This document shows positions 1-64,000 of a stretch of DNA of 64,000 nt, piece by piece. The DNA comes from Beroe forskalii. Its lineage: Eukaryota; Ctenophora; Nuda; Beroida; Beroidae. The notes beneath the pieces were generated by a model. The model searched no databases. It was not told the origin of the DNA and saw only the letters and a program-made list of their open reading frames with translations. Position numbers and translations under genes: made by a program. The stretch lies in the NCBI GenBank assembly GCA_011033025.1, contig WFMF01000063.1, forward strand, positions 432,572-496,571, read 5' to 3'. The first letter of the stretch is position 1; each line of letters opens with the position of its first letter.

Positions 1-159
1 AACGTGAATATTTCTAGGTAAATCCTCATATTTTGCGTTAAACGCTCGCTCCAGTACTCCACACTCCATAATAACATAGACGACTTTATTCCAATTAAAT
101 CTCTGTGATTGAGCTTAAATCAAACTGGTTTCGAAAACACGCCGATCACCAGCCGTTAC

Positions 160-3100
160 CTGTAGAATTGCTCCTCAGTGCACCCAGACTCCTGACACCC
201 AGGCAAGGTGTAGGAGATTAGATCCTCGTCCTTGTGATGACGTATCAACCTTATCACGTGACCTCCCTCCTCTGTTTCCCACACTTCTACTGCCAGCACG
301 GTGGCGTACGGGGTTTGTACTCCGTCATAGACACCCAGACAAGTTAGAATGGCAGCCAGAGTGTAATCGTGCTGCAGGAGTAATAGTCAAAGACTTTTTT
401 AATCATAACTAGTCGATAAATTACATCTATCTTCAATCTACAATCATCAGTCATGCAAATATGAACGAAAACTCCGGAATAATTTCAACTTACCCCTGAA
501 AAGATGACTAGTTTATGCTCATTGTTTCCTTCAAGGGCATCCCTAACTCTTTTCTTTAGCTCGTGTAGCAATACGCCTGGAACACGAGAGTTTCATTAAT
601 TTCGAAGAGAAAAGTTGGTGGTTGCTGCAGGGAGCATGTGATACTGCATGGAAACTGACATGAGAATCTGACTTAGTTTTGACAGAAGGCTTTATTAAGT
701 TATCGCTATTTGATAAACATTAAATATTAATCTGGTACGACAAACAACTTCCGCTCACATATATTACCACTTTTGGGATGGGTAATGAATGTGCTGTATT
801 CTGGTTTCCGTAACCTTTGGATTATAAGAACTTAATAAGAAAGACAAACCTCCATTGAAAGCTTTCTCTCTGTCCGTCATGGCGTTCCAGAGCCCCCATC
901 TCACCTTGCTGTACGGTACTATCAAATTATAGAGGTCCGCCTCCACAAACTCCTTTGCCAGTGTGAAGTTGTGACTTATCTGAGATGGGATTGTAATCTT
1001 ATAAAGTATAAACAACATATTTTGTAGTCAAGTACATTGTAGTCTAATAAACAACATTTTATTAAGTTATGAATCAGATCATTGACAGAATATATTAATT
1101 TCGTTATGAAAAACCAATGGAAACTAGAAAGAAACGAGTAAGGAATTTTTTCAAGTAATGATTTAACTATGATCTGCAAGTTAGAAATACCTTTAAATCT
1201 TTAACAATTTACTGGTAATTTGCCAATGTTATCTCGCAGAACAGCGTGTCGTAAGTTGACTCCATTACTTTTATTGTGGCCAATAAGTCGGGTCTTGCTT
1301 TCCAACCACATACATCAAATATCTTTTTAGTGGTTTCCTGAAGTTATCTCAATCACTAAACATTGTTAGGTATTATAAAACGTGGTTTTACAAATATAGA
1401 AATTTGATCCAAATAAAATTCCGGCTTTATAGAGCAATTCATAATATCATGCTTCATAATGGTTAAGTGTGATGACAATAACTGACAAAGCATTCAGTAC
1501 ATATTATTCTCAGAGTTTCCCCACACCATCAAAATACAACTCACTTTGTTGTCTTCCATGAAAGACACGAAGTCCGCGTTATGCATCATAGTTTCATGGT
1601 AACCTTCTTTAAACGCTTTACAGGGGACAGGGGGTCCATCCAGCATCTGTAAATTAATTAATAAGTTAATAAGTTAATTAATAGGTTCTCTGATTCCCGG
1701 CGTAAAGTCTTCCTGGCGTATTGCGGTACAACAACCACCGTGGTGGAACGATTCCTTACTTCCTTATCCCCAACCTCCCAAGAAAACCTCATTAGCTCCC
1801 AGTCTCCTGCACTGGGGCACTGGGAGAGTACCCACAAATACTCACTTATTGTACTGTTGCAACTTGCAAGTCCGTCCCCCGTTCAGGCGTTATGATATAA
1901 GTTTGACAGGTAATGATAGAAGTTTGACAGTTAATCATACTTTGAGCAATGATAAGTTTGACAGGTGAACGTACATTACCTTCTCGGTAGAGTAGGGGCG
2001 AGTGTGTACAGGAATAGGTTGCCACACGTCCAATGGATTCGTCAGATTGTTGCCCTACGATGGGAAAGGTCGTTACGATGATGTACCACTGCTTCAACTG
2101 TACGCAGAAAGTCAAAAAGCAAATCCGATGATATTATTCCGCGACTCATGACATAAAAGTGGGATGAACTCAAACAAAGCTCAAAGAAAACTCAAATAAA
2201 ACTCAAAGAAAACTCAAAAAGAAGGATGTAAGCAAGTTAATCAACTTACGGCAGGTGGAGGGAAGAGCCCAGCAAGGAAACTCTCGGCACTCATAAGAGT
2301 TCTATCTTTGTCAGTACTTTGTACATAGACCTGAAACAGACTATATTCAATACGTAATTCCATGGTGGTACCTTCATAACAAAGTACCTCATAGAGTCTT
2401 TATATATCAGTCTCAGAATAGGACCTACCTCATTGAGTCCTTGGGTCAGTATTATCAGTGTACAATGAAGATCAATTATAGAATGATCTAGTTCGAAATT
2501 ACATTCAACTCAACAGAACAGAAAGTCTGATTTTGATGTATTTGTGTGTGTTTGACACCTTGATGCTGGCATTGCTCAGGCTCTCAACAAATTCAGGAAT
2601 CCAAGCAGATCAGGATAAAACGTACCTCAACTCTCTTGTAGTCTGGATTGAGGCCTAGGTAGGTTTCTGAGCTTGGGTCAGTGTATCGGGCTCTGAAGAA
2701 TTTGCCATTCTCTAGGTGACTTTCTTTACCGATCTGAGATATAAAACGGGAATAAGGTTAAATAACATCCATTGCACCTTAAATATTGTACTAAAATCGA
2801 AGTTCATTGATATTAATCCTGGGCATAGATCCGGCAAAATGTCACTGAAGGATTAATATCAAAGAATTGCGGGTAGCTCATAATTTAGGAATTTAAAATG
2901 TGAATAACATTCTTCAAATTATTAGTAAGTGACCTTACAAAGCTACCGATAATAGAGAGTTGCCCGGGTCCTTGCGGCCAGCTGTCCGTGGTGTAGATAT
3001 CATTCGGGATGTTAGTGGTGGGCGATCTGTCACCGTGGCGAAACATTAGGAAGGATACCATGATGAAAAGTAGGCAGATATAGAGTAACTTATTCCGTTC

Positions 3101-3386
3101 AGTCCGAGCAGCTATTGTGTCAAATGTTGGTTTATACAAATTGTGTTTCTCAACACAAATCCAGATTTTAGTAACTTCCATTCCAGTACCTAAAGATTGA
3201 AATATCGTAACTTCCAGATCAGAGTGAAGAGCGAATAGTGAATAAGGGCAGATAGACTCAGCAATCAGCAGCAATGAAACAATTAAATAATTGTCTACCC
3301 ATTAGGATTGAGAGTTTGAGCTTGTTAGCTGCCGCAGAAACACTACAGTTGAGGAGGAAGAGGAGGAAGGTCAACAGAGCGCCCAT
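160..3386 (-). CDS. Histidine acid phosphatase, ACP2/ACPP-like (C-terminus off window)
   Basis: Secreted or lysosomal phosphomonoesterase of the histidine phosphatase superfamily, branch 2. Exons in transcript order: 3299-3386, 2939-about 3111, 2626-2733, 2250-2330, 1980-2054, 1545-1646, 1233-1337 (or 1213-1337), 850-979, 494-576, 160-371. The first exon gives a signal peptide ([18 protein letters not shown]). Exon 2 holds the phosphate-binding RHGDRSP with its catalytic His. Exon 4 has [12 protein letters not shown], exon 5 WQPIPVHT, and exon 10 the distal HD motif (HDYTL), the proton donor. Reading phase is kept at the junctions I checked. The last exon ends in phase 2 at a GT donor, so the C-terminus lies beyond position 1. 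Two points are uncertain: the acceptor of exon 2 is weak, and the 1233/979 junction conserves the family sequence best with a non-GT donor (GAG then ATAACA). A canonical donor at 1212 adds eight residues. Lysosomal versus plasma-membrane form cannot be decided without the tail. Confidence 0.9.
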
Positions 3387-3648
3387 CCTGAGTAGATGTT
3401 AAATTAGATGTGGTTTTGATCTACGAATCTTAGACATTAGATCGTACACTGAGTATTGGAGTAATGGCCTCCGAACTATGGTATAGAAAAAATAAGTACA
3501 AACTTGAACGCAGTTAAACAAAAATCAAAATACCCACTATACGTGAAGTTAAACCAGAGGTTCAGGTATTATCAACATAACACTAATAATGCTGTAAACT
3601 ATCTCACATCTCACACCAATAAAATTCAATGAAAGATCATAAGTATTA

Positions 3649-4233
3649 CCTTAGTACACTTAAGAACGGCGTCACTTAATTAGTGCGGTTTGGAAAAAAC
3701 CGCACTAATTAAGTGTACAGTAATTAAGTGCGCATAAAATTAAGTGTATGCTAATTAAGTGAAAAATTTTATGAATTTTCGATTTGGTTTTTTTCGGGCA
3801 TGAATTGATGAATCATGACCTACAGTTAATTTTGTCGTTAGATTATTTTGTCGCAAAAGTGTCAATTAAAATTTCAAGAAACCTCGGTTTAAAATACGTC
3901 AGCTAAAACTTAAAAATATATTTTAAAGAATGAAATTATCATTTTGCTTTTCTAACCCTGAGATATGCACGGTCCAAACTACAGCACTTCTGTACTGTAG
4001 TTTTTAGATTAAAATAATGGATACTACAACTTATTACTGTTGAAAATTTGTTTCATTGTCAAAATTGCAAAATTGTATATTGTTGGTCCTATGAATATGA
4101 TGTCTCGCAATCAAGAGGAAAATTTTAAATTTGATTCATATCGTTTTCCATCTCATAAAAAACCGCACTAATAAAGTGCGCCGATCTTAAAGTGCGCGCA
4201 AATTACGTGATGCCGTTCTTAAGTGTACTAAGG
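3649..4233. mobile_element. 585-bp MITE with TA target duplication (Tc1/mariner-type)
   Basis: The two ends are inverted copies beginning CCTTAGTACACTTAAGAACG, flanked by TA at 3647-3648 and 4234-4235. There is no transposase ORF. Inside the left end is a hairpin (3679-3716, GTGCGGTTT pairing with AAACCGCAC), and short AATTAAGTG / AAAGTGCGC repeats lie at both ends as subterminal repeats. TA duplication plus TIRs fits a nonautonomous Tc1/mariner element; the superfamily call is inference. Confidence 0.75.
3945..4011. repeat. Dispersed repeat, inverted copy at 58713-58780
   Basis: A segment of about 66 bp containing GAGATATGCACGGTCCAAAC and an ACTACAG/CTGTAGT hairpin recurs in the opposite orientation at 58713-58780 with only a few differences. 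Here it sits inside the TA-flanked MITE. The distal copy shows that it is a mobile or dispersed sequence in its own right. Confidence 0.7.
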
Positions 4234-4871
4234 TAGACTGTAACAAACACTTATAATTGCCGGACGCTTGTAACCGGTAGTAGTCCGCATGTAACTCTTT
4301 AACTAGCCCTAACAAAACCCAAAACAAATGGGATTATTCAAACAATGCATTGTTCAGTGTTTAGAGAGAAAACACACACACGCTCAAAATGATAGACTAC
4401 GGTGCGGTGGTCTCATTGTTCTCATCGGTTCTCATGTTACATTCTTACGAAGTACAACTTAGAGTTATACATTATAAAACTCTTACATTAGTAGGAAAAC
4501 AAAATTGATTAACAGATGAAACACAATGAAACCTGATCATGATTCCTAATCATAATTCCTGATCATGAAATCATGAAAAGGAAATGAGCCTCTGATGAGC
4601 CTCTTTACTACTGGTACTTATCAAAAAGTGAGGCTTTTCTCTAAAGGGCTATTCGGTCAAAATATTTCAATTGATTACTGCGGCACCATTGATGGCACCA
4701 TGTTACATCAATGGTGCCTCAATAATCAATAATAATGAATCCAACAAGTGTGCTATGTACTACATTGATGAAATAATATCACAATTAAAATTACAGAAAT
4801 ATCTAGGTAAAAGTTAAAAACAAACTTCAACAAAATGAAATACATTGCTTCATGAAGTTAAGGAAATGACA

Positions 4872-5015
4872 GTGATCGACCGGGATGACCTTTTTAATCC
4901 CTGCCAGGACCGGGCCAGGGCCCGGGATGACCTTGATCCTGGCCGGTACTGGAACCGAGATAACTTCAAAAACCCGGCCGGGATCCCGGCCAAGCCGGGA
5001 TTCTGGTCGATCTCT
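4872..5015. repeat. GC-rich inverted-repeat patch
   Basis: In an AT-rich stretch this block is conspicuously GC-rich, with repeated CCGGG / CGGCC motifs. It is bounded by GATCGACC on the left and GGTCGATC on the right. It looks like a small foldback element; no coding potential. The rest of 3400-5690 outside the listed repeats shows nothing I can name. Confidence 0.5.
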
Positions 5016-5390
5016 GTGAAATGACTTATAAAATATAAATTACTGCCAATTTCTACACCAATATACTAATATAAAAGTATAAACATTCAGCACAACCACC
5101 TTATGAGCCTCATGAAGTGAAGTTCATGATACACCCCGACTACACAATGAGCTGCCTTCTGTTTGATAAACTCAGGGATTAACCTTATCCGTAATCCAAC
5201 ATATTGTATCTAGGTTGTATTCTATGCAGAATGCAGATATTTACTTATATTGAAACAATAATATGCTTCCTTCTGTAACTCATAACACAGAGACATGAGT
5301 TGATCGAATCACTGCAACTTTGTACTGTGTTTTATAGATTACAATAAAGTTATTTCATAAAACTCTGATTTAATTATTAAAGTTAAGCTC

Positions 5391-5565
5391 ATTAGGTAGG
5401 TACGTGACTACAACAGTACTGCCAAAATGTGTTAAAATTAGAATAAAACTATATCTGATATGAAATAATTACATTTAAAGAAATATTAGGTAGGTAGGTA
5501 ACTACAACAGTACTGCCAAAATGTGTTAAAATTAAAATATCTGATATGAAGTAATAACAAAAAAT
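5391..5565. repeat. Tandem duplication, about 95 bp, two copies
   Basis: Two adjacent copies share GTGACTACAACAGTACTGCC-type sequence followed by AAAATGTGTTAAAATTA and ATCTGATATGAA. They lie just 3' of the NATD1-like gene on its strand, so they could fall in its 3' untranslated region. Confidence 0.7.
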
Positions 5566-5698
5566 AATAGCCAATTTTGAGGGTACTTGTAGATGTGCAT
5601 TTATTTGTACTATTGCACTCCTCACATTGGCTAATACACTTAGAGCATGGCAAATGGTCAATGGTCATGACGCTCTAATCGTATTATATATTAGTTCC

Positions 5699-6049
5699 TT
5701 ATTTGATAATTTTTGATCCAAAAGACCCGTTCTTTTTGACAAACTCCTCTGCGTACCAGCACGACAACCGGACCTTGAAGTTTTTCCTGGCAGCAAACAT
5801 GAGTCCTGTCTTGACCAGTACCCCGGCCACACCTCTACCTCTCATGGCGGGAGGTACGAAGGTATGGAGCATGTCTAGGATATCTGAGTGTACGGAGTAC
5901 TCCAGGAAGGCCGGATTCCGGGAGAGTTCAGGGTCAGCGAGGGTGAATTTGTTGTCTTGGTGGGTGACGGGGGTATCCTCTTCAGGCATTGCGAAGCTAG
6001 GGTTGTACCTATTCAATCGGATTGAATCATATTGGGTACGTTTATTCAT
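5699..6049 (-). CDS. NATD1: NATD1-like GNAT acetyltransferase
   Basis: A small protein of about 116 residues if translation starts at the ATG at 6049, or 138 residues from the in-frame ATG at 6115. I prefer 6049 because the first 22 residues of the longer form look unlike the family. It resembles the short GNAT proteins of the NATD1/YjdJ group, whose acceptor substrate is unknown. Supporting features: a strand ending AFLEYSV, then HTFVPPAMRGRGVAGVLVK, which contains the acetyl-CoA pyrophosphate-binding RGRGVA loop, then the C-terminal RLSCWYAEEFVKKN strand-helix typical of this group (L/C-W-Y followed by a charged helix). Apparently intronless; an upstream non-coding exon cannot be excluded. 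Cytosolic or mitochondrial location is not resolvable. Confidence 0.8.
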   Translation of the reverse strand: MNKRTQYDSIRLNRYNPSFAMPEEDTPVTHQDNKFTLADPELSRNPAFLEYSVHSDILDMLHTFVPPAMRGRGVAGVLVKTGLMFAARKNFKVRLSCWYAEEFVKKNGSFGSKIIK

Positions 6050-6435
6050 AATGATGGATATGATTGATGGAACATCAAATAGGCTGGCTATCTTATGATA
6101 AGATAAAAAATGCAATCGTTCTAGAATCAGAAAAAAACACTGAGGTTCATGATTTCAGCTGATACTCTCATTGAAGTGAGATTGAACTGGTCGAAATTAG
6201 CAAAAACATGAAACTGAAACGGAGGCAGTAAAAGTAGACGGTCAATAGTTATTTAACGACGAATCATGAAATCTGGAGGCAATCCATCATTAATTATCAT
6301 ATTAATACTAATACTGTAAGTAAAAAATAAATTCATTGCAAATAATATTCATTTATCATAAAATGGTATAATCAAGAAAAACTTCTAATCAACGCTGCCA
6401 ATTTCCTGCATCAACGGAACACACCATAAGTATAA

Positions 6436-6532
6436 CGAGAACTGCCACAGCTATTCAGATAGCTTAATAAGGTTATTCTTGTTGGGCAATGATCCAATAA
6501 ATACACGAGTAATAACTGTGGCAGTTATTAGC
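6436..6532. repeat. Hairpin-forming inverted repeat
   Basis: AACTGCCACAG on the left pairs with CTGTGGCAGTT on the right across about 60 bp. It is probably a small foldback element. Outside this hairpin, the gene-free stretch 6120-7170 is AT-rich DNA in which I see no coding exon. Confidence 0.6.
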
Positions 6533-7171
6533 GATGTCCGCAAAATTACAATATATTTACATTTTGATTCATAATTTTATAGGTGGAATTATTTATATAA
6601 CAATTTGAAAATCATTACAAATTTAAATCAGCAAATAAAAGTAGCAACCCGAAATCATATAAAAATAGAATAATACTAAATTATACTAAGTATATAAACT
6701 TGAAAAAGCGCTTAGCAGATGACGGTATGTACTCTGCTGGCTGACAATAATGATGTAGGTGGATGATATTATTATCTGGAACCAATAAATGGTCCGGTCA
6801 ATATAATTGGCAAACATGTATCTATTCATCTCATTTATCATCTCTATTCTTAGAGTTAACAGAAACACCATCCACCACAGCTTAAAAAAGGATCGTTTTG
6901 TGGTTGTCTAAATCGCTAAAAGTATCCAGTAGTCAATAAGTTAAAATGCAGTTGAAATTCCAATGAAAGGAATATTAAACTTTATTTCCTCTACTACATA
7001 GTAAGATCCTAAACCTATCATACTGCTACGCTAATACTACTACTCTACTACCTGAAGTGAGTTGATGACTGCTGAGTCACGTTCATTCCTAGAACTGTAT
7101 GATCACAAATGAGTGATATATCCCTCTGCAGAGTCCCTGTACTTTTGTACAGAGTCCCACCATACCCACAT

Positions 7172-8131
7172 TTACACCCGTCCAGCTGTATTCTGCTGAT
7201 CCCCTCCTACCTCCACCCGTGGACTAGCCTTGGCACTCTCCTTGATATCGGGGTTAAGGTCCTTGTATTTGGGTCTCATCTTCGTCAGCAACATGAGGGA
7301 GAACTCAATGAACCAAAGGATGAAACACACCAGAACGAGGCACATGACGACTTTAACCTGCCACATGAGGGAGTAATCCTCTTCACTGTCATGATGCATG
7401 TACCAGGCGTAGACATGCCCCTCCTGGACATACCATCGTATTAACACCACGAAGTTACAGGGGCCTCCCACCATCGCTACAATCATGCTGACAGTTTCCC
7501 GGTCCCGGGTGAGGCGTGCCAGGCGGAGGAGAAGGGAGGAGGAGGGGGAGGGGAAGGGGGCGGTGAGGCGGGGGTACCGGCTTAGGAGGAGGATAATTCC
7601 GAGGATTAGATCCAGGACTTCCTTGAGGGAGTTAGCATAGGAACCTGAAACGCTGGGGGCAGGGGAGCTGTAGTAGTAGAGGGAGAGGACTGTGTAGCAC
7701 GTGGAAACGACAACAATTGCTATGGAAACAAGGTCTCCCAGGGCTTTACGGCCCATTTTCATGGAGTTAAGACAGTTCATAAGGTGGGACGAGAGGGATC
7801 GCGGTGTTTCTAATTCTATAAACGTGTCATCTGCCAAGTCCGATGTCGTATCGTGTTCAACAACGGGCTGTGGTGAGGAGGGGTTCACAGGAACTTCAGG
7901 TGAAACCCCACCTTCATTAGGTGGGGTTTCATTGGGTGGGGTTTCATCAGGAGGGGTTTCATTAGGAGGAGTTTCATCGGGAGGGGTTTCATCAGGAGGG
8001 GTTTCATCAGGTGGGGTTTCATCAGGAGGGTTTTGTTGAGCCTCCTCCCCATCGCGAGGGCTCTTTATTTCTATCTCGAAAACTTCAGCAGCTTCGATCT
8101 CATTCCCTTCCGACATAACAACCTGATGCAT
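7172..8131 (-). CDS. Unknown four-helix membrane protein with acidic Pro-rich N-terminus
   Basis: About 319 residues from the ATG at 8131 (a second ATG at 8116 is also possible). I do not recognise the family. Layout: acidic start, a PPDETPP repeat tract (roughly residues 33-72), a linker, then four hydrophobic segments: GDLVSIAIVVVSTCYTVLSL, VLDLILGIILLL, VSMIVAMVGGPCNFVVLI and VKVVMCLVLVCFILWFIEF. The last is followed by a basic, Lys-rich tail, which suggests a multi-pass protein with a cytosolic C-terminus. A good splice acceptor (TTTTAATCGCAG) lies just upstream of the ATG, so a 5' exon probably exists. PEX11 and tetraspanin were considered; neither signature is convincing. Confidence 0.6.
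   Translation of the reverse strand: MHQVVMSEGNEIEAAEVFEIEIKSPRDGEEAQQNPPDETPPDETPPDETPPDETPPNETPPDETPPNETPPNEGGVSPEVPVNPSSPQPVVEHDTTSDLADDTFIELETPRSLSSHLMNCLNSMKMGRKALGDLVSIAIVVVSTCYTVLSLYYYSSPAPSVSGSYANSLKEVLDLILGIILLLSRYPRLTAPFPSPSSSLLLRLARLTRDRETVSMIVAMVGGPCNFVVLIRWYVQEGHVYAWYMHHDSEEDYSLMWQVKVVMCLVLVCFILWFIEFSLMLLTKMRPKYKDLNPDIKESAKASPRVEVGGDQQNTAGRV
7912..8035 (-). repeat. Coding minisatellite, 15-bp unit (PPDET/PPNET)
   Basis: Eight units of 15 bp encode near-perfect D/N-E-T-P-P pentapeptides. The unit is a multiple of three, so copy-number change keeps the reading frame. Asp/Asn swaps between units come from single base changes. Confidence 0.9.
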
Positions 8132-8360
8132 TCGGTCATCTGCGATTAAAACCACAAAAACTATACATTTATAACTCGAGAGAAAAATGAATGTCTGATT
8201 ATTTAGTATGAAAATATGGATAAGCATTGGCAAATGTAGATTGTAGGAACTAAGTTGTAAATTCATAAAATGAGTAGGTAAGAAACATGACACTTGGCAG
8301 AGAGACACGAGTCATAATATCAAATATCAGTTATTAACACCATACCTTTATCATACATTT

Positions 8361-8571
8361 TTATTTTATCAATCTACGAAGATTAGAACCTAAACGAAAT
8401 CTTCGTAGATTGGTAAAATAGAAACTTTACTAAAAACCGAAACAAGATCAATGCAACGTTCAAGTAGAGTTCATGGTATTATATTGCAAATAATTACCTA
8501 AAGTAGGTATTTATTTGCAATATTCTATCAACTTGACCCTACAAGAACGTTGCATTGATGTTGCTTTGGTT
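8361..8571. repeat. Two adjacent hairpins
   Basis: 8361-8420 folds on ATCTACGAAGATT / AATCTTCGTAGAT. 8436-8571 folds on ATCAATGCAACGTTC / GAACGTTGCATTGAT with an inner pair TTGCAAATAA / TTATTTGCAA. They resemble foldback or MITE insertions. The remaining gene-free DNA of 8132-9215 is AT-rich and shows nothing else. Confidence 0.65.
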
Positions 8572-9215
8572 CTTTAAAAGTGCTCTACACTAACGAACAG
8601 ACTTCCAGAGAGAAACTTTTTGGTTGCTCTTTTCTGGTGACGCAATATTCTTTGCATAGTATTGCAAACTATCCAAATTTGGCTTAATTCTAAATTAAAA
8701 TGTTACAAATATAATGAAAAATGCACCCAAAGTTTTGTAATAGTTTCACAATTACATAGAATACTGATTTCTACAGAATAATCAGCGCTAAGAAATATGC
8801 ATACACCTGCATAGTTATAATCATAGAAATATTGACAGATGCATACTTATATTCAATTATAATCAGTTAAACAACTAGGTACAATAAATGGTACATTATA
8901 AACGTTACAATAAACAGGATTTAACAATAAAATTCAAATGTTCAATACGGCGGGAATTTAAGCTGTTAAAATTGAAATAAATTCTGAGGGTTGGACAGTA
9001 CACTCATGCACATAATTCACAAAACCAATTACAATGAAAATTGAAAAGTTTTGTTACAAACGAAGCACAGTTGGCACCATGATTACATAATCATAGTACC
9101 TATCTAATTCCACTTGAATCTTAAGTGGTCACTCATTTGCCTAATTATGCTAACTAACTAACTATTACAACATACTTCACATTGAGACGGAGCAAGTTGA
9201 ATTCAATTTAATAAT

Positions 9216-12200
9216 TTACAACTTTTCCCTCATTTTCTTGAAAAGTCCCTCCAACTTCATGGCCTCCATAAGATTACCCTTGATCTTCATCTGTCCAGAC
9301 ATGAAGGCAGCAGTGGACTGAACCTCTCCCTTCACGATTTTCAGGAACAGGTCTTCGTTCATCACGAAGGTAACGTCGGCGGGTGTGTCGTCATTGTTTG
9401 ATATTGTTCCTTTGATCATAGGTTTAATAGGTTTCACATATAGAATACCTAGGTATAGCATTTTTTGCTTATTTCAGGACGAAGAGAAGGACAAAGTATG
9501 TGTGAACATGGTACGTGGAAGGTATTGAAATTTTACAATAGAAATTTTTGTTTTGATATTTCGCAGTGAAATTTATAACATCATAATTGGCCGTTTTCTT
9601 CGATTCAAAATATGTTCAATTGAAACACAGAATATGTGCCATTACTTCATTTCATATTGAATTAAGAACCTAACACAAGAGCAAACATTCAATAATAATT
9701 TATATTCAAGCTACAGCTCGGAACAAGTTACCTTTGTCTTTCATGTCGAATGTCCACACTCCGGAGCCCCCAAAGTCGATTGCGAATACGATTGGTGTTT
9801 TGTTCATCACAGCTGGAGTGAGGAGAGACCTGAATTTGTCCATCGTCTTATCGATACTAGAACCTCCTGATGGTGCCTGGAATACAAAGGTAACTCACAA
9901 AAAGTTCAGTTGTTTGTATGAATACATGGATGATCAATGTTCATTGTATCACAAAATCAAATCCCGAACGAAGCAGATATGTCGCGCAACGGGCTTAGTT
10001 TTGAACTACAAGCACACTTACTTCTGATTCAGGTAGTTCCATCGAGGGGTAGACATCACCCAGGAAGAAATCAGGGGCTAGTGGATGTCCAGGACAGTTA
10101 TGGTACTGGTCAAAGTCTGTGACACCTTCGTCTCTCAAAACCTTTAAAATGGTGACTTGTTAATCAACAAAGAAACCTTTTTGAAAGACAAGAAATATAT
10201 TATCTTTGAACAAGTATCAAATCATGCATTATTTTATCATACTTGACAGTGGCTAAATATTACAGTGAAGATTGCAATCCTCTAGCATTAATTAACAGCC
10301 AAGTACCAACATGTAAACCTATTCAGCAACCTCCTCATCAAACAAGCGATTTTCGAAATTTCGATTTCTATTGAGCTCAAATTTAGCCTAGTACAATTTT
10401 CACCCCACTTCCTCTGTAGTAAGGTGTTGCAAAGAAAGAGCTTCTCAGAACGTTTTATATTACCTCTTCATCAACACAAAAGTTCCCAGTAAATTGGCTA
10501 GGATCTTTAGACAGCATTGCATAGGCTGCATCTGCCATTATTTGTGGAGTTCTTGATGCTTTCATCAAAGAATCTCCTCCAATTAAATCAATGGCAGAAG
10601 TTGCAATGGAAGTAGCGGGCCATATTGCATTTACACCTGAAATAACATGAAATCTTGAAATGAAACGACCTGTGAAGGTCAAAACCTAGTTCATTAGTAG
10701 ATAACCAGACATGGAAATGAAAGAAATGTTTTTATCATGTAAGAATTTTCTTAGCATACTCTTTACAGTTCTGGGCAGTCAACTCAAAAACAATTGCATT
10801 ACCCACCTATTTTTTCATCTCTGAATTCTTCTGCCATCCCCAGAACACACATACTCATACCATATTTGGCCATGGTGTAAGCAGCATGGTTCTTGAACCA
10901 TATTGGAGACATATTCAAAGGTGGTGAGTTATTGAGAACATGTGCATGTGAACTCTTCTTGAGGTAAGGTAAACATGCTTGTGTAACACAATATGTCCCT
11001 CGAGCATTGATTCCCATCATTAAATCAAATCTAGGAGAAAGAAAGTTCATATGAATAGTTCATGTATGAACAAAATAGTTCATAATATGAACTAGGTGTC
11101 ATACATGAACTATTCATATGAACTATAATTCATTATTAATATCATGAATACTGAATAGTAGTTCATATGAATAGTAGTTCATATGAATATAGTATTTTCC
11201 ATACATAATCATATTTGATTTAGAATGAAGTAATGTAGTACCATAAGAAATGAGTGAAATTTACCAGAGGCCTAAGGGATTAGTAGATTTATGATAAGTC
11301 GTAATTTCCAAAAAAACACCATAAAACCTCTTCATAGGTGTATCTGAAGTCCCAGTTAATGAAATAGCACTGGCATTATTGATACATATATCAATACCTC
11401 CAAACTTTTCAACGGCTTCTGCCACAGCTTTCTGGACAGCATTTTCATCCCTGAAGGTTAAAATAGACATGGTAACATTTGAAAACATTGCTTCAACTAT
11501 TATTGGTAGTAAATTGATGGTTTGATAGCAGCTAATAGATAATTAATTAATTAGTTAATAAGTCCAATACACTCCTAATTGCAAGCACAATTAGATAATA
11601 GATACCTATATGGGCCATCCATAAAGGATGTCCACATTCCACAAGGAGGGGGGAGGCTGGCTAATGCGAACATTTGCAAATGTAGGGAAGGGGGTGTTTG
11701 GCCAAATTCAGACATCTGCATTTTTGAAAATTTTGGTCAATTTGATAAGCTTTTCATTACAAAATAGTCCATTATTTAAAATTTTGATTTTGATTCTCGA
11801 CATTGAGTCAAATAATAAATTTGATTTTGTGACCACCATATTTAAGAATAAATGGGCATAAAATAATGACACAAAAGATTTTGAATGAAAATGCAGATGT
11901 CCAGAGGGGGAAGGTATATTCGGTTTTAGGGGGAGGGAGGGAGTAGTCTAAAATAGTTGAAATTTTTCAGATGGCCTTCATAATGGATATTTATTTACTT
12001 ATTTACCTTTAGAACCAAAACCAATGTGTCACTTCCAAGATAATAATTTAAATAAATTGAAACATAGTTCATGTTATCAATGAGTTTTATTCGAGAGGTA
12101 AACAAAAATAGCTCATGTAACCTGATGTCAACAATGCAAGGGAGGGCTTTTCCACCTGCCTTCTCTATGTTTTCAGCAACAGTATAAACAGTTCCAGGAA

Positions 12201-12345
12201 GTTTTGGATGAGCTGTAGCTGTTTTGGCAGCAACAACAACATTGGCACCATCCCTGGCACATTTAACAGCAATAGCTTCCCCAATACCCCTGGATGCACC
12301 AGAAATGAAGATAGTCCGACCAGCAAGCACACCAGAATTTAGCAT
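9216..12345 (-). CDS. HSDL2: Hydroxysteroid dehydrogenase-like protein 2
   Basis: Short-chain dehydrogenase/reductase fused to a C-terminal SCP2 sterol-carrier domain; vertebrate HSDL2 is peroxisomal/mitochondrial and linked to fatty-acid metabolism. Coding exons: 12122-12345, 11328-11450, 10807-11030, 10464-10636, 10022-10141, 9732-9876, 9216-9409. All junctions are GT-AG and keep phase, giving about 400 residues (human 418). The SDR part shows the cofactor loop SGASRGIG, NNASAIS, and the active-site Tyr-Lys as YTMAKYG. The SCP2 part ends AAFMSGQMKIKGNLMEAMKL. The start at 12345 (MLNSGVLAGR) aligns with the family start. An in-frame ATG lies at 12393, but acceptor-like sequences between the two suggest a 5' exon. 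The C-terminal three residues KL after MREK could act as a weak PTS1-like end (REKL); this is inference. No coding lesions seen. Confidence 0.95.
11035..11195. repeat. Palindromic GTTCATATGAAC-type cluster in HSDL2 intron
   Basis: The palindromic core TTCATATGAA and its variants (ATAGTTCATATGAATAG) recur several times in both orientations within 160 bp of the intron between the 11030 and 11328 exons. Probably simple-repeat expansion of a palindrome. Confidence 0.6.
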
Positions 12346-12900
12346 CCTAACTGCATTAAATTCAATGAAACTGTTACTTCTCTGTAGATTCATAAAATTA
12401 CAGAATAAAAGTAAGAAGCATTTAGTTTATATCAGTTCATTGATTGAGTAATCATTAAGTTATTATAAAAAATAATTAACACATGACAAATTGTTATCAT
12501 ACCAACAGCTTCATGCACTGAGAAGCTATTGACTATTGTAGCATTTTGATTGATTCCAGGCTGAAAAATTATAAAGAATTTGAAAGATAAATTTGATGGT
12601 GCATGATGTGGAAATATTTGAAACAAACCTATTTATATTGTAAATAATATGTATCAACCAAATTTATTATTCACACAAATTTGAACAAATTGCTCCAACG
12701 TTTGAATCTCTGAATTTGAAATTTTGAACACAAACATGTTGACATTTAACAAAACATTTTGATAAATGCAAATAAGAAGAAACATTTTGATAGTATATCA
12801 GATTACATCAACAGTGGGTCAGTGGTGACACTCATCAAAATTGCTTTAAATTCAATAAAATTTGTACTGGTACCGTTGAGTCAAAAGAAGATAAATTAAG

Positions 12901-13061
12901 TACTCGACGTCGCGTACCAAAACTTTGGTTTCGCACACAGAGTGCGCGCGGCGCGGCAAGCCCAAGGATATGTTGCCGGACGTTGTCTGCCCCATAATTT
13001 TTTTTCAAACTCTGCGAGTCGTGGCGCGCGCGCGCGAGGGGGCCAGGCAACGCCTGGCAAA
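12901..13061. other. GC-rich, CpG-dense block with AGGCAACGCCT hairpin
   Basis: A CpG-rich island upstream of HSDL2 containing GCGCGCGCGCG and ending in GAGGGGGCCAGGCAACGCCTGG. The final hairpin recurs at 22640-22664 inside a different inverted-repeat element. This could be a promoter island of HSDL2 or a transposon fragment; the shared motif favours the latter. The flanking gene-free stretches 12400-12900 and 13755-14440 show no exon I can support. Confidence 0.45.
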
Positions 13062-13242
13062 TATTATGATTTATGTTGTGTTGCTCTATCGCAAAAAATT
13101 ACATTATTTTATATTATATTCATAAAGTTTTAATTATCTTTTATGTGATCCTTCATGATATCAAGTGAATAAGATGAATGAAACTCAACAATGATAATGA
13201 ATGGAATGAATCAAACAATTTCACACAACCATGCAAATCTAC

Positions 13243-13754
13243 TGACAGTTTCGGAATTTAAAATTCCATCTTCAGGATCCCTGTGTGAATGTTAATCTAG
13301 ATGGATTTCATCCACCCCTAGCGCGCAACACTCGGAAATTTGGAGGGTCGCGCGGAGAAAAATGGCGCGCGGCGGAGGGTAGGGTAAAATCCTACTAATG
13401 TTAATCATCCTCAGTTAGTTAGTTTAGTTGTAAGTTTCAATTACTATAATTATTTACCCTTAAAACCTGTTAATTTATATGGACTCACAGCTTGCAATTG
13501 GACTCACATTACAATTTTTAGGTACTTTGAGTTGTAACGAATTATGAGTTAATAGTTAATTCATTTTAACCTTAACAATCTTAACAATATTTACTTAGGT
13601 TGCTTGACAACCATCTTGACTTAATACTCAAATAAATTTTAAATACTCTAATAAGTTTTAAACTTAACAACACTTCTAATTACAATCAAATTTGAGGATG
13701 ATTAACATTCACACAGGGATCCTGAAGATGGAATTTTAAATTCCGAAACTGTCA
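13243..13754. mobile_element. 512-bp element with 55-bp terminal inverted repeats
   Basis: The left arm (13243-13297) and right arm (13700-13754) are near-perfect inverted copies starting TGACAGTTTCGGAATTTAAA. No ORF inside; the interior includes a GC-rich piece at 13318-13380. No clear target duplication. Each arm contains a stem flanked by CTGAAGA and CGAAAC (see findings). Confidence 0.75.
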
Positions 13755-13805
13755 AAAATTCTCAAATATGAAATGGAACCCATACACTTTGCACCGCTAT
13801 TCAAC

Positions 13806-13848
13806 TGTCAGTTTCGAGATAAAATATCTCTTCTTCAGGAACTCCACT
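13806..13848 (-). other. Third CTGAAGA-stem-GAAAC motif
   Basis: On the minus strand CTGAAGA (13832-13838) and GAAAC (13811-13815) flank a hairpin of GAGATA / TATCTC. The stem sequence differs from that of the two arms of the neighbouring element, but pairing and flanking boxes are kept. Confidence 0.5.
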
Positions 13849-14440
13849 AAGTGTGACACAACATTCTCAGTTAGTTATCAATAAATGATGATATTGATAA
13901 AACCAGCAATTGACAGTGAAATGCTTAGAAACTACTTTATGTTGCCTACTAATTTTTGGTCAATGGCAGTCTATTCTCCCGTTTGCCTTCATTTCTCTTT
14001 ATGAGTCTATCAGGTATATAATTGCTATATCCCTTTATTATGTAATGATGATTTCGTTTGTATGTGTGCAGATTGATTGATTGATGTAGGACCTAATTAA
14101 GACATGCAAAATTGTGTGCTTTTGACATAATCTATATCCAAAGTAAACAGGATATTTTCCCGTCCTTATTGAGTCCTCCATCAATCAAGTGATCTGCTCA
14201 CATAGTGCCTCTTCATCTAAATATATGTTATTGTCGAGGGAAACTCCTGACTCAGTTGTTAGTGTTTAAAAATGAAAGAAACCTGTTATACTTTTACTTC
14301 ACCCCCACAGGTATAAAGGTTATGAATGGGTGCTGTTAAAATATGATATTCATTAAGAGTTAGATTGTCAGGTAAGTGTTTTAATATGGGGTTAGGGTTA
14401 GGACAGGCAGGTAAAGTTTGACTATGAGTTTTATATTTAT

Positions 14441-15415
14441 GTGATGAATAGTCATAAACCAAAACACATTCATTTGTTGAGGTTATTAGTTATGGATGAT
14501 CTCAGAAAATCCAATCAAGAACTCCTGAAGAAACTGAAAGTTGGCCAGTCAAAAGCGTGGGATATTTTACACAATGCATCAGTTAAAAGTTCATCCAGTC
14601 CTAAAGTTGAATTGCACAATGATTTTAAACAACCATATAACTTTAGTACCCCAACTAAAACATATTTAGATTTCTTAGACAAGGCAGCAGACCATAAAAG
14701 GACTGAACAGTTGCATAAAAAAGGCATTAGCAACCCAGTATTGCCCCTACAAGACATTTTGAATATCAGTTCCTCTAGTAACCATGGTAGACCTCATAAA
14801 ACTCCAATGAGATTGGATTTAGTCAGTCCCCCTGAAAGTCCTGTTCATAGCCCTCTCTGTTCAGAAAATCACAGGGAAAAGTTGCACAAGAAGTTGAATG
14901 AGTCATATTCAAAACTTGCCGCTGATCTTCGTCACATAGCTCCTCACTATGGTACAGACTTGGCTTATGATATATCAGAAAATAGTGGCATACCTAATAA
15001 GTCTGATTCATATTACAATGATATCAAGAAGTTTCGTATGGCAAATAGTGAACTGTGCTCTGTCAAGTTAGCAGATGATACAGAGAAAAGTACCAGTTCA
15101 AGTCTAAGAAGTAGAAAAGTTAGTGAAAATGTTGAAAATATTGAAAATGTAAAGGAAGTTGATCATCAATGTTTGCAAACCTATTCTGTTGGCCATGATT
15201 ACAGAGCTGTAGACTCTCACTTTGGTAGTCAGTGCCCACTTTGCATGGGGGCAGATGACTCTAAACATAAGGGTTTGATAAGAGTTAACATTCCTCACTC
15301 TCACAATGTTGACTACAAAGTTAATCCAAAAGAAACCAATGATTCTATTTCACTTTCATCACACTGCTTACTTGGATGGGATAAGTCATTGATTCATCCC
15401 AATAAGAGATATTGA
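14441..15415 (+). CDS. MIIP: Migration and invasion inhibitory protein (MIIP) homologue
   Basis: 324 residues in one exon; the in-frame ATG at 14492 (MDDLRKSNQELLKKLKVGQ) better matches the family N-terminus, a leucine-rich helix. Conserved landmarks in order: the N-terminal helix ending KVGQ; a middle block with HYGTDLAYDI followed by FRMANSELC; then DHQC, a CPLC knuckle, GLIRVNIP, and the hallmark SSHCLLGWD near the C-terminus. In mammals MIIP restrains cell migration through IGFBP2 and other partners; whether that holds here is unknown. The protein is shorter than human MIIP, mainly at the C-terminus. No intron is evident. The middle region is Ser-rich and probably disordered. The homology call rests on block order and the C-terminal motif. 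Confidence 0.8.
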   Translation: MMNSHKPKHIHLLRLLVMDDLRKSNQELLKKLKVGQSKAWDILHNASVKSSSSPKVELHNDFKQPYNFSTPTKTYLDFLDKAADHKRTEQLHKKGISNPVLPLQDILNISSSSNHGRPHKTPMRLDLVSPPESPVHSPLCSENHREKLHKKLNESYSKLAADLRHIAPHYGTDLAYDISENSGIPNKSDSYYNDIKKFRMANSELCSVKLADDTEKSTSSSLRSRKVSENVENIENVKEVDHQCLQTYSVGHDYRAVDSHFGSQCPLCMGADDSKHKGLIRVNIPHSHNVDYKVNPKETNDSISLSSHCLLGWDKSLIHPNKRY

Positions 15416-15945
15416 AAACTTCAATCCCTATGATCATAACCTTGCCTTATCAAATATGAATTTATGAATGTATTATTGCCTTCCAAAGATTAGCTACTAA
15501 ACATACTGAATTTAGTATTTTTAAAGATTAGCTACTTAACATGCCGAGTATAGTATTTTTACTTTTTAGGATGTATATAACACTTATACAAAGATTGTAT
15601 TTTTTCCAATCTATACTTTTGTATTGAAGGAACTTCAATTTACCTATATATAACAAGGGCAAAACCTCTCAATTCTCTGTTGTTACCTATTGAAGTATTG
15701 ATGGAAAACCTCATCACAGTTGACAAGGGTGGACCTTTCATCTGCAATGTAACTGCTAATGATTCATAGTTTAGTCTCTTCCCTCTCTACTCTGATCCTT
15801 GGATTATAAAATCGATACTCAGTATTTGTTTTATGTTTGTCATATTCCCATACACCTATAAAGATAAGATATTTTATAATTTACCTAGTACATACCCTTG
15901 TTGGTGGCAGAACTTGATTATTTTTTTAGATTCTCTTTCATTTTG

Positions 15946-16725
15946 GTGTAGGAGGTGCATTTAAATATAGTTTCAAACTATAGATTCTCAACTAATGTAG
16001 GTCATGATAAGAATGCATGAGAATAACTTTTTATTCAGTCCTTTAATCAGTCATGTTGCATTTCCTCTGAATTCAGTACATCTAAATGAATAGCGTAATA
16101 GATGTAATTACTGATTTATACAGGTATAATTATTTTATCATATGTGATATGTTATTTCTTATTTATTGCTGATTGTTATGGTATATAATTTATTATCTAT
16201 TACAGGGTATTTTCTGTTCTAGAGACAACCAAATTCATATTCACAAATTTTGAAAAATCCTTCTTATAACATGAAATTGAAGTTTATGAATGCTATGATT
16301 TAACCCAAGACTTAATTACTAATTCAATTGTAATTTGCTGAGTTATCAATGAGTTATCAATGAGATATCAATGAGTTATCAATTTGCTGAGTTATAAATG
16401 AAAAGTTTTAAATATCGGAATGACACGGATTTATTATTTCTGAACAAATTTGAGAGGTAGATCATGAATCGATTCGACCGTTTCACTGGAGGTGGACAGC
16501 AATCAAAGTTTGATCCCAAAGTTATCTTCAACTTTAACAATCTGTAAGTTAGATTAGATAGGTGCTTCCAATTTCCATTCCTATAGATCAGTATAGCAGC
16601 ATATCCAAAATTTAGAGCTTGAAGCTGAAGCTTAAAGTTGGACAAGACCTACCAGCTACCACTTACTTAGCTTTGGGGTAGGAGGTGCACTAAAATATAG
16701 TAGGTCATGATAAGAACGGACATTG
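15946..16725 (+). repeat. Direct repeat pair (15946-16022 and 16676-16725)
   Basis: GTAGGAGGTGCA, AAATATAG and GTAGGTCATGATAAGAA occur in the same order in both places, the second copy lacking about 30 bp. They straddle the first TMBIM6 exon. The rest of the gap 15416-16463 contains AT-rich sequence and a short GAGTTATCAAT tandem at about 16337-16382. Confidence 0.65.
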
Positions 16726-19700
16726 CTATTGCGACGTATGTGATTATACAGTTAAGATTTAGATTAAAGCTAGTCCCTGATTTTTCTACAAATATTTTGA
16801 TCTATTTATGGTATCTGAATAATCTCACAGTTTCTGAATACTCTTTGAATTTGAAAGTTTGAATGAGGCACACTAGAGATTGCTAGGATCGATGCTGAAT
16901 TATACCTTTATATCACAGTTTACAAAAGTGAATGACGTCGAATTGACAATTACATATTTTTCGGTTTCAAAGTTTTAAGAAACAACCTGCAGTTGTTGAG
17001 AGATTTAGCTAAGTAGTCCTTCAATTGAACTTGTACCTAGATGCCAATTCTTTGCAGTGACAAGAGCACACGCATTCATCTGAAGAATGTGTACACTTGT
17101 GTTGCAGTAGAGGTGGTCTGTGCAGCTTTGGGGGCAGCCATCAATGTATTTCTCAAGAGCAGCGTGAGTGTATTCTCCCTTTGAAAGTTTGAACTTTTTT
17201 TGTTATGTTACAAAGAGACCATGTACTATACCCTCAAGTGTTATTAAGGAGAAATAGTGTTCAAAACAATGAATGGATCCATTGTGTGCTATTTTCAGGT
17301 TCTCCATTTCGGGGGAATCATTGGGATGTTCATCTTCATGTACTTCGCTGCCACCAGCCAAAACACAGCAACCACTCTCAAAAGGATGGGTACGTTTTAA
17401 TAGATAGTACTACCATATCAGCAGCTATTGTTTCAAATGTCGGTACACTGTATACATTTAGTGTGATTTCTCAACACAACCCCAGATTAAACATCGTTTG
17501 GTTATCTGGTATCATTATCATTATGGTACATTGGTGATAATTGAATTAGTGATCAACAAAATTCTGATTCTGATGGGTTCGTAAACGGAATTGTCTGGAT
17601 ACTTTTTGCAATTGTAGCATTCCTTGGTAACCTTTTACAAATGCATAATCATTCAATACTATACAGGTTACGTTTGTGGACTTGCTGGCTGCATTGGACT
17701 GGAATCTTCATACCTCATTGATTACGTCATCAGAGTTGAACCTTCGTGAGTAACTGTGTCAACTTAAGTCTTTTTCTACCAATTTTCGTCACATATTTGA
17801 TTCTAGGGAACTTCTTGGGAACAAAAAACACAGCCCACAAGTTTCCAGTGTTCAAGACCATTCGATTATTTTCACTGCGTTTGTATCCCCCTATTTTCTC
17901 AGGATTATTTTCACTGCGTTTGTAACCCCCTATTTTCTCAGGATTATCGTAACTGCGTTTGTAACCCCTATTTTCTCAGGATTATCGTCACTGCGTTTGT
18001 AACAACTTCCGTTGTGTTCGTTTGTTTCTCCCTCTCCGCCCTGTACGCTGAACGACGCTCCATGCTTTTCCTGGGTTCCATCCTCAGCACTGCCCTTCTT
18101 GGTCTCTTCTTCGTCTCTCTTGCCAACCTCTTCTTCAGAATCCCCACTCTAGCTTTGGTGAGTGGGTTGTGAGTCGGGTTCAGAATCCCCACTCTAGCTT
18201 TGGTGAGTGGGTTGTGAGTCGGGTTCAGAATCCCTACTCTAGCTTTGGTGAGTGGGGTCTGACTACACTTCTTGTTACTGAGTTGGATCTGTGTGAGTTT
18301 TGTTAGTTTAGGGCCCTAGTTTACGATGCAACTGTAACTAAGCTGCAAGTGTTTTTGTGCTGCAGCTTGCCGTACATTGACCGCACTTTTGCTATTTCTC
18401 TAGTCTGTAATAGGTTCCATTGTCCTTGTTAATGGTAACTTGAGCGCATGCTATTGTGTCTCAAATTGCTTTGCGATAACAAAAAGAACTTCTTTAATCT
18501 TATGAGTTTTTTGGTTGACCAAATTAGGCAATTACCAGAAATGAAACGATTAATTTTGGTGATGGATTCTTTGTGAGTTAAAAGCCGAGATTGAAAGAGT
18601 GAGGCCTCATATTATATTGAGGGGGGGGGGGCAACGCCCTTTAGGCCCCGAGGGTATTGAAAATCCTAAAAGAGGAAAAATTTTATTAAATCTTTTGTAG
18701 GGCTTCGGAGGATGAAAGTGGCCTGAAAGAGCCCTATAAAATGGGGCCCTAAACAGCCCTTCAAACAGTTTCCAGCAGTTGTCTAGGATAGGATCTATGG
18801 AAGGAGCCCTAGAAAGTGGAGCCTAAAAGCACGTTGCTCCCCCCCCCCCATGTTAGAAATAAAAGTATAAAGGCGTGGTATATAACTATACTTGTATATA
18901 ACAAGTATTGAGCAATAACCGCAGAAACGCACTCTGGCTCACATTAAAGTGCGGCAGTAGGTAGGTTTTTACACTTTGTAATCACGTGAAGGGTTTGAAG
19001 GACTATTAACTGACTAATATCACTGCATGAGGGAGAGGGATATCCGCAAAGTTATAGGAAGTGCGACTGAAGAGAAGAGTGAAGTAAGAAGTATGTGGTC
19101 ACCGAAACCACATTGTGGTGTCCGGTGACACTGCTCACATTTAGTGTATTTTGTAACTTCCGTTTTACAGGATACATTCCAGGATACATTCCATGAGCTT
19201 ATTATCATGTTTTATCAATGAAGTTTTCAAATACTAATATGAAACAGTTACTTTACAAGAAATAACAGTTACTATACAAGAAATTAGAAAGTATACAGTC
19301 ACTATACTTTGAATGGGGGCAAAATAATGTTTTAAAAACTTTATACAACACTACTTTATATAATCAAATATGAGGTTCTAAGACCTCAAATATGACTGTA
19401 GCGCTGAAGATGTTCTGAAAGTACTTTACTGTTTTAACAATCAGCTCGTGTGTCTCATTAGAGTGTTATGAAACGGTGAAACCTGGCAATGGACAGTGAC
19501 AATTATTCTGGCGATCGAAATTTTGAGGGTTCGAAAATATGATTATGGGGATTCTTTTTATATTTCTCATGATAATAACGTATGATAAAGACGCCAGATT
19601 GAAATTTTGCGGAGGTTAATGATATGGGCATTTTCCATCAAATCCTCTAATTTCTTTCCGCAGTAGAATATGTCTCGTATGGTAAATGGAGAGATCGAAT

Positions 19701-20272
19701 CCCTCGGTTTTGGGTTTGAAGTATTTGATATGCTAAAATTACACTTCATCCCTCTATATATATAACTGAGTAGGTGAGTAAATGAGTGCAGAGTGAGTCA
19801 ATGAGTGAGAAACTTTTAAGTAAGTTGTAAGTACCCAGTGGCAGGTAAATAGGCTACAATTTGCTGATAAGATTCTCTTCTTTCAGCTCTCGGTCTACGC
19901 ATCTCTGATCATCTCTTGCCTCTTTGTCATGTACGACACCCAGTTAATCGTGGAGAAGAAGAGCCTGGGAGACGACGACTTCATCTGGTGAGGAGACAAT
20001 CGCAAATACTTCTTTTTCAATTTATTTTTCTGAAAATCACGAACCAAAATTGAACAATTCTTTTCTCGAACCATTCAAAATACGTGTAATGATGGACTGA
20101 AGTGTTTAGAGTCTTATTAAACAGGTTTGACAAGTTGATTGACAATCATTTCCCCTTCTGGCACTCTGTGGATCTGTTCATTGACTTCATCATCATCTTC
20201 AAAGACCTGCTGATCATCCTGACCAACAAGGAGGAAAAGAAGAAGGTGGGTTTCCTCAATGAAGAGGTGTAG
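16464..20272 (+). CDS. TMBIM6: Bax inhibitor-1 / TMBIM6
   Basis: ER multi-pass channel-like protein of the TMBIM family, which leaks Ca2+ and suppresses ER-stress death. Exons: 16464-16543, 17058-17163, 17299-17389, 17667-17745, 17980-18157, 19887-19987, 20125-20272; phases agree, giving about 260 residues (human 237). It starts MNRFDR like other BI-1 proteins. Family signatures: [34 protein letters not shown], and [20 protein letters not shown] with the DTQ motif of the pH-sensing Asp pair. Six to seven hydrophobic helices. The C-terminus is ambiguous: reading on gives [11 protein letters not shown] then a stop. A donor at 20246 (GTGGGT) can instead join a tiny exon at 21824-21835, giving the basic end KKKRRN that is more typical of BI-1. 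Exon 5 has tandemly duplicated acceptor and donor regions. Confidence 0.95.
17864..17979 (+). repeat. Tandem copies of the TMBIM6 exon 5 acceptor
   Basis: Three extra copies (39, 39 and 38 bp: 17864-17902, 17903-17941, 17942-17979) of a unit made of the exon start GATTATNNTNACTGCGTTTG plus TATTTTCTCAG precede the true exon at 17980. Every copy ends in a usable CAG acceptor. Only the last keeps the reading frame. Confidence 0.9.
18136..18262 (+). repeat. Tandem copies of the TMBIM6 exon 5 donor
   Basis: A 45-bp unit beginning CAGAATCCCCACTCTAGCTT contains the donor TTG/GTGAGT. Copies lie at 18136-18180, 18181-18225 and 18226 to about 18262; the first two are identical. Reading through to a later donor meets an in-frame TGA. 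Confidence 0.9.
18620..18852. mobile_element. Small element with poly-G/poly-C inverted ends
   Basis: In the intron after exon 5 of TMBIM6, a run of about 11 G followed by CAACG begins a block that ends with CGTTGCT and a run of C. The interior repeats GGGGCCCTAAA / AGCCCT motifs. No ORF. Architecture resembles the larger G-run element at 46681-49613, though the sequences differ. Confidence 0.55.
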
Positions 20273-22401
20273 AAATCATGGGGTGTTATTGGGAAGGGCT
20301 TTCTTTGGGAGAAACCACAGACCCACCAAAAGATGAACTCGATTATCTGACTCCGTTTTCCTACTATTTTGAGAATTACCAGAAATTTCACCGGCATAGA
20401 TACCAGCGCCTCAAAAAAACCTTAACTTAGGGGTCGATGGTCGATGATAGGGGTATTTCATCTCCTTACTTCTATGTCACAATACAGAAGAGTTGCAATA
20501 ACATTTGTAGTTACAAAATATGTCCTGTTTGGCCAAGAATCCCTATAATGAAGCTCCACGAAAGCTCAACACTTTTGTCTTTTGCTTTCTTAATTCCTGA
20601 TCCTGAAGTTTCTTATCTCTAATATTATGACAAATAGTGATACCTGACACCATGCGATAATAGCTCTCCATCTTCTACCGTTAAACGTAGACATATCATA
20701 CGTGTCACCATTGGATTAAGATAATAGTAACCTTTCCCTGACGAATGAAATTGATGCACCGTAAATTAGCAAATTACTCAATGGCAAATACGATTTCACA
20801 CGATAGGTACATACCCCATCACAGGAATCACATGTAGATAGACTGACTTACGTCCTTTGTATGATTTACTATTGGAGAAATCTGTGTCCATAAAGTAAGG
20901 TTACACATGGAATCTCCTCTCGAAAGATAATTAAATAATAATCTGCCGTTATTTGGGGGTACATTAGGAGAAATATTTGTGTGCCAAATGATTATTCATT
21001 ATTTGAAAACCGTAACGTGATGGATGTATTTGGCAATTCAAGGCGGAATCGGAGATTATCAAATTATTGAAATTGTTAATCTCCTCTGGGACATATCTTT
21101 TTGCCTTTGCAGTCTACACTTTAGGTCTGCCGAAGGAAAGGAAGTGTCCAGAGGGGCAAGAAATTCGCTGTTCAACGCAAATTCAGTGAGAAGGTGTTCT
21201 AGCGTTTTTGTCATAAAAGTGTCAGGATTTTACAGGATTTTACAAGAAGTTCCTCTCCATTCTTGTCATGGATTTTACGGAATTTCCGTCAATTAAAGTA
21301 TCAACAAAGAGCTCCCTGTTGCTTTGCGGCTTGCAATATGTCTGCTCGATGTCACGTTCAATGTTTTAGGCGGTTCGGCTGACGTAATTTTAATTGAGCA
21401 GAGTGGACGCTTGATTACGCCCAATTGTCTACTAGCTTGAATGAAACCATGTCCGTATCATGATATCGATTACAGATATTCTTAGAAATTCGTAGGAGCT
21501 TGTTCGTGTCCAGCTACGGAACGCGCCGCATGCTCTGTCGAGGATCAATAGGTACAACTCCTGTAAAATCATGACATTTTCGGGCTAGAACATCTACTGA
21601 ATTCAGTCTACGTTCTTGGAATATGTGGAACGCGCGGCTAATTTAACCATGAACTAACGCTACATTTTCAACAGCTAGTGTGTTGCGCGGCGCGCGCGCC
21701 GAATTGTATCGTACAAAACGTTACGTGTCACGTGTCTGAAAAGCATTGTGTGTACTAATTTTGTTATTTTACTCGCATATGAAATGTAGATAGTATCTTA
21801 TAATAATAACTTCTGATTTTCAGAGACGAAACTAAAGGAATGTGATGTTTGGAAAGCTGGGATTTCAAGGGTTCGCTATCAGTGCGGCTTTCCTTATTTT
21901 GGACAAACTATTCATAATGATTTTAGACTTTCTGTTTTGAGCTAATGATTTAATTTTTGCGAAATGCCATTGATTATACAATAACGATAGTTTTTTAATT
22001 GTTTCTTGCTTTACGCTATTATATATAGATAACTGCTTTTCCCCTGCTGGCAAATTATTGGATTTTTTTTTCTAATATTTCGATCGCCTATGTAAGTGAT
22101 CTAGTGCATTTGATTTCATTTTTGATTTTGATGGAAATGAAATTCCGAATTTTTCAATTGAATATCTTTTTTTTATTAAAGTTCACGTCAAAAGTATTCT
22201 GAAATAGTAACATGTCCCTAACTAATTAATTATTTTTGAAGTATTTCTTTTGAAGCTAAAATATGTCATGTCTACGATATTGATTTTAAATTTTAAAACC
22301 TTGTCTGCCTCAATCAAACAAAAATTGAAAACAGCTTCTAAAATGAAATGTTAATTGATATTTTAATGATACAATAATAATAAAATTTTCTTGACCAAAA
22401 A
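20273..22401. other. Gene-free stretch with possible last TMBIM6 exon
   Basis: AT-rich DNA. The only candidate I can support is the 12-nt terminal exon at 21824-21835, after a CTGATTTTCAG acceptor. ORFs here are short and show no family resemblance. Confidence 0.4.
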
Positions 22402-22684
22402 TGAGGCGCCCGTAACGTTCGTCGGTCGATCGAATGGAATCGGTCAATCGATCAACTCCATTTGAACGATTGATGTGTTTTCCAGCCCCTAATGACTTGA
22501 ATCATGTTTAAATGAGCAATATTTAGTTGTTTCCATATTTGCTCAAAGATTTTATATTTAAAACACAGCAGTCGATCAAATGGAGTTGATCGATCGACCA
22601 ATTCCATTCGATCGACCGACGAACGTTTTGTCTGACGTCGAGGGGGTCAGGCAACGCCTGACAACGAACGTTACGGGCGCCTCA
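22402..22684. mobile_element. Inverted-repeat element rich in GATCGA
   Basis: The termini TGAGGCGCCCGTAACGTTCG are inverted, and the arms continue through GTCGGTCGATCGAATGGAAT and ATCAACTCCATTTGA. The right arm carries an insertion of about 40 bp ending in the AGGCAACGCCT hairpin found also at 13036-13061. No ORF, no clear target duplication. The rest of the gap to 23038 is AT-rich with nothing recognised. Confidence 0.7.
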
Positions 22685-23038
22685 AAGTATAAGCAAAAAT
22701 CTAAAATAATTAAAAAAGAGCCGTCTATCGCATAAACGTTCATGTAGTTAAACTTTGCAGATTGTCTTAAGTTTATTCTTGATGAAAATTAGAGACTGAT
22801 CCAATAAGCAAGTTTTAAAATCATTTCTGTGACTAAATAACTAAAAGTTAAAACTCGCATGAACGATGAACACAATGCAGTCTTTCAACTTTTCAAGTTC
22901 TGTTTCTTTGTTTGTTTTTAACTGTTTTTAGTCATCAATAATGCAACTAAAAAATAAAATAAAATATCAAAATTGAAGCGCTAATAAAACATTAAACGTC
23001 TATGATTATCTGAGGTCTTTTTCGTCCACCATTCCTCA

Positions 23039-25982
23039 TTACAGGCTAGTTGACTTGCCATTGACTTGCCCGATATCGAGGGTGGAACACCTCACACTGC
23101 CGCCTCCTTTCAGAAATTCCTCGTACTCCACTTCAACGACTTTGTATCTGGGAATAACCCCGGTTTTAGTGGGTTGATAAGGCAAGATTCATGTTTGATA
23201 AATTGCCAATCTCCTAATGCACTCTGCATCTTCTGGTAATAATGTTGCGTTATATACGCCTCTTGTTGTTATACACATGGGAACATTGGAATTGGATCGA
23301 TGTGATGTACGAATCTAAACATTATAACATTGGTAACTCCAGCCCCAGTGTGACTTATCCAAGGGTGCCCAGTAAATCCTTAAGTCTGTCACTGAACTTG
23401 CCAGCCACCACCACAGCCTCATCCTTTGTCACTGATGAAAGACACTGAGTTGCAGGCAAACTGCAGGGCTTCCTTCTCAGTCAACTCTATCAATTTCTCA
23501 CTGTCTGAAACAATAACAAGTGGTTACTGGTTAGATAACAGACAGATTTGCGAGTGTGCGACTTTTTTTCAATAGGGGATTTGCATCTTTGTTATTTTAC
23601 ATTGGTATGGCATCAAGAAGCATGTATATCGCAACGCCGCAACAATCATACACTTGTGAGCAGGGCAAATCCTGAAGAGAACCCTGCAGTTTCAGTTCCT
23701 TGTCTAACATACCGTTCAGCAAGGACATCCACTGCATATTCATTAAAATTAGCCGAGGGAATGTACTTAGCTTTCTCTCCACTCATACAAGGACAAATGC
23801 TGCATACATTCTGCCGTTCCACAGAAATATTCCCTTGTGGTTTGGATAGTAGCTCATTGCATTTGCAACCATTATCTGTTATCAATTATTGGAGAATTGG
23901 TATTTAATTTAAACTATTTACTGTCTTACCAATAACGCTGCGAATGGTTTTGAGAGATTCCTCATCAAAAGCCCCAGGGAACATCATCACGTGACCAAGT
24001 GAAAGAGGTGCCATGCAGACGTCAATGTGGTAGAACCTCTCTGAAAATAGGGCATGTAGCACAGAAGCCGGTGAAAATGAAATATCGGCAATCGTCAAAT
24101 AGGAATGGAGAATGAATTTTTCGGTAGTATCATCTAAAAGTATAACTATAAAAAGCAGTAAAAAGCAAAATGAAGGCTACCAATAATTCTATTTTCTAAG
24201 CACCAACCATCGATTAGTTTGACTTTGAACACGTCCTTCTTGTCCAGGGACAGTCGATCAAGGATCACATTGTACCCTTCTTCCGTTCCTCTGATACCGT
24301 AACCGTAGAAGAAAGCCGACAAGTCGTACATTGGACTCAACTCAGCATTGCCTTCACAGTACGTACCCGCGGTAAGACCCTGCCAGAAGTTTAACCTTTA
24401 AAGGACGATGCGGATCAGGAATAAATCAGATATACAATTTGCATTGCCGCACTGTTTCAGTTTCACTTTCCGTGCATTATATATTGGAAATTTGACGCTC
24501 AAATCAGATAAAAACAGATATTATATGTTCTGCAAGGTAAAAAAAGGGAAATTCCCATTAAATTTCAAATACCATTTTGTCCATCTCTTCCACTTGGAAG
24601 CCCTTCTCCCTGAGCCAGTTAGCGAAGTGCTCCGATTCTTGCCGTCTGGGTTCTGCGTTCATTCCGGCAACCAGAGCGCTGTTGTTGTGCACGACTGCAG
24701 CGTTGGCACAATACACCATGTCCACTGCACCGGGGTTATTCGGGAGTTCAGGGTTTTGTGAGAATTTTGTGAGAATTAAGTCTGCAACACGACCTCCAAA
24801 TTTCCGAGTGTTGCGCGCTAGCGATGGGAGAAATCCATCTAGATAAACTGCAACTGCTGTTCAGAATATAAAATACTTTGAAATTGTATACATGATGTAT
24901 AAAATTGTATACATCGTGTATACAATTGTATACACCGCGTATAAAATTGTATAATTCGTGTATACAATTGTAAACAATTGTATACATCGTGTATACAATT
25001 GTATACAATTGTATACACCGCGTGTCCGCGTATACAATTGTATACAGATCTTGTATATAATTGTAAACATAGTGTATACAATTGCATACATCCTGTATAC
25101 AATTGTATACATCTGTATATAATTGTATACATCCTGTATACAATTGTATACATCTGTATATAATTGTATACATCTTGTATATAACTGTATACATCGTGTA
25201 TACAATTGTATACATCGTGTATACAATTGTATGCATCGTGTATACAATTGTATACATCGTGTTTACAATTGTATACAATTGTATACATACTGTATACAAT
25301 TGTATACATCTGTATATAATTGTATACATCCTGTATACAATTGTATACATCTTGTATATAACTGTATACATCGTGTATACAATTGTATTCATCGTGTATG
25401 TGATTGTATACACCGCGTATACAATTGTATACATCGTGTGAGCAATTGTATACACCGCGTATACAATTGTAGCCACCTTGTATACATCGTGTATACAATT
25501 GTATACATCATGTGTGCAATTGTATACACCGCGTATACAATTGTAGTCACCTTGTCTACAATTGTATACACCGCGTATACAATTGTATACACGATACATA
25601 CAATTGTATACATCGTGTATACATCGTGTATACAATTGTATACATCGTGTATACATCGTGTATCCAATTGTATACATCGTGTGTGCAATTGTATACATCG
25701 TGTGTGAAATTATATACATCGTGTGTATTTTCAAGATTCTGAGAATACACACGATGTATATTTCCTCGTACCGGGGGCAGGTTGGCAGATCTCGGGCTGG
25801 AGTCCGTGGTCCTGGTAAGTCCGTCTCAGGCCCTCCCACTGCTTAAGAGCCAGGGGCTTGTCCACCGGCACGTCACACGTCATGAACACGTTGAGACCCT
25901 TGTGGATGACGTCGTACTGAGTCGGGGGCACCATCATTATCCTCCTGTAGATCTGGCAAGCAGCTTGTCTCACGGACTTCAT
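23039..25982 (-). CDS. DDAH-like amidinotransferase-superfamily hydrolase, with lesions
   Basis: Exons: 25772-25982 (possibly from an acceptor near 26002), 24573-24724, 24208-24379, 23930-24040, 23359-23504, 23039-23147; about 299 residues. The family hydrolyses dimethylarginine, citrulline or related guanidino/ureido substrates with a Cys-His pair. Seen in order: MMVPPTQYDV, VYCANAAVVHNN (family FTANAGLV), YGYGIRG, the catalytic-His strand FYHIDVCMAPL, FACNSV, and FLKGGGSVRC with the nucleophilic Cys. The acidic loop reads CEGNAELS where relatives usually have EGxGD. Two lesions: one extra nucleotide near 23431 breaks the frame after FACNSVSFI, and the donor after that exon is ATAAGT rather than GTAAGT although phase fits. 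So it is either a decaying gene or contains sequence errors. Substrate cannot be assigned. Confidence 0.8.
24881..25760. repeat. Intronic minisatellite, about 21-bp palindromic unit
   Basis: Some 40 degenerate copies of TATACAATTGTATACATCGTG fill nearly all of the first intron identified in the amidinotransferase gene. The unit contains the palindrome TATACAATTGTATA. Variants insert CCGCG or drop bases. The outermost copy comes within a few bases of the donor at 25771. The array has no stops in several frames, so it generates long spurious ORFs. Confidence 0.95.
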
Positions 25983-26649
25983 CGAGCTGCTGGGGTCTCC
26001 CACTCAAAAGAGGGGTTGCAGTAGACCGAGACTAATTATAATTATGATTTCTGGTATAGGAAAGTGGCACGGAAATTTTCTTTTAAAACACAAAAAGATA
26101 CATCTGAAAAATATTTTGGTGCTCCACTGTACATCAAAAATCCTATTCAAAACTAGCCACCTAATAGAATACGTTATTTAGCCTTTGTTGACTATATTTT
26201 GCCGGTTTTAACCGGCTCTTTTGACTAACAAATAACAACTTAACCGGTTCATTGGACCGGTCAATATCTGTGCAATCTTAATTATAATGTCATTCAAGTT
26301 AATTATTAATATACTAAGCCAAGTGAAGTTTAAAATATGTTTCACCAAAACCAGTCTCTAATTAGATAAGCCTGAGTTTATCAACAAGCAGCAGAAAGCC
26401 ATTGCAAAAGACGGAAGAACTTTTGAGACTGCAAGAGGTGCCTCAAAGCTCCACGTAAATGGATCAGAATATTCAATATACAATATTCAATATTCCTATA
26501 TTGTTCTTCATATAGTTATATCAACTTCAAGGACTAAATGTATACGATAGTCAATGTTGGGATGTTTGGTAATATGGAATTTTCCACAAAACCACAATTT
26601 GTACGCATGTGATTGTGATTTAAAATGGTACCTACAAACATGATCATAT

Positions 26650-27003
26650 TTCAGAAGATTTTTCAGAAATGAGCTCATCACTTGGGTATGTATAAAATGT
26701 ATGTTTTGGAAATGATTTAGGGTAGTGATGAGGTAGTATGTATGTAGGTTTGCAAAATGATGAGCTCATCACTAAGAGGCGAAATTTTGGCATCAACCGC
26801 TCGTTGGAAAATTGGACCAATGTTGGACCTAAATTACAGCAGTGGTGACGTCCCTTCAGCCTTTCATGAGTGACGTAACATAAATCTTGAAATGATGAGA
26901 TGAGGTTGGGGTATGTATGTATCTTTCCCAAATGATGAGGTAGTGATAAGGTAGTATGTATGTATGTTCAAAAAGGCCAATTTTTGATGAGCTCATTTCT
27001 GGA
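26650..27003. mobile_element. MITE with ATGAGCTCAT termini
   Basis: CAGAAATGAGCTCATCA at the left is inverted at the right (TGATGAGCTCATTTCTG). The interior has several GATGAGGTAGTATGTATG repeats and a central GATGAGCTCATCAC palindrome. No ORF. Confidence 0.65.
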
Positions 27004-27180
27004 TGGCCCCTTATTACGAAACTGGGCATGCTTTTTTACAATTTCATCCAGTTGCTCACCACCATTAACAAATTTATAACTGTATTGTAAAGTTCGTTAG
27101 GAATGTTGTCTAAATAGAACTTCTTACAAGTAAAAGAAATAAAATAAATAGAGTGGTGTCCCGACATATTTTACTCATAT

Positions 27181-27424
27181 CAAGTACATTTGAGACCTTA
27201 AAATCCCATGTCGCCTCAGGCGATATTTGTCCCTTTTTTGCCACTCATCTTGATCAAGCGACTTTTCGCGCATTAATAGGGCGTGAAATCTGGGCGTGGC
27301 CACGGGTTGTGAATGGTGTCTTTGGAGTAAAACATGTTTTGCGCGACATGGGAAAAAAGGTGGCAAAAAGGGACAAATGTCGCCCTGAGTCGACATGGGA
27401 TTTTAAGGCCTCAAATGTCCTTGA
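27181..27424. mobile_element. 244-bp foldback element, about 65-bp inverted repeats
   Basis: Arms starting CAAGTACATTTGAGACCTTA and, on the other strand, CAAGGACATTTGAGGCCTTA pair through AAAATCCCATGTCG and ATTTGTCCC to TTTTTGCCAC. The loop is about 110 bp. The apparent 103-residue ORF across it is a by-product of the inverted arms. Confidence 0.8.
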
Positions 27425-28792
27425 TTATATTATGTTATGGTTAGGTATCATGTTTAAACTTTAAGAGTTGCTAGGCCTAGGGTTAGGAATAGGAGCCACT
27501 CCCAACCTTGAGCCACGCCCAAAAAACACATCTTTCCTGCCAATCAGTGGCAAAGAAGGGAAAAGTGGGAAAAAGTAGCTTTCATTTGGAGACAGTTGGC
27601 CATAATTTTTACCTGTCTGAGTATTATCAGCCAAATTCTCGGTCATTTCCCGTCACCAATTCCTGGTGCTGCAAATAATTTAAAACTGTGGAATATGCAT
27701 TCTTATTTTTGTTGAAATTGAAAGGCAAAAGCTTGCGATTCGCCTTTCAATTATTATGAAGTATTATTAGGTGAAAACATAAATTTGCAATGACAAAACA
27801 CAATCCAACTCATTCAATATGAAAATCCTTGAAAAGTCCATGACAAAAGAAAAGTCCGCCGAGGATTGTGCGTGCTTGGTCGCTTTGTTGACGGATATAC
27901 TCAAGAAACAAGTTCAGCTGCAAGACTGGACATATTTCAATTACACACGCCATTCGATTTCGTGAGCTACAGCTTTTCTCGCACTTGCAGTAAATGCAAC
28001 TAAAGGAGCTAGTTAAAACGTTCAATGATATGATGGAGTTTTAAAATCAGGAGCTTTCGAAAATCATGTGAGTATCGTCGTCAGCAGTATAAATGCAGTT
28101 TAACCGTCGGATCTCATTGTATCTGTTAATGGGCCAAATTAACGGTCAAAGGAAAAAATCGTGATTATAGCGACAATGGCAATTGTTATTGTAGAAATGG
28201 TTTTGGCAATACCCATCGCCACTATGGATCGTCCTAGTAGTAGTGTTTTACAATTCCTTGCCATTATATTTATAAGGCAAAGAACATTCCGACATGCGCT
28301 TCTACTCACAACTGCTTTTATGCTCGGCTCTTTTTACTTCTTTATGCTTACTGTGGAAACTGGAAGTCAGAAAGTATGTAACTGTAAGTCGAAAACTTAG
28401 TCCCGACATCACATCAATGCTGTGATATCGCAATCGCGGGGATCAAGAGCAGTTTTAACTTTTAGTCACGGCTTTGGTCTATGAGGTGCTCAGCGTGAAT
28501 GTTATGTCCGTGATAATTGTGGCCGATTAGGTAGTCTTTCAATTTCATCCGTAAAAAATCAAAGGCAATTTAATCGATTCCTATTATAATTGACTATCAA
28601 GGACTTTAGGAAAGAAGACTGTATTTTACACAAGCTAAGTATAACTATAAGTATAATATTTTAAAGGATATGTGGATTATCTACGGACCGGGACAGTACT
28701 GAGTACATTGCTCTCTTACATCTCATGCTCCATATGTTAGAGAGCCCACTGCCCACTTATACCCACAGCCCAGTGGTCAATGGTAATACTAA

Positions 28793-28951
28793 GGAATCGT
28801 TCACATATTACGTAATAAATTTTTGGCCGATTTTATCCCCCCTCCCCCTCGTAATCAAGTTTACAGTAGTTGTATTTGTTACAATAAAATGTTACGTAAT
28901 CATTCGGAACCCCCCTCCCCCATGGTGATTACGTAATATGTGAACGATCCC
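28793..28951. mobile_element. 159-bp MITE with TAA target duplication
   Basis: Termini GGAATCGTTCACATATTACG and (other strand) GGGATCGTTCACATATTACG are flanked by TAA at 28790-28792 and 28952-28954. A 3-bp TAA duplication fits a PIF/Harbinger-type element; that assignment is inference. Confidence 0.75.
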
Positions 28952-29345
28952 TAATGGGGAAAAAGAAGACGAGTGTATATAGACTTGTAATTCACATTAG
29001 CTTATATGAAATGACATAGACAAAATTACAATCAAAAAACGCATGCCAAATTAAAGTAACCCGAATGATTCACATTAACAATTACACTACAGGGAGAAAT
29101 CAAATCTTTTTTCGTACTCGTAGGGCTGGGAGTTATAGTACTAGTAGTGGATTTGGATAATCTAACCAAATGGATCTTAAATATAAAATTGTGATCCTCA
29201 CAATATAAACCGGCAACAATTTTTTCTAATTCTTATAGTATTAAGCTGTTGAAAAAAAAGTTTGAATAATAAAAATCTTTTACTGAGATCAGTCACCAAA
29301 TCTGTTTGCGGCTTAAAGTAAATAAAAGCCTAAAAGTAAAAGGGC

Positions 29346-29476
29346 TAACGGGGGCAGTTCGAACTACAGTTTAACTGAGGTGTCGCCACCTCTGTTACTA
29401 AATCCATGCAAATAACATGTCTGTACGCCGCGCTCACCAAGGACGCGCACACTGCAGTTCGAAGTGTTACCGTTAA
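29346..29476. mobile_element. GCAGTTCGAACT-ended MITE, copy 1
   Basis: Ends resemble TAACGGGGGCAGTTCGAACT on both sides in inverted orientation. The interior has CGCCGCGC / GCGCACAC motifs. Related copies lie at 36440-36572 and 38416-38553. Confidence 0.65.
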
Positions 29477-29778
29477 TGAAAAAGAAAGCTGCTCAATGTA
29501 CACCCTTAAAACTTCTATAGAGTTGGACGTGCAGTTTGTCTCTAACTTTTCATGCGTGGCGATTGGCGAAATACTATTATATTTGCGACGTACGCTGAAT
29601 GCTGATGTAAGAAGCAAGTGCAACACACAGTTAAAGTGTTAATGGTAAAACACATTTGTCCGTGTCGCTAGAAAAGGTCGAGACATTACGGTGCTTATAC
29701 TGATAGAAACTGAACAAGAGTTAAATCAAAGCATATGAAGATATTTAATATTATGATAGATGATAGAGCCCCCCCACC

Positions 29779-29815
29779 CCCATTTGATGTTGTTAATTTA
29801 AACAACATCAAATGG
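29779..29815. repeat. Perfect 37-bp palindrome
   Basis: CCATTTGATGTTGTT is followed by its exact reverse complement after a short AATTTA spacer, directly next to a C-rich run. Possible short foldback or cruciform-forming site. Confidence 0.7.
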
Positions 29816-30976
29816 TAGTTAAAATTAAGTTCAGTAAGACAGAAATTTTCTTGAAATTCACCTTTTTAAAATTTAAATAAATAGATAAACCATGATTTTA
29901 GTTGTATATTTATGCAAAATAGCGAAAATTGGGGCTATGAAAAATGAAAATTTGCTTATGTTAATTTTGGCCCCCTTATTTTTCAAAAGCCTCCCTACCC
30001 CCAAATAAAATCTGTGGGGGAGCCGGGAGGGGGGCTTGGCCCCCTGCACCAGCCCGAAACTGTGTGTAAGTAATGGCATGATTAGGATCAACAATATATC
30101 AAGATTATCATCAAAGATGTTCTGATGGGATTATATTGTGATTACTATGCGTTTATAATCAAATACATAATGGCGATTAATAATTTTCAATCAAAAGATT
30201 TAAACCATTATATTTTAAGCACAAAATCTTAACATAACAAGCTTACGTATAATATTATAATATATGGATTTTCTGTTCTATATGATAAAAATTAAGTGTA
30301 TATAATATCAAGAATAAAAATTAAAAAAGCATTAACTTATATAAGTAGCCGAAAGTTCGTTTACAATAAAGTATCAATATACAACCTAAATAAATACACC
30401 TTGATGCCTTTTTCTGTGAAATTTGGACTTTGTAAAGCTGATTTAATCAAAAATTTTTAAAGAATTTCTCAATTATGTGTCCAAGGAACTAGGAAGTTTT
30501 GCGGAAATTTAAACAAACATAATATATAAGAGAACCATGCTTCCAAACAAACGAAACTGTACGACTTACAGGCGTTTATTCACGGTATAAGAACGCCATG
30601 ATAAGGCTCTATAAGGAGTAAATTGATGTACAATGCACAGTACAACCACTATAGATACATTTACCAAATGCTGTGTACTAGAGAACGTTATAACGCAACA
30701 TAGTAAACTGAATGATTAGCATATCAAGCCGGTGCCCAAGATCTTAAGGGCCAATTAGATGTCATCAATTCACTGCTCTAAACCATGTCAATGCCGGTAC
30801 GTTCAACCGTCTGGTAGTTAAATACGTGACCTCTAATTGCCAGTGCATTCTCCTATTATTATACGCATGCGTGTATTGTGTACAGATGGATCGCAACTTT
30901 AACGTTAACGCGTTGACTTTCGTTTAATTTCTATCGAAAGTAAAGGCACACTGATGTCAAAATTGCGCGTCTTACA

Positions 30977-32083
30977 CCCTGGCTCCTGTTACGAGAAAAA
31001 CTCGCGAGTCAAGCCGAAAAAACTCGCGAGAAATTTATTCGTCGTAGCTCCTGTGCAAGAAAACTTGCGAGAAAAATCGGCCTTTTGACTCGCGAGAATG
31101 TTCGGGAGGCAAATTTAAAAAGACGAAATTACATCATGAGAAAAACTCGCAAGGTAAATACAAAAAGGAATAATTGGTTTATTGATTGATCAATGGAAGT
31201 ATGCAGCAGAGCCCAATTAGATCATGATTTATACCACCCGGATGTAAAATCAAATTACCTCATTAAATGTATGTGCATAGGTATTACAACAAGAGCCGTA
31301 TAGTGTATACATCGCAATCTTTACTACTTTACTACCAGAGTATCAGAAGGAGCAGAGCGAACCTGAATTAGGTACATCAAGAATCAAGATACGAATTCAT
31401 CTCAGATAGTCAGATTAATGATAAATGACAGTTTGCTGCAATTTTGACAAGTCAAAATAAATGAATTAACTTTTCGACCAATATAGCTTATCATTATGAT
31501 GAGTTTGAACTGATTGGTAAGAACTATACATCACTTGTCCTGCAATCAATAAATTTCCATGCCTTCAATAGTGAGATAAACGTCAGTTAAGCAGTTATGT
31601 AATTAGTTGTAGTTAGCTACGAGGATTGCTATGAAGACATTGGTAGTGATTGCTCCAAATAACAAATATGAGAATGAAATTGAGATCTAATTAGCCTTGT
31701 TCAGTACCTAATCTGAAAATACAAGATTGGTCCATCATTAGAAAAAAGAACACTTGGATAACGGTTTTTTGGTTGCATTGTCCATCAATGGTTGAATTTA
31801 GAATGAAGTCGTTCTATCGGACTTCATTCACGCACGCTTCGAAAGTTCAAGAACTTTTCATACTCGTTGAGGGATGATTCTTAACTCCTGTGTGCAAAAA
31901 TGTAGAATGTTAATTTTACACAGTTAGGTACACACGCAGTGACTATCGAAGTATCGAGTGTCAATTACATCCACGCTTAAACGGAATACTCGTATACAGG
32001 AGCCATGTTGATGAAAATACAAATTTGTCGCGAGTTTTTCTCGCGAGAATGTTCGCGAGTATTTCTCGTAACAGGAGCCAGGG
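30977..32083. mobile_element. 1.1-kb element with CCCTGGCTCCTGTTACGAGA termini
   Basis: Both ends start CCCTGGCTCCTGTTACGAGA in inverted orientation and continue into clusters of CTCGCGAG palindromes. A second inner pair of GGCTCCTGT / ACAGGAGCC follows. Flanks show TCTTA on both sides (30970-30974 and 32084-32088), an imperfect target duplication. There is no transposase ORF. The surrounding gene-free stretch 29850-33016 otherwise shows nothing recognisable. Confidence 0.75.
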
Positions 32084-33016
32084 TCTTAACTATCGTTCTC
32101 TTATTTGATCGCTCCATCTGCAGACAGATATGCATGTTATGATACAAGCATTCTCCATTCTGAACTCGCGCCAGCTTAATTAACGCTCATAATAAACTCT
32201 TTAAACTATATTTTCAAATTTAATGTAATCAAAATTGTGTTCAATAAACCGTCTACAGTGACCAAAGGTATAATCGATGCCGATGGCTTTCTCAAATCCG
32301 AGGGTCTCCATTCCGAAACTACCTATTTCAATATATAAAAGTTTCAAATTAAGAGTTTTTGCAAGACCGAATAATATAAATGCGGCACACAAGTCAGATA
32401 AACTTTACAGAGTAATAGTTTCGTTGGTAAATTCTTCGTGCACAAACCCCTGGCTGTGTATATCAGAAGTTCTCTTGAAATTGTCAATTTCTCAGGTGGC
32501 AAACTGATGAAAGGCGGCAAACGATCTGGCTCAAAGCCAGCAGAAACTGAGTGGAATAATACCAACAATGCATGGTCTGGAACTGAAGATTTGGGAGGTA
32601 TATATTAACGTGAGGAAATTGTGAGGAGTTGACATCAGCAATTCGGTTAGGATGATGTCCGACTGTACGTGTTTCTCAGGGATTCCGATCAGAGCATATC
32701 TGACTTTATCTCATGGGTTTCGGATGTTGAGGAAACACTTGATGTTACCTTTTGCGTCCGATGTCACGAATATCTGAGAACAGATCAAGAATGAACGGGG
32801 ATTCGTTAATGCTATCGATAGTTAAGAGGAAAATGTATTCAAACAACAAAAATTTTACTTCAATCGAACATCAACAAATTTATGCAGTAGTTAAGTTGTT
32901 CCAACTATGCCGAGCATTGTCGAGCAATTTATTAACTTGTAGTACAAGTTGTACATTATGACTTGACATTCCGGTCAAACTAAAATATTTGAGTTCCAAC
33001 AGTCATTAGTGTGGAA

Positions 33017-36000
33017 TTATAACATTCTTATCTCCTTCACAAATCCCTCGTTATCTGACAAAGCTTCGGGCGCAAAGGCAGCACACGTGACCCGGGATTC
33101 GTGGGACCGGAACCGGTGGTAGCCGTCATTCTTATCCCGTCTCAGCTGCTTCTTCAGAGGACCTGGTGAAAGCAATGGGGATTGCATGGCTGGGAGTTTA
33201 AGATTGTTATTCAGATAATAAGGAGATTTTGGGTGACTTCAACAGGTGAATTCAACGTGTTTTAATTTAATTTTAAAGGGCCTTCAACAGACTTGTTTCA
33301 GTCTTTTTCGTTTCCATACAGGATCCAGTGAAGTGTGACTGTTAGCATTAAGAGAGCATTTGACTGTGACGCACTTCAATGGCGCAATTCAAAGAATTCT
33401 AAGAAACTCTGGCAGTTTCAGCATCCTATTACCTTTCCCAGAAGCGTTGCTGAAGATTTTGTAGTGGGTCTCCGTTTCCCAGAAGTAACAGAAGTTCTTC
33501 TCATCTCCGCTGATGATGATCTTTCCGTCGTGGGAGAAGGAGGCTTTTATTTGGGAGGAAACGTTGAGGAAACCCTTGTACTTGCACGTCAGCTGCCAGT
33601 TCTGAAGAAAGAGAGAGAATATGTAACACAGGAGTTGCCACATCTGAGATCAGTGTCTGAAATTTCCACAAAACTGCCATTTGTACGTGCGAGCTACTGA
33701 TTCAACATTATATCCACGTACGTAAATGGCACCGCGCAATCGGAAATTTCAGAGTGATCCTCATTTCTCGAGATGGCGACACCTCTGTGACACAGGAGGA
33801 AATATATCAAAATTATTCTGACCAGGTGTTGCAACTCGCGCAACCCAAAATTGTGATATTTCATCAATTCATGAAATCGATTTTTATGTCGCACTTTACG
33901 AAACTTCTGCAGGTTATTCGATTGAAATACTAAAACTCTGAAATACACAGGTCCGAGAGACTAAGTACGTCAATTACACCATTTTTGGAGGAACAAAGAA
34001 TGACGAGCTATGACGGGCAACGGAGGATGTTATTGTTATTGCTATGTAACAATAGTTTTCACATTTCACAAGACCTCAAAACCTATTGATGGGGGCCATG
34101 GAGGCATGTTTGCTAAATGCGAAATATTATCATACGGATAAACAAATTATGAGATCCCCATGTAGATTAATAGGGAAATTTGATTGCAGTCTTCTTTGCC
34201 TGTTTGCGCTCAAACACCAAATGAATGGATTAACCTAAGTTCATGATTACAAATAACTTTAATATATTTATTTTTTATTTCTCGAGTATATGAGCGTCAT
34301 TCCGTCATGAATAGAAGGACCAACGCACGTCAAGAAACCAATTCTAAAGAGAAATAGGAACGATCACGTGATTTTCGAGTTGTCGTCAAAGGACCACGTG
34401 ACATTCGAAAACGTAAGCAGGCTTTGTGAGGAGAAGAAAAAACAAATTTGCTATTATACCATGTTAGGCTGAGTGTGCAAGTGTTGAGAAAAATGAATCA
34501 CGAGCGACATTTTGCCCCCACTCGCCATTAAACCTCATTTATTTTGTTGCAACATTTACCTGCAGTAACCTGTTAATCCCTTGGATGAAACTAAGTTTAG
34601 AAATATTCTTGGTATTGGTTTTCCTGAGTTATGTTAGCGGAAAACCACGCGATGACAGAGCTTTCTACGACCGGAGCAACAGTGAAAGAAGGAGAAAACA
34701 CATGGATTTACCGGACTTGAGAAAGGATGAAGATTCACCGGACGCTACTACCAGCTCAACCTCTTCATCTTCCAGTACCTGGCCCACCACTTCTAGCTCC
34801 TCCAGCTACCCTTCTTCTACCTCCTATACTTCCAGCTCCACTTCCTCTAGCTCTTCCTTTACCACCTGGTCATCGCCAAACACCCTGACTTCAAGTTCAA
34901 CTTCACCAACCACAAGCACCTCGTCAAGCCCAACTTACAGTTCTTCAACGTCTTCTTCATCGAGCTACGGTTCAAGTTCAACATCACTATCAACCAGCAC
35001 CTCTTCCAGCCCAACATCATCCACAGGCACAACTTCATCTTCGAGCCTAAGTTCAAGTTCAACAACCCCAACAACAAGTTCTTCTTCCACCCCCACATCT
35101 TCCACGGAAACAACCAGCACCTCGTCCAGCCCCACTTCAAGTTCAACATCCACAATGATAAGTAGCTCCTCGAGTGATTTCTCAAGTTCAACTGCACCCA
35201 ATGAGTTGGCATCTGATGCTGCTGGTTCAGACAGTTCCTCAGCGAGCTCCACTTCCATCTCGACATCTTCAAGCTCATCCTCTTCTTCCTCTTCTTCATC
35301 CTCCTCCTCTTCCTCATCTCTTCTTCATCCAGTTCTTCCTCCTCCTCCTCCATCTCTTCAACTTCAACCTTCTTCCCCTCAAGTTCTCAAGAAAGCACAG
35401 AAATAACTGACACATCCATACAAGAAAGCACTACGGAATTAAACGTCACATCCGTAAAAGATCCACCGATCCAAGCGATCGGTGGAGACATTGCAAAGAT
35501 TTTGGATGTGCCCAACAAGATCAAACAAAAGGAACTGATTGAGATATTGCAAGAGGTTAAAGATCAAGACGGCTACAACATCGGATTTGAGGCTCAGTTA
35601 GGAGCGCCAGAAAAGTCACTCGCTGCTAAGATGACACTGACAATTTTCGTGAATTTGATTACCGGCTGGTTCTTATTTTAGCACCATGAGACTTCGTTAT
35701 GTTTTATCACATTGAATTTGTATTGGATAATGATTGATAGACTATAGAGCTTGATCTAGAGTGATATGAACACAAACAGTGTCGATGGAAAGTGGAAAGA
35801 TTGCTAGTTGTACAAGGAGAATTTAATGATTAATCAAAATAAATTACTGTAAACCCTAGTGTGGGCATAAAAACATGATAGGAATCTCGAAGAAATTCCG
35901 AATACGATATTAATTGACTTATTGACAATGTTAATTTAAATCCTATATCAAGATATTGCTTTTAGAACAATAGTTACGGCTGAAGCACGGTTCTGTGTCA

Positions 36001-39000
36001 AAATAAACGCGACAAAAGTGAACTTCATAAACGAAAATATCCAGAAGATTTTGTTTGAAAAACCATGGAAAAGCTTCAGCCAGAAGCCGAGTTATGACTT
36101 ATGAGGCTTTGCGTATGTAACGTTTATTTTGGCACGATTGTCAGTTGAATTTTACTTTTTAAAAACAGTGAAAATGTTGATCAACTTCAAGTTAAAAGTC
36201 AATTCGACGAACTATTCAAAAGTAAAGCTATACTTTTAAATATGAGTGCTTTTTAGTATTGACTCTTCAAATGTTAGTGTTGTAGTTCTATGGCGTAAAA
36301 TATTTCACATTTTCTTATGCTTTTGATTTGAAATTTCCTTGTTTGATTGGAATCTACAGCCATAAATTTCTGTTGCTTCTAAAATTTAGCACGAAATTTC
36401 AATAGCAGAATATGTAACTGATGATTTTATACGACTATAAGCGGTGACAAATCAAACTGTAATTTGCACGTTTTTGTTTGCGCGGCTTAAGTTTGCGCAG
36501 ATATCACACATGTTACTTATACGCCGCGCACACAAAAAGACGCGCAAAGTGCAGCTCGAACTGATTCTGATTTTTATAGTGACCACTTCAAAGATCGTTC
36601 ACTTAATTGGTCCAACTTGAAAGAGTCACTACTTCATACCAACAAGAAACCGGTGCTACTCAACACTGGAATACAGGCTGAACCGACTATAAAAACGATC
36701 ATTTGAAATCAATTTAATCGAATAATAATGCGTCAAATATATCGCGTCAGGTGACCACAAGATATCGGGAAGACAACGCGTTACATGACAGCAGGTTCCC
36801 ACATTGTTCCCGCGTGACAGATCCCGTGTCAAGGGGGGCACTAGTATAGTAGTGTACGATTAACAAACGAATGGGAGTGTTATATCGAAAATTATCACAC
36901 GAGGCGTCAGCCGAGTTTGACAATTTTAGATATCACACGATCCATGAGTTTGTTAATTGTATTATTACCCGACAAAACAGTACTCCCTACCACTCGGGTC
37001 TGACGACCCTCGTCTGAATTCAACGGTTTTATAGATTTTCGAGTGCTCCTTCATAAAATCAACAATTTATTTAACGATATTCTGTTCTTTTATTCCGCCA
37101 CTGTACAGTTGTTCTGTAAAGGAGTTATATATAGATAATTATCACACTGGAGTTTGAGCCACGGGAGGGTAATAATGGCACTTATATCCAAATGGTAGCG
37201 CGGGTGGCATAATAGTTTACCCACAGGTCCATTTGACATTGGCCAATCAGTGCGCGAGTTGACTGCAAACTCGTCCGTTGATTGGTCAATGTCTTGACGA
37301 TTTAGCGTTCCTATGGGTATGCCAATATTCCAGAGGGTTTCCTGGTACTTACATCCACGTCGTAGAGTCTGATGCGGCTATCGTTGGAAGTCACGAGGAT
37401 GTTGGTAGAGTTGGGACGCTGCTCAATGCTGGTTATCTTACGAGCACTACTCTTCCTGCTGCCCCTGAGAAATGCAGTGTTTAGTTGGGGAAAAGAAAAT
37501 GACAAATTTCAGGAGACTATTTCATAGATAGATAGATAGATAGATAGAACTGATGAAACATTAATTTAAGTAGTGGGAATGGATAACAAATATTTTCAAT
37601 AAATTATCTTCGGAAACGACCCGACCAAACACAATACCTGATGTCGAATGACGTGTGGTAATCGAGAGTGTTGGACGCCGTAATGTCGAGTACTGTTATC
37701 CGTCCGTCGTACGTCCCGACGAAGGCTCGTACCTTCCGGTTCCCGTACGTCACGAAGTTGACGGCGGTGATGAGGGAATCGCTGTTGTTCCGTGGCTCCA
37801 ACTGTAACGGAAACTAGAGATGAGCGTGTGATGTATTGAGTTGCCGAGCAGCAAGTTATTACGAAACAGTAACAGCGGGCTGACATTATCAGATAGGAAA
37901 TATTCATTTTCGATGGGTGTTTGCCAGCGAATCTTTGACCAATCAAAGCGCGATTTCAATCTCAGCTTTTGCTCGGATTGGTCAATGCAAAACTTTCCCA
38001 AACGGTTTTCTAAGGTATTGATATAATTACCTTGTAGTGAGACTGGACTTTCCTAGCGTGGATATTCCAGAGTTTTACCCTCCCATCCAGGCACCCACTC
38101 AGAAAGAGAACATCACTAAACGGGTGGAACACCACCGTGGGGACCACGTCAGGGTGCGGGAAACACGCGATCTGGATTTGCTGAAATTCGGTGAGACATT
38201 AATTGACGGTCATGAACACACTTGCAATTGATGATATAACTCTGAAACTCTGATATATAATCGTGTAAAACATCGCTCTACAAATGAACATACTCCAGGC
38301 AATGTCACAATGTCACACCCTGACATATTGACATGTTGTGCTAATCGGCTGAAGACGATTAGCAGAATAGCAGATGCTAAATTTGAGAGCTACCAACCAA
38401 AACAAAGAGTGTTAATAACAGGGGCAGTTCACACTGCAGTTTGTGTGCGCGGCGTAAGTTTGAACGTCGTATAAAAATGCTATTGACATGTCCTTACGCC
38501 GCGCGAACTAACGCCGCGCACATAAAACTGAAGTTGGAACTATCACCGTAATAATCTAATAAAACATATAACCAATAATGTCACAAACCCGTGCAATGTG
38601 CCACAGTCGGACGTTCCTGTCTGTCCCCGCAGACAGCAGGAAGTACATCTTCTTGCTCCAGTTGAGGTCTATGATGGGTCCCTCCGAGCCCCGGAACACT
38701 CGGAAGGGGACGGACTCGAAGTACCCGTCCTGATCCTCCTCGTTACGTTGTGGGGGAGCATCGTTCTTGTTCTGGTGGAAGAGGGGGTTAGGACGGAAGA
38801 GAGGGTGAGGAAGATGGGGTTAGGGGCATGAGGGGGTAATGAGGCAGGGTTAGGAGAGGGTTAGGAAGCAGGTTAGAGAGGGTGAGGAAGATGGGGTTAG
38901 GGGCATGATGGGGTTAGGGGCATGAGTGGTGGAGAAGGGGACATCATAACAGATCTTCATAATATAATGGTGTAAATTTCAAAATCGGGACAGCAAAATA

Positions 39001-42000
39001 TTATCATGAAAACGCGCGAGGGTTTAACGATCACAACATTAACTTCTCAGCATATCCCTCATAGTTCATACCTTGAGGTAGTACTTCTCGACGAAGGTGT
39101 TCCACACTGACTTCAGCACCCAGATGTTGATGTTTTTATCGTCCCCGGCACTAGCGAGCACTTTACCACCGGGTGACATTGTCATCACCCAGATAGCCTT
39201 CACGTGGGCCTTGTTTATTGACTGCAGCTCGATTACGTTGAACCTGGGGGAGGGAGAAGTCTCATACTGCAGGTTTATTCTTGTAATAATTTCGTCAAAC
39301 CTGGCGGGAGATTTTATTGAAAACCTACTGGGGGCACTACTAAGGGCTTCTAAAAAGAAAGAATAAATATAACCAGATAAAATCCCTTAGCATTGCATAG
39401 CACGCCAATTGAGATTCGAAAGGTGGTTGAAACTCAACCTAGAGCTGGTCCCAGTCTCACACCGCTGTTTAGCGTGGTAATATGGTGAGTAACAAGTCAT
39501 TATCAATGCAAACCGTATTTCACACTTAAACTGCAATCACTACAAGGTACAAACGTATTTTAATAAGATTTAATTCGAAAATCGAGTCCGTTTTTTCAGT
39601 TTGGCAACAAAACTGATCCAAATATGTGCTTCCTTGCAAGTATAAGCCAAAAATAACACGAATTTTAACAATCATCGGCAAGATTCTGCGGAAAAAGTGG
39701 CGCGATATTTCATTAGGATTCCCCCATGGTTACACATATCGGTTTACATATAATTCATGACGGCCCCAAATTTACCGCAACATTGCTCAACATCGGACAA
39801 ACTCCCTTCAGTCCTACTACCCTCCCAGCTACAAAATTACACAAATAACTGTAACTGAACGGGTCACACACCATAGTATGGACGAGTTAGAATGACAGCT
39901 TGCTTAGTTGTGAATTAGCGACTTCATGTCGCACAAAAAGGTCTTTACCCAGTAATAACCCTCCCAAGACTTCAACTTGTCGTTTTCTGATTTGTAGTTC
40001 TTTAAGGAGAGATTTGGGTACACTAACTTGTCGTTTTCTGACTTGTAGTTCTTGTAGGAAGGGTTGGGGTACACTCTTCGTTTTCTGACTTTCGTTCTCC
40101 TTCTTCGATACCCGCACGTTCTTTGACAAGTTCTTCACGCTCTTCGACATGCCCTTCATTCCCTTCACCCCCTTCTTAGCGAAGCTCTTCAGCTTAGTCC
40201 GGGACTTCGGGGTGTCTTCGGGGTGTGGGGCACCGTTGTCTTCCTGACAAAGAAATTGATATTTCAGCCACAAATGACAACATGATGAGTACTAGATTAA
40301 ATGCGGAATAATCTGTTCCCGTTGGTATTATGAATCAAACTCCTTCTATTACGGCTTGTCAACAACAAATCTGAAAAGTCACTCCATGAGAAGCCAACCC
40401 ACCTCTAGAGTAGCGATTGTAACCCACCTCTAGTGTAGCGATTGTAACTCACCTCTAGTGTAGCGATTGTAACCCACCTCTAGCGTAGCGATTGTAACCC
40501 ACCTCTAGCGTAGCGATTGTAACCCACCTCTAGTGTGGGGCACCGTTGTCTTCCTGAAAAAATTCAGTTTTAGCCAAATGCGTAGCGATTGTAACATGGA
40601 TGCGATTGTGGACCCCTCTAATTTGGCTTTAAGAATAATCTGTTTCCGATTGTAACCCTTCTATTACGGCTTGTCTACTACAAATCTGAAAAGTCACTCC
40701 TGAAACCAACCCACCTCTAGCGTAGCGATTGTAACCCACCTCTAGCGTAGCGATTGTAACCCACCTCTAGCGTAGCGATTGTGCTCCTGGATCCCTGCAT
40801 GTAGGAACTGTTATCGCTGTCACTCTCATGGTTTGCAGAGTACCCGTACACCTCAGTCAGGTGTTTGGACAACGGGTCTGCGTCTGAAGAAGGATTTGTA
40901 ATGAAGTGGAGGCTTTCTTATTTGCAGGAAGGATTTACAATTTGCAAGAAGATTTTGAATTTCCAAGAACCATAACACTAACAGTAAGGATGGGTTAGAG
41001 TATTTTATATTCAATTCGTCAGAAAGAAAAGCAGTAAGCTGTATGGACACGTACAAAACTGGCCAGGCTAATTGTGTACGTGTCAGAGAGATGCAATCCG
41101 TGTCTTCAACAGTAAGATTTTCATATTGGTTCATACACGGTGGGCACCAAGAACTGTAGTACTAATGAGACTATCAATCAACTAACCGACTAAGAAAGTG
41201 TGACGAAACAATGTAAATGACGTCAGAGTCTATGGGGCAGGGGGAGTCAAAAATGCATCTACTCTGCTTGCTCTAATTTATTCGCAAAATTGACTCCATT
41301 TTGCATCCTAACTGTCTTTGGTATTGCTTGAATTTGACTCTTGAAAACTGATAAACGCATCCCCATTTCCCGACTTAACATTACTTGAAACATCACCCTG
41401 GTATACCTTTGAGGAAGCTCTGACATCTTGTCCATAGTCGTTGATTGGCCCGTGTCCAGATCTTTGATAACCATCATCGCCAGAGCTTCCTCATCACACT
41501 GCAATAACAGATTCTCAAAGCGTAAAATTAGCGACAATACTTAATTCCGCAATTGTGTACAAAATGACTCTGAATCTCTGTTTGAAAACTTTGCCAAAGT
41601 CCCATTCTGCAGCTTGCTCGTCGCATAATACCTCGGGAGAGTTCTGTAAGCGGGAGTCAGGTGGGACGTCAGGAAGGGGATCTGAGGGCGGATCAGACTC
41701 CTCCTTCTCTTCTAGAATAGACTCTGAAACGTGGCAATGGTAAGGGTTGGTACTTATATTTACGACTAGTTAGGTAATAGCCATAGCTCAAAAAATCATT
41801 TTCAGTAAGAGTATTAGTTTGCAGGTTCACTGAATTTTCATGGCCATCGGTAAACAAATATCGGCTTATGATCGTATGATCCTGGATTCATTACATCATA
41901 TCACCCACCAATCAGCGCTTGAGTTTACGGTCAACTCGCGCACTGCGATTGGCCCGAATCAAATCTGAAATTTTAAAATTTAATTGCTTCATATTTATCA

Positions 42001-43179
42001 GTCAATGGTTTTACTATAAACTAAAACAAAATTGAAAATAGCAGTCTGTAATCATGGATGTAATGCTCTGTACGTCTATATGCCATCCCATCCCTTAGAC
42101 CATTCTTGAGTTTCGGCTATGAGGTGAAAATATGGTGAAAATTTTCATAAAGTGGTGGTGGAGTGGTTTCCGTGACTCCTCATGATCATATGTCATTTAA
42201 CAAGCGAAATATTCCTGTCTAGAAAATTCACAAATATCCTGATTTTTTTGAATTGCAATCTACGGTGAATCATTAGATCATTAGAACCACCACTAATCAC
42301 TCGCGCAAATTATGTCCCCCAGCGAATATGCAAGTCAGTTTGAAATCGTTATGAGAATCAGAATGTCAGGCTCGTAACGTTTTATGTTGAATAAAATAAT
42401 AAATTTGTTTCTAAAATTCGTTGGTTTGCGGGACATCATGCTCCATGTTCATCTCGCATTCCGTTCCCGAGAAAGGAAATTCTGAGGAATCTTCAAATAT
42501 ATTTGCAACTCAAAGCATTGTCCGAAACAAATTAACTTCATTTAATATCCGAATTCCGACGATTTCAGGATTACATCATTCCTCCTTTTTTTCCGTGGCG
42601 TTATCAGTTCCACTTTCCTGATTTCTAGAATAATTTTGCATATAATTTGTTACATTTAATTTGGTGAATTTATAATTCCATTACTTGCAAACAAACATGA
42701 CGCGTCAGTAGGAATGCATTGGCAACATATCTGAAACTTGATTACTTATCCAGGTATCATATTGATACATTTTACTTGAACCATTCACTTGTCAAGAGTC
42801 AAGATAGTGATTTTTCGCTCGATTTCCTTGGTGTTTTTATTAAGCAATCGCGTTTCGCAAAAACTGGATTTTATTCAACGAGTAACGACGGAGGTCTCAA
42901 TTATTCTTAGTTTATTACCTGATAAGGGGCTGGATTGGACTGTTGTCTTGCACGAAGCAAACGACTCGTTGCAGTGGTTCCGGGGTGTTGCCATATCGGG
43001 AGTTATTCCCCTCGGTGACGGACTGTTGTTATAGCAACCGGAGTCGTTACCACGCGTTGTCGGGGAGTCGTTACCACCGGCCGAGTCGCTGCCTCGTCTT
43101 GCATGGTCGTCACCTCGCGTGAGGGGGTCAGAGAGGTTGAGATCGAAGCTAGGGGGCATCTCACGGCTCGAGGGAACAC
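33017..43179 (-). CDS. WDR44: WD repeat-containing protein 44 (5' end not found)
   Basis: Rab11-binding WD40 protein of recycling-endosome/ER contacts. Exons identified: 42919-43179, 41632-41723, 41407-41498, 40765-40883, 39949-40243, 39072-39243, 38589-38771, 38031-38180, 37638-37801, 37353-37464, 33433-33601, 33017-33162. The N-terminal part is low-complexity; then ALAMMVIKDLDTG (family hallmark) and a Lys-rich FAKKGVKGMKGMSKSVKNL helix. WD repeats follow from AHVKAIW through LASAGDDKNINIW, TDRNVRLWHI, GCLDGRVKLWNI, GTYDGRITVLDI, KITSIEQ with LVTSNDSRIRLYD, and SSQIKASFSHDGKIIISGDE. Most junctions keep phase; 41407/40883 and 39949/39243 do not, so one or two small exons are missing there. 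The first exon, expected to carry an FFAT-like motif, was not found and may lie beyond the transposon at 43201-49792. Confidence 0.93.
34585..35681 (+). CDS. Ser-rich mucin-like, GPI-anchor-like surface protein (frameshifted)
   Basis: Nested on the opposite strand inside the WDR44 intron 33602-37352. Starts with a clear signal peptide (MKLSLEIFLVLVFLSYVSG), then a short charged segment, then about 200 residues of Ser/Thr (many SST and STS runs), typical of heavily O-glycosylated stalks. In the annotated frame the protein ends at 35406 in a Pro/Leu-rich tail. Just after a TCN microsatellite at about 35317 another frame stays open to 35681. It continues the Ser/Thr tract, then a hydrophilic domain (IAKILDVPNKIKQKELIEIL) and a C-terminal hydrophobic end (TIFVNLITGWFLF) like a GPI-attachment signal. 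One missing nucleotide in the microsatellite explains the break. Function unknown; probably extracellular matrix or cell surface. Confidence 0.7.
36440..36572. mobile_element. GCAGTTCGAACT-ended MITE, copy 2 (diverged)
   Basis: Contains GCGCGGCTTAAGTTTGCGC and TACGCCGCGCACAC and ends GTGCAGCTCGAACTGATTCT, matching the families at 29346 and 38416. It lies in the large WDR44 intron downstream of the nested Ser-rich gene. Confidence 0.55.
38416..38553. mobile_element. GCAGTTCGAACT-ended MITE, copy 3
   Basis: Begins AACAGGGGCAGTTCACACTG and ends in a matching inverted end (GTTGGAACTATCACCGTAAT). The interior TGTGCGCGGCGTAAGTTTG is inverted near the right end. Located in a WDR44 intron about 35 bp from the exon at 38589. 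Confidence 0.65.
40228..40790 (-). repeat. Duplicated WDR44 intron with donor-site minisatellite
   Basis: Two tandem copies (about 40228-40540 and 40534-40790) share the exon edge GTGGGGCACCGTTGTCTTCC, then TTCTATTACGGCTTGTC, ACAAATCTGAAAAGTCACTC and an array of 25-26 bp units (CCACCTCTAGCGTAGCGATT plus GTAAC). On the coding strand each unit reads CTACGCTAGAG/GTGGGT, the donor of the exon 40765-40883. About five units lie in the left array and three in the right. Confidence 0.85.
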
Positions 43180-44394
43180 CTGAAACATGAGATAGGGTTA
43201 TAGTCCAGGACGTAAGGTCCAAAAAATGCCATCCGTTAGCAACCCGTGTTAAAAGCGATTTTTCGACGGTTACTAGGCCTTTAGACCATGTAGAATCGAT
43301 CTAGCTCAGTCAGGACATCTGATCTCGATGGCGCCAAGTCGATATTGACCACGCCCTTTTTTAAGGTTACGCGCAGGCTTGATATTTCATAACTTGGCTC
43401 AGGAAGGTCGTAGAGACTTCGTTTTGGGCGCAAACGAAGCGCAATGGCCATGTTTGTATACAATTGTTGAAGAAATTATGCACTAAAATGATCAGAGAAA
43501 AAGTTATGACCGAAAAAACAGTTTTTAAGCCTTACGCAAAGCGAGTTTTCGGTGATTTTCGAAAATCCGTTAGCAACCCGTTTTTTAAAGCGATTTCTCG
43601 ACGGTTACTAGGCCTTTAGACCATGTAGAATCGAATTAGCTTGGTCACGACATCTGATCTCGATGGTGCCAAGTCGATATTGACCACGCCCTTTTTTTAA
43701 GGTTACGCGCAGGCTTGATATTTCATAACTTGGCTCAGGGAGGTCGTAGAGACTTCATTTTGGGCGCAAACGAAGCGCAATGGTCATGTTTCTAGACAAT
43801 TGTTCATAAAGATATGCCCTAAAATGCTCAGGAAGATAGTTGTGGGCGAAAAACTGATTTTTGGCACCCGCGGGACATAGCGGAGGCGTTTTTTGTATCT
43901 TGGCCCAGGAAAGTCGTAGAGAGTTTGTTTTGGGCGCTAATGAATCCCAATATTCATGTTTATATACGACTTGTTAATAAACATTTGCCCTAAAATGGCC
44001 AGGAAGAGAGTTATGGGCGAAAAAACTGACTTTCTTGGTACCCGCAAGGCATAGCAGAGGCGATTTTTATCTTGGCCCAGGAAGTTCGTAGAGACTTCGT
44101 CGTGTGTGCAAACGAATCACAATGACCATGTTTATATACAACTTACAGATAAAAAATATGCCCTAAATTGCTCAAGAACAGAGTATTGGACGAAAACTGA
44201 TAATTTGGACACCTGCAGGGCGTAGTGGACTAGTGTAGACAATTTTGTATTTTGGCCCAGGAAGGCCCCAGAGACTTTTTTTTTGAGCGCAAACGAATCG
44301 AAATGACCATGTTTATAAATGACTTACAAAATAAAGATATGCTCAGGAACAGAAGTATGAACGAAAACTGTCATTTTTGGGCACCTGTGATGCA

Positions 44395-45420
44395 TAGCAC
44401 CTACTATACTTCTTGTCTGCATCTAATGGAAACTTAATTGGTTCAACTGTTGTAGGCCGCCCGTGGTCCAATTCAGTGGGAAGGGGATTCCTAGGTCGTT
44501 TGACATGACATAATGCCAGATCTTCCACATTTACATTATCACATACCGCTCTCTGTGCCTCTGGAGGGACATTACCAAGTCTCTTCAACCTTTCCCAGTA
44601 GTACTTCCAATGTTGTAGTGTGTAAAAGCACGTTGGGTGGATTCCAGTTTGTCTTGGACTGTGTTAGGGCTCCAAACTGGATAGGAGTATTCAAGTTGAC
44701 TGTGAACAATACTTTTTTTACAGCATAAGGACCGGACTGAGAATACACTGAGCACCCAGTTAGCTTTTTACTTCCATTTTGGGCAGCAACTGTAGCCTGG
44801 AGAGACCACTTCATGTCTGGACTCTGGACTGAGGTAGACAATGGAAACCAAGGTATTTGACACGGGTTGCTGAGGTACCTACGAATATGTCCTACGAATA
44901 TGTACTGGACCCACACAGCAGTGAAAAAAAGATCTTCAAGATATTATCAACACGAACAGTAACAGAATCTTATTGAATGAAGTCTTGTAAGCGAGGTATC
45001 GAATTTGTTTTCATGCTACTCTGCGTAGTCCATTTCACCACGGAATTGAGGTCGTCCTGGAGAACAGAGACATCTTCACACTTAGACAAAATTAAACTAC
45101 CAGCAACTGAGCCTGTGATATGGCATTGCAGATTGTTTATGCGTGCGGGGAAGAGTATGGGACCTAGGACAGACCCTTGAGGTATTTCACTGAGGACAAG
45201 TGAGAGAAGAATGGAAGCCTTTTTATGGTGACGAATCATTTCCTGTATTTGAGGATCCAATGAAGAAGTTTACCCTAAACCCCACATTGACCCAGCTCGA
45301 GATCCACTTTGTCGAATGCCTTAGCTAAGTCAAGGTACCATCGTGGTTACTCCTGTAAAGGAGAATTTGAATGATCTCATCTATGGGAGCAAATAATTGG
45401 GAGCTGTGTTGCATCGAATC
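44395..45420 (-). pseudogene. Decayed non-LTR retrotransposon reverse transcriptase
   Basis: Fragments in changing frames show AFDKVDLELGQ (family DxSKAFDKVDH), then IPQGSVLGPILFPARINNLQ, the conserved RT block before the YADD site (lost here), then LQDDLNSVVKW, and downstream SPDMKWSLQATVAAQNGSKK. Many stops and frameshifts. It fills the loop between the arms of the foldback element. Clade (CR1- or Jockey-like) not resolved. Confidence 0.75.
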
Positions 45421-47159
45421 TTCGTGGGAGCTGTGTGGCAACTAATGAGAGCTTCGTGGGAGCTGCAAGGCTAAAAATAAAGAATCTTTTGATAGTTATT
45501 TTTTACAAAAATTGGTTCCACAATGGGGTGTTCACTCCCACTGTAGCTAACACCCTGTTCTTGATCGTTTAATTGCATTTATGCTTATCAACAATAGTTA
45601 TTGATAGGCATAATATGCTCTAAAACGATCATAAACAAAATTAAGAGCGAAAAACGGTTTTTGGGTACCTGCCAAGAATAACATAGGCGTTATTGACTAT
45701 TGACATCCAACTTCTTCAAAAAAATTCCCAATCTCCTTCCAATACCAAGTAACACTAAGCCCGACTAAAACTTATTACTGGATTGGACCACGGGCAGTCT
45801 GCAACAGGTGGTCTAATGGGGTCCCCATTGGAATTTTGGAAACGGAAATGAGGTACAAGAGGTAGGTGCTATGCATTACAGGTGCCCAAAAAATCAGTTT
45901 TTCGCTCATACCTCTGTTCATAAGTATATCTTTATTAACAAGTCGTATATAAACATGGTCATTGCGATTCGTTTGCACCCACAACGAAGCCTCTACGATC
46001 TTCCTGGGCCAAGATAAAAAATCGCCTCTGCTATGCCTTGCGGGTACCAAGAAAAGTCAGTTTTTCGCCCATAACTCTCTTCCTGGCCATTTTAGGGCAA
46101 ATGTTTATTAACAAGTCTTATATAAACATGAATATTGGGATTCAATAGCGCCCAAAACGAACTATCTACGACTTTCCTGGGCCAAGATACAAAAACGCCT
46201 CCGCTATGTCCTGCGGGTGCCAAAAATCAGTTTTCGCCCACAACTATCTTCCTGAGCATTTTAGGGCATATCTTTATGAACAATTGTCTAGAAACATGAC
46301 CATTGCGCTTCGTTTGCGCCCAAAATGAAGTCTCTACGACCTCCCTGAGCCAAGTTATGAAATATCAAAAAAAGGGCGTGGTCAATATCGACTTGGCGCC
46401 ATCGAGATCAGATGTCGTGACCAAGCTAATTCGATTCTACATGGTCTAAAGGCCTAGTTACCGTCGAGAAATCGCTTTAAACACGGGTTGCTAACGGATT
46501 TTCGAAAATCACCGAAAATTCGCTTTGTGTAAGGCTTAAAAACTGTTTTTCGGTCATAACTTTTTCTCTGATCATTTTAGTGCATAATTTCTTCAACAAT
46601 TGTATACAAACATGGCCATTGCGCTTCGTTTGCGCCCAAAACGAAGTCTCTACGACCTTCCTGAGCCAAGTTATGAAATAGGGGGGGGGTAAGGCAAACT
46701 TTGGCAAACTATGGCAAACTTTGGCAAACACTTTATTTGGCAAACTCCAAAAAAAGTAGAAGCATTTGCCAAAGTTTGCCAAAGTTTGCCAAAAATAAAA
46801 CACCTTTTTGAGCACTTTGGCAACACTTTAGGTACCCATAATATGCTTTTCAAGGATGCTGAATCGATTCCCAAGGTCTGTTTCACATTTTGACGTTACC
46901 CAGAAGCTGTAGCGGACACCACATCCACATTAAATAGAGTAGGAGGCTACAGTAAAAAATACGATATTTCATTATATCTTACTTTATGTTTTTTGCATTT
47001 AAGTACTAGGATAGGTAGTCCGATCAACGTCCATCAAACAGTTGTATGAAGCCCTAAAACCAAAGCATCCACGCTACATAAGTCTGTTCAAGCAGCCTAA
47101 AATCAATGGTAAGGCCCCACCGTGACCACTGACCAGTTTCCATGGATTCCTGCAACATA

Positions 47160-47950
47160 ACCCGACATACCTACATCTTGTACCTCTTGTAGGTTCTTGC
47201 TGGAAATCCGAGCTAGAACATCTGTTGTAGACCACCTGTGCTCCAGTCCAGTAGCAAGTTAGAATTAGGTGAGGTATACCCGGGTACTGGTGGTTGATCT
47301 GGATACTTGTTCATGATGTGGGATGTCAATCTTGATTTAAAGGACTCTATGGACGGAGCACAGGGCCAGTTACTACGAGGGACTTATCAAACAGCGATTT
47401 GGCATATGATGGAGCTCTCTTTGGTAGAGGTGGGACACAGCATCGAGTTCCTAGCCGGATGTGTTCGTAGGACTTTAGTTGCAGGTCATTGGGAGCGAAA
47501 CAAAGTATTTTCCATACCTGGATGATGATGTATCTCTCTCAACTTTTCGATGTCGTCAGGAACTTTAGACGCTCCCGCCTCCCAATAACTGAGACCTTTG
47601 CAGCTGGAGTTGTAACGGGCGAAGGCTCTTTGTGGTGATTCTAGCCTTTTGATATCACTCATTAACGTGGGGTTCCATACTGGACAGGAGTATTCCAGTC
47701 TGCTTCGAACAATGCTCTTGAAGAGGGCGAGCATAGTGCTTTGACATCTGTCTGAGAAGACGCTAAGCAACCAGTTGGCCATTTTGTTTGCACTTTCCAC
47801 AGCAGTTTTGACCTGAGTCGACCATTTCAAGTCAGGGGTGAGCATAATGCCAAGATCTTTAACACTTGGTGCCGGGAGGATTTCCTGAACAGATGAAGTG
47901 GCGTACTTGGTCCACTCAGCGGTGTTGAGAATGCTAATTGACTAGTGAAG
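47160..47950 (-). pseudogene. LINE reverse transcriptase C-terminal fragment
   Basis: A 119-codon open stretch (47486-47845) reads MLTPDLKWSTQVKTAVESAN, then LFKSIVRSRLEYSCPVWNPT and IKRLESPQRAFAR, the region downstream of the RT catalytic core in CR1/Jockey-type LINEs. It is the same family as the fragment at 44395-45420, and the flank at 47160-47270 matches the flanks at 44395-44470 and 45780-45870. Confidence 0.8.
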
Positions 47951-48960
47951 GCTGAGAGGCGCCTAGTGGAGGCTATTGGTGCCTAGTAGAGGCTGACTGG
48001 AGCCTAGTGGAGGCTGAGTTGAGACTAGTTGAGGCTGAGTGGTGTTTAGTCGAGGCTGAGTGGTGCCTAGTGGAGGCCGAGTGGAGCCTAATGAAGGCTG
48101 TGTGGAGTCCAATGGAGGCTGAGTGGAGCCTAGTGGTCAGTGGAGGCTGTGTGGAGCCTAGTAGTAGTAGAGGCTGGGTGGAGCCTAGTGGAGGCTGAGT
48201 GGAGCCTAGAGGTCAGTGGAGGCTGTGTGGAGCCTAGTAGTAGTAGAGGCTGAGTGGAGCATAGTGGAGGCTGACTGGAGCCTAGTGGCGGCTTTGCAGA
48301 GCCTAGTGGAGGCTGATTTGGGCTAGTGGAGGCTGAGCAGAGCCTAGTGAAGGTTGGTTGGGGCCTAGTGGAGGCTGTGTGGAGTCTAGTGGAGGCTGAG
48401 TGAAGCCTAGTGGAGGCTGGGTGGAACCTAGTCGAAGTTAAGTGATGCCTAGTGGAGGGTGTATGGAGCCTAGTGGAGGCTGGATGGAGCCTAATGGAGG
48501 CTAAGTGGAGCCTAGTGGAGACTAAGTGGAGCCTTATGGAGGCTGAGTGGAGCCTAGTGGGGGCTATGTGATGCCTAGTGGAAAGTTTATGGAGCCTCGT
48601 GGAGGCTGAGTGGAGGCTGTGTGGAGCCTAGTGGAGGCTGGGTGGACGCTAGTGGAGGCTGAGTGGAGCCTAATGGAGGCTAAGTGGAGGCTGAGTGGAG
48701 CCTAGTGGAGGCTGAGTGGAGCGTAATGGAGGCTAAGTGGAGCCTAGTGGAGGCTGAGTAGAGCTTACTGAAGGCTGGGTGGAGCCTAGTGGAGGCTGAG
48801 TGGAGCCTAGTGGAGGGTGTATGGAGCCTATTGGAGATTAAGTGGCGCCTAGTGGAGGCTGAATGGAGCTTAGTGGAGGCTGGGTGGAGCCTAATGTAGG
48901 TTAAGTGGAGCCTAGTGGAGCCTAATGGAGGCTTCTTGGAGCCTAGTGGAGGCGAAACAG
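47943..48960. repeat. About 1-kb minisatellite, roughly 20-bp unit
   Basis: Roughly fifty degenerate copies of GTGGAGCCTAGTGGAGGCTGA, some units 10 bp shorter. G-rich on the plus strand with no C-to-T decay pattern obvious. The STRLHSA-type ORFs on the minus strand are by-products. Weaker copies continue to about 49115. Confidence 0.9.
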
Positions 48961-49792
48961 AAATATAAGCGTCCATTGAGGCTGAGAGGAGGCTAATGGA
49001 GGCTAATTAGCCACCACAGTGGAGGCTTTTTTCAAGAATTAGCTTATTGCAACCATTAGCATCCATGGAGGCTTATTTTTGAAATAAGCCTCCACTCAGC
49101 CTCCATGGATGCTAATGAAGGCTAATTTTGGTCATAATCCTGTGGTACCATTCTGCCAAAGAAACGTTGTCTGATGAACTGGTAGTAGATAGTAGATACA
49201 TGGATCCAATATCGATGCCTGGGAATTATAAAGATCTCTTTTCTTGAACCAAGAGATTCTCGAAATTCGCTAACCCTGGTCATTAATAAGGATACCTTTT
49301 TGTAAACAATGGGGTGCTTGCAGAGGGAAGGTCCAGGCGTGGATACCAGTAAAAAAGCCTCAAAGGGAAGGTATGAATGAAAATTAAGCATTGGAAATCG
49401 ATTCAGCTCCCTCAAAAACCATTATGCACATGTTCTGCATGCATAGTGGACAAGAAACCAGAAATAACAAAATTTTCGGGGTATTTTTGGCAAACTTTGG
49501 CAAATTTTGGCAAACTTTGGCAAACTTTGGCAAACACTTTTTTTGGCAAACCCCAAAAAAAGTGGAAGTATTTGCCAAAGTTTGCCAAAGTTTGCCTTAC
49601 CCCCCCCCCCCCCTGAAATATCAAGCCTGCGCGTAACCTTAAAAAAGGGCGTGGTCAATATCGACTTGGCGCCATCGAGATCAGATGTCCTGACCTAGCT
49701 AGATCGATTCTACATGGTCTAAAGGCCTAGTAACCGTCGAAAAATCGCTTTTAACACGGGTTGCTAACGGATGGACCTTACGTCTTGGACTA

Positions 49793-52700
49793 AGTATTGT
49801 TTTCGCGCCGGACTCAATATTTTGACAATAGCAATGATCATAATGGAATGGTTTCATTCCAAAGACTGAAGGAAACTTGAGAGTCAACAGTGCCGATATT
49901 GAGTTACTATAAGTGGTTTGCACATCGCTTATGTAATAATATTTGCCCCCACATATTCATTGAAATGTGTGGGGGCAAGCAATGTATGGGGACCTGAGCA
50001 ATGTAACAACGCACTACCAGACCATTATACCCTATAAGCAGAAGCATGTGCTACAGGAGGGCCTTGTCTTGAGAAGAATGGGAAGCATTCTCAGAAAGGA
50101 CAACAAACACTCGGGATGTTTCACGGAGAAGAATGTGACGGTGAAGTTAGAAGGACTTTCCATGCCTCTTTTCAGGGTTTAATTAAGTTACTCGGGACAG
50201 TGCTTAATGCTTATACTGTCCAACAACCACGTCAATAAACCTTATAGAAGGGCTTAAACCCAGTTTGTTAAATGGAACCGCATGGCGATTGGCGCCGCAT
50301 CAGAATAGAAAATTGAGACCACCGTATTTCGTAAGGGATAGAAATTATTCGTTTCATATGCAGTATAATCCAGATTATCATGAGACTTCTTCGGATTGAG
50401 CGAGAGAGTTCTTGGAGACAGTTTTCTTGCAATAAAGTCGCAGAAAAACCATAAATCGTCCATTTTTTCCTGAGCATGGTGCCACATGGAATTAGAGACC
50501 CGGGGCTAGACATGGTACGATGGAGAACATTCTGACCGTACAAATCTAATTATGCTAACGGAACGCAGCAAAAATTCCGTGAATATTTTTTTATGTTCAT
50601 ATATTATGCTATGAACATATTATCTTATTCATATTATGTTACCAAGGCTATCGAAAATTCAATTTCTACGAACCACAATGAATATTCAAATTTGCTTCAT
50701 CCACAATATTAAATCAACCAGTTATAAGCCGTTATAATATTGTGCGATTAGCTACATTATGCACCGGTTTATTAATCCTAGTCAGACCTAGAGACCGTGG
50801 TTGCTATTACAGGCCCTATATAGCAACATAGTAGCCATTAAACTCAGTGGTTACACCAACCATAATATGGTTGCTGTAATGAAACCTATTTCATTCCTTT
50901 GTCTAACGGCAAAACTGCGTCTAAAATTAACCCATTGTCCCATTTAATTAATTACTTCTGAAGAAAGCGTACAACCACTCATCCCGGTCCGTGTTTAAAC
51001 GTGCTCCCTGCCTCATGACTGACGGGTCTGGGGTGCAGTGAGCTGATAGGTCGATCACCCATCACCAGGACCGGAGAGTGACGTCATTATCATGGTTTAT
51101 AATGGTGTTTTGTCGACATCAGTCTTGCTAATTACTCGCGTGCGTCGAAGGGAGGACATCAATTCGATATTTTTGGCATTTTAAACTGTTAAACTGCGCC
51201 CAGATTATACATTAAACAAGCTGCTTCTTTTCAATGACTGTATTTTCCTGTGATGCACCTTAGGACGTCGTGTTGTGAGTTGTTAGACGCTGCACACGAA
51301 AAATAGGCGGTTCAACGACATCAACTCACTACATCATGATATGATAATGACACCATCCTACACGCCTATTCCTCGCGCGCGGCGTATAGACCTGACGGGT
51401 GCAGGTCGAATGAATGGAAGGAACACGCCTTGTCGGCAGGAGCACGTCGCCACAAACGACGATGCGACGTTACAGTGGTGCAGAACATGCGACACAAGGT
51501 ATACGTTACCATGTGACATGTGATCGTTACCATGTGACATGTGATACGTTACCACGTGTTGCCAAGTGACACATTACGAGTTATCATGGTTAAGTGTCGT
51601 GTCATCAGAACGAGAGTTCATGGGAGCTGCTAGCCATGCGATAAACACATGATGAGCGTTATACTGCGCGGTGATGCGACGGAAGGGCATTTTACGGGCA
51701 CGGTTTGTTATGATTGCGGTGTTGTCGAAAGTTTGCCAAACTTTTTTAGAGAGTACGTGTCTGTTATCATGATGATAGGCTGGTGAAAGTAGATTTGCCT
51801 CGAGGTTGAAAAGGAACTCCTATGCGTAGATGTATCTCGGAAAAGAACTAAAAGTTCATGCTCATATCTGAGGTACCTGACCATCATAATTAATCAGGTT
51901 CATGTGTATTTTTTTGGCAGTTATACGTTCTCCTGTATATAATCAGTACCGTGCAAAGCCTGCACGCTGCAAAAAGTTAACATACTGTACAGTGACACTA
52001 GTAACTGGACATGGTACACTGTACTGTCACTACAGTTCAATGTATATAAACTGTCAACGGGACCAGACTTCTAATAAAATGACGTGAACTGATTTACAAA
52101 TGATCATTGGAAAATGAACTTCTCGATCCATTCGTTTCCAGTCAGTAAGTTGCAAGTTGAGGTAAAGATCATCGCTATTTCCGGGCACAACAGGTCACTC
52201 ATTGTCTACATTCCTTCTTGAACCTTTTAGTATTCTCAGAAAATAAAATCCAATTGAACGACTAAGAATATGGCCAATAATATAAATCACTTACAAAGTA
52301 ACGAACTTATGTTATTCAGCTAACACCATTGAGTTGGCAATGAACTTTATTTTACTATATTTACGTCCTGAAGTCGTGTCTAGGGTAGAAAGAGACAAGA
52401 AAACCCATGCAGAGACCAAGAGATACATATCTGTCACGGTAAGGACGTAATAATTGGTCAATAAATTCCATTTTATTCCTTAAAGGGCGTGTTAATTGAA
52501 TGTTTTGTTCTTATAATCAAGTTACAAAAAGGCAGAAGGAAATCATCAAGATTGTATCCCCGCCCTATTCAGTGATCACCAATTGCTCTGTTCAATTTTT
52601 CTCATGACTGACGACATATTATCATTTCATCATCAGTATTATTATGGTTCGAAGCACCGCCATCCAACAAAAAACGTTAATTCAGTTCGAGTCATGAGTT

Positions 52701-54441
52701 CATTATTAGTATCAAGTCATCCAGTAACAAACTCTCAGTGAGTCAGTCACGCCGTTTGAACATTCCAATACCCTCTGGTTTTCTTGAGCTTGCTCACCTT
52801 CTTATTTCTAATTCAGTCTACTCACGACATCATGTATGTGGTCACATGAGCGCGATAACTGATACATGAATAACAGCATTATAGAAAATATTATGGAAGC
52901 CAGACATGTTGTCTTTCATGTCCTGAACTTTTAATCGACGTAAAATCGATAACCCCTCAGTTTGCCGTTTTGACTCAATACTCAGTCGCGGATTTTTTTG
53001 CATCAGGAATTAAGGTATCATGATGGCATCATGACGTCATGACATCATAAATTTCTCGTGAAACAAGGTTACACTTTCACGATACTTACATAGATGTGTA
53101 ACACAATTCAATCAAGCCATCTACTTGCCGTGAAATGTTAGCTGTTACGTAGGACACTTCTTAAGTTTGTTTACATTGTCTTGAAGCTTCCGTAGAAACT
53201 TCATACTTTATTACTTGATGCTCCCATCGATCTTGACTTCTGACATAACTTATTTTTCTTGCATCGGTGCAACATAGAGATTCTATTTTTCAAATTTTAT
53301 AAAAATTTGGCAAGCTCCAAGGGCAAATGCAACACAATTGCAGGTGGTTATGGATTCCCTTTGGGTAATGCTCTTCGTTCACCATTTCAATAGGACCCTT
53401 CATCGGAACGTTGGTAGATTATCTATCTCTTAGATTATCATATTTTATGCCGTCAGCATAATATCCAAATATTCAGGTCCTATTGTTTATTGTTAGCTAT
53501 TACCGAAGCATATTTCAGATAATTCAATTAACATGTTTGGATTCAGCAGTCTAATTTTTCATCAAATCATAGCAAAAATTTATAGTTTTGGGACATGTAC
53601 AGATCCTGTCAAACCAAGACATTTTGTGGGCAAAAAGTGCCGACGAAACTTTGCAGACTCCAGTTCCGTTCTATTTGAGGCGTGTCCAACTAATGGCTGC
53701 AGAACGTTTCATCTGTCCCAGGTGGCTCTTAGGGTAACATGAAGGGACCAGGTAGTGGGACACATATGTCCACGTAGACAGCATTCTGAGTGGCATTCCG
53801 AGCTGTAATACGGCTCTCATCGGGCTCTGCAGACTGCTATAGTTTGCAGACTGTTCTAGAGAGATCATGCAGATAACCTTTTCAGAGGTTATTAGTCTTC
53901 AACATAGACAGGGCTGTAAAGTTATCTTGTATTTCGTCCAGTGTACTTAGCTAACAGAATTTCCTTGGTGTTTATAGAATTTACTAATGCTCCGCCAAGT
54001 TATATATATTATTTTTCAGTATTTTGTGTGTGCCTTGTAGTATTTAATTTGGTCTCCTCTCACTGTCCATTGTTTGCTTAACAGTTGTACCATGTGTTGT
54101 GTCGTACACGCCATTTACATTCAATTAAATCGCATCTCAATCTTCTGCTTTTTATCCCGGCCCTAATCGCTTTAACTATAATGTAAATTATAGTTTTTTG
54201 TTTTTTTCAAGAATTCGCAGTGTCTATATATAGTGTCTTTATATGTGCGTTTAATTGACACTGTTTTGACTACTATTTCTCAATCGAACGGTTTATTTTC
54301 AGGCAATGAGGCTATGATTTCTTTCATCCGGACTAATTTGACTTCTCCGCGAACCGCTCTCGTATCATCAACCGACCAACCGTCTGGTCCAGATTTGCTA
54401 CTCCTTTACCGCTTCCATTGAAACAGATCCAGCCTTCAAGG
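49793..54441. other. Gene-free stretch; one possible exon at 49967-50182
   Basis: A 71-codon plus-strand ORF (from VWGQAMYGDL-type start to SMPLFRV) is followed by AATAAA at about 50234, so it could be a terminal exon of an unknown gene, but I see no family match. At 54298-54301 a good acceptor (TTATTTTCAG) precedes the first sulfotransferase, suggesting a 5' untranslated intron. Nothing else is supported. Confidence 0.3.
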
Positions 54442-56061
54442 ATGAAGTACACAAGCATATTGTTGACAGTTACATCATGCCTGTTCATCCACTCTGTTAT
54501 CATGTTCTGGCTGTTCCACAATAATACCTTGAGTTTGAGGCTGGAAACGTCCACAACGATATCCAGGCAGTCACAAGACCCTTCTGCCTTCCTGTTGGAA
54601 GAACTGGATGATCTTTGGGAGGAAGAACTGATCAATGATTTGTTCGAGACGGGGATCAAGGAACAGAGGAATCTGAACATCAGAGTGAGAGGCTCGGGGA
54701 TTAAAAGGGCTATTCAGGGGAGCGGCTGGTCGTCAGATTATCCTCCTTCTCGGGAGGAATCGGCTAATGCTGAGCCGGGTCACAGTGACAAAGTCAGCGA
54801 TCAGTCAGTTGTCATGGCAACCAGTACCAATAAAGCAGTAGATGTAACTCAGGAGGCGAATGACATAGTAACTGATCAGATTGATAATGCTGAGACAGCG
54901 AACAATGCCATCGAGATCAAAGATAAGGCTGCGGAGACCGAAGTAACTATAGATAATGATGAGGCGCACCTAACCAGTTTCAAGGATCAGCCTGATCAGC
55001 AGGAGACCACAGCCTCTGATGACACACATATGAGCATCAACGACGATAAAGCAGACAAATCTGAGGAAACAATCCAGGACAAGGATAGAAAACCGAAAAT
55101 GGTGCTTGTTTTAACAGAAAGTAGACACGGTTCCACTTGGCTGATGGATCTACTTTCCTACCCCGACACTTCTGTGCCAGTGTTTGAGCCACTCAACACA
55201 CCGTTCCTCAAGATGTATGCTAGGAGTGAGGAAGTGAGGAAGCAAGCGTTAGCGAATGGTTTAGATCCTGCAGTTTACAGCGACTGGAAGGCCGTGCTCC
55301 TTGCTAGGATATGTTTGTGTGACTTCCACGGTGGGAAGATAGACGAGTCCAAGCTGTCAGGTACCAACTACGGCTCCATAGCCGGACTGGGCTACAAAGC
55401 CAAGCGGTTTGGTTCAGGGTATGAGGAAGAGATTTACAACAGCATGGAAACTTGTGATCGTAACGACTCAATGATAGTTCCCAAAACCATCCGATTGTAC
55501 AACATCACCGAACTCTCGCTGCTTCCTGACTTAGGGTGCGATAACTTCAAAGTGATCCACCTGATCCGTGATCCTCGGGCTGTTCTTCTGTCCCGAATGA
55601 GGGTTTTCCACGAGCTTTACGACGGAAACAAGCTCCTGGGAGAACATCTGGGAGGGCAGGAGGAATTCCCGGAGGAATACATGAGACGAGCAGCACGAGA
55701 CCTGTGTTCCCACCACCTCCACAACTACCAGGTGGGAATGAACCCTCCCTCCTGGCTGAGAGACAGGTACAAACTCGTGAAATACGAGGATCTCGCAGCC
55801 CAGCCCGACAAGTGGGCCAGGGAGTTGCTTGAGTTCATTAGCATCCCGTACACAGATACCTTTGAGGAGTATGTGTACAACACCACCCACATCAAGGACA
55901 GGGGCCAGCGAGACAGAGGAAGTTACTCGGTGGAGAAACAATCAACGGAAATAGTAAATTCGTGGCGACAGAAACTTAGGAAGTACCATTGGAAGACCAT
56001 TGAAAAGGAATGCAAAGAAATTATGGAAGCCATGGACTACAAACCAGATTATGTTACTTAA
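54442..56061 (+). CDS. Carbohydrate sulfotransferase, paralogue 1
   Basis: Single-exon Golgi type II membrane enzyme of 539 residues that would transfer sulfate from PAPS to a glycan. Start chosen at 54442 (MKYTSILL) because it places the transmembrane anchor like paralogue 3; an upstream ATG at 54418 adds eight residues. Residues about 1-30 form the anchor. Residues about 60-215 are an acidic, repeat-poor stem. Then the 5'-phosphosulfate loop LTESRHGSTWLMD (about 220-233) and the 3'-phosphate motif HLIRDPRAVLLSR (about 372-385), followed by RRAARDLCSHHLHN and VKYEDLA. This order fits the CHST1/CHST3 group; glycan acceptor unknown. AATAAA sits 1-2 bases past the stop. Shares a near-identical block (55657-55809) with the other two copies. 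Confidence 0.92.
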   Translation: MKYTSILLTVTSCLFIHSVIMFWLFHNNTLSLRLETSTTISRQSQDPSAFLLEELDDLWEEELINDLFETGIKEQRNLNIRVRGSGIKRAIQGSGWSSDYPPSREESANAEPGHSDKVSDQSVVMATSTNKAVDVTQEANDIVTDQIDNAETANNAIEIKDKAAETEVTIDNDEAHLTSFKDQPDQQETTASDDTHMSINDDKADKSEETIQDKDRKPKMVLVLTESRHGSTWLMDLLSYPDTSVPVFEPLNTPFLKMYARSEEVRKQALANGLDPAVYSDWKAVLLARICLCDFHGGKIDESKLSGTNYGSIAGLGYKAKRFGSGYEEEIYNSMETCDRNDSMIVPKTIRLYNITELSLLPDLGCDNFKVIHLIRDPRAVLLSRMRVFHELYDGNKLLGEHLGGQEEFPEEYMRRAARDLCSHHLHNYQVGMNPPSWLRDRYKLVKYEDLAAQPDKWARELLEFISIPYTDTFEEYVYNTTHIKDRGQRDRGSYSVEKQSTEIVNSWRQKLRKYHWKTIEKECKEIMEAMDYKPDYVT

Positions 56062-59000
56062 AATAAAATTTCGTAGTCTAGCAATGCAAGAGTTTAGGAT
56101 ATAATTTATAATTGTTGATTAAGGATGTTTTGAAAAGCAAACAAATTAGATTGGAGTAATAGGTGTCTATTTTTCATTATGTTGACAATAGGCATTATTA
56201 TGAATTTCGGAATGAATGATTTTATGTATAATAATTATTTATTTTACACAAATATGTATTTTTATGCCTCCAAATTTGACCTTTCAACAGGCTCCAAGAT
56301 CGAAGTCACTTATGAACCATTTCAACCGGTCTTTTGGACCAAACTTTTGCAGTGGTCACCAGGATAACGGTAAAATCTGCCAGATATCTTGAAGTCGTGA
56401 TTATTTGCTGGAGCTGATTATTTTCGAATTCCAACATTATAATTCCTGAATTATGGTGATGCTGATGGCCGTGGAATCTCCTTAAACCTCTCAAAGTAAG
56501 TAAAATTTCCCTTTTATCTGTTTATCGAGACTATCAGCTATCATGGTAAATATGACGTGTTAATAATGCCAAATACTGATTACTGGTGTTGTCAATGAAC
56601 CTTTTTTGGCAGTCTGGAAGAACGCCGACTTCTCTTCGGCGGACCTAAGGTGGACTCACTTTATCAGACCTATGGAGAACCTAATCGGGAAGGATTAGGA
56701 TTGGGAGGATGATAAGGGCTAGGGTAATTGTTGAAGTTCTATTTGGAGCAGCAAATAGAGCTATGGTTAGGGTTAGGATGAGTCCGCCTTAGGTCTGCCG
56801 AAGGAATGTCTCCGTTAATGGACCCTTCACCCTATGGACCAAAATTTAAATTGTTGGGATGGGGAGTCAAAATATAGGATCGAATTTAGATTCTTACAAG
56901 AACCATGAAGCCTTTAGTGTGACCAGATAATCGGATTACCATAGTGCCATGTGCATAATTATAATTAATTCTGCATACCTACTTGTTTTGTTTTGTATAC
57001 GCTAAATCAAAACAGGACTCGGACTAGAGTCCTGAAAAGATCGAACAACCCGTGCCAGGGGACACGGGACCAAGCAAGGTCCAGACTCGGATTAGAGCGA
57101 GACCAAGCCTAGCACCCCACGCCCGCCGACAGTGCTCCGACTCCTGTATTGGAGTATAGCTACGGGTGGTACCTGAAAGGGTGAGGATTAAGCATCATCA
57201 GTTCTCGTTTCGGTCATTTGTTCGGATGCTTACGGACAGACACTTTGGTTCTGGACCAACACTGAAAAGCTGACACTTGCACTAGAATTATACAGACACA
57301 CAAGGCTTTACCCTCTTATATTGCTTAAATCTATGGGTCGAATAGAGAGGTACCATTTGTTTTAATTTCACGAATGCTGCGAGATTCGAGAGACAAACGT
57401 CTGCCCCAATATTGTGTAGTGTAGTTATCAGCATCCCCCTTGTTGATCCCTGCGTGTATGCATGCTGACTTTGGGAAATTGAGGCATTCCGAACAGACCA
57501 TTACAGAACAGACCAGTTAGGGTAATAGTTATAAAAAACAGATCGACCAAATGGTCGATTTCACATGTATACTTGCTTGTATACTTCTCTATAAAGGAAG
57601 GCACCCCGCAGTATCCCCGTGATCCATTGGAACTTTAATTCGTTTATCAAAATTACGACGAGAGCAGAAAAATAGCAACAAAACCCACGATCGAATCACA
57701 GTCCCTACTTCTGTTGCATACCTACTTCTGTTGCACCCAGGTTCCAGACCTAAGATTATTTAGACAGCATAAAATTAATAAAATTATCCAGCCGATAATT
57801 GCTCCAGCCGCTCTCTCATTACATATGCCATAATGTCCTGTGCGTGTAATTTGATTAATTAACTGGCGGGGACCCGGCAAGGCATGAAAATGTAACACTT
57901 GATACACACCGTAACATAACACTCGATATTTTCTTCCGTCTTCTAATTCTATATGCTCCAACTTAACATGCTCTGTTCGTTGATCTCCTTCTTTTGTGCT
58001 CCTTGACAAGTTCACGGCTTCTTCAGGGGTTGTCTCATGACTCATTTGCGTGTGTTTGTGTGTGGGGTCTTACGAATGTTACCAGACCTAACATATACTG
58101 TAACAAATGTTCTTTTATACCAACTACGTTTTTGAACACAAACCCAGGGCAAAAAGGGGGCGTCGACGAAGCGGTTAATGACCCCAAGACCAATTATATA
58201 GATGGCATGTTTATTTGTTTGGAATGTTAGAGCACCGGAAAACGTTTAATTTGATTCACTCGACTCATGAAAGTATTGCCATTTCCGAAATAATGAAATG
58301 ATATTATTATTGATGATAATAGAAATTAAATTATTATCAATCAACTAGGTATCCACAGCCCAAAGATGGAGATAACTAATAATTATTATTTATTCTCAGA
58401 GTTTGTCTTATCTTTGTCAGTTCTGATAACATGTTTTTATTGCGACATTAACTAACAAGTACCTATGACCAACCGTTACGATTAAGAATCTATTTCTATA
58501 TGACAATAGATGGCTCATGGTGTAAGTCATCAGAAAGTTTTTAGGCCGAAATTAGATTGAAAACTTTAACAAAGTTAGCTCAGGTGAGTTATTATGTTCG
58601 GTTGTTTCAAGTCCACAAATAATTAACTACTGAATAATCCAGTACCAGCAAGTTCGAATGACAAATGTTTGTGATGCTAAAGTACATTTACTCATTACTG
58701 CTGACTGGTATTTTAATCTACAAACTACAGTACAGAATTGCTGTAGTTTGGACCGTGCATATCTCAGGGTTAGAAAGGCAACATAATATTAGTATTCGAT
58801 GGGCAGAGTTTTGAATATACCTAATCGCTTTATTTTCCGACGACATCTCTGGAATAAACGACCATTATTTACCAATGTGACAGCATACTAATAACAAGTA
58901 GGGTCCCCAGTATCATTGAAAGACATCCCTAGTACTAATGATTCGTTGAAGCTGACCAATGACCATCACCTTCACTCAATCAACCACCCGAGAAAAAGAC

Positions 59001-59724
59001 TGCATAAATTGCATAAAATATTGCATAAATATTATTTACCATTACATGACGAACAACATACCAGTTTTACCGTTGGTAATTGTATTTTGCCTTTTTTCGA
59101 TATACGCACTGCTCTCATAATTAAGATCGCCGTTTTTGTCTTTAGTTTGTCCGATTTGATATACTTAGTATTGTGGCTTGCACAGCCTGCTGTAATGTAA
59201 TTTGTTTTGCAGTCAACAAATAAAATGAAGCATCCTAGTTCCAACGACTCTAAAAACATATACATTATAAAATTATATAACAGGTACAGGGTGTTTCGAG
59301 TCTCGTGTCTCAAATGTAAATCTTTATTGCTGAGTTCATATAGAAGGAAATGCTTGATTATCGTTTTGTAAGTCTCAAGAAGTGGACCCCTAATTCGATT
59401 TTCCGATGTATTGAAAAATTATATTGTATAACGAATTTTCTTAAAAAGTGAGTCCAAAATTTCAGAAAGTTGTAATAACTGCATTGGCGCTAAAAAGCAC
59501 TTCCTGTAAACCGCTTTAATTTTGTTTGTTCATAGGAGAAATTTCATAGGAGAATTAAAATGGTCCAGCCTTAGAGCATTTATTAGTTCTAACTGAAAAA
59601 TTTGAGGATGGTTTGTACGGAGAGTTCATGTTCCCTTGAACAATACCGATCCTGTTAATGTCACCAGACCGGGATCTACAACTATTCTGTGCACTCCATC
59701 CCCTAACTCCGGAGACCTTCCAAC
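56062..59724. other. Gene-free stretch between sulfotransferases; one doubtful ORF
   Basis: The minus-strand ORF 57722-58045 (107 residues, MSHETTPEEAV start, one hydrophobic helix AGAIIGWIILLILCCL) could be a small membrane protein, but I recognise no family. 58713-58780 is the inverted copy of the repeat at 3945-4011. The rest is AT-rich with short palindromes. Confidence 0.3.
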
Positions 59725-61541
59725 ATGCGGGTAAAAACGGGATTCTCGGTGCTACTTTTAATCACTGTTATTCATATAACCATGCTGCTTCTCCCACACC
59801 ACTACATTGCTTCTATCATGATCCAAGTGCAGTCTTTGAAACCCACCGTCAGACCACCCAGCGAGGGAGCCCAATCAGGGCACTGGCAGGAAGAGATTAT
59901 AGATAACATTTTCCAGCTGCCTGGAGAGACTCTGCCTGATGATGTCAGCGAGGAAGAGGAGGAGGAGGAATGGAGTGAGGTTGGGACTGTGGAACATCTT
60001 CTTACCCCGGAACATGTAACAACAACAAAGGAGGTTACAGAGATGTCATTTGAAAATGAGATACACACGACACAGCAAACCAAAGTTACAGCGTTTGTAA
60101 CCAAATCACCATTCGGAGATGGTGATTCGTTAGGGGAAAACTGAGGAGAGACAGCCCAGTTGCAGCCTCATCTCACCTCCGGGATCTTGTAGAATCCCAT
60201 CAATCCGAGCATGTTACTGAGAATCGCGAGATAGATGGGAAGCCAACACCACCAAATGAAATCCAGAAGATGGTGGAACCCGTGCAAACGGGGAATTCTA
60301 GGACAGAAGATATTGAAAATCAACCCAAATCTAAAATGGATGCTGAGCCAGTGAAGCTGTCAGAAGCTCCAGAAAATCAGGAAAACTCAGCGAAAGGGAA
60401 GGACCCAGTTCCTCAACCTGAACAAACGAAGAAGTCAGAAGAAATCGTGACACTGCAGCCTGATGGTATTATAAAGCAAGACCCAAAACCACAAAATCCC
60501 AACTCAGAAAGAATCTCCATGCAGTCAGAAGCTAAGATACAAGAATCTGAGCAATCAGACATCTCAACTAAACCCAAAATGGTGTTGGTTCTGACTGAGA
60601 GTCGGCATGGTTCAACGTGGACGATGGATCTCCTATCCTGGCCGGAAACCTCCGTTCCCGTATTCGAACCCCTGCTCTTACCCTTTCTAAAGATGTATGC
60701 TATAGATCCTGAAGTGAGAGCTGAAGCCCTGACAGAGGGCCTCAATCCAGCTGTTTTCGGAGACTGGAGGGCAGTTACCCTGGCCAAGATTTGTCTCTGT
60801 GACTTCGATGGGAGTAAAACCAAAGAGCTGGTGGGAGGTAAGAAATACGGGGGTATCCGCGGATTGGGTTACAAGTCGAAACGACTGGGAACGGAGTACA
60901 AAGTTGAAGTTGCTAAAAGTGTAGCCATCTGTAACAACGCAGACTCGCTGATCGTTCCCAAGACCATCAGACTGTACAACATCACGGAACTCTCGCTCCT
61001 CCCAGAGTTAGGATGTGATAATTTCAAAGTAGTCCATCTCGTGAGAGACCCCCGAGCCGTACTTCTGTCCAGGATGAAAGTGTTCCACGAGCTTTACGAC
61101 GGGAACAAGCTCCTGGGAGAACATCTGGGAGGGCAGGAGGAATTCCCGGAGGAATACATGAGACGAGCAGCACGAGACCTGTGTTCCCACCACCTCCACA
61201 ACTACCAGGTGGGAATGAACCCTCCCTCCTGGCTGAGAGACAGGTACAAACTCGTGAAATACGAGGATCTCGCAGCCCAACCCGACCGGTGGGCCAGGGA
61301 GTTGCTCCACTTTGTGGGATCTAAATACACAACCCAGTACAAGGACTACGTGTACAACACGACCCATGTGAAGGAGCGGGGAGTTAAGGACAAGGGTAAC
61401 TATGCAGTAGAGAGGGAGACCCAGGAAGTGGTGGAGGCGTGGAGAGGCAAACTCCTGGAGACTCATTGGAGGGTCATTGAGCAGGAGTGTAGGGAAATGA
61501 TGCAGGTTATGGGGTACAAACCTGACTTTGGGGATACATGA
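59725..61541 (+). CDS. Carbohydrate sulfotransferase, paralogue 2 (frameshift in stem)
   Basis: The N-terminal reading frame (59725-60144) gives a signal-anchor (MRVKTGFSVLLLITVIHITM) and an acidic Glu-rich stem. It ends at TGA 60142. The catalytic frame is open from 60126 to 61541, so a shift of one nucleotide in the overlap 60126-60142 would join them. The catalytic half is intact: LTESRHGSTWTMD, HLVRDPRAVLLSR, RRAARDLCSHHLHN and VKYEDLA, ending KPDFGDT. Either sequence error, a very small intron, or a recent lesion. If the lesion is real, an ATG at 60270 could still give a soluble or mislocalised enzyme without its Golgi anchor. Same order of motifs and same size range as its neighbours. 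Confidence 0.88.
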
Positions 61542-61607
61542 CGCGTTCATGTGGAATTATAGGCTAGTTTTATAATTAATCTAGATTTTTAAATGAAACT
61601 CGGTTTT

Positions 61608-61836
61608 AACCATTCTTTAATTGAACCGTTCTTTAATTGAACTATTCTCTAATTGAACCTTCTTACTTCTTATTTATTATCATTCAACCTTATATGATTG
61701 GGGTATTCATCAAACAGTTTTAACCATTCTTTAATTAAACTGCTCTTTAATTGAACCATTCTTTGATTTAACCTTCTTGCTTCTTGTTGATTATTATCAT
61801 TCTAACTTATATGACTAGGGTATTTATCAAATCGTT
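61608..61836 (+). repeat. Tandem duplication, about 114 bp, two copies
   Basis: Two consecutive copies of a block starting TTAACCATTCTTTAATT, with internal TTTAATTGAAC triplication, through CTTCTTACTTCTT to GGGGTATTCATCAAACAGTT. Lies just 3' of paralogue 2. The rest of the gap 61837-62502 is AT-rich and featureless. Confidence 0.75.
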
Positions 61837-62502
61837 TAGATGATTTTTCATTTTCTGCACGTTTTCTACACAATGATCGACTCCAGACAGATTAAACTAT
61901 ACATGAATTGCCTGAGATTACCATCGATTCATTACCATGTACATCACTGCCGATGATTCATGCTTGTCATATTTTGATTTGCTGTGTTCAGTGTGTGTGT
62001 TCAGTGTGTCTATCCATCACCGAAACATCCAGACATCAAATATAAGATTTGTTCGCACATATTAGATTTGTTCAGACATAAGATTTGAGCATGCATGCAT
62101 GCGAGGATCCCGTTCAAAATCATTTAAATTCCGTATAATTTAAGCTGTTTGTTTTAAAATCTTTAGTAATGATCAGTTTTTACATGAATCATTTTGAACT
62201 ATTTTATCATTTGTTTTTATTGATTTAATCTGATTGATAGTGCAATCATTTGATCAAATATCGACTTGCAGAAAAATTACCCTCATGAATTTGGTACATA
62301 TTTGTTGCCAATTGGATAACGTGTTTCAAGATGCCCTTTTATCCCTGTCGTTTGATAAAAAGGTCTCTCAGAGTCGAATCTATTTAATCTAAAATTCAGG
62401 GACAAGATGTAAAATAAGAACAGAAAAACCCTCCTTTCTTCCTCCAACCTAAAACTGCACATCTCATCTATTACTCCTAACAATCACGCAACCCTCGGAG
62501 TT

Positions 62503-63948
62503 ATGAACTACAAAACCCTGTTCCTATCCTTGAGTCTGGTCCTAACCCTCCACTCCATGGTCATGTTCTGGATATTCCACCGGAGTGGTCTTAGTCTCAC
62601 ACTCTCCACAACCATTTCTCAACAAGGAATGGAAGACGTCCTATTGACAGAGTCACGTGACATCTCGGTGGAGTTTCTGGAAGAACTGGATGAGTTGTGG
62701 GAGGAACAGATAATAAGGGATTTACTGGGTGAGGAGACTGATCAAATGGAGAAGGGTTTGGAATCGGAGGCTTCAGTAACGCAAGTGTTTGGAACTCCAC
62801 GCGAAAATGGTGTAATTATAGATCAAGATGAAGGTAGAGCAGAAGAATCAGAAGAAAATACACCTGAAGTGGCAGTTGATGAATCAGAGAACGATGATGC
62901 TGAAGACTTACATGATCAGACTTCCGACTCAAATCCAATAAAAGACACAGATCAAGATGACGAAAGATCGGATAAAACTCAGTTATCTAAGATGATTCTA
63001 ATCATGACAGAAAGTAGGCACGGATCCACCTGGCTAATGGACCTCCTATCGTACCCCGAAACTTCAGTCCCTGTCTTTGAGCCGCTGAACTTGCCCCACT
63101 TCCTCCAAATGTATGCTCAGAGCGAGGATATAAGAAAGGAGGCATTGGCTCAGGGCTATGACCCTGTAGCTTGGGGAGATTGGAGAGCGGTGATCCTTGC
63201 AAGAATATGCCTGTGTGACTTCAATCGACGGAAGGTAATAGAGGGTAGGACTTTCGGTGGTATAGGTGGCTTGGGATACAAAGCCAAACGCTTGGGTACC
63301 GAGTTCAAGCACGAATACGAGCGGAGTTTGAGAATCTGTGGGAAGAGCGACTCCTTCACCGTTCCCAAGACCATCAGGCTTTACAACATCTCGGAGCTTC
63401 ATCTTCTGCCTGGGTTCGGGTGTAGCAACTTCAAAGTTATCCACCTGATCCGAGATCCCCGCGCAGTCATGTTCTCACGGATTGATGTGTTCCGAGAGTT
63501 GTACGATGGGAATAAGTTGCTAGGAGACCGGATGCCGAGCAACGATCAGGAGGAATTCCCGGAGGAATACATGAGACGAGCAGCACGAGACCTGTGTTCC
63601 CACCACCTCCACAACTACCAGGTGGGAATGAACCCTCCCTCCTGGCTGAGAGACAGGTACAAACTCGTGAAATACGAGGATCTCGCAGCCCAGCCCGACC
63701 GTTGGGCGGAGGAAATGTTCGGGTTTGCGGGTATTCCGTACACAGACGAGTACAGACAGTACGTCTACAACACGACACATATCAAGGAGAGGGGTAAGGA
63801 GGACAGGGGCAGTTACTCAGTGGAACGGGAAGCAAGCGAGGTGGTCAACTCGTGGAGGAGTAAATTGTATGAGACTCACTGGAGGACTATTGAACAGGAG
63901 TGTGCTGAACTCATGAGGATCATGGGATATGATTTGAAGTTTTCCTAA
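62503..63948 (+). CDS. Carbohydrate sulfotransferase, paralogue 3
   Basis: 481 residues, single exon, intact. N-terminal anchor MNYKTLFLSLSLVLTLHSMV, an Asp/Glu-rich stem (about residues 50-165), then MTESRHGSTWLMDLLSYPET (5'-phosphosulfate loop, near residue 170) and HLIRDPRAVMFSR (3'-phosphate motif, near residue 313). C-terminal helices end MRIMGYDLKFS. Relative to paralogues 1 and 2 it has a few extra residues (RMPSND) just before the shared block 63547-63699. AATAAA at 63973-63978 gives a plausible poly(A) signal. Predicted Golgi lumenal PAPS-dependent transfer to a glycan; acceptor not assignable. Confidence 0.93.
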   Translation: MNYKTLFLSLSLVLTLHSMVMFWIFHRSGLSLTLSTTISQQGMEDVLLTESRDISVEFLEELDELWEEQIIRDLLGEETDQMEKGLESEASVTQVFGTPRENGVIIDQDEGRAEESEENTPEVAVDESENDDAEDLHDQTSDSNPIKDTDQDDERSDKTQLSKMILIMTESRHGSTWLMDLLSYPETSVPVFEPLNLPHFLQMYAQSEDIRKEALAQGYDPVAWGDWRAVILARICLCDFNRRKVIEGRTFGGIGGLGYKAKRLGTEFKHEYERSLRICGKSDSFTVPKTIRLYNISELHLLPGFGCSNFKVIHLIRDPRAVMFSRIDVFRELYDGNKLLGDRMPSNDQEEFPEEYMRRAARDLCSHHLHNYQVGMNPPSWLRDRYKLVKYEDLAAQPDRWAEEMFGFAGIPYTDEYRQYVYNTTHIKERGKEDRGSYSVEREASEVVNSWRSKLYETHWRTIEQECAELMRIMGYDLKFS

Positions 63949-64000
63949 GATTGGTCATTGTAAGTTTTTGTAAATAAAAAGTATGCTTTTTTTCCTTAAA

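Follow-up and report, generated by a model that had tools for sequence, protein, structure and literature searches.

Exon 5 of a TMBIM6 gene in the window (the whole 64,000-nucleotide stretch analysed here) carries a tandem array at each of its ends, and in both arrays the repeated unit joins exonic to intronic sequence and includes the splice signal, as in a splice-junction-spanning tandem duplication or VNTR. We consider it probable that these are two independent minisatellites straddling the two ends of the exon and tolerated there, perhaps with slight unproductive splicing. The unit lengths differ at the two ends and the arrays therefore cannot stem from one event, so that the preliminary description was right to argue against a single slippage, and at least two independent events are required.

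Two arrays on exon 5 of TMBIM6

The preliminary call of a TMBIM6 gene was borne out by a Pfam profile search, in which residues 37-245 of the hand-spliced product matched PF01027 (Bax1-I) with E=1.3e-35. The protein of the innermost-site-pair form covers positions 5-207 of the 207 in the profile; within the Bax inhibitor-1 family we take the gene to be TMBIM6, by comparison with the human sequence. All exons lie on the forward strand. Exon 4 (17667..17745) ends in CCTTC/GTGAGT and joins exon 5 in frame by translation, the frame-keeping form of exon 5 (17980..18157, 178 nt) has both of its junctions covered by the Bax1-I match, and exons 6 (19887..19987) and 7 (20125..20245, end as modelled) follow from the joined reading frame, exons 4-5-6-7 together forming an open reading frame. 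A profile search of the genome assembly (216 Mb in 1,134 contigs, the window lying on contig C725 of 680,952 bases) returned six matches to the Bax1-I family. The window locus appears among them as a single-exon piece covering profile positions 87-158, and each of the remaining five is a nearly full domain in one open frame. From its gene content and structure, we take the genome to be that of an animal.

The acceptor-side array, delimited by TRF and by direct repeats, occupies 17864..18003 on the forward strand (period 39, 92% matches, score 220). Its direct repeats start at 17864, 17903, 17942 and 17980, defining two units of 39 bp (17864-17902 and 17903-17941), one of 38 bp (17942-17979) and a last partial copy within exon 5 (17980-18003). 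Each unit reads as the start of exon 5, then a pyrimidine-rich tract and then CAG, and the two outer units are identical at 38 of 39 positions. There are thus four copies of the exon start and three CAG acceptors (ending at 17902, 17941 and 17979), that is, two extra acceptors. The preliminary description had counted three extra copies, each with its own AG; the copies are there, but before the outermost, at 17864, the sequence reads ...CCATTC and has neither an AG nor a pyrimidine tract. Use of the extra AG at 17901..17902 (exon start 17903) would add 77 nt and use of that at 17940..17941 (exon start 17942) 38 nt, each with a frameshift and a stop, and the AG at 17978..17979 keeps the frame. 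A search for the 17-mer spanning the acceptor, allowing 2 mismatches at most, gave three occurrences, all of them exact, against 0.11 expected, and none of 100 shuffles reached three.

Just before the outermost copy, window positions 17840-17863 show a weak likeness to the end of exon 4. This likeness was equalled by 13 of 300 shuffles, and we do not claim that the outermost copy originated from spliced mRNA; when exon 4 was aligned freely and locally with the intron stretch before 17864, 217 of 1000 shuffles did equally well.

The donor-side array, delimited in the same way, spans 18134..18256 on the forward strand (period 45, 98% matches, score 239), with direct repeats starting at 18134, 18179 and 18224. 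A full unit consists of 24 exonic and 21 intronic nucleotides, donor included. Units 1 (18134-18178) and 2 (18179-18223) are identical at 45 of 45 positions, and the third (18224-18256) is partial, its first 33 nt matching with one mismatch before the sequence diverges. Of the two extra 45-bp copies first described, both hold as copies, with the amendments that the third matches only in part and that each full unit contains GTGAGT twice. This hexamer is found at 18158, 18169, 18203, 18214 and 18248, and once more at 18293. The donor at 18158..18163 keeps the frame; those of unit 2 (18203..18208) and unit 3 (18248..18253) would extend the exon by 45 and 90 nt, respectively, and bring in an in-frame TGA. 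The second GTGAGT of unit 1 (18169..18174), which recurs at 18214 in unit 2, would by simple arithmetic add 11 or 56 nt and shift the frame. It lies within 12 nt of the unit, TTGTGAGTCGGG (18167-18178 and 18212-18223), that are missing from the last copy. Since these 12 nt resemble the adjoining TTGGTGAGTGGG, the second GTGAGT appears to be filler that a local template switch, possibly a serial one, copied in.

We combined the acceptors giving exon starts 17903, 17942 and 17980 with exon ends 18157, 18202 and 18247. Only the innermost pair, 17980-18157, yields an open form; the other eight of the nine contain a premature stop, in agreement with the earlier statement that one acceptor keeps the frame and that later donors meet a stop. 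The exon-inner site is thus the one that keeps the reading frame, as in the array type known from human CBS. All of these stops precede the exon 6/7 junction, by 134-349 nt. A premature stop that far upstream of the last junction leads, by the usual rule, to nonsense-mediated decay (NMD), which is therefore expected here, and in the manner of poison splice sites all eight alternatives give stops of this type, as judged by sequence only. The sites had also been described as usable in each copy, and they score alike: each of the three acceptors reaches 8.34 bits and each of the three main donors 4.6 bits, with untrained matrices. With equal motif scores, the choice among the sites cannot be read from the motifs. 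In competition experiments on duplicated splice sites the intron-proximal site is often favoured; in TMBIM6 the intron-proximal sites are the outer, stop-bearing ones, which by analogy would count against easy tolerance.

Arrays at other predicted junctions and in the surrounding contig

Donor-spanning arrays were found at two more predicted genes, here called B and C, within 304 kb of the contig. In gene B, on the reverse strand, a 25-bp unit of exon end and donor (...CTAGAG/GTGGGTT) is present three times at 40708..40782, with the frame-keeping donor GT at 40764-40763. A second array of the same unit (5.5 copies, 40396..40533, same strand) follows a duplicate of the acceptor and beginning of the next exon. 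This duplicate, at 40553, stands 310 bp from the frame-keeping start at 40243, and between the two acceptors the intron is present a second time in partly diverged form (91% over 129 nt in the best block). The joined exons of gene B matched no Pfam family. On the same strand, an open frame further downstream (39066-39386), which we infer to belong to gene B, matched WD40 weakly (E=2.7e-5; 24.9 bits against a Pfam cut-off of 27), and the gene may be WDR44-like.

Gene C lies about 72 kb upstream and, with its array, occupies L016:6197-7110. A 49-bp unit, made up of the exon end ...GGCAAACCAG and a donor, stands 18 times in tandem behind its exon (L016:6218-7110). The exon of 50 residues had no Pfam match and is predicted to be coding from its open frame, codon score and splice motifs. 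The exon-proximal donor, CAG/GTAATC, scores 3.46 bits, against 8.81 bits for the CAG/GTGAGT of the copies scored, 17 of the 18, and gene C may be a stronger case of splice competition than TMBIM6. Toward the end of the array the copies follow an alternating two-unit pattern, suggestive of unequal exchange in the recent past.

A DNA search of the 216 Mb assembly, which skips very common words, found no copies of either TMBIM6 array beyond its own locus, and the same search found none for the arrays of genes B and C. This argues, within the limits of the search, against a dispersed, introner-like element, for which similar copies at many loci would be the sign; none of the arrays had them. The same kind of search of the one assembly returned no second haplotype of the TMBIM6 locus.

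The surroundings are rich in minisatellites, with 63 arrays of period 20-200 making up 5.5% of 254 kb (4,000 bases of which are N). Two large arrays in opposite orientation, one of them with about 90 units, share one 51-bp unit (C725 offsets +93949 to +94952 and +102093 to +106760 from the window start). At window positions 54337-63948, three adjacent open frames, presumably sulfotransferase-like, have long stretches in common and are apparently tandem duplicates.

Do arrays prefer splice junctions?

The suggestion that a duplication process targets splice junctions was not upheld by random placement of the arrays. Among 142 arrays in 304 kb, five overlapped junction-like sites against 5.5 expected, and across eight thresholds the observed number was always below the expected (from 6 vs 6.9 to 1 vs 1.4). 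A looser test on 88 arrays gave, at five settings, 15 vs 9.7, 9 vs 7.1, 7 vs 4.1, 8 vs 5.1 and 5 vs 3.2 (observed vs expected), with the observed value reached in 16, 86, 31, 37 and 65 of 300 placements, respectively; this excess of 1.3-1.7 fold is not significant, the loosest setting (16/300) being borderline at best. Of these 88 arrays, 10, 10, 8 and 3 had donor-like sites recurring at unit spacing at 3, 4, 5 and 6 bits, against 5, 3, 2 and 1 when reversed, and 3, 3, 2 and 1 had such acceptor-like sites at 5, 6, 7 and 8 bits, against none when reversed at any of the four cut-offs. Overall, though, the sites themselves are commoner in the forward than in the reversed sequence (donors 716 vs 460 at 4 bits, acceptors 85 vs 37 at 7 bits). 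The 88-array and reversed-sequence tests thus lean upward and the 142-array test does not, and none of them is clear.

These tests amount to a weak negative on targeting, since the junction caller is itself weak, with codon scores from 2,349 codons and untrained splice matrices; its codon scores placed exon 5 of TMBIM6 on the wrong strand. Owing to thresholds and TRF boundaries, the 142-array test missed two of the four known exon-edge arrays (the TMBIM6 acceptor array and that of gene C), all four of which are present at the loosest setting of the 88-array test. Donor- or acceptor-like units occur in 10 of the 142 arrays, including the TMBIM6 donor array and that of gene C. Four of the other eight, at offsets -110718, -140157, +93949 and +102093, were rejected by eye as exon edges.

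The three loci in 304 kb, the two arrays on one exon, the 310-bp-offset duplication in gene B that carries an acceptor, and the greater frequency of unit-spaced donor- and acceptor-like sites in the arrays than in their reversed counterparts would all suit a duplication process with a preference for splice junctions in this genome. Given that neither placement test shows significant enrichment and that forward sequence is richer in such sites in any case, we regard a preference of this kind as very unlikely. If four junction arrays fall independently on some 300 junctions, the chance that two share an exon is about 2% (a rough figure, the number of junctions being assumed), and at that rate several exons with two arrays would be expected in the whole genome. 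Mildly unusual are the double hit on one exon and the presence of such arrays at three loci on a single contig.

Probable origin and tolerance, and known counterparts

For the TMBIM6 arrays we infer a mutational mechanism, a preference for inner sites, NMD and near-neutrality, as follows. Replication slippage or template switching would have copied the exon edge along with its splice signal, and later unequal exchange perhaps contributed. The inner acceptor (17979) and the inner donor (18158) would still yield the normal 178-nt exon, and the copies would be tolerated because these innermost sites still make that exon and whatever lies beyond them is removed as intron from the productive transcript. 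Spare sites, when used, would lead to premature stops, most likely in low-level transcripts cleared by NMD. A duplication internal to an exon would alter the protein, and also the frame unless its length were a multiple of three. A duplication at an exon edge would leave an intact inner site and could have any length, as the units of 38/39, 45, 25 and 49 bp illustrate. Such a tolerance filter would favour exon-edge duplications of any length.

Arrays inside open frames of the window have periods of 15/45 (7913-8034), 15 (34798-34853), 81 (34952-35105), 51 (39974-40098) and 21 (40115-40158). Exceptions exist, at 35274-35359 (read as 6, 9, 12 and 29) and in low-score arrays of period 11 (18095-18122 and 40205-40226); a rule that such arrays always have multiple-of-three periods is thus a tendency only, on which we do not rely.

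The spare sites could instead switch part of the TMBIM6 transcripts to NMD in a regulated manner, with copy number tuning the fraction. Such regulation would fit the stops in all eight alternative pairs and the equal strength of the sites by motif, and it has a parallel in human CBS, in which, a review reports, activity is reduced by additional 31-bp repeats where exon 13 meets intron 13 (PMC5188458, in excerpt); by the same analogy, near-neutrality may not be strict. Random duplication of a junction readily creates stops, however, and the arrays look recent from their sequence: the near-identity of some copies (all 45 positions in the two full donor units, 38 of 39 in the two outer acceptor units) points to a probably recent origin, which would leave little time for regulation to evolve, and too few differences separate the copies for them to serve as a test of whether the spare signals are under selection. 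We therefore hold regulated unproductive splicing to be unlikely. Still bolder, and to us quite improbable, is the idea that the genome turns over its exon edges fast through junction-spanning minisatellites, the copy number of an array tuning the NMD fraction; if true, genes such as TMBIM6 would carry heritable, fast-mutating splice-site dials.

We give hardly any credence to the gain of an intron or a new micro-exon, in which the duplicated segments would supply the GT and AG of an extra intron. Introns of about 20-26 nt are too short for ordinary animal introns, and this is the length of the neighbouring GT-AG intervals that do exist between the TMBIM6 copies. The 19-nt micro-exon proposed earlier is present as sequence (18184-18202), but its use is implausible, with an intron of 26 nt before it and a shifted frame. 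An artefact of assembly, with repeats collapsed or expanded, would be in keeping with a single assembly in which the first two donor units do not differ; it appears most improbable when the other copies differ at several positions, the unit lengths differ, and the pattern is seen at three loci with unrelated units.

Tolerated junction-spanning minisatellites, the reading we favour, have known counterparts, described here from excerpts of the published reports. In human CBS c.844_845ins68, 68 bp at the intron 7/exon 8 junction are duplicated, leaving two like sites in series (donors, in the wording of the paper); splicing strongly prefers the distal, exon-inner one, and the mRNA made is normal (PMC2630376). 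This runs opposite to the intron-proximal preference. TMBIM6 shares the duplicated junction and the like splice sites in series. The CBS allele has one extra copy of 68 bp, is a human polymorphism and is backed by RNA evidence, whereas the TMBIM6 acceptor array has three extra units of 38-39 bp and is known from sequence alone. CBS also carries a 31-bp VNTR, c.1444_1467+7(16_21), of 16-21 units, and both CBS variants are common human alleles (PMC2630376). By our own reading of its name, the 31-bp unit comprises 24 exonic and 7 intronic nucleotides and thus repeats the donor, and the TMBIM6 donor unit, with its 24 and 21, can be likened to it. The CBS repeat is polymorphic at 16-21 copies, unlike the TMBIM6 donor array with three copies in one assembly; the gene C array, with 18 extra copies, is nearer to it in number.

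Tandem repeats at exon-intron boundaries have also been described within human segmental duplications, where internal tandem repeats gave 162 boundary alignments and, after manual inspection, 27 intron modifications (PMC2812944, in excerpt). These resemble the TMBIM6 arrays in position; they involve splicing changes in recent primate gene families and have transcript support, in which they differ from TMBIM6. In potato RdRp, which gained an intron by tandem duplication of a boundary, a cryptic donor made the new intron, documented by 106 RNA reads (PMC4974935, in excerpt). As in TMBIM6, an intron end and exon start were duplicated, with putative branch site, pyrimidine tract and AG, but in TMBIM6 a new intron is not indicated. 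Tandem duplication is a genuine route of intron gain according to a review (PMC3443670), and a C. elegans minisatellite lies near alternative splicing (PMC4039745, in excerpt).

Taken together, and as far as these excerpts go, the TMBIM6 arrays belong to a known kind, the junction-spanning tandem duplication seen in CBS. Arrays of this kind, known from a human gene, thus occur also in another genome, where a single small region has them in several predicted genes and one exon has them at either end. Gene prediction may err at such arrays, which are natural experiments on the choice of the spliceosome among identical serial sites and a source from which alternative splicing and new introns can arise.
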